Shown here: positions 1-61,049 of the stretch, in pieces | Numbering within the stretch: position 1 is the first letter of the stretch | Layout: every line of letters starts with the position of its first letter | Assembly: GCA_018830645.1 (NCBI GenBank) | Contig: JAHJSA010000045.1 | Location: forward strand, 1 to 61,049 | Length of the DNA: 61,049 nt | Direction of reading: 5' to 3' | Source: Actinomycetota bacterium | GTDB lineage: Bacteria > Actinomycetota > Thermoleophilia > RBG-16-64-13 | Translations under genes and position numbers: made by a program | Notes under the pieces: generated by a model | Databases searched by the model: none | What the model was told of the DNA's origin: nothing | The model's input: the letters and a program-made list of their open reading frames with translations, nothing else

Positions 1-392
1 CGGATACCGGGCTCGCCGCATTTCTCCTCGGTCTTGACGGAGATCGTCTCCGTGACGACCCCCTGCCGCTCGGACCCCTGCTGGAGAACTTCGTCGTCAT
101 GGAGGTGGTGAAGCAACTGGGGTGGGCGCCCGCCCGCATCGAGGCGTTCCACTTCCGTACGTCTGAGGGCGCTGGGGTGGACCTGGTGCTGGAGCGCGCC
201 GATGGGGCGTTGGTGGGCATCGAGGTGAAGGCCGCGGCGACGGTGGGGGCACGTGACTTCCGAGGGTTGAAGAAGCTGGCGGATCTTGCCGGGCCGCGCT
301 TCGTGCGGGGAGTGGTGCTCTACCTGGGAGAGAGCGCCGTGCCCTTCACGAGGAACCTACACGCCCTCCCGCTACGGGCACTGTGGCAGTAG
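1..392 (+). CDS. DUF4143-type ATPase, C-terminal fragment (partial)
   Basis: The reading frame is open from base 3, so the gene begins before the window. The visible residues include GPLLENFVVMEVVKQLGW, then a restriction-endonuclease-like fold segment (RTSEGAGVDLVLE, GIEVKAAATV) ending in FTRNLHALPLRALWQ. This is the typical C-terminal half of AAA ATPases with a DUF4143 domain. The family consists of roughly 400-residue P-loop proteins of uncertain role, often found near toxin-antitoxin genes, as here. The N-terminal ATPase part is outside the window. Family assignment is fairly sure; function is unknown. Confidence 0.8.
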   Translation, partial: DTGLAAFLLGLDGDRLRDDPLPLGPLLENFVVMEVVKQLGWAPARIEAFHFRTSEGAGVDLVLERADGALVGIEVKAAATVGARDFRGLKKLADLAGPRFVRGVVLYLGESAVPFTRNLHALPLRALWQ

Positions 393-477
393 GGCCGATT
401 CGCCTGCGCGGACTCGGTCGCTGTGCGCAGGGATCCGGCGCGCGGAAGGCTGCCGGGTCTGGGCCGAACACCTTGAC

Positions 478-512
478 TTGCGTTCGCACTGATTGACTTG
501 TAAGATGCAAGT
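478..512 (+). promoter_or_regulatory. Promoter and inverted repeat before abrB/PIN pair
   Basis: A weak promoter can be read as TTGCGT (478-483), 17 bp, TAAGAT (501-506). An imperfect inverted repeat ACTTGTA / TGCAAGT (496-502 and 506-512, one mismatch) overlaps the -10 box. TTGACTTG also occurs twice (473-480 and 493-500). Such repeats over the promoter fit autoregulation by the antitoxin encoded just downstream. This is inferred from position only. Confidence 0.4.
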
Positions 513-527
513 ACGGAGGTGAACATC

Positions 528-764
528 ATGCAAACAGCCGTGACCAAACGCGGGCAGACAGTCGTTCCGGCCGCCATCCGCAGGCGATATCACATAGAGG
601 GCGGGGCTCGTCTGGTATGGCTGGACGACGGGGAGACGATCAGGGTCGTCCCCGTGCCGGATGATCCACTCGCTGCTCTGCGAGGCTGCGGACGCGGAGA
701 CGGCCTGACCGAGCTCCTACTGGCGGAACGGTCCCGAGATCGGGATCGTGAGACCCCTTCCTGA
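528..764 (+). CDS. AbrB/MazE-type antitoxin
   Basis: A 78-residue protein with an N-terminal SpoVT-AbrB DNA-binding domain: TAVTKRGQTVVPAAIRRRYHIEGGARLVW is the usual swapped-hairpin beta-barrel signature. The C-terminal tail is short and charged and should bind the toxin. The ATG at 528 is chosen because GGAGG (515-519) lies 8 nt upstream; a GTG at 519 would sit inside that site. The gene overlaps the possible GTG start (748) of the downstream PIN toxin, so the two form a TA operon. The protein should neutralise the toxin and repress its own promoter. Confidence 0.85.
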   Translation: MQTAVTKRGQTVVPAAIRRRYHIEGGARLVWLDDGETIRVVPVPDDPLAALRGCGRGDGLTELLLAERSRDRDRETPS

Positions 765-1212
765 TAGAAACCAGACGACCGTAACCGCAGGCGCGGTGTT
801 ACGGTCATATCTGCTTGACACCTCCGCGCTCCTGTCGTTTATCGAGGATGAAGCGGGTGCGGACCGCGTGGAGCAGGCGCTGAAGCAGACGACGACTCTT
901 GTGCCCTGGCCGGTTCTCCTGGAAGCGCACTACATCACCATGAGGGAAAAGGGCGAGGCGGAGGCGTATCGTCGCACCGCTCTGGTCAAGCAGCTGAAGG
1001 TCAAGATCCTGTGGGATATGGACGAGTCGACCCTGCTCACCGCGGCGCGGCTCAAGGCCGAGCATCGCATTTCTCTGGCCGACGCGATCATCGCGGCGTT
1101 TGCCCTCCGCCGAGATGCGATCCTGATGCACAAGGATCCGGAATTCGAGGCGCTGACCGGGCTTGTCCTAATGGAGGCGCTGCCCTACAAGACGGCCATC
1201 GGTGGTGCGTAG
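748..1212 (+). CDS. PIN-domain toxin (VapC-like ribonuclease)
   Basis: PIN-domain ribonuclease of about 138-154 residues. The four acidic metal-binding positions are visible: D in YLLDTSALLSF, E in PVLLEAHYI, D in ISLADAIIAAF and D in ILMHKDPEFE. PIN toxins cleave RNA, often tRNA or rRNA, with Mg2+. The start is uncertain. GTG 748 overlaps the antitoxin gene by 17 bp, while GTG 796 begins directly with the PIN core (VLRSYLLDTS). Neither has a strong ribosome binding site. It forms a pair with the preceding AbrB-type antitoxin and appears intact. Confidence 0.85.
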   Translation: MRPLPDRNQTTVTAGAVLRSYLLDTSALLSFIEDEAGADRVEQALKQTTTLVPWPVLLEAHYITMREKGEAEAYRRTALVKQLKVKILWDMDESTLLTAARLKAEHRISLADAIIAAFALRRDAILMHKDPEFEALTGLVLMEALPYKTAIGGA

Positions 1213-1309
1213 GGAACGCTGCCTGCCTTCTGGGCGGCGTATGCGCGCCGCCGCGGTTCGCTGGTACGAAAAGCGCCGGCCCGGGGCTGCTCCCCTGGGA
1301 CCCCTGGTG

Positions 1310-2470
1310 CTACTCCCGCCCCTCCCGCACCACGAACCCCCCACGCCGGCAGAGTTCCGCCCGCTGCGCTTCCCCCAAGTCCTCCCACACCATCTCCTGC
1401 ACGAGTTCCGGGAAGGTGGTGGCGGCTACCCAACCGAGACGCTCCCGGGCTTTGGTGGGGTCGCCGAGGAGGCTCTCCACCTCGGTGGGTCGGAAGTAGC
1501 GGGGATCGATGCGCACGAGCACGGTGTCCGGCTTGAGCGGGCCGTCTCCCACCGGGGGCCCGTATCCGTTCCGGGCCCGCTCGAGGAGAGGGGCGTCTAT
1601 CGACTCGATGAACCCCTCCTCGGCGATGCCCGCGCCCCGCCACCCCACGGTCACGCCCACCTCGGCGAAGGCCCGCTCCACGAACTCCCGCACCGAGTGC
1701 TGACGGCCGGTGGCGATGACGTAGTCGTCGGGCTCCTCCTGCTGGAGCATGCGCCACATCGCGTCTACGTAGTCGCGGGCGTGACCCCAGTCGCGCAGCG
1801 AGTCCATATTCCCCAGGTAGAGGTCCTTCTGGAGGCCGAGGGCGATGCGGGCTACGGCGCGGGTGATCTTGCGGGTGACGAAGGTCTCCCCCCGCACGGG
1901 CGACTCGTGGTTGAAGAGGATGCCGTTCGAGGCGTGCAGCCCGTAGGCTTCCCGGTAGTTCACGCAGATCCAGTAGGCGTACACTTTGGCGGCACCGTAG
2001 GGGGAGCGGGGGTAGAAGGGGGTGGTCTCCTTCTGGGGCACCTCCTGCACCTTGCCGAACATCTCGGAGGTGGAGGCTTGGTAGAAACGGGTCTTCTTCT
2101 CAAGCCCCAGGATGCGTACGGCTTCCAGCAGGCGCAAGGTGCCCAGGGCGTCGGAGTTCGCCGTGTACTCGGGGGTCTCGAACGACACCTGCACGTGGCT
2201 TTGGGCGGCCAGGTTATAGATCTCGTCGGGCTGGGTCTCCTGCACGATGCGGATGAGGTTGGTGGCGTCGGTGAGGTCACCGTAGTGCATGTGGAAGCGC
2301 ACGCCCTGCTCGTGGGGGTCGTGGTAGAGGTGGTCGACGCGGTCGGTGTTGAAGAGGCTGGCCCGGCGCTTGATGCCGTGCACCAGGTAGCCCTTCTCCA
2401 GGAGGAGCTCGGCCAGGTAGGCCCCGTCTTGGCCGGTGATGCCGGTGATGAGGGCGGTCTTCTCAGGCAT
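1310..2470 (-). CDS. gmd: GDP-mannose 4,6-dehydratase
   Basis: A 386-residue extended short-chain dehydrogenase that converts GDP-D-mannose to GDP-4-dehydro-6-deoxy-D-mannose, the first step to GDP-L-fucose. The NADP-binding loop GITGQDG is at residues 10-16, the catalytic T134 and E136 lie in ASTSEMFG, and Y158/K162 are in SPYGAAK. The length matches the family. It is the last gene of a minus-strand operon that starts with fcl (GDP-fucose synthase). Its start overlaps the 3' end of the second gmd paralogue by 8 bp, and AAAGGA lies 9 nt before the ATG. Function is confident because both pathway enzymes are present. Confidence 0.93.
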
Positions 2471-3443
2471 GGTGGTCGATCCTTTCCACTTCCGCGTCTA
2501 CCATCATGTGCACCAACTCCTCGAAGGTGACGGTGGGCTCCCAGCCGAGGAGGGTGCGCGCCTTGGTGGCGTCGCCTCGGGTCTCGGTGATGTCGACCGG
2601 TCGCATGAAGGCCGGGTCTTGGTGCACGTATCCCGTGTAGTCGAGTCCCACGTGGGCGAAGGCGTGCTCGCAGAACTCCCGCACCGAGTGGCTCTCGCCG
2701 GTGGCGATGACGTAGTCGTCGGGCGTCTCGGCCTGCACCATGAGGTACATGGCCCGGACGTAGTCGACTGCGTAGCCCCAGTCGCGCCGGGCCTCCAGGT
2801 TGCCGAGTGCGACCCCATCGGAGAGGCCCGCGGCCACCTCGGCGGCGGCCCGGGCGATCTTGCGCGTGACGTAGGTGGCGCCGCGGAAGGGGCTCTCGTG
2901 GTTGAAGAGGATGCCGTTGGAGGCGTGCAGGCCGTAGGCCCGGCGGTAGACGCCCACCAATGAGAAGGCGTAGAGCTTGGCCGCCGCGTAGGGGTTGACC
3001 GGCCGGAACGGCGTGTGTTCCGTTTGCGGCGCCTCTTGGGGTTCCCCGAATATCTCCGAGGTCGCCGCCTGGTAGAAGCGCACCGGCTTGTGCCGCTGCC
3101 GGATCACCTCGAGCAGTCGCATGGTACCGAGGGCCGTTGACTCGCCCGTGTATTCCGGGAGGTCGAAGCTCACCTGCACGTGGCTCTGCCCGGCCAGGTG
3201 GTATACCTCGTCCGGCTCGCTCTTGTCCATAAGGGCGGCGAGGCTGGAGGTGTCGGTGAGGTCGGCGTAGTGCAGGTGGACGCGCCCCGGGTTCGCACGG
3301 CTGAGGGCGTCGACGCGGTTGCCGGAGATATCGGCTGTGGGCCGGATCATGCCGTGTACCAGGTAGCCCTTCTCGAGGAGGAGCTCCGCCAGATACCCGC
3401 CGTCCTGGCCGGTGATGCCGGTGATGAGGGCGGTCTTGGTCAT
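2463..3443 (-). CDS. GMD-like NAD-dependent epimerase/dehydratase (second paralogue)
   Basis: A 326-residue relative of the downstream gmd. The cofactor loop GITGQDG (9-15), T128/E130 in AATSEIFG and Y152/K156 in NPYAAAK are all intact, so it should be active. It is about 60 residues shorter than gmd; the region between the dehydratase core and the final LGW motif is compact. It may be a second GDP-mannose 4,6-dehydratase or a related reductase such as GDP-6-deoxy-4-ketomannose reductase (RMD), which shares this fold; I cannot separate these by eye. Its ATG overlaps the stop of the upstream PIN toxin (ATGA, 3440-3443), so translation of the two is probably coupled. Confidence 0.8.
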
Positions 3444-3892
3444 GCGTTACCCGCTTCGGTTTCCCCGGGATCGACGCCGAGGAACGGGTTCTCGATCAGC
3501 ACACCGCCGAACCGGCGGCTGTGCTGGAGGTCCTCGGAGTAGAGAACATCCGCGCCGCCGGAGAGGGCCGCTTGGATGATGAGGGCATCCCAGAACGAGA
3601 TGGAGCCCGACTGGTGGAGACGTGCCGCTGCCAGGACCACGTCGGGGGTGACCGTGACGATGGGCAGCCGGGCGAAGGCCTCGAGGGCGGCGCCCGCCTC
3701 CGCGGGAGCGAGTGTCGAGCGGAGCCTGCCGGTGGAGACCGCGTAGAACTCCTGCAGCACCTGGGTGCTAAGCAGAGCCCTCCCCTCCTCCGCCAGCGTC
3801 TGGAAGATGCGGGTGGCGCGTGCTCGTTTGGCCGGCTCGTCTGTGTCGAACATGTAGACCAGCACGTTGGTGTCGAGGAAGACCCGGGTCAC
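3440..3892 (-). CDS. PIN-domain toxin inside the GDP-fucose operon
   Basis: A 150-residue PIN-domain ribonuclease. Acidic residues are visible in RVFLDTNVLVYMFD, TQVLQEFYAV, ISFWDALIIQAA and VLYSEDLQHSRRF; the ending GVLIENPF is typical of this subgroup. The GTG at 3892 is chosen because it overlaps the antitoxin stop by 4 bp (GTGA); the longer frame reads back into the antitoxin gene. The stop codon overlaps the start of the downstream GMD-like gene by 4 bp. The toxin is therefore physically tied into a nucleotide-sugar operon, not an independent unit. Confidence 0.87.
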   Translation of the reverse strand: MTRVFLDTNVLVYMFDTDEPAKRARATRIFQTLAEEGRALLSTQVLQEFYAVSTGRLRSTLAPAEAGAALEAFARLPIVTVTPDVVLAAARLHQSGSISFWDALIIQAALSGGADVLYSEDLQHSRRFGGVLIENPFLGVDPGETEAGNA

Positions 3893-4149
3893 TCGCCGCC
3901 CATTCCCGAGCGTCCGAGTCGTTCTCCGTAGAGCTCGTCTCGCGACCACCTGCGGCCGCCGCTACCGGCTTGAGAGGCTCCGGCGATATCCACGATCGCC
4001 TGCACGGCTCTGCGCCGGTCTTCCCGGACGCCGGCGTACGACTCGAGCTGATCGCGCACCAGCGCGTTCACGGTGGTGCCCTCCGAAGCCGCGCGCATCC
4101 GGGCTTTCTTCAAGACATCGTCATCGATCGTGAGTGTGAGATTCGTCAT
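3889..4149 (-). CDS. Ribbon-helix-helix type antitoxin
   Basis: An 86-residue protein beginning MTNLTLTIDDDVLKKARMRA, followed by ASEGTTVNALVRDQLESYAG. This is the strand-helix-helix pattern of CopG/RHH antitoxins that partner PIN toxins. The C-terminal part (RRWSRDELYGERLGR) is the likely toxin-binding tail. ATG 4149 is supported by GGAGGC (4156-4161 on the minus strand) 6 nt upstream. It overlaps the PIN toxin start by 4 bp and lies 81 bp downstream of fcl. It has its own operator-like repeats upstream. Confidence 0.82.
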   Translation of the reverse strand: MTNLTLTIDDDVLKKARMRAASEGTTVNALVRDQLESYAGVREDRRRAVQAIVDIAGASQAGSGGRRWSRDELYGERLGRSGMGGE

Positions 4150-4190
4150 GATGCCGCCTCCGTAGCGGTGGCCATTTCGGTCCTGCCGCA

Positions 4191-4221
4191 CCCGTGTAGC
4201 ACATAACCAGTGTAGCACGGG
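4191..4221 (-). promoter_or_regulatory. Operator-like repeats before RHH antitoxin
   Basis: The 9-mer GTGTAGCAC occurs at 4194-4202 and again at 4210-4218, 16 bp apart. The whole site is bounded by CCCGTG (4191-4196) and its inverse CACGGG (4216-4221). It sits between the fcl stop and the antitoxin start, where an RHH antitoxin would bind to repress its own internal promoter. No clear -35/-10 pair is visible. Confidence 0.5.
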
Positions 4222-4230
4222 TACTGGAGT

Positions 4231-5214
4231 TCAGGATGCCGAGCGCTCCTGATACCACCGGTACGCCATGCCGATCCCCTCCTCCAACCCGATGCGCGGT
4301 CGCCACCCCAGCTCCCGCAGACGCGTGACGTCCAGGAGCTTCTGGGGTGTGCCGTCGGGTTTCTCGTCGTCCCACAGGATCTCGCCCTCGTGCCCCACCA
4401 CCCGTTGTACGAGCTCGGCGAGCTCGCGGATGGTCTGATCGACGCCCGAACCGATGTTCACCAGGCCGTCGGGGATGTCTGCGGCCCGGCCGCGTTCGAG
4501 GAGGAAGCAGACCGCGTCGGCGAGGTCGTCCGCGTAGAGGAACTCGCGTCGCGGGGTGCCCGTGCCCCAGAGGGTGACCGGGCTGTGCGGGGTGCGGGCA
4601 GAGCCGTCTTCCCCAGGCAGCCCCAGCTTGGCCTCGTGGAACCTGCGGATCATGGCGGGCAGCACGTGGCTGGTGCGCAGGTCGAAGTTGTCCCCGGGGC
4701 CGTAGAGGTTGGTGGGCATGACAGAGAGGTAGTCGGTGCCGTACTCGCGGTTCAGCGAGCGGCAGAGCTCGATGCCGGCGATCTTGGCCAGGGCGTAGGG
4801 GCGGTTGGTCTCTTCCAGGGGCCCGGTCAGCAGGTACTCCTCCCGCAGGGGCTGCGGCGCGAGCTTCGGGTAGATGCAGGAGCTGCCCAGAAAGACGAAT
4901 CGGCCGACGCCGGTGCGGAAGGCCGCGTCGACCACCGAGAGCTCGATGGCCAGGTTCTGCTGGATGAACTCGTAGGGCTGCTCCCAGTTGGCCACGATGC
5001 CGCCCACCTTGGCGGCGGCCATGACCACCACCTCGGGACGCTCCTGCTCGAAGAAGGCGAGGGTGGCGGCCGGGTCGGTGAGGTCGAGCTCCTCCAGGGC
5101 GCGCACGATGAGGTTCTCGTGACCCCGGGCCGTGAGGGCCCGCGTGATGGCGGAACCCACCATGCCGAGGTGGCCGGCGACGTAGATGCGGGTGGAGACG
5201 TTCAGGTCGTTCAC
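4231..5214 (-). CDS. fcl: GDP-L-fucose synthase
   Basis: A 327-residue bifunctional epimerase-reductase that makes GDP-L-fucose from GDP-4-keto-6-deoxymannose with NADPH. The signature GHLGMVG lies near residues 14-20, SSCIYPKLAPQPLRE is characteristic of the family, and Y140/K144 form the YxxxK pair in RPYALAK. GTG 5214 is chosen because the upstream extension runs through a RelE-toxin remnant. A TGATAGTCT extended -10 lies 7 nt before this GTG and there is no Shine-Dalgarno site, so the mRNA is probably leaderless. It heads the operon fcl, RHH/PIN pair, GMD-like gene, gmd. Confidence 0.93.
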   Translation of the reverse strand: MNDLNVSTRIYVAGHLGMVGSAITRALTARGHENLIVRALEELDLTDPAATLAFFEQERPEVVVMAAAKVGGIVANWEQPYEFIQQNLAIELSVVDAAFRTGVGRFVFLGSSCIYPKLAPQPLREEYLLTGPLEETNRPYALAKIAGIELCRSLNREYGTDYLSVMPTNLYGPGDNFDLRTSHVLPAMIRRFHEAKLGLPGEDGSARTPHSPVTLWGTGTPRREFLYADDLADAVCFLLERGRAADIPDGLVNIGSGVDQTIRELAELVQRVVGHEGEILWDDEKPDGTPQKLLDVTRLRELGWRPRIGLEEGIGMAYRWYQERSAS

Positions 5215-5221
5215 GGGGCGA

Positions 5222-5230
5222 AGACTATCA
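5222..5230 (-). promoter_or_regulatory. Extended -10 promoter of fcl (leaderless start)
   Basis: On the minus strand TGATAGTCT (TGn plus TAGTCT) ends 7 nt before the GTG start of fcl. A transcription start 6-8 nt below the -10 box would fall at or next to the start codon. The same layout is seen before at least seven other genes in this window. Confidence 0.5.
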
Positions 5231-5263
5231 GATGGTGGGGTGAGCGGGGGAGGGGCAGGCAGG

Positions 5264-5330
5264 CGGGTAAACGTCCCAGCGGCGGCTGATCCGTACCACC
5301 AGGATTCACAGTTCCGCATCGCTGAAGGTC
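5264..5330 (-). pseudogene. RelE toxin C-terminal remnant
   Basis: Bases 5271-5329 match the intact relE-like gene at 7000-7058 in 55 of 59 positions. In the minus-strand reading frame it gives FSDAEL, a stop, then ILVVRIS, where the intact toxin has FSDAELWILVVRIG; the tryptophan codon TGG has become TGA. Only the end of the toxin gene survives, in the region between the frameshifted vapC and fcl. It shows that a second RelE module once sat here, or that a piece was copied from the neighbouring module. Confidence 0.8.
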
Positions 5331-5380
5331 CGCGTACCGCGGGGGACAGCGGGGATCGCGTGGCGGCCCGTACACGTGGG

Positions 5381-5802
5381 CTATGCTTCCCCCGATGTCT
5401 CGGTGAGCCAGTTCTCGATGCGCAGGCCGGGATAGTCCGCGAAGTCGGCTTCGTCGTTGGTGACCAGGGCCACGTCGAGGGCGACGGCGTGAGCAGCGAT
5501 CAGCTTATCGAGCGCGTCTCGTTTCCGGTCGCGGGTCGCCATCCGTATCGCCCCGTACTCGCCCGCCGCCCTGGCGTCGAAGGGGGCGGCGGGATGTCCT
5601 CCAGCAGGCGATCGAGTGCCTGCCGGTTCCGCGCCCGGCTGCTTCCGGAACAGACCACGCCGTACTCCAGTTCCGCCAGGGTGATCGCCGAGATCACGAC
5701 CTCACCCACGTAGCACCCGGCGAAGCGCGCAGCCACCTGCGGCGGATGGTGCTTCATGAGGTAGATACAGATGTTGGTGTCGAGCAGGTAGGCCGGCCTC
5801 AC
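5381..5802 (-). pseudogene. VapC-type PIN toxin with a frameshift
   Basis: The first part reads AYLLDTNICIYLMKHHPP and VVISAITLAELEYGV up to LLEDIP, as in FitB/VapC toxins. At about 5586-5591 one base is missing and the original frame ends early at 5500. In the shifted frame the rest is intact: FDARAAGEYGAIR, DALDKLIAAHAVALDVA, LVTNDEADF and LRIENWLTETSGEA, stop at 5381. Restoring one base gives a normal toxin of 140 residues. The G-rich run nearby makes a sequencing error possible, but a real inactivation is equally plausible. The GTG start overlaps the antitoxin stop by 4 bp. Confidence 0.85.
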
Positions 5803-6035
5803 AGGTCGTCCCGCTCGGATTCGAGGTTCTCCCCGCGGCCCGCGGCCATGAAGTCATCGGAGAAGAGGGCGAAGCTCGCGAGCACCTGGGCAAGACCGCG
5901 CCGAGCGGGGCGTATGCGGATCTCGTCGCCGATGCGTTCGATCTCCACATCCAGGTCGGAACGCTCGTAGGCGAGTTCCGCGGGGATGCGCACCGCCTGC
6001 GAGTTGCCGTTCTTGAATATCCGCGTTGTGGCCAT
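5799..6035 (-). CDS. vapB: VapB-type (AbrB-fold) antitoxin
   Basis: A 78-residue protein starting MATTRIFKNGNSQAVRIPAE, the classic VapB/MazE swapped-hairpin N-terminus, with a toxin-binding tail (FALFSDDFMAAGRGENLESE). ATG 6035 is preferred over ATG 6041 because AGAGGGG ends 6 nt before it. The partner toxin gene is frameshifted, so this antitoxin may now be an orphan that could still repress its promoter or buffer related toxins. Confidence 0.85.
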   Translation of the reverse strand: MATTRIFKNGNSQAVRIPAELAYERSDLDVEIERIGDEIRIRPARRGLAQVLASFALFSDDFMAAGRGENLESERDDL

Positions 6036-6051
6036 CGGCATCCCCTCTGTG

Positions 6052-6063
6052 TGTACGTGTACA
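6052..6063 (-). promoter_or_regulatory. Palindrome before vapB
   Basis: TGTACGTGTACA (5-bp arms, 2-bp centre) lies 17 bp upstream of the vapB start. The position is where the antitoxin complex would bind for autoregulation. The palindrome is direct observation; the role is inferred. Confidence 0.4.
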
Positions 6064-6152
6064 TACTACCTCACGGGGGGTTGGAAGTGAATCCATCTTT
6101 GGTCCCGCCTTGGGGCAATCGGCCGGAACGGTCCCGCCTTGGGTGACGGCCC

Positions 6153-6563
6153 CTATGCCGGCAGCTTGACGCCCAGCCGGCGGGCGGCCTCGGCAAGACG
6201 CGCGTCGCGGGTGGCCAAGGGCAGGTCGAGCCGGGCGGCCAGTTCGAGGTAGGCGGCGTCGTATGCCGAGAGGGCGAGTTCCCTGCCCAGGTGGAAGGTC
6301 TGCAGGAAGGCGCGGGAGGCTGTCTGTTCGTCGATGGCGATGGGCAGGCGCGAGAGCAGGTCGAGGAAGAGCGCGCTGTCTGCCCCGGTGAGGCGCCCGC
6401 GGCGTTCCGCGGTGAGGAGTACGTTCGCTACCTCGAGAGGCCAGAGCGCGGGGACGACCGCTCCTCTCTCGCCTACCCGCTCGAGTACGGCGTCGGCGGT
6501 CTCGTCGGCTTCGTCGGCAAAAGCCCAGGCCATGGTAAGCGAGCAGTCGATCACCAGGCTCAC
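6153..6563 (-). CDS. PIN-domain toxin (VapC-like) paired with Phd antitoxin
   Basis: A 136-residue PIN protein. Key residues are in LVIDCSLTMAWAFADE, WPLEVANVLLTAE, LSAYDAAYLELA and LATRDARLAEAAR, giving the four acidic metal ligands. The length is normal and no disruption is seen. The start overlaps the upstream antitoxin stop by 4 bp (ATGA), so the two are co-translated. PIN toxins of this type are commonly paired with Phd/YefM antitoxins, as here. Confidence 0.87.
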   Translation of the reverse strand: MSLVIDCSLTMAWAFADEADETADAVLERVGERGAVVPALWPLEVANVLLTAERRGRLTGADSALFLDLLSRLPIAIDEQTASRAFLQTFHLGRELALSAYDAAYLELAARLDLPLATRDARLAEAARRLGVKLPA

Positions 6564-6802
6564 GATCGCCGCCCGTCGTCGATCAGATCGCGCAGGCTGA
6601 GGCCGGCGAGGGTGTGCTTCGCCCGGAACACCTTGAGCGCACGGATGGTCTCGTCGGGATGGGCGGGTGCGATGTCGGCCACGGGCACGAGGCGCGCCAC
6701 CGGCACGCCGTGCTTGGTGATGGTGATGTGCTCGCCGGCGGCCACCTCCTCGAGGAGGCTGGGAAGGTGGGTCTTGGCTTCGTAAGCGCCGACGGTCTTC
6801 AT
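6560..6802 (-). CDS. Phd/YefM-type antitoxin
   Basis: An 80-residue antitoxin. MKTVGAYEAKTHLPSLLEEV and GEHITITKHGVPVARLVPV are the standard Phd/YefM N-terminal DNA-binding fold; the C-terminal helix (FRAKHTLAGLSLRDLIDDGR) is the toxin-binding part. GGAGGG lies just before the ATG. A 27-bp near-perfect palindrome 49 bp upstream is a convincing operator. It overlaps the PIN toxin gene by 4 bp. Confidence 0.9.
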   Translation of the reverse strand: MKTVGAYEAKTHLPSLLEEVAAGEHITITKHGVPVARLVPVADIAPAHPDETIRALKVFRAKHTLAGLSLRDLIDDGRRS

Positions 6803-6850
6803 TGTCCCTCCAGGGAAGGGATTCTGGGAACCCCTCTTCGAGTCTTGGTG

Positions 6851-6877
6851 TCTAGACTAGTCTGAGACTAGTCTAGA
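6851..6877 (-). promoter_or_regulatory. 27-bp operator palindrome for Phd antitoxin
   Basis: The two 13-bp arms are perfect inverses around a single central base. Inside, the 8-bp palindrome GACTAGTC occurs twice (6855-6862 and 6866-6873), 11 bp apart, about one helical turn. Two adjacent dimer sites of this kind are what Phd-family antitoxins use for cooperative autorepression. Confidence 0.7.
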
Positions 6878-6965
6878 ATGGGAAGGGGTGATAGGTCAAG
6901 CCTCTCTCGCCCGGCAGCCGGGGCCGTCGGCCAGATTGCGGGGGTGCCGCGCCGGCGGTGTCGGC

Positions 6966-7241
6966 TCAGGCGGGACCCGTCGAGCCCAACCGCCGGTATA
7001 CGTCCCGGCGGTGGCCGATCCGTACCACCAGGATCCACAGTTCCGCATCGCTGAAGGTGTAGATCACCCGGTAGTCGCCTACCCTCCAACGCCACAGGGT
7101 GCCGGGGCCGCGTAGCAGCGTTCCCGCCCGCGGGTCTCGGGCAAGCTCGGTTTCGAGGGCGGCCAGGACGCGTTCAGACGCCTGCTTGCCGATGCCGCGC
7201 AGATCCCTGGCTACGCTGCGCTTGAAACGGAGGACGTACAT
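6966..7241 (-). CDS. RelE/ParE-type toxin
   Basis: A 91-residue toxin of the RelE superfamily: YVLRFKRSVARDLRGIG, then LRGPGTLWRWRVGDYRVIYTF and a final ILVVRIGHRRDVYRR. The basic and aromatic residues typical of ribosome-dependent mRNA cleavage (R in RVGDYRVIY, the late RIGHRRDVY motif) are kept. The preceding antitoxin gene ends 9 bp upstream, and the GGAGG at the end of that gene can serve as its ribosome binding site. A 59-bp remnant of a close relative lies at 5271-5329. Confidence 0.88.
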   Translation of the reverse strand: MYVLRFKRSVARDLRGIGKQASERVLAALETELARDPRAGTLLRGPGTLWRWRVGDYRVIYTFSDAELWILVVRIGHRRDVYRRLGSTGPA

Positions 7242-7250
7242 GCGTGGGTG

Positions 7251-7490
7251 CTATCCCTCCGATCCACCGACCGGCTGCCCGGCCACCTCGGCGCGGAGCT
7301 CCGCCAGGGAGATGATGGGGTCGGCAGGGTCGCGGAGACGGTCGAGGGCGATGCTGTAGTCGGCCCATTCCTCGAGATACAGATCGATTGCCTCCCGGAC
7401 GACTTCAGCGCGGCTCCGGTGCCGCTCCTCGGCGATCTGGTCGAGGGCCTGAACCACTTCCGGTGTCAGCCTAGTTGTGACGACGCTCAT
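7251..7490 (-). CDS. RHH-type antitoxin (RelB-like) for RelE toxin
   Basis: A 79-residue protein with an N-terminal ribbon-helix-helix: MSVVTTRLTPEVVQALDQIA, RHRSRAEVVREAIDLYLEEW. The second half (SIALDRLRDPADPIISLAELRAEV) should wrap the RelE toxin. It is the first gene of a two-gene TA operon. Four 10-bp repeats beginning ATAC lie 50-90 bp upstream and are the likely binding site of the RHH dimers. Confidence 0.87.
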   Translation of the reverse strand: MSVVTTRLTPEVVQALDQIAEERHRSRAEVVREAIDLYLEEWADYSIALDRLRDPADPIISLAELRAEVAGQPVGGSEG

Positions 7491-7540
7491 TGGGCGCTCC
7501 TTGGACTTGCTATTTCACGCGTGCGAATTCTTCGGACTAG

Positions 7541-7580
7541 ATACATGCGCATACATGCGAATACAATAGCATACGAGACA
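7541..7580. repeat. Four 10-bp iterons before RHH/RelE operon
   Basis: Four consecutive decamers start with ATAC: ATACATGCGC, ATACATGCGA, ATACAATAGC, ATACGAGACA (7541-7580). The first two differ by one base and the others degrade in the second half. A period near the helical repeat places all copies on one face of the DNA, as expected for an RHH repressor operator. The AT content is well above the surroundings. Confidence 0.6.
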
Positions 7581-7747
7581 GCCATGCAGTGGCTGAGGCG
7601 CTGGATCTCATGGAGACCGGGATCGACCTTGCCGACGCGTTGCACCTGGCTTCCAGCGGGGAAGCGGCGGGGTTCGCCACGTTCGATATGCGTCTGAAGA
7701 AACGGGCGGACGCGGCTGCGCCGGGTCGTCATGTGGTAGAGGTATAG
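7577..7747 (+). pseudogene. PIN toxin C-terminal remnant
   Basis: The plus-strand frame at 7583-7747 reads HAVAEALDLMETGIDLADAL, then HLASSGEAAGFATFDMRLKKRA and a stop. The motifs LADALHLAS and FATFDMRLKKRA are the third and fourth acidic-residue blocks of a PIN toxin. The first half, with the LDTN motif and the conserved glutamate, is absent and replaced by the iteron region. It is a truncated leftover of another TA module. Confidence 0.75.
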
Positions 7748-7937
7748 CCGACCTCGGATCCCCGAGGGTGTGCCCCTCGGTCTGCGGAAGACCTGGAGTA
7801 TGTGGACCGAACGGCACACTCCAGCGAACCCTTGGAACCGCCGCCATTATTAACTAGAATGTATGCCAGATGGCGTCGGCCGATCCACGCCGCCGCCGAC
7901 CCGACGCCGACCCGACCGAAGCAGAAGGAGCACAGCC

Positions 7938-8393
7938 ATGGGTACCGCCGCGACCGTAGCGCGAACTCGTCCGTCGGTGCAGACCCTGCTCGGGGGCCGG
8001 GCGGTGCTGCGCACGAAGCCGCGTTCGCCGCTCGACTGGGTGGCCGTGATCCGCCGAGGCCTGCCTGCGGCGGCGGTGGACGCGCTCACCGGGTCGCTAC
8101 GCCTCACCCAGACCGAGTTGGCCGCGGCGGTGGGCGTCTCGGAGCGCACTCTTTCCCGCCGGAAGAGCCAGGGCACGCTGAACAGCGACGAGTCGGCCAA
8201 GCTGGTGCGGCTCGCCAGGGCCGCGGAGCGTTCGGCTGAGGTGTTCGAGGGGTTGGATGTGGCCCTCGATTGGCTGAAGACGCCGAATGCGTCTCTGGGC
8301 GCCGTGACTCCCCTGAGCCTGTTCGACACCGACATCGGGGCAGAGACCGTGCTCGACACCCTCGGCCGCATCGAGCACGGCGTGTTCGCGTGA
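7938..8393 (+). CDS. Xre/MbcA/ParS-type antitoxin (DUF2384)
   Basis: A 151-residue protein with a helix-turn-helix (LRLTQTELAAAVGVSERTLS) followed by the toxin-binding domain: AERSAEVFEGLDVALDWLKT, SLFDTDIGAETVLDTLGRIE. This is the Xre-type antitoxin that partners RES toxins. ATG 7938 is chosen because AAGGAG (7925-7930) lies 7 nt upstream; the longer frame adds an unlikely proline/arginine-rich leader. The RES gene starts 28 bp downstream. The pair is a type II TA module whose toxin depletes NAD. Confidence 0.9.
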   Translation: MGTAATVARTRPSVQTLLGGRAVLRTKPRSPLDWVAVIRRGLPAAAVDALTGSLRLTQTELAAAVGVSERTLSRRKSQGTLNSDESAKLVRLARAAERSAEVFEGLDVALDWLKTPNASLGAVTPLSLFDTDIGAETVLDTLGRIEHGVFA

Positions 8394-8421
8394 CGCGCCG
8401 TCATAGGGTGGATCCGCGCTG

Positions 8422-8883
8422 ATGCTCCGGGTCTGGCGGTTGGTGACGGCCCGGTTCGCCGACTCCGCGTTCAGCGGCGAAGGCGCTCGGCTCCACGGTG
8501 GCCGCTGGAATCGCAAGGGCGTGCCTATGGTCTACACGGCGGGCAGTCAGTCACTGGCCTTGCTCGAGATGCTCGTGCAGGACGACCCCCTCCGAGCCCG
8601 CTACGTTGTGATCGCGGCGGATATCCCCGAACAGGTGGCGATCGATCGGCTGACCGAGCGCGACCTCCCGGCCGATTGGCGCGAGTTGGGAGCCCGCGAG
8701 GATCTGAGGGAGTTGGGGTCGGCCTGGGCCCGGGGGCTTTCGAGCGCGGTGCTGGCGGTGCCGAGCGCTGTGCTCCCGGCGGAGTCGAACTACCTGCTGA
8801 ACCCCTTGCACCCGGCCTTCGACCAGATCGAGATCGGCGAAGCCCAGCCCTTCTTCACAGATCTCAGGCTGTTCCGACGGTGA
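8422..8883 (+). CDS. RES-domain toxin
   Basis: A 153-residue RES-domain protein. The conserved block is near the N-terminus: RFADSAFSGEGARLHGGRWN, then VYTAGSQSLALLEMLV, supplying the Arg, Tyr and Glu residues of the ADP-ribosyltransferase-like active site. The end, SNYLLNPLHPAFDQIEI, matches family members. RES toxins degrade NAD+ and stop growth. It is next to its Xre antitoxin, and its stop overlaps the start of the following metallopeptidase-like gene by 4 bp (GTGA). Confidence 0.9.
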   Translation: MLRVWRLVTARFADSAFSGEGARLHGGRWNRKGVPMVYTAGSQSLALLEMLVQDDPLRARYVVIAADIPEQVAIDRLTERDLPADWRELGAREDLRELGSAWARGLSSAVLAVPSAVLPAESNYLLNPLHPAFDQIEIGEAQPFFTDLRLFRR

Positions 8884-9833
8884 CCGACTCGGCACAAGCG
8901 CCCCCGCCCACTTCCGCGCCCGCCTCCCGGTCTGCCGTCCCGCCCGCCTACACGGTGCGCGAGAGCTCTCGCGCCCGGCGGGTGACCCTGCGCATGAGCG
9001 TGGAGCGGGGACTCGAGGTGGTGGTGCCTCGCGGCTTCCGCCGTACCAAGGTGCCCGGTATCGTGCGCGAGAAGACGGCCTGGATCGCCCGCATGGAAGA
9101 GCGCATGGCCCCGGAACGGGCCCGCCTGGCGGCCGAGCCACCCCACAGCCTACCTGAGCGTATCGATCTGCGCGCCGTCGGCGAGAGATGGCTGGTGGAG
9201 TACCGGGAGACGGCGTCCTCACGGGTGACGGCGCGCGAGCACGGGGCGCGTGGCGGGCTCGATCGTGCGCAGGTCGCCGCCGGGTCCGCGAACGGCGGAG
9301 CGGGGCATGCGGTCGGCGCCGCAGCCGGCGCCGGAGTGACCCTCGCGCTGAGTGGCAGCGCCGCGGCACCCACCGGCGCCACGACACCCGGCGGCGTGAC
9401 CGCTCCCGTCGGCGCCGTGACCACCGGTCTTCTGCGGGTGTCGGGCGCCGTGGGCGACCCCGAGGCCTGCCGGGCCGCCCTGCGGCGCTGGCTGGCTCGG
9501 CGGGCGACCGCCCTCTTGGTCCCCTTGCTGGAGGCGGCGGCGCGGGAGGAGGGACTGACCTTCTCGTCCGTCGCCGTGAGGGGTCAGCGCACGCGCTGGG
9601 GGAGCTGTTCGCGTCGAGGTGCGATCAATCTCAACCGCCACCTCCTCTTTCTGTCGCCCGAAGTGGTGCGCTACGTGCTGGTGCATGAGCTCTGCCACAC
9701 GGTGAAGCCGGATCACTCGCGCCGGTTCTGGGAAGAGGTGGTCCGTCGCGAACCCGGGGCGGTACGGCTGCGCACGGAGTTGCGCGCGGCGGGGCGGCAT
9801 GTGCCCGGCTGGGCCCGCGCGCCGCGAGGGTAG
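8880..9833 (+). CDS. YgjP-like (DUF45) zinc metallopeptidase-fold protein
   Basis: A 317-residue protein of the YgjP/SprT-like family. Zinc ligands H269, H273 and H279 with E270 are in VLVHELCHTVKPDHSRRFW; TRWGSCSRRGAINLNRHLLF just before is the family signature. The N-terminal part (YTVRESSRARRVTLRMS, EVVVPRGF) also fits. Residues about 110-180 are an Ala/Gly/Thr/Val-rich insertion not expected in the family, lying between the two halves of the domain. The GTG start overlaps the RES stop by 4 bp. Substrate is unknown. Confidence 0.85.
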   Translation: MTDSAQAPPPTSAPASRSAVPPAYTVRESSRARRVTLRMSVERGLEVVVPRGFRRTKVPGIVREKTAWIARMEERMAPERARLAAEPPHSLPERIDLRAVGERWLVEYRETASSRVTAREHGARGGLDRAQVAAGSANGGAGHAVGAAAGAGVTLALSGSAAAPTGATTPGGVTAPVGAVTTGLLRVSGAVGDPEACRAALRRWLARRATALLVPLLEAAAREEGLTFSSVAVRGQRTRWGSCSRRGAINLNRHLLFLSPEVVRYVLVHELCHTVKPDHSRRFWEEVVRREPGAVRLRTELRAAGRHVPGWARAPRG

Positions 9834-9844
9834 AGGCGCCTCCC

Positions 9845-10342
9845 GTGGAGAGAACTCCGCTGTCGGTAGGCTCCTGGCGCCGCCGCGCCTCTCTCTGGCT
9901 GCCTGTGGTGCTCTGGCTCGCCGTGATCGCCGTGATGTCCAGCGACGTGGCCTCGCAGACAGACACCGAGAGTTCGTTCCTGGCGTTTCTCCGCTCGTGG
10001 TGGCCGGGAGCGGCGGCTGCTCTCGAGGGTGCGGTGTGGAGGGAAGCAACCGGCCTGGTGGTGCGGAAGGCGGCCCACCTCTTCCTGTATGGGGTCCTGG
10101 CGCTCCTCTCGCTGAGGGCGGTGCGGGGCGGCACCCGCCTGCGCGGCCGAGCCGCCTCGGTGGCGGTGGTCCTGTTCTGCGCCCTGGTGGCTTCGGGGGA
10201 CGAACTCAACCAAGCCACGTTGGCCTCGCGGTCGGGGTCGGTGGTGGACGTGGGTATCGATCTGCTGGGTGCCCTTCTGGCGCTGGGGGCGGCGGGCCTG
10301 GTTCGGCGGCGCGGGAGCGCGGAGCGGAGGCTCGGGGAGTAG
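9845..10342 (+). CDS. VanZ-like membrane protein
   Basis: A 165-residue membrane protein with an N-terminal hydrophobic helix (WLPVVLWLAVIAVMSS), the conserved RKAAHLFLYGVLALLSL segment, then DELNQATLASRSGSVVDVGI with a final helix (LLGALLALGAAGLV). The motif 'DE.(H/N)Q....R..S..D...N/D..G' marks the VanZ-like family, small membrane proteins of unclear role named after a teicoplanin-resistance gene. The GTG start is 11 bp after the preceding stop. Confidence 0.85.
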   Translation: MERTPLSVGSWRRRASLWLPVVLWLAVIAVMSSDVASQTDTESSFLAFLRSWWPGAAAALEGAVWREATGLVVRKAAHLFLYGVLALLSLRAVRGGTRLRGRAASVAVVLFCALVASGDELNQATLASRSGSVVDVGIDLLGALLALGAAGLVRRRGSAERRLGE

Positions 10343-10417
10343 GGCCGGGAGCCGTCGCCGAAACGGCGCCGAGACGTCCCCGCCGGGGTTCGGGACCAGC
10401 GTCCAACCAAAGCCTTA

Positions 10418-10426
10418 TGGTATATA
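10418..10426 (+). promoter_or_regulatory. Extended -10 promoter before AbrB/PIN pair
   Basis: TGGTATATA (TGn plus TATATA) lies in an AT-rich patch of otherwise GC-rich DNA, 39 bp before the antitoxin ATG. The palindrome GTATATAC (10420-10427) overlaps it and may be an operator. No -35 match is obvious. Confidence 0.45.
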
Positions 10427-10465
10427 CTGCCAGATAGAAGTACTACTGAACTTATGGAGTTGTCT

Positions 10466-10735
10466 ATGCCCACTTCCAGGGTTACCCGCAAGGGGCAGAT
10501 CACCATCCCGCAGGAGATTCGGGAAGCTCTCGGCATCAGAGAGGGTGACGTAGTGGAGGTGACGCTCGTGGGCGAGGGGGCCGAGCTTCGGCGCGTGACC
10601 CCGTGGGCTGAGTTGGCTGGGTCGTTGAGTGGGCGGGCCGGTGCCGCCGCCGGGGAGTCCGCCCTGCGTGTGGCGGGCGAAGAAGCGTGGGCTGCCGAGG
10701 CCTCGGAACGGCTCGGGGTGGGCGAGCCGGGATGA
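10466..10735 (+). CDS. AbrB-type antitoxin
   Basis: An 89-residue protein with the SpoVT-AbrB domain: SRVTRKGQITIPQEIREALG, IREGDVVEVTLVGEGAELRR. The tail (EEAWAAEASERLG) resembles toxin-binding tails of AbrB antitoxins paired with PIN toxins. ATG 10466 is supported by GGAG (10456-10459) 6 nt upstream; an in-frame ATG at 10454 lacks a site. The PIN toxin starts 62 bp downstream. Confidence 0.88.
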   Translation: MPTSRVTRKGQITIPQEIREALGIREGDVVEVTLVGEGAELRRVTPWAELAGSLSGRAGAAAGESALRVAGEEAWAAEASERLGVGEPG

Positions 10736-10797
10736 ATGCCCCGGCGCCAGAGCGACGACCGGGCGACCGCATCACGGGCCCAGCGTGAAGGCGTAGA

Positions 10798-11241
10798 GTG
10801 AGGGCCTACCTCGATACGAACGTCATCGTGCGTTTTCTCACCGGGGAGCCTTCCGAGCCCGCCGAGGCTGCCCGCGGGCTGTTCGCCTCGGCGGCGCGAG
10901 GTGAGGTGGAGTTGTTCGTGCCCACCGTGATCGTGATAGAGACGGGGTTCGTGCTCCTACGCGTGTTCGGCGTGGAGCGGGGTGAGGCGGCGACCCTGTT
11001 GGCGTCGCTTCTGGAATGCCCGGGACTCGTGTTCGAGCAGCGTGACGTGTTGTGGCGCATGGTCGAGGTGTTGCGGGAGCACTCGGTGCCTCTGGTGGAC
11101 GCCTACTTGGCGGCGTTCGTGGCGGTCCGCGGCGGCGGCTCTGGATCTGCCGAGGCGCCCGTCGTGGTGAGCTTCGACCGGCATTTCGACGGGCTTCCCG
11201 GAGTCCGTCGGGTGGCAAGCGTGCGGCATCTTGCCTCGTAG
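10798..11241 (+). CDS. PIN-domain toxin
   Basis: A 147-residue PIN-domain ribonuclease with a GTG start. Acidic motifs are in RAYLDTNVIVRFLTGEP, VIVIETGFVLLRVF, PLVDAYLAAFVAV and VVSFDRHFDGLPGVRR. It appears intact and pairs with the AbrB antitoxin upstream. Its stop codon lies only a few bases from the left breakpoint of the inverted radical SAM fragment, so the rearrangement spared it narrowly. Confidence 0.87.
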   Translation: MRAYLDTNVIVRFLTGEPSEPAEAARGLFASAARGEVELFVPTVIVIETGFVLLRVFGVERGEAATLLASLLECPGLVFEQRDVLWRMVEVLREHSVPLVDAYLAAFVAVRGGGSGSAEAPVVVSFDRHFDGLPGVRRVASVRHLAS

Positions 11242-11248
11242 GTCGTCT

Positions 11249-11618
11249 AGCAGCCCGATCTCGCGGGCGTGCCGGTAGACCGCGGCGAAGTCGGGGTGCA
11301 GTAGGGGCTCTCCCCCGGTGATCAGCATGTAGAGGCAGCCGGCATCGGCCACCTCGTCGAGCATGGCGAGGATCTGGAGAGTGGTGAGTTCGGGGGCGGG
11401 CGGCGGCCATGGCGCGGGCGATCCGGGCGCACCCGCCCCGCCGCAGTGGCCTTCGCGGGTGCGCCCGGATCGCGGAGCGAGCCGAGGTAGCAGTGCACAC
11501 AGCGCAGGTTGCAGCGGGTCCAGGCCCACGGCCAGCGCCAGGATGGCGTCGCGAAGAGTCTGGGGTCGGAACGGCCCCTCCGGCGCCACGGCGGGAAGCG
11601 CCAGCACGTAGCCGCCGG
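11249..11618 (-). pseudogene. Radical SAM protein, inverted 5' part
   Basis: On the minus strand one frame gives WTRCNLRCVHCYLGSLRD, the CxxxCxxC iron-sulfur motif of radical SAM enzymes. A second frame continues LTTLQILAMLDEVADAGCLY, then MLITGGEPLLHPDFAAVYRH and AREIGLL, ending at 11249. The frame change coincides with a palindromic insertion (11418-11473). The next segment of the same protein, VNVFTNAILVDDAVSALFRE, is on the opposite strand from 11619. Turning this segment back would join GLL directly to VNVF in frame, so the gene was split by an inversion of about 370 bp. Confidence 0.8.
11418..11473. repeat. Large palindromic stem-loop (19-bp arms)
   Basis: Perfect inverted arms at 11418-11436 and 11455-11473 enclose an 18-nt loop. 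The arm core is CGATCCGGGCGCACCCGC. It lies within the radical SAM remnant exactly where the reading frame shifts, so it looks like an inserted palindromic element. No second copy was noticed in the window. Confidence 0.75.
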
Positions 11619-12112
11619 TTGGTCAACGTGTTCACCAACGCCATCCTGGTCGACGACGCGGTCTCTGCGCTCTTCCGTGAACTACCCCCCGAGATGGTGG
11701 ACGTGTCCATTTACGGAGCAACGGCCGCCACGTACGAGGCGGTCACCCAGGTGGAGGGGTCGTTCGACCATTGTATGCGCGGCATCGAGCGTCTGTCGGC
11801 TGAAGGCGTGCGGGTAGGCTTGAAGACGGTAGTCATGACTCCCAACGTGCACGAACTCGAGGGGATGCGTGCGATCGCGGCTTCATACGGCGTGTCGTTC
11901 CGGTACGCCGCCGCCGTGTCGGTGGCCCTCGATGGGGATATGTCGCCGGCGGTTCGAACAGCTGCGAGACACCACGGTGCCGGCTCCCTTGTATGGGGGC
12001 GGCGCCGGCGTCAATGCATTCTTCGTCGATGCGATGGGTACGTTGCATCCGTACCTGATGTCCCGCACCGTCGGCTACGATGTGAGCGACGGCGGGTTCA
12101 TTCACGGCTGGA
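11619..12112 (+). pseudogene. Radical SAM protein, middle and C-terminal part
   Basis: Frame one reads LVNVFTNAILVDDAVSALFR, ELPPEMVDVSIYGATAATYE, GVRVGLKTVVMTPNVHELEG up to about 11945. The frame then shifts and continues GVNAFFVDAMGTLHPYLMSR, TVGYDVSDGGFIHGW to about 12112. These are the barrel and SPASM-like end of a radical SAM protein. Two positions that are normally cysteine in this C-terminal block appear as Gly (YGGGAGVN) and Tyr (LHPYLMS). With the inverted 5' part it makes one dead gene. Such proteins often modify peptides; the substrate is not known here. Confidence 0.75.
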
Positions 12113-12751
12113 CCGAAACCGCCACCAACCTCGCTCTCAGCTTGGCCATGATGGGCAACAGCGTGCTGGTGATCGAGGCGGACATGCGCCGGCCGATGGT
12201 GTGCACAACTACCTGGGTCTGAAGAACCAGCTGGGCCTGTCGAACCTGTTGGTGGGCGACCTGACGATGGAGGAGGCCCTCCACGAAGTGCCGGTGGGCT
12301 TCTACGCTCCGTCGGCCGAAGCGGATTCACGGGACGAAGGCCCGCGCGGTACCTCCCCATCAGAGGCGACCCTTCGAGCCGGCAGCCTCCACGTGATCAC
12401 CGCCGGCCCGCTCCCACCATATCCCACCGAACTCCTCGGGTCGACCCGCATGCTCGAGTTGCTCTACGAGGCCCGCAAGCGCTTCCAGTACGTACTTGTG
12501 GACTCTCCCCCATCCTTATGGTGTCCGACGCTATGGTGCTCGCGCCCCGGGTGGGTTCGGTGCTGCTGGCGGCGCGCCTCTTCTCGACCACGAGGGAGGA
12601 GGCCCAGCATACGCGGGCTCTGGTCGCGCGGTCCGGGGGCGAGGTGCGGGCCATCGGGCTGGTGGCGACGGGAGCCAGGGCCGGAGACGGCTACTACGGC
12701 CGGTACGGCTACTACGCCCGTGCTACGGAGGATCCCTGGTCGGACGACTGA
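12113..12751 (+). pseudogene. BY-kinase/CpsD-like tyrosine kinase remnant
   Basis: Three frames together give TATNLALSLAMMGNSVLVIE, ADMRRP, then NYLGLKNQLGLSNLLVGDLT, AGPLPPYPTELLGSTRMLEL, YVLVDSPPSL, and finally VSDAMVLAPRVGSVLLAARL with a Tyr-rich tail GYYGRYGYYA. Walker A' and B motifs of bacterial tyrosine kinases are present. The Walker A loop and everything before it are missing, replaced by the radical SAM remnant. Frameshifts occur near 12196 and 12516. It was probably the chain-length regulator kinase of an exopolysaccharide cluster. Confidence 0.78.
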
Positions 12752-12984
12752 TTCGGACCGCGCCGTTCAGGTGCGTGGCGGCGAGGCGGGCCGGTCGGAT
12801 GACCCAGTAGGGGGGAACAGCGGGTCGGGGAGCGGCACCGCCGGCCATTCGGCCGGAGTGGGGGTCAGCGCCAGCCGGGTCATCGACGACAGCGCCGCGA
12901 GGGTGCCACCACTCCAGGGCGCCACCGCCATCATCCTCGGTACCGTCCCCGACGGCGGATCTGCGACTCCCGCAGTCGCAAGGT
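12752..12984. other. Unassigned decayed stretch
   Basis: No gene is recognised here. The minus-strand frame of the nucleotidyltransferase remnant stays open through it but the sequence (rich in Pro, Ala and Ser) does not resemble any family I know. It lies between two broken genes and is probably rearranged debris. Confidence 0.5.
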
Positions 12985-13425
12985 CATGAGCGGAACGCAA
13001 GATCACGCGCGCGCTTGAGGCGCGCAGGGCCGTGTCTTCGTAGAGTGAGGCGGCCAGTGGTAGGCCCTTCAGAACGCGGGCGTGCACTCCGGCGGCGGTG
13101 AGGTCGTCAAGTACCCCGAAGAGGATCGCCGTCTGATACAGACTGCCGCGCACGGCGCCCCGCGCTTCCACCGCGAGGCGGTCGCGCGCGCCCTTTGGGA
13201 CGTCGTTTCGGTGAGCGAGGTGCGCGTTGGCGAGAGACTGCAGCCCGTGGTGCCTGGCCAGCGTCACGAACGTCTCCCAATCGACGTTGTTCCGCCGCAC
13301 GGCCCTGTCGATCAGGCCGGGCGCCTCAGGGGGGCATCGGGCACGCGGGCGCAGGCCGGCAGCAGGCGCAGGTGGGAGCCGCTCGGCGGGCGTGCGATGG
13401 GTCGGACCACCTCGACGGTGCCTAC
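12985..13425 (-). pseudogene. Nucleotidyltransferase (NTP_transf_5-like) 5' remnant
   Basis: The minus strand encodes VVRPIARPPSGSHLRLLPAC and ARVPDAP in one frame. In another it encodes GLIDRAVRRNNVDWETFVTL, ARHHGLQSLANAHLAHRNDV and ILFGVLDDLTAAGVHARVLK with GLPLAASLYEDTALRAS. The LKG.PLA..LY pattern is typical of the uncharacterised nucleotidyltransferase family PF14907, often beside exopolysaccharide or peptide-modification genes. The protein stops making sense after TALRAS, where the metal-binding residues should follow, and there is a frameshift near 13330. It is truncated and dead. Confidence 0.65.
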
Positions 13426-14024
13426 TCCCTGTCGTACAGGGGGACGCATTCGGGGCACAGCCCGTGGGAGAAGTCGGCGGGCATGTGCGCGCTCACGTAG
13501 ATCTCTACCTCGTGCCAGTGGCCCTCGGCGTCCCTGATCTTCTTGCAGTGGGCGCAGATGGGCAGCAAGGAGCGTAACTGCTCGAGCTTGGCTCGCTCCT
13601 GGTCGCGGAGCGCATGCTCAGCTTCGACCTGCTCGGTGATGTCGAGTGTGAAACCGACGTAGCACGCCAACGAACCTGAGGGATCGAAGTACGGCACGAT
13701 CTGATCAACAACCGATCGATAGACGCCGTCGGCGCGGCGCACGCGAAGTTGGATGGAGACAGAGCGTCTTTCGGCAAAGGCGGCAGCGACCTCGGACATG
13801 TAACGCTCCACGTCATCCGGGTGGACCATGCTCTTCCATTCGTCGACGGCGTCATGCGACCGGGGGCGGTTCCCGAACTCCCTCGACGTGCGGTTTCGGA
13901 ACGTGATCGTCAGCGACGATGGATCCATGAGCCAGATCATGGCCGGTACGTTGTCCATGAGCAGGTGGTAGTCGAGAGGGCGAGGAACGCCGGATGCGTT
14001 CGACGTGGCGCACGCGTCGGTCAC
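13422..14024 (-). CDS. PAS-domain protein with C-terminal cysteine motif
   Basis: A 200-residue protein. Residues about 12-140 form a PAS fold (DYHLLMDNVPAMIWLMDPSS, MVHPDDVERYMSEVAAAF, YVGFTLDITEQVEAEHALRD). The C-terminus has CAHCKKIRDAEGHWHEVEIY ... FSHGLCPECVPLYDRE, a paired-cysteine module found at the end of some PAS sensors and signalling proteins. No kinase, GGDEF or receiver domain follows, so it must act through a partner. GTG 14024 has GGGAAG upstream; the longer open frame belongs to the neighbouring permease's antisense. The ligand is unknown. Confidence 0.8.
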   Translation of the reverse strand: MTDACATSNASGVPRPLDYHLLMDNVPAMIWLMDPSSLTITFRNRTSREFGNRPRSHDAVDEWKSMVHPDDVERYMSEVAAAFAERRSVSIQLRVRRADGVYRSVVDQIVPYFDPSGSLACYVGFTLDITEQVEAEHALRDQERAKLEQLRSLLPICAHCKKIRDAEGHWHEVEIYVSAHMPADFSHGLCPECVPLYDRE

Positions 14025-14176
14025 GGCTGCTTCCCGTGTTGTGGGAGGTTTGACACGCCCTGACCATACCATGGCGATCGGACTGTGACGCCACGCCGAC
14101 CGACAGGTGGTGCAGCACACGACCGCAGGCGGCCCCATGGGCTGGTGAGCGGCGCTCTCGGCGCGCCAGGACCCGC

Positions 14177-15961
<1,785 letters not shown>

Positions 15962-16215
15962 CGACCCCTCCAACGTGACGCTCACGGAGCGTATCCGGGA
16001 AACAGTCCGTCGCGTGGCGGACTCGGCAGGAGGGTATCAGACGCGCCGCGGGAGTGCCGAGTGGGCGGGTGACGTGGGGCGCCCGCCGCCCCCACGTGTC
16101 GCCGGCTCGCGCAGGTACCGGCGCCGTCGGAGTCGGCCGCGGAAGGGTGTCAGGGCGCCTTGCGCGCGCCGCCGCCGCTCGAGTCTGCCGACCCTGCCGG
16201 GGCGGGCGGCTTCCG

Positions 16216-16224
16216 TGCTACTGT
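16216..16224 (+). promoter_or_regulatory. Extended -10 promoter of flippase gene (leaderless)
   Basis: TGCTACTGT (TGn plus TACTGT) ends 8 nt before the ATG at 16233. There is no Shine-Dalgarno site between them. Transcription should begin at or within a few bases of the start codon. Confidence 0.45.
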
Positions 16225-16232
16225 CTCCGGCG

Positions 16233-17642
16233 ATGGAGCGCGCGCCACAGGGGAGGGTGAAGGATCTGACCGGCCGGTTGATGGGGCCGCGCGGCAGCGT
16301 GCGCGCGGAGATCGCCCAGGGCGCGGCAGGGAGCCTCGCCCTCAAGGTCGTCGGACTTGGCTTGAAACTGGTGACCGGCGTGCTCCTTGCCCGCCTGCTC
16401 GGAGCCGAAGGATTGGGCACCTACGCCTTCGCTCTCGCCGTGGTGGGACTGCTGCAGATCCCCACGCAGCTCGGGCTGCCGCAACTCGTCACGCGGGAGG
16501 TGGCCGCCCTGCGCGAACGGGGGCAGTGGGGGTTACTGAGGGGACTGCTCACCCGCGCCAACCAAGGGGTGGGTCTCCTGGGCATCCTGATGGCGGTGGC
16601 GGCGTTCGTCGTGGCCTGGGTGTTCCTTCGCGAGGGCGACTCCCCTCGCCTCGCCGCCTTCTGGGTCGCGTTGCCCTTGCTGCCGATCGTGGCGCTCTCG
16701 TCCCTGCGTCAGGCCACCCTGCTCGGGCTTCGGCATGTGGTGCATGGGCAGATCCCCGAGTCCCTCGTGCAACCGGGCACTTTGGCGCTGGCACTCGGCG
16801 GCGGGTATCTGATCCTGGGAGCGGGGTTCCTCACCCCGACGGGAGCGGTGTGGTTGAACGTGGGGGCCGCGCTGATCGCCTTCGCTACCGGGGCCTGGTT
16901 CCTCGTGCGTCGATTGCCCGCCGAGGTGCGCACGCACGAACCCGAGTATCGCTCGCGGACCTGGCTGCAAGAGGGGCTGCCGTTCATGATGCTGGCGGGT
17001 TTGGCCATGGTGAACGACCGCCTGGCTCTGGTGATGCTGGGGGTATTCCGCACCGACGCGGAGGTCGGCGTGTACCAGGTGTGCCTTCTGGCCGCGTGGC
17101 CGGTCGCCTTCGGGCTTCAGGCGGCGGGCGCCACGGTGGCCCCGCACCTGGCACGACTCTGGGTGCGCCGCGACCTGCCCGCCATGCAGCGGGTGGTGAC
17201 GGGTGCCGCGCGCATCTCCTTGGCGGTCGCGGTGCCCCTCGGACTCGTGTTGCTGCTGTTCGGTGGGCTGCTCCTGGCGATGCTCTTCGGGGAGGAGTTC
17301 CGGTCGGGCAGGACGGCGCTCGCCATCGTCGTGCTCGGCCAGCTGCTCAACGCGGGTTTCGGCTCAGTGGGTCTCATCCTCAACATGACCGGCCACACGG
17401 GGCTCGCGGTGCGTGGCTTCCTGGCGGCGGTGGCGGCCAACGTCGTGCTGAACCTCGTGCTGATCCCCCGCATGGGGATCGAGGGCGCGGCCCTAGGCGC
17501 CCTGCTGGCCTTCGTCGTGTGGAACACCATCCTCTTCCTCTACGTGCGCCGGGAGGTGGGCGTGATCAGTCTCGCTTTCGGTGGGCGCCGCTGGGGGCCG
17601 AAGGTCGATCCGCGTGAGGGGTCGGGGGGCGCGGAGGGGTAG
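16233..17642 (+). CDS. Polysaccharide flippase (Wzx/MATE-like)
   Basis: A 469-residue multi-pass protein of the oligosaccharide flippase family: AAGSLALKVVGLGLKLVTGV, LLARLLGAEGLGTYAFALAV near the N-terminus, and a C-terminal PRMGIEGAALGALLAFVVWN. About 12-14 hydrophobic segments are visible. It should move lipid-linked oligosaccharide across the membrane. It precedes the CDP-sugar genes by 157 bp on the same strand. The ATG has no ribosome binding site; an extended -10 box 8 nt upstream suggests a leaderless mRNA. Confidence 0.87.
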   Translation: MERAPQGRVKDLTGRLMGPRGSVRAEIAQGAAGSLALKVVGLGLKLVTGVLLARLLGAEGLGTYAFALAVVGLLQIPTQLGLPQLVTREVAALRERGQWGLLRGLLTRANQGVGLLGILMAVAAFVVAWVFLREGDSPRLAAFWVALPLLPIVALSSLRQATLLGLRHVVHGQIPESLVQPGTLALALGGGYLILGAGFLTPTGAVWLNVGAALIAFATGAWFLVRRLPAEVRTHEPEYRSRTWLQEGLPFMMLAGLAMVNDRLALVMLGVFRTDAEVGVYQVCLLAAWPVAFGLQAAGATVAPHLARLWVRRDLPAMQRVVTGAARISLAVAVPLGLVLLLFGGLLLAMLFGEEFRSGRTALAIVVLGQLLNAGFGSVGLILNMTGHTGLAVRGFLAAVAANVVLNLVLIPRMGIEGAALGALLAFVVWNTILFLYVRREVGVISLAFGGRRWGPKVDPREGSGGAEG

Positions 17643-17729
17643 TCGGCCAAAGAGACCGCTCGGGGCGAGCGTCGAACGCCCGCTGCGCCCCGTCCCGTCC
17701 CGCCTGTGCCGTTCGTGCCGCGCTCTCGC

Positions 17730-17735
17730 TATACT
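17730..17735 (+). promoter_or_regulatory. -10 box before rfbF
   Basis: TATACT lies 64 bp before the rfbF start. Unlike the leaderless genes nearby, rfbF has a Shine-Dalgarno site (GAAGGGAG). No convincing -35 is seen. It may drive the whole CDP-sugar operon to 23229. Confidence 0.35.
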
Positions 17736-17799
17736 TGCACTTCGGGGCTGTTGGCGGCCGCTGGTGGGGTCGCCGGGGTAGAAGGGAGCGGCTGATCCC

Positions 17800-18570
17800 A
17801 TGAAGGCGGTGATTCTCGCGGGGGGCTTGGGCACCCGTCTCTCGGAGGAGAGCAACCTCAAGCCCAAGCCCATGGTCGAGATCGGCGGGAAGCCGATCCT
17901 CTGGCACATCATGAAGCTCTACTCGGCCCACGGCGTGAACGACTTCGTGATCTGCTGTGGCTACAAGGGCTACGTGATCAAGGAGTACTTCGCCAACTAC
18001 TTCCTGCACATGTCCGATGTGACCTTCGACATGGCTCACAACGAGATGCAGGTGCACGAACGGCACGCCGAACCGTGGCGGGTGACACTGGTGGACACGG
18101 GCGAGGACACCCTCACCGGCGGTCGCCTGAAGCGTGTGGCCGCCTATATCCAGGACGAGGATGCCTTCTGCCTCACCTACGGCGACGGCGTGGCCGACGT
18201 GGACGTCACGCGGCAGATCGCGTTCCACCGCGAGCACGGCAAGTGGGGCACCGTCACCGCGGTCCAGCCTCCCGGCCGGTATGGAGCGCTGCACATGGAG
18301 GGGTCCCGCGTGGCCGGGTTCACCGAGAAGCCGCATGGCGACGGGGGCCTGATCAACGGCGGGTTCTTCGTGCTCTCCCCCCGCATACTCGACCTGATCG
18401 AGGGCGACCGGTCGAGCTGGGAAGGCGAGCCCCTGGCGGAGTTGGCTTCCCGTGGCGAACTCATGGCCTTCGAACACCGCGGGTTCTGGCAGCCGATGGA
18501 CACGCTCCGCGAGAAGAACCTGCTGGAGGAGCTGTGGCAGTCGGGAACGGCTCCCTGGAAGATCTGGTGA
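17800..18570 (+). CDS. rfbF: Glucose-1-phosphate cytidylyltransferase
   Basis: A 256-residue enzyme making CDP-glucose from CTP and glucose-1-phosphate. The nucleotide-binding start [18 protein letters not shown], the [20 protein letters not shown] block, [11 protein letters not shown] and [20 protein letters not shown] are diagnostic. GAAGGGAG precedes the ATG. It is the first of six plus-strand genes; the next start (GTG 18567) overlaps its stop by 4 bp. This enzyme commits glucose to the CDP-6-deoxysugar route. Confidence 0.95.
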
Positions 18571-19715
18571 CGGAGAATCACGAGGCGGCGGGTGGCGAGG
18601 CAGCGGGTCGCGATTCTGAGGGTCGCGACGCGGCGGCGTCTGTTGGCGCTTGGACTGGTCGTTCGGTCTTCCTGACGGGCCACACCGGGTTCAAGGGTTC
18701 GTGGCTGACCTTGTGGCTTTGTCGCCTCGGGGCCCAAGTGCACGGCTACGCGCTCGATCCTCCCACCTCGCCCAGCCTGTTCGAGGAAGCCGGGGTGGCT
18801 GCCTCTCTGTCTTCCGACACCCGGGGTGACGTGCGGTCGTTCGAGCGGCTGCGCGACAGCCTCGAGGCGGCTCGGCCCGACGTAGTGTTCCACCTCGCCG
18901 CCCAGCCGCTGGTGCTGGAGGGGTACCGGGACCCGCTTGGGACTTTGGCCGTGAACGCTATGGGCACGGCACACCTCTTGGAGGCCGTGCGCGCGGTGGA
19001 CTCCGTGCGGGCCGTCGTCGTGGTCACCACCGACAAGGTGTACGAAGAGCGGGAGCCCGGGCGACCCTACCGTGAGGGCGATCCTCTGGGGGGCCGCGAC
19101 CCGTACAGCGCGAGCAAGACGGCGGCCGAGGCGGTCTCGGGCGCCTACCGGTGGAGTTTCTTCGGTGCTCAGGAGGGCCACCCGGCGCGCGTGGCCACCG
19201 CCCGCGCGGGCAACGTGATCGGGGGCGGCGACTGGGCCGCCGACCGGCTGCTACCCGACTGCCTGCGCGCCTTCGCGGCGGGCGAGACCGTGCGGCTGCG
19301 CTTCCCTGGGGCGATACGGCCCTGGCAGCATGTGTTGGAGTCGCTGGCCGGGTACCTGACCTTGGCCGAACGGCTCCTCGGCGCTGAAGGCGGCCGATTC
19401 GCCGGGCCCTGGAATTTCGGGCCTTTGTCGGCGGACGAGGCCACCGTGGGCGAGGTGGCGCAGATGACGGCGCGGCTGTGGGGTGGGGGCGCGCGCTTGG
19501 AGCACGAGCCCCCCCCAGCGCGTCCACCAGAGGCGGGCCTGCTGCGGCTCGACGCCTCGCGGGCACAGGTGGAACTCGGGTGGCGGCCTCGCTGGGCACT
19601 CGGCGAGGCATTGGAGCGCACGGTGGCCTGGCACCAGGCCTGGCTGCGGGGAGACGACATGACCGCGGTGAGTCTCGACCAGATCGCCGCCTACGAAGGC
19701 GCCGCTCGAGCGTGA
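18567..19715 (+). CDS. rfbG: CDP-glucose 4,6-dehydratase
   Basis: A 382-residue extended SDR enzyme producing CDP-4-dehydro-6-deoxyglucose. After a short unconserved N-terminus come [20 protein letters not shown] (NAD-binding), [33 protein letters not shown] and the catalytic Tyr/Lys in [33 protein letters not shown] and [15 protein letters not shown] are family signatures. The GTG start overlaps the rfbF stop (GTGA). The pair rfbF-rfbG defines the CDP-hexose branch. Confidence 0.95.
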
Positions 19716-20323
19716 GCGCGCGCTTCGACATCCACGAAACGCCCCTGGCGGGACTCGTCGTGGTGGAACGGAAGCCCCTGGGCGACGAACGGGGCTACCT
19801 GGAGCGCCTCTTCTGCGAGGAGGAACTGGCGACGCTGATCGGCGGCGGCCGCGTCGTGCAGGTCAATCGCACCTGGACCGCTGGCCGGGGCACGGTCCGC
19901 GGGCTGCACTATCAGCGACCACCGCACGCCGAGATCAAGTTCGTGAGTTGCCTGCGGGGCGAGGTGTTCGATGTGGCGGTGGATCTGCGCGCGGGCTCTC
20001 CTACGTTCCTGCGCTGGCACTCGGAGGTGTTGAGCGCGGCAGGCCACCGGACTCTCGTGATACCCGCCGGTTTCGCCCACGGCTTCCAAGCCCTCAGCGA
20101 CGACTGCGAGATGCTCTACCTGCACACCGCCGCATACGAACCGGCGGCCGAAGCCGGCCTGCACGTGCAGGACCCGCGACTGGCCATCGCTTGGCCGCTC
20201 CCGGTGGAGGGTCTCTCACCGCGCGACGCGGCGCATCCGCCGATCGACGCCGACTTCGCGGGCGTCTTCGCGGACGCATCCGGCAGCCGGCCCCAGGCCG
20301 GGCCCTACGAGGTCGCGTCGTGA
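19712..20323 (+). CDS. RmlC-like nucleotide-sugar epimerase
   Basis: A 203-residue cupin of the dTDP-4-dehydrorhamnose 3,5-epimerase family: FDIHETPLAGLVVVERKPLG, GTVRGLHYQRPPHAEIKFVS (catalytic His and substrate-binding Lys), VIPAGFAHGFQALSDDCEML and the final DPRLAIAWPLP. Context makes the substrate a CDP-4-keto-6-deoxyhexose, not a dTDP sugar. It may epimerise C3, C5 or both. The GTG start overlaps rfbG by 4 bp, and its stop overlaps the C-methyltransferase start. Confidence 0.87.
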   Translation: MSARFDIHETPLAGLVVVERKPLGDERGYLERLFCEEELATLIGGGRVVQVNRTWTAGRGTVRGLHYQRPPHAEIKFVSCLRGEVFDVAVDLRAGSPTFLRWHSEVLSAAGHRTLVIPAGFAHGFQALSDDCEMLYLHTAAYEPAAEAGLHVQDPRLAIAWPLPVEGLSPRDAAHPPIDADFAGVFADASGSRPQAGPYEVAS

Positions 20324-21546
20324 ACTGCCGGCACTGCGGAACCCCCCTCGAGATCACCTTCGTCGACCTGGGTAGCGCTCCGCCTTCGAACGCCTTCCTG
20401 ACCGCGCAGACGCTCAGCGAGCCCGAGACTTGGCTGCCCCTGCGCGTGCTCGTGTGCGGGGAGTGCTGGCTCGCGCAGACCGAAGACTTCGCTCGGCCGG
20501 AGGAGCTCTTTCGGCCCGAGTATGCCTACCTGAGTGGCGTCTCGAGCAGTTGGCGCGCTCACTGCGAGCGATACGTGGAGCGCGTAGTGGAGCGCTTCGG
20601 GCTCGGCGCCGACAGCCGCGTGGTGGAGGTGGCCGCCAACGACGGCACGCTGCTGCGCTTCTTCCAGGCCCGGGACATCCCGAATCTGGGGGTCGAGCCC
20701 ACGGCCGGCACGGCGGCGGCGGCGCGCGAGCAGGGACTCGCCGTGGTGGAGGAGTTCTTCGATCTTCGGCTGGCTCGGACGCTGGTCGCGGAGGGCGGCC
20801 CCGCCCACCTCGTCGTCGCCAACAACGTGCTGGCCCATGTGCCCGACATCAACGGATTCGCCGCCGGCTTCGCCGTGCTCCTCGCCCCCGAGGGCGTGGC
20901 CACCTTCGAGTTCCCGCACCTCGTCGAACTGGTGGAGGGCGTCCAGTTCGACACCATCTATCACGAGCACTACTCCTACCTTTCTCTCAGCGCGGTGGCG
21001 CGGGTGTTCGCGCTCGCGGGTCTGGCGGTGTTCGATGTGGAGCGGCTCCCCACCCATGGGGGTAGTCTGCGCGTGTTCGCCCACCGCGTGGACGGCGAGC
21101 GGCGGCCGCGGAGCGCCGCCGTCGACGAGATGCTCCGTTTCGAGGAGCAGAAGGGCCTCACCACCCCCGCCTACTACGCGGGGTTCCAGGCCCGAGCCGA
21201 ACGGGTGAAAGACGACTTCCTCGCCTTCCTGCTCGCGGCGAAGGCCGAGGGCAAGACGGTCGCCGCCTACGGCGCCGCGGCCAAGGGGAACACCCTGCTG
21301 AACTTCGCCGGCGTGCGCCCCGACCTCGTCCCATTCGTGGTGGACCGTAGCCCGGTCAAGCAGGGCGCTTTCCTGCCCGGGAGCCGGATCCCCGTGGTGG
21401 CCCCATCCATGCTTACCGACCAACGCCCCGATTACCTGTTGATTCTGCCCTGGAACATAGCCCCAGAGGTCAAACAACAAAACGCTCGACTTGCCGAACG
21501 CGGCACGAGGTTCGTCACGGCCGTGCCGAAGCTGGAGATCGAATGA
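20320..21546 (+). CDS. Sugar C-methyltransferase (TylC3/NovU type)
   Basis: A 408-residue protein with the three-part layout of nucleotide-sugar C-methyltransferases. First is an N-terminal zinc-binding domain (CRHCGTPLE ... VCGECWLAQTEDF). Next is a SAM-binding domain (VVEVAANDGTLLRFFQARDI, FDTIYHEHYSYLSLSAVARV). Last is a C-terminal domain (AAYGAAAKGNTLLNFAGV, DYLLILPWNIAPEVKQQ). The family adds a methyl to C3 of 4-keto-6-deoxy sugars. Within this operon it implies a branched-chain sugar. GTG 20320 overlaps the preceding stop by 4 bp. Confidence 0.9.
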   Translation: MNCRHCGTPLEITFVDLGSAPPSNAFLTAQTLSEPETWLPLRVLVCGECWLAQTEDFARPEELFRPEYAYLSGVSSSWRAHCERYVERVVERFGLGADSRVVEVAANDGTLLRFFQARDIPNLGVEPTAGTAAAAREQGLAVVEEFFDLRLARTLVAEGGPAHLVVANNVLAHVPDINGFAAGFAVLLAPEGVATFEFPHLVELVEGVQFDTIYHEHYSYLSLSAVARVFALAGLAVFDVERLPTHGGSLRVFAHRVDGERRPRSAAVDEMLRFEEQKGLTTPAYYAGFQARAERVKDDFLAFLLAAKAEGKTVAAYGAAAKGNTLLNFAGVRPDLVPFVVDRSPVKQGAFLPGSRIPVVAPSMLTDQRPDYLLILPWNIAPEVKQQNARLAERGTRFVTAVPKLEIE

Positions 21547-22385
21547 CTACCACAGTCCTTCTCACTGGAGCCACCGGCTTTGTTGGTCGCCATGTGCTGC
21601 ATGCCTTGGCGGACCGTGGCGTTCGGGTGCGCTCGGTGGTTCGCGATCGCGCGGGCGCCTTGCCCGTGGCTCTTGAGGGCGGCGAGGCGGTCGTCACCAC
21701 ACCCGACCTGTTCGCCGAGGGTTCCGATTGGTGGGCAAATGCCTGTCGTGGCGTCGACACCGTTATCCACGTAGCGTGGTATGTCGACCCCGATGACTAT
21801 CTGCAGTCCGCCAAGAACATCGAGTGTCTGGTCGGGACGCTTGAGTTGGCAAGAGGCGCGGCTGCGGCAGGGGTGAGACGTTTCGTCGGCGTGGGTACCT
21901 GCCTTGAATACGATCTCACCGGGGGGATGCAATCTGTCGACACCGCTATTCGGCCGCTAACACCTTACGCCGGGGCCAAAGCAGCCGCCTTCATGGCCCT
22001 TTCGAGTTGGCTTCCTCGGGCTGGGGTCGAGTTCGCCTGGTGCCGCCTGTTCTATCTTCACGGTGAAGGTGAGAACTCCCGTCGACTCGTGCCCTCTGTG
22101 CGCGATCGCCTCGCGGCAGGTCAACCCGCCGATCTGACGAGTGGCGACCAGATTCGCGACTATCTCGATGTGAGCGTTGCCGGTCGGATGATCACGGATA
22201 TCGCGTTCGGCGCCGAGCAGGGGCCGGTCAACATCTGCTCAGCGATGCCCATCACAGTACGACAACTCGTTGAAGGGATCGCCGACGAATACGGGCGTCG
22301 CGACCTGCTCCGTTTCGGCGCTCGCCCGGATGGCATTGGCGACCCGCCCTGCGTGGTGGGAGCCAGGGACACGGTATCGTTCTGA
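21543..22385 (+). CDS. NAD-dependent epimerase/dehydratase (sugar 4-ketoreductase candidate)
   Basis: A 280-residue SDR protein: VLLTGATGFVGRHVLHALAD binds the cofactor, and Y/K of LTPYAGAKAAAF form the active site; SGDQIRDYLDVSVAGRMITD is a typical C-terminal motif of sugar reductases. It most likely reduces the 4-keto group after C-methylation, finishing the CDP-sugar. The ATG overlaps the methyltransferase stop (ATGA). GC content falls slightly here and in the next gene compared with the rest of the operon. Confidence 0.82.
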   Translation: MTTTVLLTGATGFVGRHVLHALADRGVRVRSVVRDRAGALPVALEGGEAVVTTPDLFAEGSDWWANACRGVDTVIHVAWYVDPDDYLQSAKNIECLVGTLELARGAAAAGVRRFVGVGTCLEYDLTGGMQSVDTAIRPLTPYAGAKAAAFMALSSWLPRAGVEFAWCRLFYLHGEGENSRRLVPSVRDRLAAGQPADLTSGDQIRDYLDVSVAGRMITDIAFGAEQGPVNICSAMPITVRQLVEGIADEYGRRDLLRFGARPDGIGDPPCVVGARDTVSF

Positions 22386-22458
22386 TTGCGGAAGTCCAAC
22401 TATACAAGAGAGATTATAGAGTTGTCTTGTAATGCACTCAACTACGTCGAGGTAGAGC

Positions 22459-23229
22459 ATGAGTGACGTGCAGGCTGGAATGGCAGAACGAATCGCCGCG
22501 ATGGGTGCCGACAAACTACTTCAGGATTCGGCGCGGGGATTCATGCGTCGATCGATGGAGTCGAAGTACTCCTACAACTTCTCCTGGCAAGGCCAGCCTA
22601 TCATCCAGTACCCCCAAGACATCGTGGCGATGCAGGAGCTGATCTGGTCGATCAAGCCTGACCTGATCGTCGATGTCGGAATCGCCCACGGTGGGTCACT
22701 CATTCTCAACGCGTCCATGCTCGCACTGCTGGATCTCTGCGATGCCATTGCGACGGGCGAGCTTCTCGACCCGGCAGCCTCTCGTCGCAAGGTGCTGGGC
22801 ATCGACATCGATATTAGGTCGCACAACCGCGCCGCCATCGAGGCCCACCCCATGGCCTCACGCATACATATGATCGAGGGCTCGAGCATCGCACCGGAGA
22901 TCATCGAGCAGGTGCGCGCCGTCGCCGTGGGCTATTCGCGCGTGCTGGTCTGCCTTGACAGCAATCATACGCATAGCCACGTGCTCGCCGAACTACAGGC
23001 CTACGCGCCCTTGACCAGCATGGGCAGCTACTGCGTAGTGTTCGACACCGTGATTGAAGACATGCCCGGAGAGATGTTCTCCGACCGCCCTTGGGGGCCG
23101 GGGAACAATCCCAAGACGGCCGTCTGGGAGTACCTGAAGTCGCACCCGGAATTCGAGATCGACAAGAGCATCCAGCACAAGCTCGTGATCACCGTGGCGC
23201 CCGACGGGTACCTGAAAAGGGTCGGCTGA
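22459..23229 (+). CDS. CmcI-like methyltransferase ('cephalosporin hydroxylase' family)
   Basis: A 256-residue protein of the CmcI/rhamnosyl O-methyltransferase family: WQGQPIIQYPQDIVAMQELI, LIVDVGIAHGGSLILNASML (SAM-binding), IDIDIRSHNRAAIEAHP and VCLDSNHTHSHVLAELQAYA. The annotation 'cephalosporin hydroxylase' is historical; members next to sugar genes are SAM-dependent methyltransferases. It likely O-methylates the operon's sugar. It is separated by 73 bp from the preceding gene and converges on the GT2 gene, with stops 12 bp apart. Confidence 0.85.
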   Translation: MSDVQAGMAERIAAMGADKLLQDSARGFMRRSMESKYSYNFSWQGQPIIQYPQDIVAMQELIWSIKPDLIVDVGIAHGGSLILNASMLALLDLCDAIATGELLDPAASRRKVLGIDIDIRSHNRAAIEAHPMASRIHMIEGSSIAPEIIEQVRAVAVGYSRVLVCLDSNHTHSHVLAELQAYAPLTSMGSYCVVFDTVIEDMPGEMFSDRPWGPGNNPKTAVWEYLKSHPEFEIDKSIQHKLVITVAPDGYLKRVG

Positions 23230-23241
23230 CGGGTCTCGGTA

Positions 23242-24135
23242 CTACCGTCGGCCTCGGCACCGGTGGACTGCGTGCTTTGACTGGGCCACGAGGGCCTGGT
23301 AGTTGCGGTGGGCCAAACGGCCAAGAAGTTGTGCGCGCGCCCTGAGGGGCATGTCCTCGGCGAAGTGCATCGTCGCCCATGTTAGCTTCCAGAATGGCAG
23401 TAGCAGTTCCACGCGAGAGCTCCTGTGAGCACGAAAGACGTCCGCACTGTTGCTGATACCTCCGCGGCCCAGGACGACTTCACCGGCGTCTGACCGGTGG
23501 AATCTCCAATCTCGAAGCAGCTCCAGGATGATCGTCCAATCCGAGCCAAGATACTGGGGGCCGCTTATCGATGCGACGGCGACGAGGGACTCCCGGCGGA
23601 AGAGCGAGTAGTAGCGGCCGTTCGCGTGCCAGATGTCGAAGAATGCCAGGAAGCGGGCCTCGGGTCTCGTCTGGTCGAGCGACGCATCTCCCATCGCGCG
23701 TCCATCCGGCAAGCCGTCGGCGAACCGCACCGGGGAAGTGGAGGCGACGTAGTCCGGGTGACTCTCCAAGAACTCCAGATTGACAGCGACATAGTCGGAA
23801 GAGCGAGTGTCGTCTGCGGCCGCCCACATGAAGTACTCGCCGCGTGCTTCCCGCAGCACGAAGCCGAAGTTGGCCGCGGCTCCTAGGTTGCGGGGCTGTC
23901 TCACGTACCGGACGCGTGCGTCGCGCGCCGCGTACTCCCTGCATATCTCTTCGGTCTCGTCGTCCGAAGCGTTGTCCGAGACAATGAGTTCGAAGTCCTC
24001 GAAGGTCTGCGCAAAGAGGCTGTCGAGCACGGATCGCAGGGTAACCGCGCCGTTGTAGACGGGCATGCCGATGCTCACCCGGGGCACGCGGGGAGGCGGC
24101 GGCTGCGCGGACATGGATGGGGGGCTGGCCGTCAT
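23242..24135 (-). CDS. Family 2 glycosyltransferase
   Basis: A 297-residue GT-A fold enzyme. VSIGMPVYNGAVTLRSVLDS, FELIVSDNASDDETEEICRE and YFMWAAADDTRSSDYVAVNL give the nucleotide-binding and metal-binding (ADD) motifs. It should transfer a sugar to a growing lipid-linked glycan at the inner membrane face. ATG 24135 overlaps the preceding flippase stop by 4 bp; the longer frame upstream is antisense to that gene. It is the last gene of a five-gene operon. Confidence 0.9.
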   Translation of the reverse strand: MTASPPSMSAQPPPPRVPRVSIGMPVYNGAVTLRSVLDSLFAQTFEDFELIVSDNASDDETEEICREYAARDARVRYVRQPRNLGAAANFGFVLREARGEYFMWAAADDTRSSDYVAVNLEFLESHPDYVASTSPVRFADGLPDGRAMGDASLDQTRPEARFLAFFDIWHANGRYYSLFRRESLVAVASISGPQYLGSDWTIILELLRDWRFHRSDAGEVVLGRGGISNSADVFRAHRSSRVELLLPFWKLTWATMHFAEDMPLRARAQLLGRLAHRNYQALVAQSKHAVHRCRGRR

Positions 24136-25691
24136 AGGGCGACCTTCCGGCGGGAGACGAGGTCTGCCAAGGCGTGCCGGGTCACCGGGGTCACGGCCGC
24201 ACTCGCGGCGAGGGTGGCCAGTCCGACCGCGAAGAGGTAGGTGGCCAGCGGAACGTTGCCGCTGGGCACGGGCAGCAGCAGGCGAGCGGCGCCCGCCACC
24301 AGCACTGCCGCGGTCAGCGGTGCGGCCACGTCCTGGAGGTACCAGCGCCCCATGTGTCCGGTGAGCAACCTCCTGTGCATGACCTGTATGGAGACGATCA
24401 CATATCCCGCGTTCAGAATCACCCACACGCTCGCGGCGCCTGCTGCGCCCTATTGGCTCGCAAGGACGATCATGAGTGGCACCAACAGGACCACTGCGAT
24501 GATGTTCGCCACAAGCGCTAGTCGAGTCCACCCGGATGCGAGCTGCAGTGCGTATGGAGTGTGCATGAGGGCGTTCAGCGCCGTGCCTGTCACGAGGATG
24601 CTCACGAGCACGTGGGCGTTCTCCGCGGTCTCCGCGTTCTGCGTCCACAGGAGGAGTATGTCGTAGGAGTTGAGGGCGAGGACGGCCGCCGCCGGCAGCA
24701 CCGCCACCGACAACAGCTGAGCGCTTCGGTGGTACAGGCGGGCGAGTTCATCCGTGGCGCCGAGTTCCACCAGATTCGTGAGCCGGGGGTAGACCGCCTG
24801 GTACACGGGTCCGGTCAGCCTGTTCAGTGCCAGGGCGACCGCTCCCGCGAGAACGTAGTACCCGAAGCCTTCAAGGGACAGCATGCGGCTCAGGATGACC
24901 TTGTCGGCCTGGATGAGGACGGTTGTCACGACCGCTATGCCGGTCACTCCGGCGGCGAATCGCCATACGCTCTTGAGCGCGTCCACGCTGAAGCGCGCGC
25001 GTCGTGAGCCGAGAGGCAGGCTCCGCCAGAGGAGCGCAGCCGTGAGCGCGGTCTGCGCCGCGCTGACCCCGCCCTGCCACAAGAAGAACGCTTCAGGCGT
25101 AGGTGACACGAGCCAGAGCACCGTCAGGGCCCCGAGGCCCCGGAGCGTCGCCATGCCCACGTTGATCCAGTTGAGTAGCACCTGGCGTTGCAGGCCAACA
25201 AGACCGCCCGCGTAGAAGCCGAGCGGCCACTGGAAGGCGATGCTCAGCCCCATGATGATGAACGCGGTGAGCACTGTCTCCGGCGCGAGGCTCTCGGGCT
25301 GCACCCAGCGGTACGCGAGGAAGGGCGAAGCAGCCACCACGACGGCGGCGATCAGGGCGCCCGCGCCCCAGTAGGGAAGCTCGAGGGTGCGCACCAGGTC
25401 ACGTAGGTCCTGGGCGGTGTCCTCTCGCACTACGAGCCGGGCCGTTTCACGGTTCACCGTGCTACTCAGACCTAGGTCGAGAAGGGCGAGAAGCCCCATG
25501 AGGGCGACGAAGATGCCGATCAGTCCGTAGGCCTCGATGCCGAGAAAGTGGATGTAGATTGGCACCAGCCCCAGGCTGAGGAGGGAGATCCACGCGCTGC
25601 CGAGGAAGTTGGCAGCGAGATTGCGTCTGACGGAGGTCACGCCCGGCTGGGTGCTGCTACTCGCGGAACTCGGGGATGGCGCTGCGCTCAT
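24132..25691 (-). pseudogene. Polysaccharide flippase interrupted by an in-frame TAG
   Basis: A 519-codon flippase-like gene: RRNLAANFLGSAWISLLSLG, YGLIGIFVALMGLLALLDLG, then LSRMLSLEGFGYYVLAGAVA. At 24450-24452 a TAG (codon 414) interrupts LMIVLASQ*GAAGAASVWVI; the same frame continues for over 100 codons to RHALADLVSRRKVAL. The position normally holds Tyr or another residue before GAAGAA, so one substitution (for example TAC to TAG) explains it. It may be a dead gene, a sequencing error, or less likely read-through. Start and stop overlap both neighbours by 1-4 bp. Confidence 0.85.
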
Positions 25692-27019
25692 CAGTAGAGA
25701 GGTGGGATCGCCATCAGGCTTCGATCCTCGCCCGTTAGTGGGAATCCGCCGAGCCTCCGGTAGTGGGCTCGGAAGATCTGTGCCGTCTTCACCCAGTCGT
25801 ATCGTGCGACCTGGGTGCGACCTCTCGCGACGAGGGATTCGCGAAGGGCCTGGTCCGTCCAAATCTGCCAGACACGTGCAGCGATGTCCTGGACCGCCAG
25901 CGGGTCGAAGAGCAGGGCGGCGTCGCCGACTTCCTCCGGGAGGGAGGTCACGTTCGAGCACGCTACAGGACACCCGCTGAGGAAGGCTTCAGCTATCGGG
26001 CCGAACCCGCCGGCCGCTTCGAAGAGCGTGGGGACCACCACGCATCGAGCCCGTTCGTATAGTCCGCGCAGCTCTCTCGGGCTCACGAAGCCTGTGAAGA
26101 ACACCGAGTCCTGCATCGTGAGTTCGCGGACTTTCTCGGCTATCGTCTCGTAGAAGTCGTTCTTCGTGCTGGTGCACACCAGCGGAATCGTCTGTCCGTG
26201 TTCGGTACGGATGGCGTGGAGCGCCTCTACGAGGCGCAGGTGGTTCTTGTGCGGCCACGTCTGGGCGGGGTAGAGGATGAACCCTTCCGGCAGTCCGAGT
26301 CTCTTCACGGTGTCATGGATCTCAGTGGCATTTGGCGTCGCGTAGGCCGACAGGGCGGGTGCGAGATGGATCACCGACATCTTCTCCGGAGGCAGACCAT
26401 AGTGGGTCGCGATGTCGTCTCGGTTCCACGTGGAGGTCACTGTGATCATGGAGGCCTGCCTGCAGAATGCACCGTACAGAACCTCGCGCTGTCGGCGCAC
26501 GTCTTCTGGAAAGAACTCCGGATAATGCACGTGCTGGAGGTCGTGTGGGTGGAAGAGCGACGGCACATCCGTAAGGAAGGCGTCCTGTTTCGGGAAGTGC
26601 ATCACGTGGATCCCGGCCGCCTCGATGACTCCATCTGAGACCGGGATCGCGCCGGCCCAGGAGTTCGGCTCTTTCCGATCGGGGCGTCGCCCGTGCGCGA
26701 AGCCTCGGACGGCCCGCACGACCGGCGTGGCGAATGGCGCCAGCCGCCTTGCGGCGCGTTTCCAGCCCGGCTCCGGTCGCGCGTACAGGAGGCGGCACCG
26801 GCCGCTGACGTACGGCGCAAGCCAATCTGAGTGCTCGCGGCGGACCAAGAAGTGGTATTCCTCGGGGGTATCCTCTAGACGACTGAGGCCGTGCGCGAGC
26901 CCGATGATGACCTGTTGGACGCCGCCCGGATGGCCGCTGACCAATCGCGCGTCGAGACCTACGCGCAGTACCGCCTGATCGACACTCGCTTTGTTCATGG
27001 GTGCCGGTGTCTCATTCAT
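25691..27019 (-). CDS. GT4-type glycosyltransferase
   Basis: A 442-residue GT-B fold enzyme. RVGLDARLVSGHPGGVQQVI opens the acceptor domain; LYPAQTWPHKNHLRLVEALH and VVVPTLFEAAGGFGPIAEAF, with EAFLSGCPVACSNVTSLPE, are the donor-site motifs of family GT4. ATG 27019 is chosen because it gives an 8-bp overlap with the upstream gene's end; a second ATG lies at 26998. Its stop shares one base with the flippase start (TGATG). Confidence 0.9.
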   Translation of the reverse strand: MNETPAPMNKASVDQAVLRVGLDARLVSGHPGGVQQVIIGLAHGLSRLEDTPEEYHFLVRREHSDWLAPYVSGRCRLLYARPEPGWKRAARRLAPFATPVVRAVRGFAHGRRPDRKEPNSWAGAIPVSDGVIEAAGIHVMHFPKQDAFLTDVPSLFHPHDLQHVHYPEFFPEDVRRQREVLYGAFCRQASMITVTSTWNRDDIATHYGLPPEKMSVIHLAPALSAYATPNATEIHDTVKRLGLPEGFILYPAQTWPHKNHLRLVEALHAIRTEHGQTIPLVCTSTKNDFYETIAEKVRELTMQDSVFFTGFVSPRELRGLYERARCVVVPTLFEAAGGFGPIAEAFLSGCPVACSNVTSLPEEVGDAALLFDPLAVQDIAARVWQIWTDQALRESLVARGRTQVARYDWVKTAQIFRAHYRRLGGFPLTGEDRSLMAIPPLY

Positions 27020-29213
27020 GCGATTCGGATGCGACTCGAACGGCGGGCATGCCCGCCCGCCGAGACGCGACTTGACGCCGCAGCAGTCTCGGAAGGCTGT
27101 CGAAGCGGGCATCGAAGGCGAGATCCCGGCGGGGCCGCAACAGGAGCTTGGCGCCGGCGACTCTGAGCCACACGTAGAGCGCGTAGATCGCGGGAGCGAG
27201 CCATGGACTGCGGCGCACGTCATAGATCTGGGCGAGCCTTTCTGAATCCGCCTGGTAGACGTCCGCCGACGTCACTGACTTCCGCTCCGGCTGCAGTCGG
27301 TCGATGGCCACCACCTTGTCCAGCCGAGCGAACTTCTTCCCCCCGTCCGCCAGACGCAGCCACAGCTCCCAGTCCATCGCGAACTGAAAGCTCTCGTCGA
27401 CGAAGCCGCCGCTTAGGACGCTTCGTCGCAGGAACACCGCCGGCTGGAGCAGGAAGCAGTAGCGGCGGAGCAGCGCGTGGCTGAAGCGGGGCGCGTAGAT
27501 CATGAGGAGGACCTTGCCCTCCGCGTTGACGTAGGCTCCGTGTCCGTACAGGACGTCGACTTCCGGGTGTCTCTCGAGGTACTCCACCACAGCCTGCACG
27601 ACGCCGCGATCGTAGTATGCGTCGTCGGAGTTGAGCCAGCCGATGATCTCTCCCCGACTTTCGGCCAGGGCCTTGTTGAGGGCGTGCGATTGACCTCTGT
27701 CCGGCTCGCTCGTCCATCGCACCGCGCCTTCGGTCGTCTCGAGGAGCCCTACCGAGCCGTCCTTCGAGCCGCCGTCCATCACGATGTGCTCGATGTGCGG
27801 ATACGACTGTTCGCGCACCGAGCGGAGGTTCTCGGCCAACCAGGGGGCCTGGTTGGAAGAAGGGGTGAGAATCGACACCAGGGGTCGCAGCGTTGCCGTC
27901 TGGGGTCGGGCCACTGAACGCAGACCTGCGAAGATGTCGGCCGCCGAGCGATAGGCTGCGTGGCCTGCAGGCAACGCAGCGATCGCACCCCTGCGGGCTA
28001 GAGGCGAGCGGCCGCCGGTGGCACCTCGTTCGAGGAACTCCCGATAGTAGGGCAGAAGGGAGTCGATGACGCTGCCCTTGGAGACCTCCGCCCGGCGTTC
28101 TTCCATGTCAAGGCGTGCACGCTCCCCGATGCGTGCGCGGAGCTGCGCATCGCGCGCGAGGGCGATCATGTGGCTTGCGACCTGGTCCACGTCCACGTCG
28201 GCCCAACTGACGTTCTTGCCCACGTAGAGGCGGCTGTACTGTGTCTGCGAGCCGCGTGCCGGCACCATGCGCGGTGCCAGCAGGAGGGCATTTTGGTCGG
28301 TCGTGAAGTCCATGTTGCCCGACCAACCGGTGGCTATGACGGCCTTGCCAAGCGACATGGCCTCCATGAGCACCAACCCGAGGCCTTCCGAACGATGCGT
28401 GGACACGACGACGTCCGCGGTCGCGTAGAGGCTCATGGTGTCGGCGTAGCTCAACTCTTCCCGCAGCACAACCACCCCGTCGACGGAAGACGCGACCGCT
28501 TCCAGCCGGGCCAGGTGGGTGGCGGCCGAAGCCTCTGCCCCCCGTGTGAGGACTTTGACAAGCAGAACGGCTTCAGGCATCTGCCCGATGGCCCGCCGGA
28601 ACGCCTCCACCGCGACCCATGGGTTCTTGCGCTCCGCGTCGCTGTTGGCATCGAAGCTCACGACGAACACCAGGGCGTCCTCGTCGAATCCCCATCGGGC
28701 CCGATTCGCGATAACGCCTTCGGGCAGCCGAACACTCTGCGGATGGTATGCGACGGGTGTCCGACCGAGATCCATCTTTGCGGCGGCTTCGATGAACCTG
28801 CTTGGGGCGAGTACGAGATCCATGGTTCTCAACGTGGGTATCCACGCGAGCGGCAGTCTTGACAACTCCCAGAACGGTACGCAGATGTTGAAACAGCCGT
28901 GTAGGTCCAGCCAGGGAGGCGAGGAGTAGGCGAGACGAGCGATCTCGGGGGGCGTGAGCTGGAAGAGGTTGATCGCGTACGGAGTCTCCTCGCCGGGCTC
29001 CCCCCTCAGGTGAGCGAATCGTCGCTCGGAACCGGGGCCGCGAGGGGGCACGATATCCACGACCCTGACGGACTCCTGTCGATGGAGCAGGGTCTCGATG
29101 GTGCCGCGTGCCGCCACACCCAGACCCAAGTCGCCGCTTACGTACCCGATCACGTTGAACCCGAAAGGCCTGGAGGGTTGGAAGCCTGCGGCTCTCGTCC
29201 GGTAGTCCATCAT
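27012..29213 (-). CDS. Two-domain glycosyltransferase (GT4 plus GT2 fusion)
   Basis: A 733-residue protein with two catalytic halves. Residues about 10-400 are GT-B/GT4-like: FNVIGYVSGDLGLGVAARGT, SFDANSDAERKNPWVAVEAF, VVVSTHRSEGLGLVLMEAMS. Residues about 465-690 are GT-A/GT2: PLVSILTPSSNQAPWLAENL, HIEHIVMDGGSKDGSVGLLE, IIGWLNSDDAYYDRGVVQAV with the NSDD metal motif. It could add two successive sugars. ATG 29213 overlaps the upstream stop (ATGA). The layout fits a surface glycan assembly line. Confidence 0.9.
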   Translation of the reverse strand: MMDYRTRAAGFQPSRPFGFNVIGYVSGDLGLGVAARGTIETLLHRQESVRVVDIVPPRGPGSERRFAHLRGEPGEETPYAINLFQLTPPEIARLAYSSPPWLDLHGCFNICVPFWELSRLPLAWIPTLRTMDLVLAPSRFIEAAAKMDLGRTPVAYHPQSVRLPEGVIANRARWGFDEDALVFVVSFDANSDAERKNPWVAVEAFRRAIGQMPEAVLLVKVLTRGAEASAATHLARLEAVASSVDGVVVLREELSYADTMSLYATADVVVSTHRSEGLGLVLMEAMSLGKAVIATGWSGNMDFTTDQNALLLAPRMVPARGSQTQYSRLYVGKNVSWADVDVDQVASHMIALARDAQLRARIGERARLDMEERRAEVSKGSVIDSLLPYYREFLERGATGGRSPLARRGAIAALPAGHAAYRSAADIFAGLRSVARPQTATLRPLVSILTPSSNQAPWLAENLRSVREQSYPHIEHIVMDGGSKDGSVGLLETTEGAVRWTSEPDRGQSHALNKALAESRGEIIGWLNSDDAYYDRGVVQAVVEYLERHPEVDVLYGHGAYVNAEGKVLLMIYAPRFSHALLRRYCFLLQPAVFLRRSVLSGGFVDESFQFAMDWELWLRLADGGKKFARLDKVVAIDRLQPERKSVTSADVYQADSERLAQIYDVRRSPWLAPAIYALYVWLRVAGAKLLLRPRRDLAFDARFDSLPRLLRRQVASRRAGMPAVRVASESHE

Positions 29214-30472
29214 CGTACCGAGGCTCGTTCGGGTCCTGCAGGACGTCTTCCGACCCGTGGTCTCCGCCCCGTCTCGAGCGCCGTCCCATAGACCGCTGCG
29301 GTCTCCCGCGCAGCCCGCGCCCACGAGAAGCGCTGAACACGATTGCGGCCGCGCGCACGCAGCCGCATCGCGACGTTCTTGGCGGTGAGCACCTCGAGCA
29401 GCCGGCGGGCCAGGTCTTCGGCATCGCCGGGGGAGAAGTACGCGGCGGCGTCGCCCAGTACCTCAGGCATCGGGGCCGCCCGTGACGACACCACCGGCAC
29501 CCCACGCGCCATCGCTTCCAACGGAGGCAGGCCGAAGCCTTCGATGCGCGAAGGAAACGCGAACACCGCGGCGTCTCCGTACAGCGAGGCCAGGTCGTGC
29601 GGTGCTACGCGCCCGAGCATGTGGACGCATCGACCCAACTCGCCGCCGGAGGAGGGCAACTCGGCCCGCAGCCTCCGGCCTTCTGCGGTCTGGTCGTCGC
29701 CCACCAGCACCAGAGGATGGCGTTCGCGGACCTCGGGGGGGAGAAGCCGGTGGGCCGCGAGCAGTGTCGGTACGTCTTTGTGGGGCTTGAACGCCCCCAC
29801 CCAGAGTACGTAGCCCGGTGCCGGTCTCCGGCCGCCTCCGGGATCCTGGGCATGTACGGCCTGGGGGTGCGCCCAGGGAATCGACGGTTGGCCGGCTCGA
29901 GATCCCGCGCTCTCCGCATGAGGCGCGTCGAAGGAAGTAGAGCCCATGCCAGCGCCCATGCTCAAGCCCATGCCGTGGTGGATCACACACAACCGTGCCA
30001 CCGCGAAGCGGTCGGCGACGGTGGCCGCCGCCGCCCGGGTGCCGCACACGATCACCGCAGAGCGTGCCACCGCCCACTTCACCATTCCCGCGAACGCGGT
30101 CCGCTGGAACGTGTCGGGCATCGACTCCGGCACCAGCAGCGGAATGAGGTCGTGGATGGTCGTCACAAGCGGGCCGTCGAAGCCGATGGGCACCGGGTAG
30201 TGGGGGGAGTGGAACACGTCCGCGCGCCCGCGGGCGGCCAGTCCCATGCGCGCGTTGGCGGCCGGCGACCACGGTGATCCGGCCGCTACCTGCCAGGCGA
30301 TGCCGGGTCCGCGTATCGAGTCCTCAAGAAAGCCGTCCTCGGGCGCGCGGAAGGCGAGCACCTGCTCGATGTCCAGCGAATCCCGGTCGCGCACGAGGGC
30401 AGCGAGCAGCTCGCGGGTGTAGGTGCCCACACCGCCCCAGGTGGCCATGCGTGCGTCGAAGGCGACTCTCAT
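29210..30472 (-). CDS. GT4-type glycosyltransferase
   Basis: A 420-residue GT-B enzyme: MRVAFDARMATWGGVGTYTR at the N-terminus, YVLWVGAFKPHKDVPTLLAA in the hinge, and FAFPSRIEGFGLPPLEAMAR, VPVVSSRAAPMPEVLGDAAA in the donor domain. It is typical of mannosyl- or rhamnosyltransferases of family GT4. It is the first gene of the minus-strand glycan operon that runs to 23242. GGAGGAG lies about 16 nt before the ATG, further than usual, so start strength is unclear. An insertion at residues about 195-230 is low complexity. Confidence 0.88.
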   Translation of the reverse strand: MRVAFDARMATWGGVGTYTRELLAALVRDRDSLDIEQVLAFRAPEDGFLEDSIRGPGIAWQVAAGSPWSPAANARMGLAARGRADVFHSPHYPVPIGFDGPLVTTIHDLIPLLVPESMPDTFQRTAFAGMVKWAVARSAVIVCGTRAAAATVADRFAVARLCVIHHGMGLSMGAGMGSTSFDAPHAESAGSRAGQPSIPWAHPQAVHAQDPGGGRRPAPGYVLWVGAFKPHKDVPTLLAAHRLLPPEVRERHPLVLVGDDQTAEGRRLRAELPSSGGELGRCVHMLGRVAPHDLASLYGDAAVFAFPSRIEGFGLPPLEAMARGVPVVSSRAAPMPEVLGDAAAYFSPGDAEDLARRLLEVLTAKNVAMRLRARGRNRVQRFSWARAARETAAVYGTALETGRRPRVGRRPAGPERASVR

Positions 30473-30665
30473 GCGCTGCGTGTGACTCCTCCAGAGGTAT
30501 CGACGTGTCGACCGGCGGCGGGTCCGCCGCACACGGTCCCGTCCGCCGCGCACAGAGGATATCAGCAGTCGGCGGCCGGCGGCGGGGGGCCGGTCCTACC
30601 GGCGTTCGTGGAAGCGCCGGAAGCGGTACCGGTGGTTCACGGCAGCGGACGCGCCGGCCGCGCGG
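30473..30665. other. Divergent intergenic region
   Basis: This separates the glycan operon (minus) from the broken ABC exporter (plus). It is GC-rich with no clear -10/-35 pair, no repeat and no RNA gene that I can recognise. Confidence 0.5.
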
Positions 30666-31713
30666 ATGTCGGGGCACGACCGCCGCCCCTGCGGTTGCGC
30701 CGCCTCCCCCCTGACCTACACTCTCCGTGCAGGCGGGAATCGCCGCGCCGCCTATTGTGCCGCGCCGGCTCCATGTCCGCGCCGGCTGTTTCGCCACGCC
30801 CTGCCATGCCCTATCCGAAAGGACGGCTTCATCCCCCAGCAGCCCGACACCCCCACCGACCTGAGGGCCAAGCTGCTCCGCGCGGCTGCTCAAGCGCGCC
30901 ACCTGCCGCGGGTCGCGCGTATCGTGTGGGAGGCCGGACGCGGGTGGACTGTCGCGTGGGGCCTGCTGCTCGTGGTACAGGGTCTGCTGCCGGTGGCCGT
31001 CGTGTACCTCACCCGATCGGTGGTCGACGCCATGGTCGACGCGACCGGCAGCGGCGGGTCGTGGGAGGAGGTGCGTCCGGCCGTCTTCTTGGTGCTGGCC
31101 ATGGCGGGAGTCCTGCTCGTCTCGGAAGTGGCACGGGCCGTGGGCGCCTACCTTCGCGCGGTGCAGGGCGAGTTGGTGCGCGACCACATCGCGGCCATGA
31201 TCCACGAGCGCTCGCTCGCCGTCGACATGACCTTCTACGAGACCCCCGAGTACCACGATCACCTGCACCGTGCCCAGACCGAGGCGGCCACTCGTCCGTT
31301 GGCGGTGTTGGAGAACGTGGGCACGCTTCTCCAGAACCTCCTCACCCTCGTCGCCATGCTCGGCGTTCTTCTGCCGTACGGGGCGTGGCTTCCCGGCGCC
31401 TTGCTCGTGTCGACGTTGCCCGCCCTCTATGTGGTCGCCCGTTCCGGGGCCTGGCAGTACGAGTGGCGGCGACGCAACACCGAGCGAGAGCGGCGTGCCT
31501 GGTACTACGACTACCTGCTCACCCGGGCCGAACCGGCCGCGGAGGTGCGGCTGTTATCCCAGCGGGCAAGGTGATCGCACCACGGCGATGCATGCCGACG
31601 TGGTGCACGTGATGTCGGGTGGCCGTGTCGTGGAGTCGGGCTCCCACCGGGAACTCGTGGCTTCGGGCGGCGAGTACGCGGCCTCGTGGGCCGCACAGGT
31701 GGAGGGCGCGTAG
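30666..31713 (+). pseudogene. ABC exporter with large internal deletion
   Basis: The frame ending at 31574 encodes the N-terminal transmembrane part of an ABC exporter: GWTVAWGLLLVVQGLLPVAV, HIAAMIHERSLAVDMTFYET and PEYHDHLHRAQTEAATRPLA, ending RAEPAAEVRLLSQRAR. Right after the junction (about 31570) another frame gives TTAMHADVVHVMSGGRVVES, GSHRELVASGGEYAASWAAQ and a stop at 31713, the last 40 residues of the nucleotide-binding domain. The rest of the membrane domain, Walker A, signature and Walker B are gone. The true start is unclear. Confidence 0.85.
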
Positions 31714-31837
31714 TGTAGGGGGCATAGGTCTCTCATGCACCTGCCCGTTCCCGCCGATACGCCATAGTACGGTGTCGGGCTCCCTGGTTCCGGCGGATAA
31801 CGGCGGATCGGGGCGGAGTGGGTGGGAGGTTCGCACG

Positions 31838-32701
31838 ATGCGGGGTCACACGGGGCCTTTTCGAGCACGGTTCGCACTGGTAATCGTTCTTGGTGCGATC
31901 ACGGTGTTCCTCGCGGCGTGTGCCGATGTGCGGGTGGACTACACCTTTATGGAGGACGGCTCGTACCAGGTGGAGGGTCAGGTCGTGGTGACCGAGGTGA
32001 CCCAGTACACCGATCAGCGACTCGCCCGGCTACGCGACCGGCTGACGCAGGCGGGGCTCGTCGTGACCCCTCTCGCCGACCCCGGACAGCGAGGATTCGC
32101 CTTCGCAGGTGACAGCGCGAGCGGCGAGTGGGCCGAGCTCCCCCTGCGCGGCACTCCCCGCCTGCGCGAAGAGCAGGGCATGGTGAGCCGGAAATCGGCC
32201 TTCACGTGGGTGTTCGACTGGGGCACGGTCTTGGACGACCTGTTCCCTGAGCGGCTCTTCCAGGACGAGGCCGACTCGTTGCCGGCAGCCGACTTCCAGG
32301 TGACCGTGACGTTCCCCGAGGCGGGAGCCAGCCACAACGGCGATCCGGTCGACGGATCGGGCGGGCGGACCGTCTCGTGGACGGTGATACCCCTGGAATC
32401 CAATTCGCTGCGGGCCGAGCGTTCGGTGCCGGTGTGGTGGCGGGTGGCGCTGGTGCCGGTATTCGTCGTAGGGGGGATCGCCCTCTTGGTATACGGGCGC
32501 GTGCGGCCCGTTCGGGCCGCCCCGTCGTCCTCGACGGTGCCGCTCGTTGCCGAGCCGCCCAGCCCCAGGGTCCCGACTGGCGCAGCGCCGTCCGACCCGG
32601 CGCCCTCCCGTGCCGTATGCCCCGTGTGCGACGGCCCGATGGAACCAGGTCAGCCATGTGGGCGCTGCTTGGCCGCGGTGGAGGCGGCCGAGGGGGAGTA
32701 G
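31838..32701 (+). CDS. LppM-like lipoprotein with C-terminal zinc ribbon
   Basis: A 287-residue protein. The signal peptide ends in a lipobox (VFLAACADV), so it is lipid-anchored outside. The ectodomain (VDYTFMEDGSYQVEGQVVVT ... AFTWVFDWGTVLDDLFPE) resembles the LppM domain of actinobacterial lipoproteins. A second membrane helix follows (WWRVALVPVFVVGGIALLVY), then a cytoplasmic tail with CPVCDGPMEPGQPCGRC, a zinc ribbon. ATG 31838 has GGGAGGT 7 nt upstream. The combination of lipobox, helix and ribbon suggests a transmembrane sensor or scaffold; the role is unknown. Confidence 0.78.
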   Translation: MRGHTGPFRARFALVIVLGAITVFLAACADVRVDYTFMEDGSYQVEGQVVVTEVTQYTDQRLARLRDRLTQAGLVVTPLADPGQRGFAFAGDSASGEWAELPLRGTPRLREEQGMVSRKSAFTWVFDWGTVLDDLFPERLFQDEADSLPAADFQVTVTFPEAGASHNGDPVDGSGGRTVSWTVIPLESNSLRAERSVPVWWRVALVPVFVVGGIALLVYGRVRPVRAAPSSSTVPLVAEPPSPRVPTGAAPSDPAPSRAVCPVCDGPMEPGQPCGRCLAAVEAAEGE

Positions 32702-32883
32702 GTGGGACGGGCGCCTGAGGTTCGGGCGCCAGCTGCGCGAGGCTCCGGCGGTGCAGAGCGCCCGCTGTGCGAGGCTCCCACAGCGCGGGGGTGTCACGGG
32801 CGGTCTCCGATCGCTGGCATGGACGGCGCCCCCCGCGGGTAGTCTGCCCCTACGAGACGCCGAGTGCGATCGGAGGGCGCAGC

Positions 32884-33174
32884 ATGAAGACTACCAAGGT
32901 GACCGACGCGGGGCAGGTGCAGATCCCCGTTTCCATTCGTGACGAACTCGACTTTGATCCAGGCGGAACGGTGCACGTGCACGTGGAGGACGGGCGCGCC
33001 GTCATCCGGCGCATCGGCGACTGGGAGAGCATGGCCGGCACGGTCGATGTGCCGCCGGGCCTCGCGAACCGGTCCTTGCAAGACCTCCGGGAGGCCGGCA
33101 AGCGGTTGTGGGCGGCGGAGGCCGTTGGGGCCCGCCTGTTCGGACCCACCCCGGGTCAGGGAGGCGTGCGATGA
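32884..33174 (+). CDS. AbrB-type antitoxin
   Basis: A 96-residue protein beginning MKTTKVTDAGQVQIPVSIRD, the SpoVT-AbrB fold, continuing GGTVHVHVEDGRAVIRRIGD. The tail (LQDLREAGKRLWAAEAVGAR) is similar in style to that of the antitoxin at 10466 (EEAWAAEASERLG). GGAGGG (32873-32878) precedes the ATG. The stop overlaps the PIN toxin start by 4 bp. This TA pair sits alone, away from the cluster at the left end. Confidence 0.88.
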   Translation: MKTTKVTDAGQVQIPVSIRDELDFDPGGTVHVHVEDGRAVIRRIGDWESMAGTVDVPPGLANRSLQDLREAGKRLWAAEAVGARLFGPTPGQGGVR

Positions 33175-33587
33175 GTCGGAAGCTGTTCCTCGACACCGAC
33201 GTGATCCTGGGATACCTGATAGGGCGTCCGACCGACCAGGCGGCGCACGCCGGAGCCCTCTTCGAGGCGGCCCGGAACGGTTCTGTATCGCTTTTCGTGA
33301 GTGACACCGTTCTTGTGGAGACGGCCGTGGTCCTCTGGCGCACGCTCGGGATGGAGCGGCGGGAAGTGGCTCATCATCTAGAGGCCCTGCTCGAGGCTCC
33401 GGGTGTGGACACGTACGACAAAGAGGCCTTCGGACGGGCGCTCGATTTCTTTGAGGAGTATCCCGTGGATCTGGCCGACGCCGTTCTCAGTTCGTACGCC
33501 ATCGCCGAAGGGGCCGCGATAGCGAGCCTCGATCCGGTGCTCGATCGCATCCCGGGCGTGATCCGAGAGGGGCGTTGGCCGGACTAG
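33171..33587 (+). CDS. PIN-domain toxin
   Basis: A 138-residue PIN ribonuclease: KLFLDTDVILGYLIGRPTDQ, DTVLVETAVVLWRTLGMERR, VDLADAVLSSYAIAEGAAIA and SLDPVLDRIPGV carry the four acidic ligands. It is intact and translationally coupled to its AbrB antitoxin (ATGA). The arrangement and tail sequences are close in style to the pair at 10466-11241, so the two modules may share ancestry. Confidence 0.88.
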   Translation: MSRKLFLDTDVILGYLIGRPTDQAAHAGALFEAARNGSVSLFVSDTVLVETAVVLWRTLGMERREVAHHLEALLEAPGVDTYDKEAFGRALDFFEEYPVDLADAVLSSYAIAEGAAIASLDPVLDRIPGVIREGRWPD

Positions 33588-33600
33588 GGCGGCGTCATGA

Positions 33601-33621
33601 GCCGGCCGCGCCAGGGCCGGC
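33601..33621. terminator. GC-rich hairpin between convergent genes
   Basis: GCCGGCC (33601-33607) and its inverse GGCCGGC (33615-33621) enclose 7 nt, between the PIN toxin and the acylase gene. There is no T tract, so its role as a terminator is only a possibility. Confidence 0.3.
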
Positions 33622-33639
33622 CGCCGCGTCAGGGCCGCG

Positions 33640-36333
33640 TCAGGGGGTGAGCGTCAGCACGTCCCGCGTCGAATCCTCCACGGCCTGCCGGCTCCACGCC
33701 ATGGGAGCCGGGTCCACCTTCTGCCAGCGGCGCACCATGTCGTCGTAGTGCCGGTGGAACGCGTGCCCGGATTGCCCGGTGGTGTGCAGGGCGAGCGACG
33801 CGTCGAGGTCGGCTAGGTCCACGATCATGCGCAGCGAGGGGAGACTGGTGACCTCGAACGGCGCGCGGGCGCTCCAGTTGGTAGCGTTCACCAGGCTGGT
33901 GCTTCCGCTCGCGGAGTAGGGACCACGGTTGAACAGCGCTTCAACCAGCGGCACGCCCGAACGTCCCAGGGTCTGATTGTGGAAGGTCACGGTGTGCAGG
34001 TCGCCCCAGCGCCAGTCCGAGGGCATGTCGCCGTGCAGACCGGTCAGCTCGTCCACGGCACCGGCGAGCGCGCGGGCCAAGATGGCGTCACGGTCTTCAT
34101 CCAGGTCGGGGGTTCGCGAATCGTCCCACCACGGGCTGTTCTCCATATCCACGAGACGACGCACCACTTCGAACCATTGACTTCCGCCACGGGGCGCCAT
34201 GTCGGCGGGTAGGTCGTCGGCGAAGGCTCCGCGAAGCAGGTGCGCCCAGAAGGTCTCGAAGAGGGCGGCGGCGGGGGAATCGGCGTCCGCGCGAAGGTCC
34301 CACCCGTCCAATAGGGTCCGAGCGGCTGTAACCGTGTCGATCTGGGCGGCGTCGACCCCGGCGCCCTCGAGATCGAGGTCGAGCAGAAGCGGCACCAGCG
34401 TCGCGGCGTTCGGGTTGTGGGAGTCGGCCTGCGTCAAGCGCATGTCCTCGACGGTGAGCGGCCCGGGCGCGTTCTCGATCAGGTCGGTGATCCGTTGGGC
34501 GCGGTAACCGTAGTGCCAGTCGTACGTGATGAGGGCGTCTACGTTGGTGGGAGTGGCCGCCTGCTGGCCGGGGAGCCACGCTCCCGGCACGTTCGAGAGC
34601 AGCATGCCGTCACGGGTGACGGCGTTGTTGGCGGTGACGATGTAGCCGCTCGGGGGGTCGAGCACGAAGGGCAGCCGCTGGAAGGGCAGATATCCTATCC
34701 ACTCGTAGTCGTCGGTCCACCCGGGCACCGGGTAACGCCCGTCGTGGGTGATCGTGTCCGCGGGGCCGCGCGGACGTACACGTACGGGGATCCTGCCCGG
34801 CATCTGGTAGCCGATGTGGCCGTCGACGTCGGCGTAGACGAGGTTCTGCGAGGGCACGTCCCAGTCCTGGGCGGCCACACGGAACTCGGTGAAGTCGTTG
34901 GCCAGGTTCATGCCTCGCACCGCCCGAAGCGTGTTCGACGGTTCCAGGGCGGTCCAGCGGAGCGAGAGGGCGTACTGTTCGGGCACGGGCGCTTCGAGTC
35001 CGGACGGCCGGCCGAAGTCCTCGAGTGGACCGTACGTGTCGGACACCACGGGACCGTGACGCGTGTAGCGCACGGTGAGTGTCTGGGCGGGCGCACCCGC
35101 GACGTGGATCTCCTCGCGCACCTTCACCATGTCGACCCACTCCCCGTTCACCTCGTACTGGTCGGGGTTCTCGGGGTTGATCTTCTCGATATACAGGTCC
35201 ATGACGTCGGCGCCGACGTTGGTGAACCCCCAGGCGATCCGGCTGTTGTGGCCGATGACCACGCCCGCCGTTCCAGGGAAGGTGAAGCCCACCACATCAA
35301 GTCGTCTGCCGCCGACGGAGGCCGCGGGCGTCGTCGCGGGTTCCTCGCCTCCCATCGACGGAGGTGCCGATTCGTGCAACCCCATCTGGTACCAGATCGA
35401 GGGGATCTGTTCGCCGAGGTGGGTGTCGTTGGCGAGCAGCGGCCTGCCCGTGGCGGTGCGGGCGCCGCTCACCACCCAGCTGTTCGACCCGATGCCCTCG
35501 CGCATGGGAATGAGGAGCGCGTCGAGCGCGGCCACCTTCTGCTGCACGACGAGAGCCGGTCCCGCCGCAGCCGGGATCGCGTCGGCAGTGCCCGCGTCTC
35601 CGGCCGCGGACCCTTCCACACCATCCTCGGAGGGGCTCTCGGCTTCACCCACGATCACTGGGTGGTCGGAGGGGTATGGCGGGAAGAGGTCGTCCACCTG
35701 CTCGCGCGTGAGGGTGTTGAGCAGCACGGCGCGCTCCACCTCACGGTCGAGGTTGCCGCTGAGGTCCCAGGCCATGACCTTAGCCCAGACCATGGTGTCG
35801 AGAGGCTCCCACGGCTCGGGGACGTACCCCCGGTTCGAGAGGCCGAGCACCGCGTATTCGAGACTCAGGCCGCCTCTCTGCCTCTCGGCAAGATAGGCGT
35901 TCACGCCCGCCGCGTACCAGTTCAGGACCTCGGCCGATGCGGCGTCGAGGGTCGCCAGCTCACGTTCAGCCACCCTCGCCCACCCGAGCGTTCGCAGGAA
36001 GCGGTCCGTCTCGAGTTGTGATTCGCCGAACATCTCCGACAGGCGCCCGGCGCCTACGTGGCGCCACACATCCATCTGGTAGAAGCGATCTTGGGCATGC
36101 ACGTACCCCTGCGCCATGTAGAGGTCGTGCTGGCTCGAGGCGTACAGGTGTGGGATACCGAACTCGTCGCGGAGCACCTGCACCTCGGACTCGAGGCCGG
36201 GCACCTGCACCACCCCATCGACCTGAGGAAAGGAACGCCTGGCTGTGTAGAAGGCGAACACTGCGGCGGCCGCCACGAGGAAGACCAGGACCACCAGGGT
36301 CCACGTGAAGATGCGGCGGATCCTGACCAGCAT
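33640..36333 (-). CDS. Penicillin acylase family protein (S45 Ntn-hydrolase)
   Basis: An 897-residue Ntn-hydrolase precursor. One N-terminal membrane helix (WTLVVLVFLVAAAAVFAFYT) anchors it outside the cell. The alpha-chain contains VLRDEFGIPHLYASSQHDLY and AQDRFYQMDVWRHVGAGRLS. S283 in GIGSNSWVVSGARTATG is the nucleophile exposed by self-cleavage, followed by PLLANDTHLGEQIPSIWYQM and the oxyanion asparagine region. Family members cut amides such as penicillins, acyl-homoserine lactones or other N-acyl compounds; the substrate here is unknown. ATG 36333 is chosen because the membrane helix follows directly and GGGGGC precedes it. Confidence 0.9.
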   Translation of the reverse strand: MLVRIRRIFTWTLVVLVFLVAAAAVFAFYTARRSFPQVDGVVQVPGLESEVQVLRDEFGIPHLYASSQHDLYMAQGYVHAQDRFYQMDVWRHVGAGRLSEMFGESQLETDRFLRTLGWARVAERELATLDAASAEVLNWYAAGVNAYLAERQRGGLSLEYAVLGLSNRGYVPEPWEPLDTMVWAKVMAWDLSGNLDREVERAVLLNTLTREQVDDLFPPYPSDHPVIVGEAESPSEDGVEGSAAGDAGTADAIPAAAGPALVVQQKVAALDALLIPMREGIGSNSWVVSGARTATGRPLLANDTHLGEQIPSIWYQMGLHESAPPSMGGEEPATTPAASVGGRRLDVVGFTFPGTAGVVIGHNSRIAWGFTNVGADVMDLYIEKINPENPDQYEVNGEWVDMVKVREEIHVAGAPAQTLTVRYTRHGPVVSDTYGPLEDFGRPSGLEAPVPEQYALSLRWTALEPSNTLRAVRGMNLANDFTEFRVAAQDWDVPSQNLVYADVDGHIGYQMPGRIPVRVRPRGPADTITHDGRYPVPGWTDDYEWIGYLPFQRLPFVLDPPSGYIVTANNAVTRDGMLLSNVPGAWLPGQQAATPTNVDALITYDWHYGYRAQRITDLIENAPGPLTVEDMRLTQADSHNPNAATLVPLLLDLDLEGAGVDAAQIDTVTAARTLLDGWDLRADADSPAAALFETFWAHLLRGAFADDLPADMAPRGGSQWFEVVRRLVDMENSPWWDDSRTPDLDEDRDAILARALAGAVDELTGLHGDMPSDWRWGDLHTVTFHNQTLGRSGVPLVEALFNRGPYSASGSTSLVNATNWSARAPFEVTSLPSLRMIVDLADLDASLALHTTGQSGHAFHRHYDDMVRRWQKVDPAPMAWSRQAVEDSTRDVLTLTP

Positions 36334-36570
36334 CGTGCCCCCAGTCCTCGTTCGGTCTCTGTCGGAACCGCCCGGCGCCACGTCTTCGCAGTGTCGTTCG
36401 ACGCCATCGGTGCGGGCGTGCGTCTGCCACCGATGCTACAGCACAGAACGGTGCCGGGTAAACAGTGCGGCGGCCGATGACTCACCCGCAACGAGTCGCC
36501 GCCGTGACAATCGACCTCGGCCCGTTGTAGAGTGACCATCAGGAGGTATGAGCGTCGGCAAGGGGGGACC

Positions 36571-38622
36571 ATGGCTGTGAGCGGGGTGGAGGCCAAGGGT
36601 AGGGACCGTCTTCGTGTATCGCGGCTTGACACCCGGATGAGGACCGGCGTGTTCGTGCGCCGGCTCGTCTGTTCGAGGCGCCCACGTACAGCACTCGCCT
36701 TTTTCGGGTTGCTCGCGATGGTCGGTTGCTCCTTCAACATAGGCAACCTGGACGAGACCACCACGACCATCGCGCCGCCTGATATCACCACCACGACGAA
36801 GGGGGAGATCACGGCACGTTCCATCACCCTGCAGGGTCTGTGGGTGCAGGATCGCCCCGAAGGAAGCCTCGGTGGGGTCAACGACATGACGGTGAACGTG
36901 TCTCCGGGCACGTCGGGCAACATCGCCGTGGGTGTGATCGAGGGTGAGGTGTTCGGCACCGGGGCCCAGTGGCGCGTGGCCTCGTGGAGCGCCGCGCTGG
37001 CGGCGAGCAATCTGCTGAACGTGGACCTCTCGGAGCTCAAGATCAGCTACGAGGTGGCCGGGCGCATCGACGGTCCGAGTGCCGGCTGTTTGATGACGGT
37101 GGGCACGTTGGCCGGCCTGCTCGGGGATGACGTGAAAGACGACGTCACCATGACCGGCACCATCAACCCGGATTACACCATCGGGCCGGTGGGCGGTATC
37201 CCGCACAAGATCGAAGGGGCCGCTGAGGCGGGCAAGAAGCTCGTGCTCGTGCCGGCGGGGCAGCGCATGGACTTCGACGGCAACCTGCAGGAATGGGTCG
37301 ACGTCGTGCAGGTCGGAGCCGCTCTCGGTGTCGAGGTGATCGAGGTCGGCGACGTGTTCGAAGCCTACGAGTACTTCACCGATCGCCGGCTGCCCGAGCC
37401 GCGCGTCTCCGCGCGGACGCCGGAGCTCTCGCAGGCGGCCCACACGCTGCTTCTGGAGCAGGCGTCTTCTTGGATCGACTACTGCAACCTCAACCTCGAC
37501 GACTACGACGCCCTTCCCGATACGGCGAAGAGCGAGTACGAGGAAGGACGCGTGGAGTACGCTCTCGAAGCGCTCAGCAACGCAGACAAGTACGCGGGGC
37601 AGGGGTTGGCCGCGGGAGCACTCTCCTCGGCGATCGAGTCGGCTCGTCAGGCGCTCCTCGCGGTCAACTACGCGCAGATCGAACAGTACATCCAAGAAAA
37701 CGGCGAGCAGGCTGCCGTGCAGGAGTTGCTCGCGCTGGGCATCACCGATTCCATCGACGGATTGGCCGACGAACTGCTGGCCGTGGAGCCCACGAACGTG
37801 AGTGAGGCCGTGGCCTTGATCGAGGGGTGGGGCTACTGGACGGTCGCCGGACGCCTTTCGTTCGAAGCGGATGACATGCTGCTGGCCGTGCCTGACGATG
37901 CGGGCGAGGTGGAGGGTCGTCTCGACGCGATCTACGGAGCGGTGTGGAGCTACTCCATGGCGATGATCTCACGCGATTCCGCCTACGACGCTCTTGCGCT
38001 GGGACTGGTGTTGAAGGGTGAGCCGATCAAAGGAGTCGAGCGTCTGGGCGAGCTCGCTGAGGTCTACCGCCGCGTGGCCGAGGCCTCCCTCGATACCGTG
38101 CACGTGCTGGTGGTGCCCGGCGTGGCCTCGGACTGGGGAGTATCGGAGGCCGAGGCCTACGACACGCTTATCACCTCAGACATGAACCTGGCCGAGGCGG
38201 AAGCCGCGGTCGGCGATCAGAACTACCTGCTCGAATACCTCGAGCCTGGTCCCGCTCGTGACTACGCCGTGCTCGGCGCGGCCCTCGTGGGGTATGCGGG
38301 GAGTGCGGCGTCGATCGCCGAGCACTACTCGTACGCGGCTGTCTACGACGAAGACGGGGTCATCACCGGGTACGACATGGACAAGGCCCTCCACGGTGCG
38401 CTTGATTTCGCGCGGACGCGCGGAGAGAAACTGATCGCGGTGGCGTCCCGCGGCCGATCGGATCCGGCGCTGCCTGTGATGTACTACGAGGCCGCGGGCC
38501 TCGCGAGGGAAGGCTACCCCGGAGAGAAGATCGATGCGCTCTACGGGTACTGGACGGCTGCGATGTACGCGCAGATCATGGCCGCATTGAGCGGTGACCT
38601 ACAGCCGCTGGCACCTCGCTGA
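36571..38622 (+). CDS. Secreted lipoprotein with Lon-type (S16) protease domain
   Basis: A 683-residue protein. A signal peptide ends in LLAMVGCSF with C53 as probable lipid site. A Thr-rich linker leads to a Lon protease domain (residues about 85-280): S170 in DGPSAGCLMTVGTLAGLL and K213 in VGGIPHKIEGAAEAGKK form the Ser-Lys dyad, spaced 43 residues apart as in Lon. There is no AAA+ ATPase domain. Residues 290-683 are alpha-helical, rich in Ala, Glu and Tyr, and unrecognised. ATG 36571 follows AAGGGGGGA; export makes an ATP-independent role outside the membrane likely. Confidence 0.82.
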   Translation: MAVSGVEAKGRDRLRVSRLDTRMRTGVFVRRLVCSRRPRTALAFFGLLAMVGCSFNIGNLDETTTTIAPPDITTTTKGEITARSITLQGLWVQDRPEGSLGGVNDMTVNVSPGTSGNIAVGVIEGEVFGTGAQWRVASWSAALAASNLLNVDLSELKISYEVAGRIDGPSAGCLMTVGTLAGLLGDDVKDDVTMTGTINPDYTIGPVGGIPHKIEGAAEAGKKLVLVPAGQRMDFDGNLQEWVDVVQVGAALGVEVIEVGDVFEAYEYFTDRRLPEPRVSARTPELSQAAHTLLLEQASSWIDYCNLNLDDYDALPDTAKSEYEEGRVEYALEALSNADKYAGQGLAAGALSSAIESARQALLAVNYAQIEQYIQENGEQAAVQELLALGITDSIDGLADELLAVEPTNVSEAVALIEGWGYWTVAGRLSFEADDMLLAVPDDAGEVEGRLDAIYGAVWSYSMAMISRDSAYDALALGLVLKGEPIKGVERLGELAEVYRRVAEASLDTVHVLVVPGVASDWGVSEAEAYDTLITSDMNLAEAEAAVGDQNYLLEYLEPGPARDYAVLGAALVGYAGSAASIAEHYSYAAVYDEDGVITGYDMDKALHGALDFARTRGEKLIAVASRGRSDPALPVMYYEAAGLAREGYPGEKIDALYGYWTAAMYAQIMAALSGDLQPLAPR

Positions 38623-38628
38623 ACAGGT

Positions 38629-38681
38629 GGAGGCCGGGGCGCCTTCGCGCCCCGGCCCGCACGCTTCGCGCCCCGGCCTCC
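38629..38681. terminator. Long hairpin between convergent genes
   Basis: Arms of 14 bp (38629-38642 and 38668-38681, core GGAGGCCGGGGCGC) are perfectly inverse. Nested within is a 15-bp direct repeat CTTCGCGCCCCGGCC (38643-38657, 38664-38678). It lies 7 bp after the Lon-like gene and 64 bp before the SPFH gene end, fitting a bidirectional terminator without a T tract. Confidence 0.5.
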
Positions 38682-38744
38682 AGAAGGGCCGGGCAGGTCC
38701 TCTGATGCGTCGCGCGGACTGCGGGAGACTACCGCCCGCCGCCG

Positions 38745-39797
38745 CTACTGTCCGGTGGCCCCGCGCACGTCGATGAGCGGAATGATCGAATCGGGGAGTA
38801 CGCCCCACTCGATGTTCGGCGCCATCTTCTGAACGAACTCGTACTGGATCACCAGCGGGTTCTGCGCCAGCGCTTCCTGCTTGAGGCGGATCGCTTCGGC
38901 CTCGCCGGCGGCTTCGATCTTCCTCTTCTCCGCCTCGCCCTCCGCGTTGATGATGGTCTGCTTCTTGATGGCTTCCTGCCGGGCGATGTTGTTCTCTTCG
39001 GTGAGGGCGTTCTGCTTGGCGATCTGTTTGGCCTCGACCGCCACGACGTAGTCGGGGGCGAAGCTGATGCGGCGCACCAGGTACTGGTCGATGATCACGC
39101 CGTGTTTGGAGAACGAATCCTCGAGGCGCGCCTGGATCACATCCTGCGCCTTCGCTTGGCCTACCTGGGTGTAGAGTTCCTCCGCCGAGAAGCCCTTCGG
39201 CACCTCGCGGCTCACCGAGCGTGCGAACGCCTTGATCACGTTCTCCACGACCGCTCCCATGTCGCCCACCTCCTGCGCCACGGAGGCGGCGCCCTCAGCG
39301 GGGATGCGGAAGAGCACGGTGAAGGTGAGTTGGACCGTCTGGCCGTCGCTCGTGGTGCTGTCGACGACGACATCGGTGTAGTTCGCCTGCGAAGATTCCG
39401 GGAACTCGGAGGCCTCGTAGCTGGTGACCTTCGTCGAGTAGATCACGACTTCGTCGAGGAACGGCATCTTGAAGTGGAATCCCGGCCTGAAGACGCCCTC
39501 CTGCACGGCGCCGAGCCGCTTGACCACACCAACGGTGCCGGCCTCCACTTGCGTGAAGGAGCTGATGGCTGAGACGATCACCAGCAGCGCGATGCCCACC
39601 GCCCAGCCGATCGCCCAGGGACCCCACGAGCGCCCGATTCCGCCGTTGCCCTCCTTCTCTGGGGTTCGCGGCGTTCCGGGTTGCCCCTTGCCCTTCCGCA
39701 GCATCTGCTCTCCCACGGCGGCGCCCTTGAGGATGGCGGCCACCCCCAACGGAACCACCACCAGAGTGAAGATGAGTGTTGTGATCAGCGTTCCCAT
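38745..39797 (-). CDS. SPFH/prohibitin-domain membrane protein
   Basis: A 350-residue protein with two N-terminal membrane helices (residues about 5-22 and 62-80) and an SPFH domain: VEAGTVGVVKRLGAVQEGVF, RPGFHFKMPFLDEVVIYSTK, VVDSTTSDGQTVQLTFTVLF. A coiled-coil follows (AKQIAKQNALTEENNIARQE, AEGEAEKRKIEAAGEAEAIR). Proteins of this class form ring or scaffold assemblies and often regulate membrane proteases. The Lon-like lipoprotein gene is the convergent neighbour. AGGGAGG lies just before the ATG. Confidence 0.9.
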   Translation of the reverse strand: MGTLITTLIFTLVVVPLGVAAILKGAAVGEQMLRKGKGQPGTPRTPEKEGNGGIGRSWGPWAIGWAVGIALLVIVSAISSFTQVEAGTVGVVKRLGAVQEGVFRPGFHFKMPFLDEVVIYSTKVTSYEASEFPESSQANYTDVVVDSTTSDGQTVQLTFTVLFRIPAEGAASVAQEVGDMGAVVENVIKAFARSVSREVPKGFSAEELYTQVGQAKAQDVIQARLEDSFSKHGVIIDQYLVRRISFAPDYVVAVEAKQIAKQNALTEENNIARQEAIKKQTIINAEGEAEKRKIEAAGEAEAIRLKQEALAQNPLVIQYEFVQKMAPNIEWGVLPDSIIPLIDVRGATGQ

Positions 39798-40096
39798 TCC
39801 GCCTCCCTAGAGTCGACGGGCGCTCTGTGCGCCCCTCGCGGACCGATCTTGTACCGACACCACCGCGGGCGCGTCTACCCGTGGCAGCGCGCCCGCAACC
39901 ATCTTAAGCCTCGTGACATAGAAGGGCAACGCTCTGCGTCTCGCGATCACCCCCCGAAGGCGGCCCGTCGTCCGCTGCCGGCAGCTCGAAGCGTGCCGGT
40001 GTCACTCGCTGCTTGTTTGGCAACGAGTACTGGGGGAATCAAGCTCAGCGGAAGGGGCGCTCTGCGTCTGTCGAGAGCTGTAGGAAGGAGGGACCT

Positions 40097-40897
40097 TTGT
40101 CTGAATCAGGATCTCGAGCGTGTCCGCATTGTGGGAACCTACAGATGGAAGGCGAGTACTGTGAGAGCTGCGGAGGTCGGATGACCGACACGGTGCAGGC
40201 TGCCGCTCCTCAGGCGCCCCCGGAACGTGCGGGCGTCTACGTACCACCGGCGCCCCGGGAGCCGGCTTCGGCCGCCGGACTCGTGCCTCCGCCATCCGCC
40301 GCAGCGGCGACCGCGGCGGCAGCGATCCCACCTGCCGCCCCGCCACCCGCCCAGAGCCCGCCACCGCCACCCGCCGCAGTGGCCCCGCCGGCCGCCGGCC
40401 CACCACCAACGGCAGCCCCGCCGGCCGCCTACAGCGCACCGCAGCCGGCACCGGCGCAGCCGCCTCAGCCGTTGCAGCCGGCGCAGCCCCCGACAACTCC
40501 GCCCTCATATGGCGCGCCGGGTGGGCCGGGTGGACCGGCGGGCCCTGGAGGGCCGTCCCATGGTGGAGGCGGTCCGTCCTTCGGCGGCCCCGCGCCGGTA
40601 CGGCGCTCGGGAACGGGCTTCTTCTCCAGCCTATTCGACTTCTCGTTCACGAGTTTCGTCACTCCCAAGATCATCAAGTTCATCTTCATCCTGACCCTGG
40701 CTCTGATAGCGCTCGGCATCCTGGCCTTCGTGGTAGCCGGGTTCGGCCAAGGCTTCGGCTACGGTCTGCTGATGCTGCTGGTCGTTGCGCCGATCATGGG
40801 TGTGGTCTATCTGCTCCTGGCCCGGATGTGGCTGGAAGTGGTGATCGTGCTCTTCCGGATGGAGGAGCACTTGGCGGAACTCGCCAAGAGGAAGTGA
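40097..40897 (+). CDS. DUF4282 membrane protein with N-terminal zinc ribbon
   Basis: A 266-residue protein in three parts: a zinc ribbon (CPHCGNLQMEGEYCESCGGR), a long Pro/Ala-rich linker (residues about 40-165), and a C-terminal DUF4282 domain with two membrane helices (FDFSFTSFVTPKIIKFIFIL, GYGLLMLLVVAPIMGVVYLL). TTG 40097 is proposed as start because AAGGAGGG (40085-40092) is correctly placed and no ATG is available before the first zinc ligand. Function is unknown. A strong hairpin terminator follows. Confidence 0.82.
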   Translation: MSESGSRACPHCGNLQMEGEYCESCGGRMTDTVQAAAPQAPPERAGVYVPPAPREPASAAGLVPPPSAAAATAAAAIPPAAPPPAQSPPPPPAAVAPPAAGPPPTAAPPAAYSAPQPAPAQPPQPLQPAQPPTTPPSYGAPGGPGGPAGPGGPSHGGGGPSFGGPAPVRRSGTGFFSSLFDFSFTSFVTPKIIKFIFILTLALIALGILAFVVAGFGQGFGYGLLMLLVVAPIMGVVYLLLARMWLEVVIVLFRMEEHLAELAKRK

Positions 40898-40902
40898 CGC
40901 CC

Positions 40903-40939
40903 GAACGAAGAGGGCGCCCATCGGGCGCCCTCTTCGTTC
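40903..40939. terminator. Rho-independent-type hairpin, bidirectional
   Basis: Perfect 17-bp arms (40903-40919 and 40923-40939, core GAAGAGGGCGCCC) enclose a 3-nt loop. It lies between two convergent genes, 6 bp after the DUF4282 stop and 50 bp from the stop of the small minus-strand gene. A short TTC-rich stretch follows. Confidence 0.85.
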
Positions 40940-40988
40940 CTTCACGCCCGGCCCGCACACTCGCGGGCGGCGGGCCGGAATCTGCCGG

Positions 40989-41231
40989 TCAGTCCTTGAC
41001 CAGGTAGGTGTCGCCGGCACGCTGGACCACGCGAACGTCGGAACGTCCCTCGGCTTCCAGCGACTTGCGTAGACCCTGGACGAGGGTGAGAGGCTTGCGG
41101 TCGGTTCCCTCGATGGTTACGCTCTGCTCACCGCTCTTCAGGAATTCTTCAACGATCTCCTTGTAGAAGCTGACGCGTTGTCTCGTAGGAACTTGTTTGG
41201 GGACCAGATCGAATCCCTTGCTTCTTGCCAT
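40989..41231 (-). CDS. Small basic hypothetical protein
   Basis: An 80-residue protein: ARSKGFDLVPKQVPTRQRVS, FYKEIVEEFLKSGEQSVTIE, QGLRKSLEAEGRSDVRVVQR. Predicted helix-strand content, charged, no signal or membrane segment. I do not recognise the family. A good Shine-Dalgarno (GGCGGAG) precedes the ATG, a plausible promoter lies at 41295-41323, and a strong terminator follows, so it is very likely a real monocistronic gene. Confidence 0.75.
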   Translation of the reverse strand: MARSKGFDLVPKQVPTRQRVSFYKEIVEEFLKSGEQSVTIEGTDRKPLTLVQGLRKSLEAEGRSDVRVVQRAGDTYLVKD

Positions 41232-41294
41232 CGGTGCTCCGCCTTTCCGATATTATCCATATCGTACTTTCTCCTGCTACTCCGTACCGCTCCC

Positions 41295-41323
41295 ATGATA
41301 CGTCTCTATCGCTCGAGTAACAA
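41295..41323 (-). promoter_or_regulatory. Promoter of small hypothetical gene
   Basis: On the minus strand TTGTTA (41323-41318), 17 bp, TATCAT (41300-41295), in a locally AT-rich region 64 bp before the start codon. Closer to the gene the plus strand also contains CGATAT / ATATCG (6-bp inverted repeat around 41250-41266), a possible operator. Confidence 0.5.
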
Positions 41324-41347
41324 CCGAAAGACCTTGATATCGATGAG

Positions 41348-42511
41348 TCATTCCCTTGAGACCATCATCAGCCCAGCCCACACCCAAAGGAGCAGACTCG
41401 AGGGAGTCGAGAGACTGAGGGCGTCGGTGAGGCCGAAGATGAGGCAGCCCACAAAGGCCGCCCCCGCTCCTACGGCGATCCCACGATAACGCCTGCGTTC
41501 CCGCCCGAGGTCTGATGTCACTCCCACCAGTAGCCCCGCGGAGAGGAGAGCGAACCCCAGAGCCGCCGGGACGCCGAGGGTGAGGGCGGTGTCCAGAAGT
41601 ATGTTGTGCGCCTGGGAGACGGTGTACGAGAGGCCGACGGTCTCGTACGGGTAGCGCACGGGGAGGACGTCGTTCAGGGTGGCGAGGCCGATGCCGGTGA
41701 ACGCGTGGTCGGCGATGCCCTGGACGGCAGACAGCCAGATATCCGCCCGCGCCAGCAGCTTCGTCTCGACCGTCTCTTCCCGGAGCAGAAAACCGACGGC
41801 TGCGTCGAAGGCGCTCGGACGGACCGCGGCTACGGCGAGCCCGGCGCCGAGAAAGCCAAGCACTGCCCACAGCAAGTACCGATTGCGCAGCACCATGGCG
41901 AAGAAGGCGGCCACGAGCAGAGCCGCCCCGGCCGCCCGCGATCCAGAGAAGACGACCCCGGCGGTAGCGATCGCCACGAGCACCGCGGCCGGCGCCGCGG
42001 CTCCGATGCGCAGCCGGCTTGGCGGTGCGGGACCGTCCTCGAGGTGGTGTAGCAGGAAGCCGATCGAGAACGCCGCGAACGTGGCCAGAATCCCGCCGGT
42101 CTGGTTGGGGTTGACCCCGGCTCCGATCCACGCAGGCGCGTGTGGTACCAGCGAGGGGATGGCCGAGTAGAAGGGTGAGAGCCAGGGCGCCTTGTCCGCG
42201 CGCCAGTCGGTGAGCAGGGGCAGCGCGATCGCGAGCACGTACCCGAGGGCGAGGACGGCCCCCGACACGATGCTAGGTTCCTTCCAGGCCTGGATACGGC
42301 CGGGCAGCACCCCACGTCGGCCGGACCGTGGAATCGCCGATAGGCCGATGACCACACCGACGCCGACGAGCAGTTGCACATACCACAGCAGGGTCGCGCT
42401 CCTATCGGGGGCGGCCAGCCAGGAGACGGCTCCTCCGAGAGCGAGGAGGGCTCCGCCCAGGCGGACCAAGAGTAGTCCCGGGGCCTCTGCGGGGAGCTGT
42501 GGCTGGAGCAT
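41348..42511 (-). CDS. O-antigen ligase/polymerase-like membrane protein
   Basis: A 387-residue protein with about ten membrane helices and the Wzy_C/O-antigen ligase pattern: GAGVNPNQTGGILATFAAFS, AGVVFSGSRAAGAALLVAAF, then HAFTGIGLATLNDVLPVRYP and a conserved His in VSQAHNILLDTALTLGVPAA. Such proteins polymerise or attach glycans outside the membrane. Its ATG shares a base with the stop of the TPR gene (TGATG), so the two are co-translated. An earlier TTG at 42514 is less likely. Confidence 0.87.
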   Translation of the reverse strand: MLQPQLPAEAPGLLLVRLGGALLALGGAVSWLAAPDRSATLLWYVQLLVGVGVVIGLSAIPRSGRRGVLPGRIQAWKEPSIVSGAVLALGYVLAIALPLLTDWRADKAPWLSPFYSAIPSLVPHAPAWIGAGVNPNQTGGILATFAAFSIGFLLHHLEDGPAPPSRLRIGAAAPAAVLVAIATAGVVFSGSRAAGAALLVAAFFAMVLRNRYLLWAVLGFLGAGLAVAAVRPSAFDAAVGFLLREETVETKLLARADIWLSAVQGIADHAFTGIGLATLNDVLPVRYPYETVGLSYTVSQAHNILLDTALTLGVPAALGFALLSAGLLVGVTSDLGRERRRYRGIAVGAGAAFVGCLIFGLTDALSLSTPSSLLLWVWAGLMMVSRE

Positions 42512-43875
42512 CAAGGGGTCTCTCCGGTGGGTCGGGTCAGTTCCACCAGGCGTTCGATGAGCGGTGCGGCCCCAGGCGACCGGCTCAACCCCTCACGGTA
42601 CGCGCTTCGAGCGCCTTCGATGTCGCCGAGGTCAGCCAGGCAGTCGCCCAGCGCCGCGAACAGGTAGGGGTCCCGGGTGGCGGTGGCAGCGGCGCGGAGC
42701 AGGCGTGGCCGCGCCTCGCGGGGGGTCATGGTGAGATAGCTGGTCTTCGCCCAGGCCGATTCGATTGCGGGGTGGCCTCGCAACACGCCGACCGCGTTGC
42801 CGTACAGGTCTCGGGCGAGTGAGGGAAGGCCGTCCTGTTCCAGGATCGCGCCGAGAGTCAGATACGTGCCGGGTGCCCTGTGATCCAACCGTATGGATTC
42901 CCGCAGAGCCTGCACGGCTTCCCTACGGTCGCCCATCATGAGCCGGATACGCGCCTCCTCGTTGCGCGACGAACCCGACTCGCGAAGCTCGAGCGCCCGG
43001 TCGACCAGAGTGAGCACCCGGAGCCGCGGTGACGATCCTTCGTCGGCGTCGGGAGGGGAGGTGAGGAGGAGTGCGCGGGCGAGCGAGAACAGGATCGACT
43101 GCTGTTCTTCCACTCCGATGGTCGAAGCGTGCATCTCGGATTTGGCATGTTCTAGCACGGGGAGTGCCCGCGCGGGAAGGTCCACGTTGAGCAGCCCGCG
43201 GCCGATTTGCAGAAGCAGGGTCGCCCGCCCTGTCGCCCCGGACAGGAGCGCGTCGTCCTGTTGGGGCGAGCCGATTGCAGGTTCGGCGGCGCCCGTCAGG
43301 ATGCTCGCCGCCGCCGTCTCGTACCAGCGGGCGGCGGTCGTGTGGTCGCCCGCGGCGTAGGCCTCTTCGGCCCGCGCCAGCAGTAGGTTGGCGGCGTCGA
43401 TGGTGGCGTACGAGCGTTCGGCCTCTTCCCAGTGCCCGGTCGCCGCGGCCACCTCCCCCAGCCAGAGTCTGCCGGTTCGATCGAGGCTCCCGCGCCGGTC
43501 AGCGGCGGACAACCGGCGAAACGCGTCCTCGGAGGGCGTCCGTGCCGCGACCGAGCCGTATAACCGCCAGTACGATGCCCGGTCGGTGTCGGAACCCTCT
43601 GCCGGTGGGCCGAACCAGGGCAGGGCGGTAAAGACCCGATCGCCCAGGCCGAGGAGCCCCCCAGCCTCGGCGAGGGCCTCTTGGTCGCCGGTGACCAGGT
43701 ATCGGTCGAACGTCGAGCCCACAGTGTTGAGCCGCCAGAGATAGTCGAGTTCCGGCCACGCGGCCAACAGAAGGATGCCCGAGAGAAGGACGGCCATCCA
43801 CACGCGGCTTCGCGCGACGCGGGGCGGGTGGCCCGGTGCAGGCGTTGATCGATCGAAAGAGGTAGTGGATGCCAC
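42511..43875 (-). CDS. Membrane-anchored TPR protein
   Basis: A 454-residue protein. One N-terminal helix (VWMAVLLSGILLLAAWPELD) anchors a long alpha-helical part with tetratricopeptide repeats: HWEEAERSYATIDAANLLLA, GDHTTAARWYETAAASIL, PGTYLTLGAILEQDGLPSLA, AALGDCLADLGDIEGARSAY. TPR proteins next to O-antigen-ligase-like genes are common and probably assist the glycan polymerase. The GTG start has GGCGGAG upstream. Confidence 0.83.
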   Translation of the reverse strand: MASTTSFDRSTPAPGHPPRVARSRVWMAVLLSGILLLAAWPELDYLWRLNTVGSTFDRYLVTGDQEALAEAGGLLGLGDRVFTALPWFGPPAEGSDTDRASYWRLYGSVAARTPSEDAFRRLSAADRRGSLDRTGRLWLGEVAAATGHWEEAERSYATIDAANLLLARAEEAYAAGDHTTAARWYETAAASILTGAAEPAIGSPQQDDALLSGATGRATLLLQIGRGLLNVDLPARALPVLEHAKSEMHASTIGVEEQQSILFSLARALLLTSPPDADEGSSPRLRVLTLVDRALELRESGSSRNEEARIRLMMGDRREAVQALRESIRLDHRAPGTYLTLGAILEQDGLPSLARDLYGNAVGVLRGHPAIESAWAKTSYLTMTPREARPRLLRAAATATRDPYLFAALGDCLADLGDIEGARSAYREGLSRSPGAAPLIERLVELTRPTGETP

Positions 43876-44001
43876 GTGGGGCTCCGCCTCTCGGGCGTGC
43901 GGGCGAGGATCGCGCCGGCAGACGATAGTGCGAGTGAGAACTGCGCCGGCAGATGATAGCAGCTGCGGTATGCTCGTGGTCGAACGAAGGAGGAGATCGG
44001 G

Positions 44002-45318
44002 GTGATCGGAGTGGCGACTATCCGCGCCGGAATGACCGCCGCGCGAAGCGCGTGGGCCGTCGCGTGGGCGGTCGTGAGAGACGCCGTGACAGGTGCTGCG
44101 GCGTGCGTTGCGGCAGGCCTTGCGACGGGCGGCATGCCGGCAGTGGTGGCGGCGGGCGTGCTGGCGGTAGGTGTGACGCTGAGCGGGTGCGGGCCCTGGT
44201 GGGACGCCGGCCGGCCGTTGGGGCCGACGGCCCCTCCTTCCGATACCTCGCCGGCCATGGCCCGGCAGCTCGATCGCTCCGACGACCTCGACCCCGTACC
44301 CGGCCTGGTCGCGTCGATGAGCGCCCGTGAGAAGTCGGCGCAGCTGCTCCTGATCGGATTCGCCGGAGCAGACGTGTCGCCGGAGCTCCGCACTCTTCTC
44401 GAGCAGGGTCCGGTGGGAGGTGTGATCCTGTTCGACCGGAACATCCGGTCGGGCTCCGACCTAGTGGCCTTGACGTCGTTGTTGCAGGAATCGGCCCGTC
44501 GAGGCGGGTCGGGTATTCCCCTCCTCGTGGCCATCGATCAGGAGGGTGGCCCGGTGCGCCGCATCCGCGAAGGGGTACCCGAGGTGCCCGCGGCCCGGAC
44601 GCTGGGTGAATCTGCATCTCCCGACGAGGCGCGGACGCTCGCGACCGAATCCGCGAAGGCGCTTCTCGCGCTGGGCATCAACACCAACCTCGCTCCCGTG
44701 GCGGACGTAGTGTCGGACTCGACATCGTTCCTCTACCGACGCACGTACTCGGGCGATCCGGATGTGGTGAGCGCCTACGTCGCCGCGGTCATCGAGGGGC
44801 AGGAGGCCGCGGGGCTCGTGTCCGTGGTGAAGCACTTTCCTGGACACGGGAGCGCTCCGGGCGATTCGCACGCGGGTGCTGTGTGGTCGGAAGTGGGTCG
44901 CGGGGAGTTCGAGGAGGTGCACCTCCGGCCGTTTCGAGAGGCTGTGACGGCAGGCGTCCCTGTGGTGATGCTCTCGCACGTGGTTGCGCCCGCCCTCGGG
45001 TCCGAGGCGCCCTCGTCGGTATCGTCAGAGGTGGTGCGATTGCTGCGCGACGACCTCGGGTTCGCGGGGGTCGTCCTTACCGACGACATGGAGATGTCGG
45101 GGTCCGCCGGAGCGGGGAACGCGGCGGTGGCCGCGGTGCGGGCGGGCGTTGACATGGTACTCGTGGGGCACTCCGCGCGGGAGCAGAGCGACGCCCTCGA
45201 GGCGCTGACCTTGGCCGCGGGGATGGGATCGCTGTCGCCTTCCCGCCTGGACGAAGCGGTCACCCGGGTGCTCCGGCTCAAGATCGCCTTCGGTCTGCTA
45301 CCGGGCGCGGCTTTCTAG
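44002..45318 (+). CDS. nagZ: Beta-N-acetylhexosaminidase-like GH3 lipoprotein
   Basis: A 438-residue GH3 enzyme. A long signal region ends in VTLSGCGPW with C63 as lipid site. The barrel carries GVILFDRNIRSGSDLVALTS, PLLVAIDQEGGPVRRIREG, K277-H278 and H282 in VVKHFPGHGSAPGDSHAG, and nucleophile D361 in VVLTDDMEMSGSA. It should release GlcNAc from muropeptides outside the cell. GTG 44002 has AGGAGG upstream; an ATG at 44134 would give a more usual signal length. Its stop overlaps that of the convergent gene (CTAG). Confidence 0.9.
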   Translation: MIGVATIRAGMTAARSAWAVAWAVVRDAVTGAAACVAAGLATGGMPAVVAAGVLAVGVTLSGCGPWWDAGRPLGPTAPPSDTSPAMARQLDRSDDLDPVPGLVASMSAREKSAQLLLIGFAGADVSPELRTLLEQGPVGGVILFDRNIRSGSDLVALTSLLQESARRGGSGIPLLVAIDQEGGPVRRIREGVPEVPAARTLGESASPDEARTLATESAKALLALGINTNLAPVADVVSDSTSFLYRRTYSGDPDVVSAYVAAVIEGQEAAGLVSVVKHFPGHGSAPGDSHAGAVWSEVGRGEFEEVHLRPFREAVTAGVPVVMLSHVVAPALGSEAPSSVSSEVVRLLRDDLGFAGVVLTDDMEMSGSAGAGNAAVAAVRAGVDMVLVGHSAREQSDALEALTLAAGMGSLSPSRLDEAVTRVLRLKIAFGLLPGAAF

Positions 45319-46292
45319 GGCCGGGACGCCTGGTAGTCCTTGAACAGGCTCCGGAAGGCGTCTCGCGCCTCGCGTCCCTCGTCGAAGTGGGGGTTGCCGG
45401 CGGCAACCGTGCCCTCCGTCCACATGGCGTCTATGCCTTCGATGGTCTGCTCGATGCGGTACAGCATCTCGTCGGAAGCCTGGAATATCAGGTCGTCGGC
45501 GGACCGGTATTGCACCGGCGGATCTATGAGGGCGAGCTCGTCGAGAGCGGTCGCTACGTCGTCGTGCAGTTGCTGGAGGTCTCGGGTGACGCCGGCGGGC
45601 ACGCCCGGAGCGGTGTTGTTGATTTGATCCGCCAAGCCGGGTATCTGTCCGTCGGCATACGCGAGTGCCGCTTCCAGCCGATCGAGGGCGGCGACGTAAT
45701 CGGCGACGACGGTCTGCTGTCCGTCCGCGGTGGTGCCGGTGCTTCCGGGATCGTAGCCGGGCACTGTGGCTGTCGTCGGGCTGCCGTCGCTCGCGTCGGG
45801 CGTCGATATCGTGGTGGTCCCGTCGTTCATGAGGGTGGTGGTCACTGAGACGACCGGGTCGTCACGGTTGGAGGAGCCTCCTCCGGAGGTCACTATGATC
45901 ACCACCAAGCCGATCAGGGAGACCACGATGAGCCCGCCCATGGTCAACAGGAACGGCATGACCCAACGCGGACGCGGTTCGCCCCCCGACGAGGGGCGGG
46001 GGGGCTGGGGCTGCATCGGAGGCTGGTACTGGGGTTGGGGTTGGTACTTGGGCTGCTGTGCCGTCGCGAACGGCGGAGGCGCGGAGGGCGGCGCCTGTTG
46101 GAACGGAGGCGGCGCCTGCGCTGGAGGCGGCGGTTGGAACGGAGGCGGGGGCGCCGGAGGAGCAGGGGGCGCCGATGGTGGAGCGGGGGGCGCCGACTGG
46201 TGCGTGGCGAGCGCCGCCGCGACGCTGGCCCCGCAGTACTTGCAGAAGCTCTTGCCTTCCTCGAGGCCCTTGCCGCACTCTGGGCAGAACAT
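45315..46292 (-). CDS. Zinc-ribbon, proline-rich membrane protein
   Basis: A 325-residue protein: zinc ribbon (FCPECGKGLEEGKSFCKYCG), long Pro/Gln/Ala linker (to about residue 108), one membrane helix (VMPFLLTMGGLIVVSLIGLV), a Ser/Thr-rich stalk and a helical ectodomain (VVADYVAALDRLEAALAYAD ... PPVQYRSADDLIFQASDEML). The layout resembles the protein at 40097 although the membrane part differs. ATG 46292 is preferred because GGAGG lies 5-6 nt before it; GTG 46298 would not fit that site. Function is unknown. Confidence 0.8.
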   Translation of the reverse strand: MFCPECGKGLEEGKSFCKYCGASVAAALATHQSAPPAPPSAPPAPPAPPPPFQPPPPAQAPPPFQQAPPSAPPPFATAQQPKYQPQPQYQPPMQPQPPRPSSGGEPRPRWVMPFLLTMGGLIVVSLIGLVVIIVTSGGGSSNRDDPVVSVTTTLMNDGTTTISTPDASDGSPTTATVPGYDPGSTGTTADGQQTVVADYVAALDRLEAALAYADGQIPGLADQINNTAPGVPAGVTRDLQQLHDDVATALDELALIDPPVQYRSADDLIFQASDEMLYRIEQTIEGIDAMWTEGTVAAGNPHFDEGREARDAFRSLFKDYQASRP

Positions 46293-46325
46293 CGCCACCT
46301 CCCTCTGCTCCCGCCGGCCTGAGCG

Positions 46326-46819
46326 TCAGGCGGCGGTGGTAGGAACCCCCACACCTTCGTACGTGAAGCCTAAACCCAATAGCGTCTCCCCGTCCAGAGC
46401 ATTCCGTCCGTCGATGATCACCGGACGTCGCATGGTCCCCTTGAGGCGGGCCCAGTCGAGGTGCACGAACTCGGGCCACTCGGTCACGAGCACGCAGGCG
46501 TCGGCTCCATCAAGTGCTTCCGCCGCGGAGCCGGCGTACGTGATGGTGGGGAGCACGGCCTTGGTGTTCGCGACGGCTACCGGGTCGAAGGCCACCACGT
46601 CGGCGCCCGTGACCTCGCACACGTTGGCAATCACCTGCCACACTCGCGAAAGGTCTGCGTCGCCGGAGTATGTGGGCGGGGTGTCGACGCACACGTAGAT
46701 GAACTCGCCCTCACGGTAGGCTGCGACCGGGTCGGAGGTGAAGGTGAGCCGCTCGCGGTCATGCAGGCTGCGGTCACAAGGCCAACGTACCCGGCTCCGA
46801 TCACGGTCAGACGACTCAT
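46326..46819 (-). pseudogene. UDP-glucose 6-dehydrogenase with two internal deletions
   Basis: The gene starts correctly (MSRLTVIGAGYVGLVTAACM) and ends correctly (VIIDGRNALDGETLLGLGFT, YEGVGVPTTAA). After ACMT the sequence jumps out of frame to RERLTFTSDPVAAYREGEFI, YVCVDTPPTYSGDADLSRVW. After QVIAN it jumps in frame to VCEVTGADVVAFDPVAVANT near the C-terminus. The catalytic Cys region and the dimer core, some 250-300 residues, are missing. It overlaps the amidase stop by 4 bp. It is non-functional unless these gaps are assembly collapses. Confidence 0.88.
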
Positions 46820-47802
46820 CCTTGCTCCTTGAGGAATTGGACCGCGGCCTCGGCCAGAGCGTCCGCGATCTTCTGTCGGTATGAGGAGGTGGCCAGCAAC
46901 CGATCTTCATCCGGGTTCGACATGAAGCCGATCTCCGGGATGATGACGGGCACGTCGGACCAGTTGAAGCCTGTCATGTCGCTGCGGGCGTCGATCCCGC
47001 GATCTTGAGCGCCGGTAGCCGCGATGAGGGCCGACTGCGCCAGCTGTGCCGCGCGCTTGGAGGGGGCGGCGATGTCGTCGGTCCAGCCGCGGGTGACAGC
47101 GGGATAGAGGACGTGGATGCCCCGTGCCGCGCCGTTCTCGGCACCGTCGGCGTGCACCCGTATGTACAGGTCGGCCTTTGCCTCGTTCGCTATGCGGGTG
47201 CGTTCTATGTTGGAGAGGTCCACGTCCTGGGTGGTGCGGGTCATGATCACGGTGACGCCCTTGGCCTGCAGCGCGTCGCGGAGCATAAGCCCTACGGCGA
47301 GCACCAACTCGCTCTCGGGCACTCCGGTGGCCACCCCGGCCGTGCCCGATGAGACCTTGGCTTTGGTGGTAGCCGAGCCGGGACCGATGGGCTCCTCGGC
47401 ATAGTTGCCCCGTCGTTGGTGACCGGGGTCGATCACTACCACCCAGCCGCTGTTCGCGGCGACCGTCGTGGGGGTGGTCGTGGGTGTCGTGGTCGCGGAG
47501 GTCGTATCGGTGGTCTCCACTGTGGAGGGGCGCGGAGGCAAGGTGTGGGTGCTCGGCGCGGGCAGCGATACCGTGGTGGTGGTCACGCCGGCCGCGACCA
47601 GCGACGTTCCCGGTGGCGTGGAAGGCGCCGTCTGGGAGGGCTCACGCAGCGACACGACCGCAGCCGCAGCCGCGGCCGCCAGGAAGAACACGAGTGCGAT
47701 GATCGCCGCGGCGATCTTGAGGCGTCCTCGGAGGGCCTTCCTGCGCCGGAACTGCTCCAGCACTTCGGCCGTGGACGCGTCCCTGGGTGGTCGGTTCGCC
47801 AT
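46816..47802 (-). CDS. N-acetylmuramoyl-L-alanine amidase (Amidase_3)
   Basis: A 328-residue cell-wall hydrolase. A membrane helix (residues about 29-50) is followed by a Thr/Pro-rich stalk and the catalytic domain from about 118. Zinc ligands H128 (VVVIDPGHQ), E165 (GVPESELVLAVG) and H217 (YIRVHADG), plus the catalytic Glu in VPVIIPEIGFMSNPDE, are intact. It cleaves the amide between MurNAc and L-Ala outside the membrane. No ribosome binding site is seen; TGGTACACT lies 6 nt before the ATG, so the mRNA is likely leaderless. Confidence 0.93.
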   Translation of the reverse strand: MANRPPRDASTAEVLEQFRRRKALRGRLKIAAAIIALVFFLAAAAAAAVVSLREPSQTAPSTPPGTSLVAAGVTTTTVSLPAPSTHTLPPRPSTVETTDTTSATTTPTTTPTTVAANSGWVVVIDPGHQRRGNYAEEPIGPGSATTKAKVSSGTAGVATGVPESELVLAVGLMLRDALQAKGVTVIMTRTTQDVDLSNIERTRIANEAKADLYIRVHADGAENGAARGIHVLYPAVTRGWTDDIAAPSKRAAQLAQSALIAATGAQDRGIDARSDMTGFNWSDVPVIIPEIGFMSNPDEDRLLATSSYRQKIADALAEAAVQFLKEQG

Positions 47803-47808
47803 GCGCAG

Positions 47809-47817
47809 AGTGTACCA
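47809..47817 (-). promoter_or_regulatory. Extended -10 promoter of amidase gene (leaderless)
   Basis: TGGTACACT (TGn plus TACACT) on the minus strand ends 6 nt before the ATG, which places the transcription start on or next to the start codon. Confidence 0.5.
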
Positions 47818-47827
47818 GAGGGGGTGC

Positions 47828-47890
47828 GTACGGCGCCGTGGCCGGCTGGGCGCCGCGGTCGGTACGGCGCGGGACAGCCGGCTGGGCGCC
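47828..47890. repeat. Imperfect direct repeat, about 35-bp period
   Basis: GTACGGCGC occurs at 47828-47836 and 47862-47870, and GCCGGCTGGGCGCC at 47841-47854 and 47877-47890. The two copies of about 34-36 bp lie directly upstream of the amidase promoter and just beyond the end of the next gene. Role unknown. Confidence 0.6.
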
Positions 47891-47905
47891 TCGGGCTACC
47901 TGGTC

Positions 47906-48331
47906 TCAGGCGGCGCCGCGGAGAAGGGGTTGGCACTCCTGCAGGCCCAGGCGGACGGCGTGGTCGGCCTGTTGCACCAGGAGGGCCAGGTGGCTCACCT
48001 CGGTGGGAGTTATCACGCTCGACTTGCCGCCGAGCCGCGCGAAGGTGTCGAGCTCGCTGAGAGCGCAGCGGCTTCGGAGCATGAGCTGCCGGTAGTCATG
48101 GGCCGAGGTGGCTTCGAGCCCGCAGGCCACGTTGGTGAGGGCGTCGAGCGCGGCGCGGCGCATCTGGGAGCGCAACCCGGGTGAGCTGTTCAAGGGGAAC
48201 TTGGAGGCCAACTGATCCACGTGGGTGGCGAGGTTGCCGAGCCGTGCGACGGCCTTCTGGGTGGCGTACTCGATCTCCGGCCACCCTCGGGGCTCTTCCG
48301 GCACGATCGCGATGTGAGACTGCTCGTTCAC
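47906..48331 (-). CDS. Four-helix-bundle-like small protein
   Basis: A 141-residue all-helical protein: WPEIEYATQKAVARLGNLAT, LRSQMRRAALDALTNVACGL, HDYRQLMLRSRCALSELDTF, SHLALLVQQADHAVRLGLQE. The four-helix pattern with a central 'Q.rRA..d...nva.G' motif resembles the S23/Avd-like four-helix-bundle family, small proteins of unclear role. GTG 48331 has AAAGGGA at good distance. No nearby diversity-generating retroelement is seen, so an accessory role there is unlikely. Confidence 0.65.
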   Translation of the reverse strand: MNEQSHIAIVPEEPRGWPEIEYATQKAVARLGNLATHVDQLASKFPLNSSPGLRSQMRRAALDALTNVACGLEATSAHDYRQLMLRSRCALSELDTFARLGGKSSVITPTEVSHLALLVQQADHAVRLGLQECQPLLRGAA

Positions 48332-48387
48332 CGTTCGTTCCCTTTCGGTCGTTCTTGACTTCTTGAACGACCGGTCCCCGCCTTTGG

Positions 48388-49239
48388 TTACGGGATTCTC
48401 TGCACCATATCGGCCGCCCTGAGCGGGGAGTCGCGCCACGCCATCGTGGTGTTCCTCCCCGCGTCCTTGGCGGCGTACATCGCGTCGTCAGCCTTCCTTA
48501 CGAGTTCCTGCAGGGTGTCGGCGTCCTCGGGGAACACGGCGATGCCCACGCTGATCGTCACGGGTGGCAGCGTTTGTGAGGTGATGGTCGACACGGCGAT
48601 GCGGATGCGCTCGGCGACCACCCACGCGCCAGACAGGCCGGTGTCGGGGAGGATCACCGCGAACTCCTCACCGCCGATGCGGCAGCCCACGTCATACGCC
48701 CGCACGCACTCCAGGATCGTGCGCCCGACCTCAGCCAGCACCGCATTTCCCACCGGGTGGCCGTGGGCGTCGTTGATGTGCTTGAAGTGGTCGAGGTCGG
48801 CGATGATCAGGGTGGTCGTGGCGTCCTGGCGCCCCGCCCGGCTGATCTCAGCTCGCAGAAGCTGGAAGAAGTAGCGCTGGTTGGCGAGGCCGGTGAGCGC
48901 GTCGAAGACGGCCAAGTGCGCCAAGTGTCGGTTCGCTCGGTAGAGCGTGAAGCGCGCCACCCCGTAGGCGAAACCTCCCACACTAACGCCGGCAACCACG
49001 CAGGCCAGACGGAATAGGGGCTCCTGGTCAGGCTTCCACTCCAGCATGTCGGCGACCACCCAGGGGAAGGTGAGACCGACGAGCGCGCCGAACGCGAGCA
49101 TGTAGAAGAGGATCCAGCCCATAGCCACATCCTTGCTCGTGACCACCGGGGGGATGGCTTCCTTCCCCACGGGCGGGAGGTGGTCTTCCGGGTGTGCATT
49201 CTGAGCCGATTCCACGAGGCTCCTTCGAGTCGCTTCCAT
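48388..49239 (-). CDS. Membrane-bound diguanylate cyclase (GGDEF)
   Basis: A 283-residue protein with two membrane helices (about 40-63 and 75-95) and a GGDEF domain: FDALTGLANQRYFFQLL, IIADLDHFKHINDAHGHPVG (metal site 148-153) and CRIGGEEFAVILPDTG with GGEEF at 189-193. RAYD at 180-183, five residues before, is the RxxD inhibitory site for product feedback. It should make cyclic di-GMP from GTP. No sensory domain besides the membrane part is visible. Confidence 0.92.
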   Translation of the reverse strand: MEATRRSLVESAQNAHPEDHLPPVGKEAIPPVVTSKDVAMGWILFYMLAFGALVGLTFPWVVADMLEWKPDQEPLFRLACVVAGVSVGGFAYGVARFTLYRANRHLAHLAVFDALTGLANQRYFFQLLRAEISRAGRQDATTTLIIADLDHFKHINDAHGHPVGNAVLAEVGRTILECVRAYDVGCRIGGEEFAVILPDTGLSGAWVVAERIRIAVSTITSQTLPPVTISVGIAVFPEDADTLQELVRKADDAMYAAKDAGRNTTMAWRDSPLRAADMVQRIP

Positions 49240-49299
49240 AGGTATCGGAAACGCGGCACACGGGGTTGAGTCGTTCGTCGTGGACCGCGCCGTCGTGCG

Positions 49300-50226
49300 C
49301 TACAGGTCGCGGCGGCGGAAGAGCAGGGCGGCTCCCACGAGACATGCCGCGAGGTAGAGCAGGCCGTAGAGCAGCGCGCCTGTCTCCACTCCCTTGGGAG
49401 CTCCGAACGGACCCGTGAGGAACTCCCCAACCAGGGCCATACTGCCGGGGGTGAGCCGCCCTAGTGCCATCCGGAAGAAGGTGTCGGTGGGAGCCAGGTA
49501 GTGCACCGCATCGCCTATAGCGGCGGCTGTGTCGTTACCCAAGAACGTGCCGATCTGCTCGACGATGCCGCCGATGAAGGCGACTCCAAACAGCATCAGC
49601 CCGGTGATGCCAGTGGCGATCTGTGGCAGGGTCGACGTGGCGAGCGCTACGATCCCGAGCACGATCAGGCCCTGAGCGAGAAGCAACAGGAGGGCCTGCT
49701 CCGGGTGAGGCGGGGCGTATCCGGAGAAGACTCGAGTGAGCAGCAGCAGACTTCCACTCAGTACGATCGTGTAGACGACGAGCACGCTCGCGTACCCGAG
49801 GAATCGCCCCATGAGCACCTGGACGCGGGCCACCGGTCTCGTGACGATGGTCTGGAGGGTGCCGTTCTCGGCGTCTCCCGAGATCATGCCCGCTCCCAGG
49901 AACACCACGAGCATCGCGCTGAGGAAGCTGCTCACGAAGAGGCCGAAGCTCAGCATCTGATACGCGGCCAGGTCGCGGTAGAAGTCGGGGTCGAGGGCCA
50001 TGCCCAGGGCTCCGACCCCACCCATGGATGTGGTGTCGGGTTGCACGTCGAACTGGCGGAAGGCGTAGTACGTACCTGTGCCGTAGAGGGCGACGAAGGC
50101 CACAGTCAGGAGGAACCCCATGAGGATCGTCCGGCGCCGGACGCCCTCTTTCCAGGTGAGCCCCGCCAAGAGGAGCACCTGGTCGGCTCGAGTGCGAAGA
50201 TCGTCGAGTCGCCCGCTCCGGCTCAT
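49300..50226 (-). CDS. ABC-2 type transporter permease
   Basis: A 308-residue membrane protein with six hydrophobic segments: GFLLTVAFVALYGTGTYYAF, GLFVSSFLSAMLVVFLGAGM, GLMLFGVAFIGGIVEQIGTF. SGDAENGTLQTIVTRPVARV is the characteristic loop of ABC-2 permeases of the NatB/ABC-2 membrane group. Its ATG overlaps the ATPase stop upstream by 4 bp, so the two form one transporter. The substrate is unknown. Confidence 0.88.
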   Translation of the reverse strand: MSRSGRLDDLRTRADQVLLLAGLTWKEGVRRRTILMGFLLTVAFVALYGTGTYYAFRQFDVQPDTTSMGGVGALGMALDPDFYRDLAAYQMLSFGLFVSSFLSAMLVVFLGAGMISGDAENGTLQTIVTRPVARVQVLMGRFLGYASVLVVYTIVLSGSLLLLTRVFSGYAPPHPEQALLLLLAQGLIVLGIVALATSTLPQIATGITGLMLFGVAFIGGIVEQIGTFLGNDTAAAIGDAVHYLAPTDTFFRMALGRLTPGSMALVGEFLTGPFGAPKGVETGALLYGLLYLAACLVGAALLFRRRDL

Positions 50227-51218
50227 GCGCGCGCTTCTCCGTTGACGCCGGGGTGTCGCCCCTGCAGGAGTTGCACGAAGGCCTCCTCGAGCGACTGGCG
50301 GGCGAAAGCCACCTCATACACGGGGAGCCCCGCGTCGACCAGCGTGCGCACCACGGCGGGCACCTCGCCCGCCGCGACTCCGGGCAGCGTGATGACCCCC
50401 GCGGCGTATGTGGGAGGTGCGAGGTTCGAAGGCAGCAGGGCGGCGATGGCGTCGAAAGCGCCAACCGGCAGTTCGCCCACCCGCACGCTCAGACCGGGGA
50501 CCTGGAGCAGGTCTGTGGTGGCGCCCTGGGCGATCACCGAACCCTTGTCGATCACCGCCAGCCGGTCGCACACCCGTTCCACCTCAGTGAGCAGGTGGCT
50601 GTTCAGGAACACGGTCATGCCGCGGTCGCGCAGATGCGTGAGGATGTCGCGCACGTCCCTCCGACCGATGGGGTCGAGTGCGCTCGTGGGCTCGTCCAGG
50701 AACACCAGCTCGGGATCGCCCACGAGGGCCTGCGCCAGACCGAGTCGCTGCTGCATGCCTTTGGAGTACTCGCCGATCCTTCGGTCGCCCGCGGCGTCCA
50801 GCCCCACCAGCTCGAGGAGCCGTGCGTCTTCCGCTCCGACCCCCATCAGTCGCGCGTGCAGGCGCAGGAGTTCTCGGCCGGTGAGCCACTGCGGGAAGCG
50901 GAACTGCTCGGGCAAATAGCCGAGCCGGCGGTGCACCGCTCGGGACCCCGGTTTGCCGCCCAGCACCTCCACCTGCCCTCCACTTGGGTGCACGAGACCG
51001 GTGAGTATCTTCACCAGCGTCGACTTGCCTGCCCCGTTCGGGCCCAGGAAGCCGAACACGCTGCCGCGCTCCACGCGCAGGTCGACCCCGGCCAGCGCCA
51101 GCGTGTCGCGGTAGTTCTTGCGCAGGTCGAAGCAGACGATGGCGGCGGTCGAGCCGGCGGCTGCGGCGGTGGGGGCGGCGCCGGCGCCGGGTGGGGGTGG
51201 GGTGGGTGGGCCGTCCAT
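50223..51218 (-). CDS. ABC transporter ATP-binding protein
   Basis: A 331-residue ATPase: Walker A GFLGPNGAGKSTLVKILTGL, signature YSKGMQQRLGLAQALV and Walker B LVFLDEPTSALDP. A proline/alanine-rich leader of about 25 residues precedes the domain. It powers the permease encoded directly downstream. There is no Shine-Dalgarno site, and TATACT lies 8 nt before the ATG, suggesting a leaderless mRNA. Confidence 0.9.
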   Translation of the reverse strand: MDGPPTPPPPGAGAAPTAAAAGSTAAIVCFDLRKNYRDTLALAGVDLRVERGSVFGFLGPNGAGKSTLVKILTGLVHPSGGQVEVLGGKPGSRAVHRRLGYLPEQFRFPQWLTGRELLRLHARLMGVGAEDARLLELVGLDAAGDRRIGEYSKGMQQRLGLAQALVGDPELVFLDEPTSALDPIGRRDVRDILTHLRDRGMTVFLNSHLLTEVERVCDRLAVIDKGSVIAQGATTDLLQVPGLSVRVGELPVGAFDAIAALLPSNLAPPTYAAGVITLPGVAAGEVPAVVRTLVDAGLPVYEVAFARQSLEEAFVQLLQGRHPGVNGEARA

Positions 51219-51226
51219 GGCTTCAG

Positions 51227-51232
51227 AGTATA
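51227..51232 (-). promoter_or_regulatory. -10 box of ABC pair (leaderless)
   Basis: TATACT on the minus strand ends 8 nt before the ATG of the ATPase gene, with no ribosome binding site between. It lacks the TGn extension seen at the other leaderless starts. Confidence 0.45.
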
Positions 51233-51267
51233 ACGCTGCCGGGTAGCGGCGGCCCGGCCGGCCCGGG

Positions 51268-52194
51268 TCAGCCGATGAGACGCCGTCGCATGTGGCGAAG
51301 GGCCAACTCCACGAACACCAGGGTCGCCACGGCCACGTAGGCCAGCTGCAGCAGGGAGTGTGGGCCGAGCCGGTCGAGCATGATGCTTCGGGTGAGGTCG
51401 ATGGCCGAGGTGAGTGGCACCGCCCAGGCGATCGGCTGGAGCATCTCCGGGATGCGCGAGAGTGGGAAGAACGCCCCTGTGAGCATCTGCGCGGGGAAGA
51501 TGATGCCGCTCAAGAAGAAGTTGAAGTACTCGGTCTGGCGCACCTTGCTCGTGATCAGCAGGGAGAGCGCTCCGAACTGCATGCCCACGAGGAACTGTAG
51601 GGCGAGGATCACGGGGGCCCAGATCAGTTCGAGGCGGCCGAAGGCCGCCAGACTCACCATGATCGCGGCGGCGGCCAGCGTCGCACGCGACGCCCCCCAG
51701 CAGATCTCGCCCATGCTCACCTCCTCCGGGTTCACCGGCGTGGAGATGATGGCGTCGAACGTGCTCTGGAACGACATGCGGAAGTACGAGCCGTAGGTAC
51801 ACTCGAACGTGGCTTGGAGGATGGCGGAGGTGACGATGATGCCTGGGGCTACGAAGGTGAGGTAGTCCACGCCGTCGATCTCGCTCACGTAGAACCCCAC
51901 CCCGAGGCCGAGGGCGAGCAGGTAGAGGTAGGGCTCGATGAGCGGCGGGAACAGGTTCGTCTTCCAGAGCTTCACGAAGACGAAGGCGTCGCGGTACCAC
52001 ACTTGGAGGAACCGCGGGCCCACAGCGGCGATGCCCCGTTTGGGGCGGGCTCGCGCGCCGTCGGGCGCCCGCGATGGGTCGGGGCAGGTCCGGGCGGCCG
52101 GAGACGCCGCCGCCGCGGTCGCCTCGGTGCCCGATACGTGCGGGCCGGCAAGACCTCTGGGGTCGTCGGGTTGCACGGCTCCGGGCTGCGTCAT
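51268..52194 (-). CDS. ABC-2 permease, NodJ/DrrB type
   Basis: A 308-residue permease. After a charged, Ala/Pro-rich leader come AFVFVKLWKTNLFPPLIEPY, LTFVAPGIIVTSAILQATFE, TYGSYFRMSFQSTFDAIIST and LLITSKVRQTEYFNFFLSGI, with the family motif FPAQMLTGAFFPLSRIP. This is the NodJ/ABC-2 type, which exports glycolipids, polysaccharides or drugs. ATG 52194 overlaps the ATPase stop by 4 bp. A longer open frame upstream is antisense-phase noise within the ATPase gene. Confidence 0.9.
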   Translation of the reverse strand: MTQPGAVQPDDPRGLAGPHVSGTEATAAAASPAARTCPDPSRAPDGARARPKRGIAAVGPRFLQVWYRDAFVFVKLWKTNLFPPLIEPYLYLLALGLGVGFYVSEIDGVDYLTFVAPGIIVTSAILQATFECTYGSYFRMSFQSTFDAIISTPVNPEEVSMGEICWGASRATLAAAAIMVSLAAFGRLELIWAPVILALQFLVGMQFGALSLLITSKVRQTEYFNFFLSGIIFPAQMLTGAFFPLSRIPEMLQPIAWAVPLTSAIDLTRSIMLDRLGPHSLLQLAYVAVATLVFVELALRHMRRRLIG

Positions 52195-53120
52195 TCCCGT
52201 ATCTCCCGGCCGGTGAGCTTCAGGAACACGTCCTCGACCGACGCGGCGCGCAACCGGCTGTCGCGGTCGGCGTAGCGGGCCACGAGCGGGGCCAACGATT
52301 CGCTCGACGCGCCGTAGAGGTAGAGGCGCTGCCCGCTGCGCTGGCGTTCGAGGTCGGGTCGATCCGCCACGATCTCGTCCTCGACGCGGGAGTCCGCCAC
52401 GATCTCCAACACGAACTCGCCCACGTGCCGGCGCACCAGTTCGAAGGGACGGCCTTCTGTGATCATGCGGCCGCGATCCATGATGTAGAGCCGGTCGCAG
52501 AGCTTCTCGGCCTCTTCCATGTAATGGGTGGTGAGCAGGAACGTGATGCCCTTCTCGCGCAACTCGAGCAGACGATCCCAGATCAGGTGGCGAACCTGGG
52601 GGTCGAGGCCGGTGGTGGGCTCGTCGAGTATCACCACGTCGGGCTCGTTCAACAGTGCACGGGCGATCACAAGGCGCCGCTTCATACCTCCCGAGAGATG
52701 CATGATCACGGTGTCGCGCTTCTCCCAGAGTTCCATGAACTCGAGGAGCTCCCTGGCCCGCTCGGGAATCTCCGGTCCACGCAGGCCGAAGTAGCGCGCA
52801 TAGATCATCAGGTTGTTCCACACCGAGAGGTCGGGATCGAGGTTGTTCTCCTGGGGGACGACCCCGAGACGCCTCTTGATGCTGCGCGCATCGGCGAGGA
52901 CGTCCGTTCCGAAGACCCGTAGGCTCCCCGCCGTGGGCTCGGCGAGGCAGTAGATCATCTTCATGAGGGTGGTCTTGCCGGCTCCGTTGGGACCCAGGAA
53001 GCCCAGAAAGTCCTGAGGTTGCACATGGAACTGCACGTCGTTGACCGCGACGAGATCGCCGTAGCACTTGAACAGGCCTCGGGCTTCGATCAGCGCCTTG
53101 GGTGGGGTGGCATCGTCCAT
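52191..53120 (-). CDS. ABC transporter ATP-binding protein, NodI/DrrA type
   Basis: A 309-residue ATPase: FLGFLGPNGAGKTTLMKMIY (Walker A), MHLSGGMKRRLVIARALLNE (signature) and DVVILDEPTTGLDPQVRHLI (Walker B). The C-terminal part ends DVFLKLTGREIRE as in DrrA/NodI proteins. It is paired with the NodJ-like permease. A TGCTAGTAT extended -10 lies 6 nt before the ATG and overlaps the first unit of a tandem repeat array upstream. Confidence 0.92.
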   Translation of the reverse strand: MDDATPPKALIEARGLFKCYGDLVAVNDVQFHVQPQDFLGFLGPNGAGKTTLMKMIYCLAEPTAGSLRVFGTDVLADARSIKRRLGVVPQENNLDPDLSVWNNLMIYARYFGLRGPEIPERARELLEFMELWEKRDTVIMHLSGGMKRRLVIARALLNEPDVVILDEPTTGLDPQVRHLIWDRLLELREKGITFLLTTHYMEEAEKLCDRLYIMDRGRMITEGRPFELVRRHVGEFVLEIVADSRVEDEIVADRPDLERQRSGQRLYLYGASSESLAPLVARYADRDSRLRAASVEDVFLKLTGREIRE

Positions 53121-53126
53121 GCGGTC

Positions 53127-53135
53127 ATACTAGCA
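53127..53135 (-). promoter_or_regulatory. Extended -10 promoter of NodI-like gene (leaderless)
   Basis: TGCTAGTAT (TGn plus TAGTAT) on the minus strand ends 6 nt before the ATG. The TGC part is supplied by the first unit of the adjacent 13-bp repeat array, so changes in the array could affect this promoter. Confidence 0.5.
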
Positions 53136-53222
53136 GTACGTCCGAGCAGTACGTCCGAGCAGTACGTCCGAGCGGTGCGTCCGAGCGGTGCGTCCGAGCA
53201 GGACGCTCGAGCAGCACGTCCG
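53132..53222. repeat. Seven 13-bp tandem repeats
   Basis: The unit AGCAGTACGTCCG is repeated exactly three times, then twice as AGCGGTGCGTCCG, then AGCAGGACGCTCG and AGCAGCACGTCCG; a degenerate eighth part follows. The array lies in the divergent promoter region between the ABC genes and the amidotransferase-like gene. Pairs of identical neighbouring units point to recent slippage or unequal exchange. Confidence 0.9.
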
Positions 53223-53250
53223 GGCTGACGTCCGTCGGGCCTTCCCTTCT

Positions 53251-53279
53251 TTGACGTGGGCCTGTCGGCCTGTTTTACT
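53251..53279 (+). promoter_or_regulatory. Promoter of amidotransferase-like gene (leaderless)
   Basis: TTGACG (53251-53256), 17 bp, then TGTTTTACT, an extended -10 with hexamer TTTACT (53274-53279). The ATG follows after 9 nt without a ribosome binding site. This is the best complete promoter in the window. Confidence 0.65.
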
Positions 53280-53288
53280 CTGGCGACC

Positions 53289-54092
53289 ATGGACCGACTC
53301 CTCCACGACGATCCCTCCGGCGCGGAACGGCCCACCCGGCCCCGGGTGATCGTTCTGCAGCACTCCGAGCGCGCGCCGCTCGGGGCTCTCGAGGCCGTCC
53401 TTCGTGAAGGCGCTGAGCTCTTGGTGTACCGGTTGTGCGAGGGCGGCCCCGACGAGGCGGCCGCCTGTGCCACCCTGGAGGAATCGATGGCGGGAGTCGG
53501 CTACGACGGGTTGATCGCTCTCGGTGGCACCATGGGACTCTACGAGCGGGAACGATTCCCCTGCCTTGAGGTGTCGCTTCGCGTCATTGCCGACGCCGTG
53601 CGCCGCGACGTGCCCATCCTCGGACTCGGACTCGGGTCGCAGGTGCTGGCGGAGGCTCTAGGCGCGCCCGTGTTCAGCGGCATCAACAGGGGCATCCCGC
53701 AGGAGATGGGGTTCATGTCGCTCTACCTCACTCGGGCCGGCGGCTCCGACCCCGTGATGCGCATCTTCGGCGTGAACGACCCTCAGCTCTTCTGGCATCG
53801 CGACACCCACGACGTGCCCGACGACGCCGAACACCTGGCGTCGACCTCGCTCTACCAAGTGGCGGCCTTCCGCTGGGGCCGCTGGGCCTACGGTCTGCAG
53901 TTCCACTTGGAGGCGACGGCCGAGATGGTGGAGCGATGGGTCGCCGAAGATGAGCAGGCTTTGGTCGCGCAGGGCATCGATCCCGCCTCGGTCGTGGCCC
54001 AGGCGTGGATGCTCGACGAGGTCATCGAGGAGAAGGCCCGGCGGCTGGGCGGGCTCTTTCTCGAATGGGCGCGGGAGCGTTCGCCTCGCTAG
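53289..54092 (+). CDS. Class I glutamine amidotransferase-like protein lacking the catalytic Cys
   Basis: A 267-residue protein with a class I GATase fold: RVIVLQHSERAPLGALEAVL, YDGLIALGGTMGLYERERFP, PILGLGLGSQVLAEALGAPV, FWHRDTHDVPDDAEHLASTS and AYGLQFHLEATAEMVERWV. In active enzymes the third block reads GxCxG. Here the residue is Gly114 (G-L-G-L-G), so the nucleophile is missing, although the His/Glu pair (H206, E208) is kept. It is probably a non-hydrolysing homologue or binding protein. It may alternatively be damaged. Promoter and start are clear. Confidence 0.85.
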   Translation: MDRLLHDDPSGAERPTRPRVIVLQHSERAPLGALEAVLREGAELLVYRLCEGGPDEAAACATLEESMAGVGYDGLIALGGTMGLYERERFPCLEVSLRVIADAVRRDVPILGLGLGSQVLAEALGAPVFSGINRGIPQEMGFMSLYLTRAGGSDPVMRIFGVNDPQLFWHRDTHDVPDDAEHLASTSLYQVAAFRWGRWAYGLQFHLEATAEMVERWVAEDEQALVAQGIDPASVVAQAWMLDEVIEEKARRLGGLFLEWARERSPR

Positions 54093-54099
54093 CGAGTCG

Positions 54100-54582
54100 T
54101 CACGCGGGCGGGATGCGCAACGCCTGCCGCACCAAGGCGATCGCCTCCTGCGGCGACGACGCGTACCAGATGCCCTCGCTGCCCTCGTCCCGCGACACGC
54201 GCCAGCCGTCGAGCACTACCACGGGCCGCCCCAACTTGGCGGCCAGGCCCATCTCGGAGAGCGTGCCGTACTCGCCGCCTACCGCGATCACCGCGTCGCC
54301 GCTGCTGACGACCGCGAGGTTGCGGGCGTGGCCGATGCCGGTGGTGACGACCATGTCGAGGTGTGGATCGGCCGCGGAGCGATCGTGACCGGGGAGTATG
54401 CCGAGCGTGCGCCCGCCCGCCGCCTTCGCGCCTGAGGCCGCCGCCGCCATCACTCCGCCGAGGCCGCCGCACACCAAGACGGCGCCCATGCCGGCAACCA
54501 GCCGCCCGACCTCCTCGGCAGTCGAGTACTGCTCCGCGGAAGCGCGGCCCGCTCCGATCACGCTGATGTAGAGGTCTACCAT
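54100..54582 (-). CDS. LOG-family-like protein (TIGR00725 type)
   Basis: A 160-residue Rossmann-fold protein: YISVIGAGRASAEQYSTAEE, LVCGGLGGVMAAAASGAKAA, GRTLGILPGHDR, ARNLAVVSSGDAVIAVGGEY and GTLSE (GGEYGTLSE at 102-110). These are the motifs of the LOG/lysine-decarboxylase-like family, in the TIGR00725 subgroup, whose relatives hydrolyse nucleotide monophosphates such as cytokinin ribotides. The exact activity is unknown. The ATG is probably leaderless (TGGTATCCT 7 nt upstream). Confidence 0.85.
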   Translation of the reverse strand: MVDLYISVIGAGRASAEQYSTAEEVGRLVAGMGAVLVCGGLGGVMAAAASGAKAAGGRTLGILPGHDRSAADPHLDMVVTTGIGHARNLAVVSSGDAVIAVGGEYGTLSEMGLAAKLGRPVVVLDGWRVSRDEGSEGIWYASSPQEAIALVRQALRIPPA

Positions 54583-54589
54583 GTGATGC

Positions 54590-54598
54590 AGGATACCA
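54590..54598 (-). promoter_or_regulatory. Extended -10 promoter of LOG-like gene (leaderless)
   Basis: TGGTATCCT (TGn plus TATCCT) on the minus strand ends 7 nt before the ATG, and no Shine-Dalgarno site intervenes. Confidence 0.45.
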
Positions 54599-54604
54599 CC
54601 GGGG

Positions 54605-56938
54605 TCACAAGCCCGTGCTCGGATGCGCGCCGAGCACGGCGCCGAGGAGTTCGAGGGCGAGCACCTTGTCGAGAGGTTCGTTCCAGTTGCCGCACTTGGG
54701 CGACTGCACGCATGAAGGGCACCCTTCCGTGCAGCCGCAGTCTCGAACGAGGGCGATGGTGTCGCGGAACCACTGTTCGACCCGGTCGAAGCCCTGGCGG
54801 GCTATGCCCACGCCCCCCGGGTGACCGTCGTACACGAAGATGGTGGGCAGCTCGGTCTGAGGGTGGAGCGGGGTGGAAAGGCCGCCGATGTCCCAGCGGT
54901 CGCACATGGCGAGGAGGGGGAGCAACGCGATCAGCGCGTGCTCGACGGCGTGAAGGCCGCCGGGCAGCCGGGGCAGCCGGCTCTCGTCCGTGACCATCTC
55001 CAACGGGAAGGTGAACCAGACCCCTTCGGTGACGAAGTGCTGGGTGGGAAGGTCGAGCTCCTCGGTGCCGAGCACCTCGTCACCGCCGCGCCGCTTCTTC
55101 TGGAACGCGATGACCCGGCTGCTCACCGCAAGGGTGCCCAGGTGCATGGTCAGGGGGCCGAACGGCTCGCGAAGCGTATGCGCGAGGATCTCGGTTGACG
55201 ACTCCTTGCGGGGGTGCGTGTAGTACGAGTCGAAGAAGCGTCGAACCGCCGCCACGCGCCCCTCGATGTCGAGGTGTTCCACCAGGTACGTGTCGCCCAT
55301 GTGCAGATAGACCGCTCCCGGGTGAAGGAACATGAAGGCGGTCTCGGCCTCCTGCGAGCCGATGATGTCTCCGGTCTCGCCATCGACGATGGTGAATTGA
55401 TCGGGCGACGAGGAGCGCAGGCTGATCTCGCCAGCTGGGTAGCCGTCGCCGCTCACCAGCCAGCTGTCGAAGCCGGTGCGCAGGCCGCCGTTTCGTACCT
55501 CTCGCTCCGCCGCCTCCGCGAGCCCGGGGCCGAAGAACTCCTCGTCTTCCGCTACCAACGGCGACTCGTAGGCGGCCGCGACCAGGTGCCGGCCGTGGAT
55601 GAACGGGTTGGCGTAGTCGATGGTGGCCGCCTCGACCGGCCGGCTCAGGAGCTCCTTGGGGTTGCGCACAAAGTACTGTTCGAGAGCGTCGTTGCCGGCC
55701 ACCATGATGGCCAGGCTCTCGCCCTTGCCGCGCCCGGCTCGGCCCCACTGCTGCCAGAGACTGGCGATGGTGCCGGGGTAGCCGACGGTGATCACCGCAT
55801 CGAGCGCGCCCACATCGATGCCCAACTCGAGAGCGTTGGTGCTGACCACCCCCAGCAGATCACCTTCGAAGAGGCGCTTCTCGATGCCTCGTCGCTGCTC
55901 GGGCGTGTACCCGGCACGGTATGGGGACAGGCGTTTGGCCAGGCCTTGATCGTGTTCTGAGAGTTTGTCCGCCGCGTATTGGTTGACGAGTTCGGCCGCC
56001 TTTCGTGACTTGGTGAAGCAGATGGTGCGCACCCCGTTCCGCACGAGTTCAGCGAGCAACTCCGCGGCCTCCACGGCGCTGCTGCGTCGCAGGTTCAGGC
56101 GCTCGTCGGCGAGGGGCGGGTTCCAGAGGATGATCTTGCGGCGGCCGAGTGGGGCTCCGTCGTCGTCGATAGGCGTGACGGGCAGACCGGTGAGCCGCTC
56201 CGCATGCTCCGGAGCGTTGCCGATCGTGGCCGAGGCCATGATGAAGCGGGGCTCAGCTCCATAGAAGGCGGCGGTCCGGCGGAGGCGGCGAAGCACGTTT
56301 GCGACGTGGCTGCCGAAGACCCCCCGATACGTGTGGGCCTCGTCGATCACCACGTAGGCCAGGTTGAAGAAGAAGTCTCCCCAACGCTCGTGATGGGGGA
56401 GCATCGCCATGCTGATCATGTCGGGGTTGGTGAGTAGGAGCCTCGCGCGCTTGCGCGCGAGGCGGCGGGCTTCGGCGGGAGTGTCGCCGTCGTAGACGGC
56501 CAGCTCGATACGGCCGCCCGCCAGGGGACGCAGCCGGCGCAGCTGGTCTTGAGCGAGCGCTTTGGTGGGATAGAGGTAGAGCGCCCGCGCCGTAGGTTCG
56601 CGATGCAGGTGGTCGAGCACCGGGAGGTTGAAGCAGAGACTCTTGCCCGACGCGGTTCCCGTGGTGACTATCAGGTTGCCGCCTCCCCGAGCCTCATCCC
56701 AGCACGAGCGTTGGTGGGTCCAGAGTTCTCGGATACCCATGGCGCCCAGGGCCTCTTCGAGGTGGGGGTGGAGTTCGCCCGTGGGCACCGCCGCGGTTCG
56801 ACCAAGCCGTGAAGGCAGCACGAGTTCGGCGCTCACCTGTTCGTACGCCTCGCTCGGGAACATGTCGAACAGTGCCTTGTTGTTCAATCTCAAGAACCTC
56901 CGAATACGAGAGTACACTTCGCCACGGACATCGACCAT
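54605..56938 (-). CDS. DEAD/DEAH-box helicase with DUF1998 (MrfA/YprA type)
   Basis: A 777-residue superfamily 2 helicase. Motifs: WTHQRSCWDEARGGGNLIVT, TGTASGKSLCF (Walker A), VVIDEAHTYRGVFGSHVANV (DEAH), MASATIGN, GVVSTNALELGIDVGALDAV and QQWGRAGRGKGESLAIMVAG (motif VI). The C-terminal DUF1998 region contains four cysteines (CGCTEGCPSCVQSPKCGN) that bind zinc. MrfA-type helicases unwind DNA 3'-5' and act in repair of mitomycin-type damage. ATG 56938 is taken as start; a GTG at 56959 would add seven residues. Confidence 0.93.
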   Translation of the reverse strand: MVDVRGEVYSRIRRFLRLNNKALFDMFPSEAYEQVSAELVLPSRLGRTAAVPTGELHPHLEEALGAMGIRELWTHQRSCWDEARGGGNLIVTTGTASGKSLCFNLPVLDHLHREPTARALYLYPTKALAQDQLRRLRPLAGGRIELAVYDGDTPAEARRLARKRARLLLTNPDMISMAMLPHHERWGDFFFNLAYVVIDEAHTYRGVFGSHVANVLRRLRRTAAFYGAEPRFIMASATIGNAPEHAERLTGLPVTPIDDDGAPLGRRKIILWNPPLADERLNLRRSSAVEAAELLAELVRNGVRTICFTKSRKAAELVNQYAADKLSEHDQGLAKRLSPYRAGYTPEQRRGIEKRLFEGDLLGVVSTNALELGIDVGALDAVITVGYPGTIASLWQQWGRAGRGKGESLAIMVAGNDALEQYFVRNPKELLSRPVEAATIDYANPFIHGRHLVAAAYESPLVAEDEEFFGPGLAEAAEREVRNGGLRTGFDSWLVSGDGYPAGEISLRSSSPDQFTIVDGETGDIIGSQEAETAFMFLHPGAVYLHMGDTYLVEHLDIEGRVAAVRRFFDSYYTHPRKESSTEILAHTLREPFGPLTMHLGTLAVSSRVIAFQKKRRGGDEVLGTEELDLPTQHFVTEGVWFTFPLEMVTDESRLPRLPGGLHAVEHALIALLPLLAMCDRWDIGGLSTPLHPQTELPTIFVYDGHPGGVGIARQGFDRVEQWFRDTIALVRDCGCTEGCPSCVQSPKCGNWNEPLDKVLALELLGAVLGAHPSTGL

Positions 56939-57124
56939 GCGGACCACCCGCCCTCTCACTGCAGTTGTTCACGACCTGGGCCCGCAGAGGCGCTGGTGAA
57001 CGCCGGTGGCGCCGGCTCGGATCACCTCAGTCGTGCGTTTCTCGGAATGCTAGAGGTGCCTGCGGCTTCCGAACATGCGTCGGAAGGTGGAGCATGATGC
57101 TGCAGGGGGCAGCGGACTGCTCGC

Positions 57125-57219
57125 CGCGGTGCCCCGCGGTGCCCCGCGATGGCGCACGGTGCCCCGTGTGGCGCCCCACGGTGCCCCGCGGCGCCCCAGC
57201 CCACGGTGCCCGCAGTGGG
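57125..57219. repeat. GGTGCCCCGC-rich low-complexity repeat
   Basis: The motif GGTGCCCC recurs with about 10-20 bp spacing (first two copies adjacent, later ones separated by GATGGCGCAC and TGTGGCGCCC variants), just upstream of the HAD-kinase promoter. It is open in the downstream frame but codes only Pro/Arg/Ala-rich sequence, so it is not counted as coding. A separate 7-bp inverted repeat, CTTCCGA/TCGGAAG, lies at 57066-57086. Confidence 0.6.
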
Positions 57220-57230
57220 CCGACCGCCAC

Positions 57231-57239
57231 TGCTATACT
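57231..57239 (+). promoter_or_regulatory. Extended -10 promoter of HAD-kinase fusion (leaderless)
   Basis: TGCTATACT (TGn plus TATACT) ends 9 nt before the ATG. No ribosome binding site lies between. The bases up to and including the start closely resemble the amidotransferase promoter (common GCGACCATGG). Confidence 0.55.
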
Positions 57240-57248
57240 TCCGCGACC

Positions 57249-60200
57249 ATGGCAGACGGTGTGAAGTACTTCATCGCGTGTGACTTCGACGGCACGGTCA
57301 CGGAGGAGGACACCCTCGACCTGCTCGTGGAGCACTTCGCCCCGGGAGTGTGGGAGATCGCCGAAGCGGGACTGAAGGCCGGCACTCTCACTCTCAATCA
57401 AGCGATGATCGACGAGTTCCGCAACGTGCGGGTGAGCGAGCGCGATGCGGTCGAGTACGTGCTCCGCACGGCGGAACTCCGCGCCGGGTTCGAGGAGTTC
57501 GTGCGGTGGGCGGCCGAAGCCGGTCACGAACTCGTGATCGTGAGCGCGGGCTTCCGCGTGCTGATCGACGCGGTGCTCGCCCGCGCCGGGCGGGCGCACC
57601 TTCACGTGCACGCCGGCGACGCACTCTTCACCACCCAGGGCACCACGTTCTGGTTCCCCCCATCATCGGCCGATTGCATAGAAGAGTGCGGGCACTGCAA
57701 GCGCGACACCATCGCGGCCCACGCCCCGTTCCCTGGTCCACTCGTATATATAGGCGACGGCTACTCCGACCGGTGTCCCGCGCAGGCGGCCGATATCGTC
57801 TTCGCCCGCCGGTCCTTGGCGGAACACCTGGATCGAGAGGGTGTTCCCTACCATCACTTCGAGGACTTCCATTCGGTCGTGCGAGTTCTCGACGAGGAGT
57901 GGGCCGGCTCATCCGCGGCCGACGCCACCGCCACCGCCACCACCGCCGTCGACGCCACCGACGCCCCGCTCGCTGAATCCAGCGGCACTCCGCTCCCCAC
58001 CGCCACCGACGCCCTGCCCGCCGGATTCGCCGGCTCCACCGAACCACTGGCGGAGCTGTTCAACACGAGCAAGGCCGTGATGGGCCTCGTGGACCCCACT
58101 ACCGCGCGCATCATCGACGCAAACGAGGCGGCCTGCGCCATGTACGGATACTCCAGGGAGGAGTTCCGCGGCATGCCGGTGAGCCGGCTGAACGATCTGC
58201 CGGAGGACACGTGGCGCGACCAAGTCGAAGGGGGATGGGAGGGGCCAGACATCGCGCGCCGCTTCCGGAACAGGCTTGCCAGCGGGGAGGTACGAGAGGT
58301 AGAGACCCACTACACACACATCCATCGGGGCGGCAGGAGGCTCTTGCTGGGCATCACCCGTGACGTCACGCACAGCATACGGGCTCGCGAAGCCCTGGAG
58401 GAGAGCGAGGCGCGGTTCCGTCTGTTGGCGGAGAACTCGCCCGACGTCATCTTCAGCTTCCGCCTCACCGAACCCCGGGGGTTCACGTACATGAGTCCCG
58501 CCGTGACCGGCATCCTCGAGGCGTCGCCCGAGGAGTTCTACGCCGACCCCGGATTGATGTTCTCGATGCTGCACCCAGGGGACGAAGCGCCGATCGAAGC
58601 CATGGTGAGGCGGAACCTCCCGGAGGCGGCAGCTATCGAGATCCGGTTGCACACGCCCTCGGGGCGCCTGGTGTGGGCCGAGCTGAGCTCGGCTTTGAGG
58701 CGCGACGCGGCGGGGATCCCCGTGGCCATCGAAGGCGTGGCGCGCGATATCACGGCCCGAAAGCGACAGGAAGAGGAACGCGCGTTCCTGCTCTCCGCGG
58801 TCGAGCAGATGGACGAGGTCGTGGTGATCACAGACACCGACGCGACTATCGTCTATGTGAACCCCGCCTTCGAGCGCGTGACCGGCTACTCTCAGAAGGA
58901 GGCGATGGGGCGGAACCCTCGCTTCCTCTCGAGTGGGCGGGAAGAGATCGAGTTCTACCAGGAACTCTGGGCCACGATCTTGGCGGGGCGGGTGTGGACC
59001 GGTCGCTTCACGAACCGTCGCGCGGACGGCCGGACATACGAGGAGGAGGCGTCGATCTCCCCCGTGCGCGACGCGGAGGGGCACATCGTCAACTACGTGG
59101 CGGTGAAGCGCGACATCACGCGCGAGCTTGCGCTCGAAGGGCAGCTCATGCAGAGTCAGAAGATGGAGGCGGTCGGCCGTCTCGCCGGTGGGGTGGCCCA
59201 CGATTTCAACAACCTGCTCACGAGCATCTCGGGCTACGCCGACCTCCTCGCCGCGGAGATCTCCCCCGACGACCCGATTCATCTTGACGTTGTCGAGATC
59301 CAGAATGCCGCCGACCGTGCCGCCGATCTCACGCGTAGACTCCTCGCCTTCTCGAGGAAGGAGGTGGTGAGGCCGCGCCCGGTGGACATGGTGGTCGCCG
59401 TCTCGGGTATGTCGACGCTCTTGCGGCGCATGGTGGGGCCGCGCGTCGAGCTCGTCACCGAGTTGGTGCCGGCTCCCCTGGTCGTCCTAGCGGACCCGAG
59501 TCAGGTGGAGCAGGTGCTTATGAACCTTGCCGTGAACGCGTCGGATGCGATGCCGGACGGGGGTGTGCTCTACATCGGCGTGAGCAAAGTCACCTCGAGC
59601 GAGCGGTGCCCCGCCGACGGGGTGTCGGCGCCGGCAGGGTGCGTGAGGCTCTCGGTGCGAGACACCGGCGTAGGCATGGAAGAAGAGGTGGCCGGCCGCG
59701 TGTTCGAGCCCTTCTTCACCACCAAGGACTCGGGTCGGGGGACCGGCCTGGGCCTCGCTACGGTGTACGGTATAGTCGAAGCGGCGGGCGGGAGCGTGAG
59801 CGCACGCAGCGTTCCCGGCGAGGGCTCGGAGTTCGAAGTGTTCCTGCCGTTGTACGAGGGCCTTCCTTCGGACGGGGTCCGCTCGGGCGTCAGGGAGCGG
59901 CGCATCCCACGAGGTCGCGAGACGGTGCTCGTGGTCGACGACGAACTCCCGGTGCTGCGCCTCGCCGCGCGTACGCTGACCGGCGTCGGCTACACCGTCA
60001 TAGAGGCGACCGACGCGGAGACGGCCCTGGCGATCGTCGACAGGGAAGGCGATCGCATCGACCTCGTGGTCACGGATGTCGCCATGCCCCGCATGACGGG
60101 TACGCGGCTCGCCGAGCTGCTCTCGCTGCGGCGCCCGGGCTTGAAGGTGGTGTTCGTGTCTGGATACGCTGGGGTCGGCGACGAGTCGCCGGACTACGTG

Positions 60201-60281
60201 GGCCGGGTGGCCTGGTTCCTACAGAAGCCTTTCGGTGCCGACGACCTCGCCCAGATCGTCCGCGAAGCGTTGGACTCCTAG
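57249..60281 (+). CDS. HAD phosphatase-PAS-PAS-PAS-histidine kinase-receiver fusion
   Basis: A 1010-residue protein. Residues 5-222 are a complete HAD-IB phosphatase of the MtnX/SerB type: D12 and D14 in FIACDFDGTVTEEDTLDLL, S99 in VIVSAGFRVL, K151 in CGHCKRD, D170 and D174 in YIGDGYSDRC. An Ala/Thr-rich linker (about 223-260) leads to three PAS domains (about 262-385, 390-510, 513-628). The kinase has H651 (GGVAHDFNNLL), N763 (NLAVNASDAMP), D805xGxG and GRGTGLGLATVYG. A receiver follows with D943 (VVTDVAMP) and K993. No membrane segment is present, so it is cytosolic. All catalytic residues seem intact. The ATG follows an extended -10 box. Confidence 0.93.
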   Translation: MADGVKYFIACDFDGTVTEEDTLDLLVEHFAPGVWEIAEAGLKAGTLTLNQAMIDEFRNVRVSERDAVEYVLRTAELRAGFEEFVRWAAEAGHELVIVSAGFRVLIDAVLARAGRAHLHVHAGDALFTTQGTTFWFPPSSADCIEECGHCKRDTIAAHAPFPGPLVYIGDGYSDRCPAQAADIVFARRSLAEHLDREGVPYHHFEDFHSVVRVLDEEWAGSSAADATATATTAVDATDAPLAESSGTPLPTATDALPAGFAGSTEPLAELFNTSKAVMGLVDPTTARIIDANEAACAMYGYSREEFRGMPVSRLNDLPEDTWRDQVEGGWEGPDIARRFRNRLASGEVREVETHYTHIHRGGRRLLLGITRDVTHSIRAREALEESEARFRLLAENSPDVIFSFRLTEPRGFTYMSPAVTGILEASPEEFYADPGLMFSMLHPGDEAPIEAMVRRNLPEAAAIEIRLHTPSGRLVWAELSSALRRDAAGIPVAIEGVARDITARKRQEEERAFLLSAVEQMDEVVVITDTDATIVYVNPAFERVTGYSQKEAMGRNPRFLSSGREEIEFYQELWATILAGRVWTGRFTNRRADGRTYEEEASISPVRDAEGHIVNYVAVKRDITRELALEGQLMQSQKMEAVGRLAGGVAHDFNNLLTSISGYADLLAAEISPDDPIHLDVVEIQNAADRAADLTRRLLAFSRKEVVRPRPVDMVVAVSGMSTLLRRMVGPRVELVTELVPAPLVVLADPSQVEQVLMNLAVNASDAMPDGGVLYIGVSKVTSSERCPADGVSAPAGCVRLSVRDTGVGMEEEVAGRVFEPFFTTKDSGRGTGLGLATVYGIVEAAGGSVSARSVPGEGSEFEVFLPLYEGLPSDGVRSGVRERRIPRGRETVLVVDDELPVLRLAARTLTGVGYTVIEATDAETALAIVDREGDRIDLVVTDVAMPRMTGTRLAELLSLRRPGLKVVFVSGYAGVGDESPDYVGRVAWFLQKPFGADDLAQIVREALDS

Positions 60282-60288
60282 CAGTCTC

Positions 60289-61049
60289 CTAGCGCGGCAC
60301 GCGCACCAGCTGCTGCTCTACCAGTAGCTCCGCGATCTGCACGGCGTTCAGAGCCGCGCCCTTGCGAAGGTTGTCGGCCACCACCCAGAGGTTGAGGCCA
60401 TGGGGCACGGTCGGGTCGCGCCGGATGCGCCCCACGTACACGGGATCGGTGCCGGACGCCATGATCGGCATCGGGTACATGCCGAGCGAGGGGTCGTCGA
60501 GCACGATCACACCCGGGGCGGAGGCCAGCAGCTCGCGCGCCCGTGCGGGCGGCATCTCGCCGGCGAACTCCACGTTCACCGCCTCCGAATGTCCGTTCTC
60601 CACCGGCACCCGCACGCACGTGGCCGTGACCTCGATGGTGTCGTCGCCCATGATCTTCTTGGTCTCGTCGGCCATCTTCTGCTCTTCCTTCGTCGAGCCG
60701 TCGTCGAGGAAGATGTCGATGTGGGGCAGGCAGTTGAAGGCGATCTGATGGGGATACACCTCCACCTGCGGAGTCATCCCCTCGAGAAGCTCATCAGATT
60801 GACGGACGAGCTCGCTGATCGCTTCGGTCCCCGTACCCGAGACGGCCTGGTACGTCGACACGACCACGCGGGTGACTCGAGCCACGTCGTGCAACGGCTT
60901 GAGCGCCACCACCATCTGGATGGTCGAGCAGTTCGGGTTGGCAATGATGCCCCGGTGGTCGCGCGCCGCGCCCGGGTTCACCTCGGGGACGATCAGAGGC
61001 ACGCCGGGGTCCATGCGCCAGGCCGACGAGTTGTCGATGACCACGCACC
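60289..61049 (-). CDS. asd: Aspartate-semialdehyde dehydrogenase (partial)
   Basis: The C-terminal 250 residues; the start is beyond the window. IIANPNCSTIQMVVALKPLH contains the catalytic Cys, YQAVSGTGTEAISELVRQSD and CVRVPVENGHSEAVNVEFAG hold the active-site Gln and His regions, and the end (GAALNAVQIAELLVEQQLV) is typical. The enzyme makes aspartate semialdehyde for lysine/diaminopimelate, threonine and methionine. Its stop is 7 bp from that of the HAD-kinase gene, which converges on it. Confidence 0.95.
   Translation of the reverse strand, partial: CVVIDNSSAWRMDPGVPLIVPEVNPGAARDHRGIIANPNCSTIQMVVALKPLHDVARVTRVVVSTYQAVSGTGTEAISELVRQSDELLEGMTPQVEVYPHQIAFNCLPHIDIFLDDGSTKEEQKMADETKKIMGDDTIEVTATCVRVPVENGHSEAVNVEFAGEMPPARARELLASAPGVIVLDDPSLGMYPMPIMASGTDPVYVGRIRRDPTVPHGLNLWVVADNLRKGAALNAVQIAELLVEQQLVRVPR

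Follow-up and report, generated by a model that had tools for sequence, protein, structure and literature searches.

The window analysed here, the whole stretch of 61,049 nucleotides, carries a gene in which a phosphatase of the HAD superfamily is followed by a hybrid histidine kinase, and this raises the questions whether the two are one protein, how they came to be joined and whether one half influences the other. On the plus strand the frame is open without interruption from 57075 to 60281, and the ATG at 57249 (MADGVKYF...) gives a protein of 1010 amino acids, exactly the interval that an earlier note on this DNA had assigned to the gene. The features of the locus are as follows, with residue numbers of the fusion protein.

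54605..56959, minus strand: helicase gene, conserved neighbour, divergent from the HAD gene (synteny in L044-L050)
57231..57239, plus strand: probable extended -10 element TGcTATACT of the ancestral HAD promoter, a putative role based on the conservation of TATACT
57249..60281, plus strand: whole fusion gene, 1010 aa (open frame and orthologue L002:4887-8057)
57249..57896, plus strand: MtnX-like HAD-IB phosphatase domain, residues 1-216 (Pfam, NCBIfam, PDB 2fea match, motifs)
57897..58034, plus strand: Ala/Thr/Asp-rich flexible linker, residues 217-262, about 46 residues of low complexity
58035..58397, plus strand: PAS 1, about residues 263-383 (Pfam, boundaries approximate)
58398..58763, plus strand: PAS 2, about residues 384-505 (Pfam, boundaries approximate)
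58764..59123, plus strand: PAS 3, residues 506-625 (PAS_9 at 524-624, Pfam; sensory_box at 508-631, NCBIfam)
59175..59363, plus strand: HisKA, residues 643-705, phospho-acceptor H651 in GGVAHDFNN (Pfam 6e-10, motif)
59493..59855, plus strand: HATPase_c, residues 749-869, with N, G1, F and G2 boxes (Pfam 5e-22, motifs)
59925..60260, plus strand: receiver (Response_reg), residues 893-1004, phospho-acceptor D943 and the K in QKPF (Pfam 3e-17, motifs)
60289..61047, minus strand: aspartate-semialdehyde dehydrogenase gene (asd), conserved neighbour, convergent, running past the window end (synteny in L044-L050)

One frame in two species

The same fusion is encoded at L002:4887-8057 in another species of the genus ('Actinomycetes bacterium isolate LH_M24', L002; the contig is apparently identical with G006:C18, also of this genus), and the two proteins are 94% identical in the HAD domain, 86% in the PAS domains, 89% in the kinase core and 88% in the receiver. 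The linkers of the two species have diverged strongly and differ in length by 8 codons with the frame kept, and neither holds the stop or frameshift for which the earlier note had proposed that this segment be checked. An open frame in another species whose linker is so different makes an error of sequencing or assembly unlikely; each sequence is from a draft assembly and the linker is GC-rich and repetitive, but with two differing linkers, a length difference that stays in frame and reading frames constrained on either side, a mis-assembly or an overlooked stop or frameshift within the linker is so improbable that we set it aside. Thus, the claim that a single protein is encoded stands on a continuous frame in two species of one genus, both from assembled contigs, and the joining of a HAD phosphatase to a sensor kinase is a real architecture that is conserved in both.

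The sequence TATACT lies 9 nt ahead of the ATG at 57249; in 6 of the 8 genomes compared, four of them with a stand-alone HAD and the others fused, it precedes the HAD start by 8-14 nt. This conserved position supports the start codon at 57249 and suggests that the transcript from the ancestral HAD promoter may be leaderless or almost so. Directly upstream of the promoter, at 57127-57230, the window has repeated GC-rich 'cggtgccccg' units that are absent upstream of the L002 orthologue. There is no in-frame ATG, GTG or TTG in the linker, the first being a GTG at 58077 and an ATG at 58080, both within PAS 1, and separate translation of a complete kinase is therefore unlikely. No transmembrane segment was found in the fusion protein, the best 19-residue hydropathy of 1.76 being that of a HAD core strand, and the product is predicted to be a soluble protein of two modules.

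The two halves

The Pfam E-values are strong and put the domain assignments far beyond chance. In the N-terminal half, Pfam HAD matches residues 9-175 (E 4e-15), PDB 2fea, an MtnX phosphatase, aligns to residues 6-214 (1e-19), and the NCBIfam model of MtnX-like HAD-IB proteins, TIGR01489, scores 99.7 bits on the full protein and 102.2 bits on the domain alone against a cut-off of 81.55. Catalytic motifs I-IV are all present (D12xD14, S99, K151 and D170/D174), and they are kept in the fused orthologue and in the stand-alone relatives; the domain also contains the cysteine cluster CIEECGHCK. A structure of the domain predicted from two sequences reached a pLDDT of 47. The description 'MtnX/SerB-type' given earlier to a complete HAD-IB catalytic domain is therefore right as regards the catalytic domain and its MtnX-like character, while identity with SerB and a role in methionine salvage are not supported. 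The models of MtnX proper are missed by a wide margin (TIGR03333, 95-100 bits against a cut-off of 303.2; NF007103, 111-116 bits against 292), and acireductone dioxygenase (PF03079), the next step of that pathway, was not matched in the own genome, nor above cut-off in any of 18 family genomes. SerB is excluded by sequence (TIGR00338, 27.6 bits against 144.15).

That the HAD enzyme could take the place of SerB looked promising within the family, where SerA occurs in 18 of 18 genomes and the four genomes with SerB-like genes each are without the MtnX-like HAD. However, six further family genomes have neither, and at the class level all six genomes with SerB above cut-off also carry an MtnX-like HAD, and this replacement is not supported. 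In five family genomes (G001, G003, G013, G014 and G015) SerA occurs but both a SerB-like gene and the MtnX-like HAD are lacking, and a different phosphoserine phosphatase is therefore expected there.

The C-terminal half was described earlier as a three-PAS hybrid kinase, and Pfam and NCBIfam agree on three PAS stretches (up to 1e-34 in Pfam), HisKA, HATPase_c and a receiver. By sequence, the phospho-acceptor His of HisKA, the boxes of HATPase_c and the phospho-acceptor Asp of the receiver, as in a hybrid histidine kinase, are all in place. Kinase core and receiver can be aligned over about 400-500 residues to CckA and models like it, and the scores (NF046020, 382.9 bits; NF046026, 310.6 bits) are far from the equivalog cut-off of 1000, so that the protein is not CckA. 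The family is very rich in hybrid kinases, and the own genome alone has 46 match places to paralogous hybrid kinases. Because its closest relatives, hybrid kinases elsewhere in the genus and family, are at most 49% identical and match over PAS 3, kinase and receiver only, the kinase half is a member of a large, shuffled paralogue family. When the window was searched by tblastn with the fusion's own domains as queries, no second gene for a histidine kinase or a receiver turned up, in keeping with the statement of the earlier note that no regulator adjoins, and no HPt or output gene lies in the window.

Origin of the fusion and selection on it

Six further genomes of the family, which represent five other genera (L045-L050), keep the order helicase, HAD, asd, and wherever their contigs extend past the helicase the LOG and GATase-type genes follow there. 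Their HADs, which occupy the orthologous place, are 49-63% identical to the fused domain and end at their own stop at about residue 216-225, and none of the six genomes has a kinase between HAD and asd. Because six relatives thus have the same order without a kinase, the kinase segment entered downstream of the HAD gene within the lineage that led to the window's genus. The earlier note had named, as a finding that would refute the fusion, homologues that always have the two parts as separate genes; this is not so, as the orthologue of the same genus retains the fusion, though other genera have a separate HAD. Two further features were seen near this locus in relatives. The GATase-like gene, single in the window (53256-54092), is present as two tandem copies in one relative (L045:1365-2968, G009), and past asd, at a place whose counterpart is outside the window, the second species has a GAF plus RsbU/SpoIIE-type serine phosphatase-like gene (L002:9146-10570).

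MtnX-like HAD matches were found in 137 of 399 class genomes and 72 of 396 phylum genomes. Among the translated class and phylum matches with the longest open frames, which are a sample and not a census, there was no other HAD-kinase fusion; in the MtnX-like matches with long frames the HAD was at or near the frame end and no kinase followed it. The weak long-frame matches that were considered as fusions were SerB proteins with an ACT-type region at the N-terminus, or else read-through frames. Of the plasmid matches, all 53 had less than 60% identity, and the named ones among those listed were annotated as plain phosphatases. In a scan of 84,980 species genomes for exact short peptides, which reaches close relatives only, L002 alone matched. 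As far as sampled, the fusion is confined to the window's genus. No description of a histidine kinase joined to a HAD or phosphoserine phosphatase came up in the literature searched, a further search on MtnX-like phosphatases found no paper, and the HAD-hybrid kinase architecture has apparently not been described before. Two other joined phosphatase genes, judged by eye, were seen in the own genome, each in one frame: a phosphoglycolate-phosphatase-like HAD followed by an AIR-synthase/HypE-type-like domain (L096:2356-4059, C91), and a SurE-like nucleotidase followed by a PpaX-type HAD phosphatase (L095:1887-3581, C20).

Pairwise NG86 estimates between the two fusion species, for which dS is about 0.4, gave a dN/dS of 0.086 for HAD, 0.22, 0.16 and 0.11 for PAS 1, 2 and 3, 0.15 for the kinase core and 0.18 for the receiver, with the neighbouring helicase (0.07) and asd (0.08) as reference; for the linker it was 0.81. 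The branch of the fused HAD is of ordinary length compared to the stand-alone HADs and the adjoining genes, with no speed-up. Both halves are under purifying selection, the constraint on HAD is like that on an ordinary enzyme and the linker is nearly free. Since dN/dS is low in the HAD and kinase parts and the HAD shows no acceleration, both modules are being maintained, and this pattern agrees better with two functional modules that are flexibly joined than with a stiff connector for signalling or a degenerate sensor domain.

What the joined halves may do

The earlier note had suggested that the phosphatase might sense a metabolite as an input, dephosphorylate a signal molecule or act on the phosphoryl group of the receiver. 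The explanation that we prefer, and to which we give a probability of about one half, is that the protein would be an active phosphatase flexibly tethered to an active hybrid kinase, that it arose by insertion of a kinase behind the ancestral HAD and that any coupling would be by proximity. A kinase gene of the PAS-PAS-PAS-HisKA-HATPase-REC type that abounds in the family would have been inserted between the ancestral MtnX-like HAD and asd, the kinase start and the HAD stop codon would have been lost, and the resulting soluble protein of two modules would be expressed from the old HAD promoter. HAD would retain its ancestral small-molecule phosphatase reaction, the PAS domains would stay the signal input, and the kinase would autophosphorylate at H651 and pass the phosphoryl group to D943 and then to an unlinked partner. 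The tether may place the substrate or product of HAD near PAS 1, or it may merely couple the dosage of the kinase to that of the enzyme. A more specific version, which we hold only tentatively, is that the metabolic phosphatase, catalytically active, is itself the input module, such that substrate turnover, through the local product or ligand state, sets the kinase output and the two-component system directly reads the flux through one metabolic step.

The main rival, clearly less probable than the preferred explanation, is a fusion that is neutral or matters for expression alone, in which each module functions as it did and their joining plays no part in signalling. The linker, with its dN/dS of 0.81 and variable length, is as near to neutral as would be expected of a fusion without functional coupling, HAD has evolved in the same way as its stand-alone relatives, and in a family so rich in hybrid kinases an accidental joining is plausible. 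What speaks against it is that the frame has survived the divergence of the two species (dS about 0.4), though a stop in the linker and a new start would have come easily.

It is rather doubtful that HAD acts as an allosteric sensor, in which ligand binding or closure of the cap would be passed on to PAS 1 and the kinase. Its N-terminal position is typical of an input module, and Ks-Amt5 (PMC5764959) and HoxBC/HoxJ (PMC6978683) are precedents, but some 46 disordered, fast-evolving linker residues are unlike the helical connectors that transmit conformational signals, and the catalytic residues of HAD are all kept and strongly constrained. A linker so long, near-neutral and variable in length argues against tight conformational coupling, and rigid conformational signalling through it is less likely.

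Less probable still, and by a good deal, is a built-in off switch, in which HAD would dephosphorylate the kinase's own phospho-His or phospho-Asp or a downstream partner. The HAD phosphatase LHPP, to which such a role might be likened, belongs to another subclass of the superfamily, with a C2 cap. The flexible tether would give the necessary reach, and phosphohistidine phosphatases do exist in the HAD superfamily, LHPP being one (PMC12451111); however, the closest stand-alone HAD relatives have no adjoining kinase, the HAD active site looks unchanged, and the kinase already has an HDFNN motif that is compatible with a phosphatase activity of its own.

Returning to the tethered phosphatase and kinase, if the halves communicate this would be a metabolic enzyme coupled straight to a two-component kinase in compact form, and if they do not it clearly illustrates a young gene fusion that has been tolerated so far. 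Because the states before and after are kept at the same locus in sister genera, the recruitment of an enzyme into signalling can be tested here with the stand-alone and the fused HAD.

Compared to known systems, the HAD half has the full catalytic domain, the motif set and the CxxxCGxCK cluster of MtnX-like HAD-IB proteins (TIGR01489) and of MtnX (2fea), but the relatives examined stand alone and this one is fused to a kinase, and it differs from MtnX proper in scoring below the equivalog cut-off, in a family without the dioxygenase of methionine salvage. From soluble PAS-HisKA-HATPase-REC hybrid kinases with a CckA-like core the protein differs by the enzyme at its N-terminus, with no HPt or output gene accompanying it in the window. 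Metabolic proteins recruited as kinase inputs are already known. In Ks-Amt5 (Amt-HK) a protein of metabolic origin is likewise joined to a histidine kinase, but it is membrane-bound and efficient transport has been lost (PMC5764959), whereas the HAD described here, on its disordered tether, seems to be catalytically intact. HoxBC, a hydrogenase-like protein of metabolic origin, similarly feeds the histidine kinase HoxJ, but as a separate protein (PMC6978683), whereas here the enzyme and the kinase are fused.
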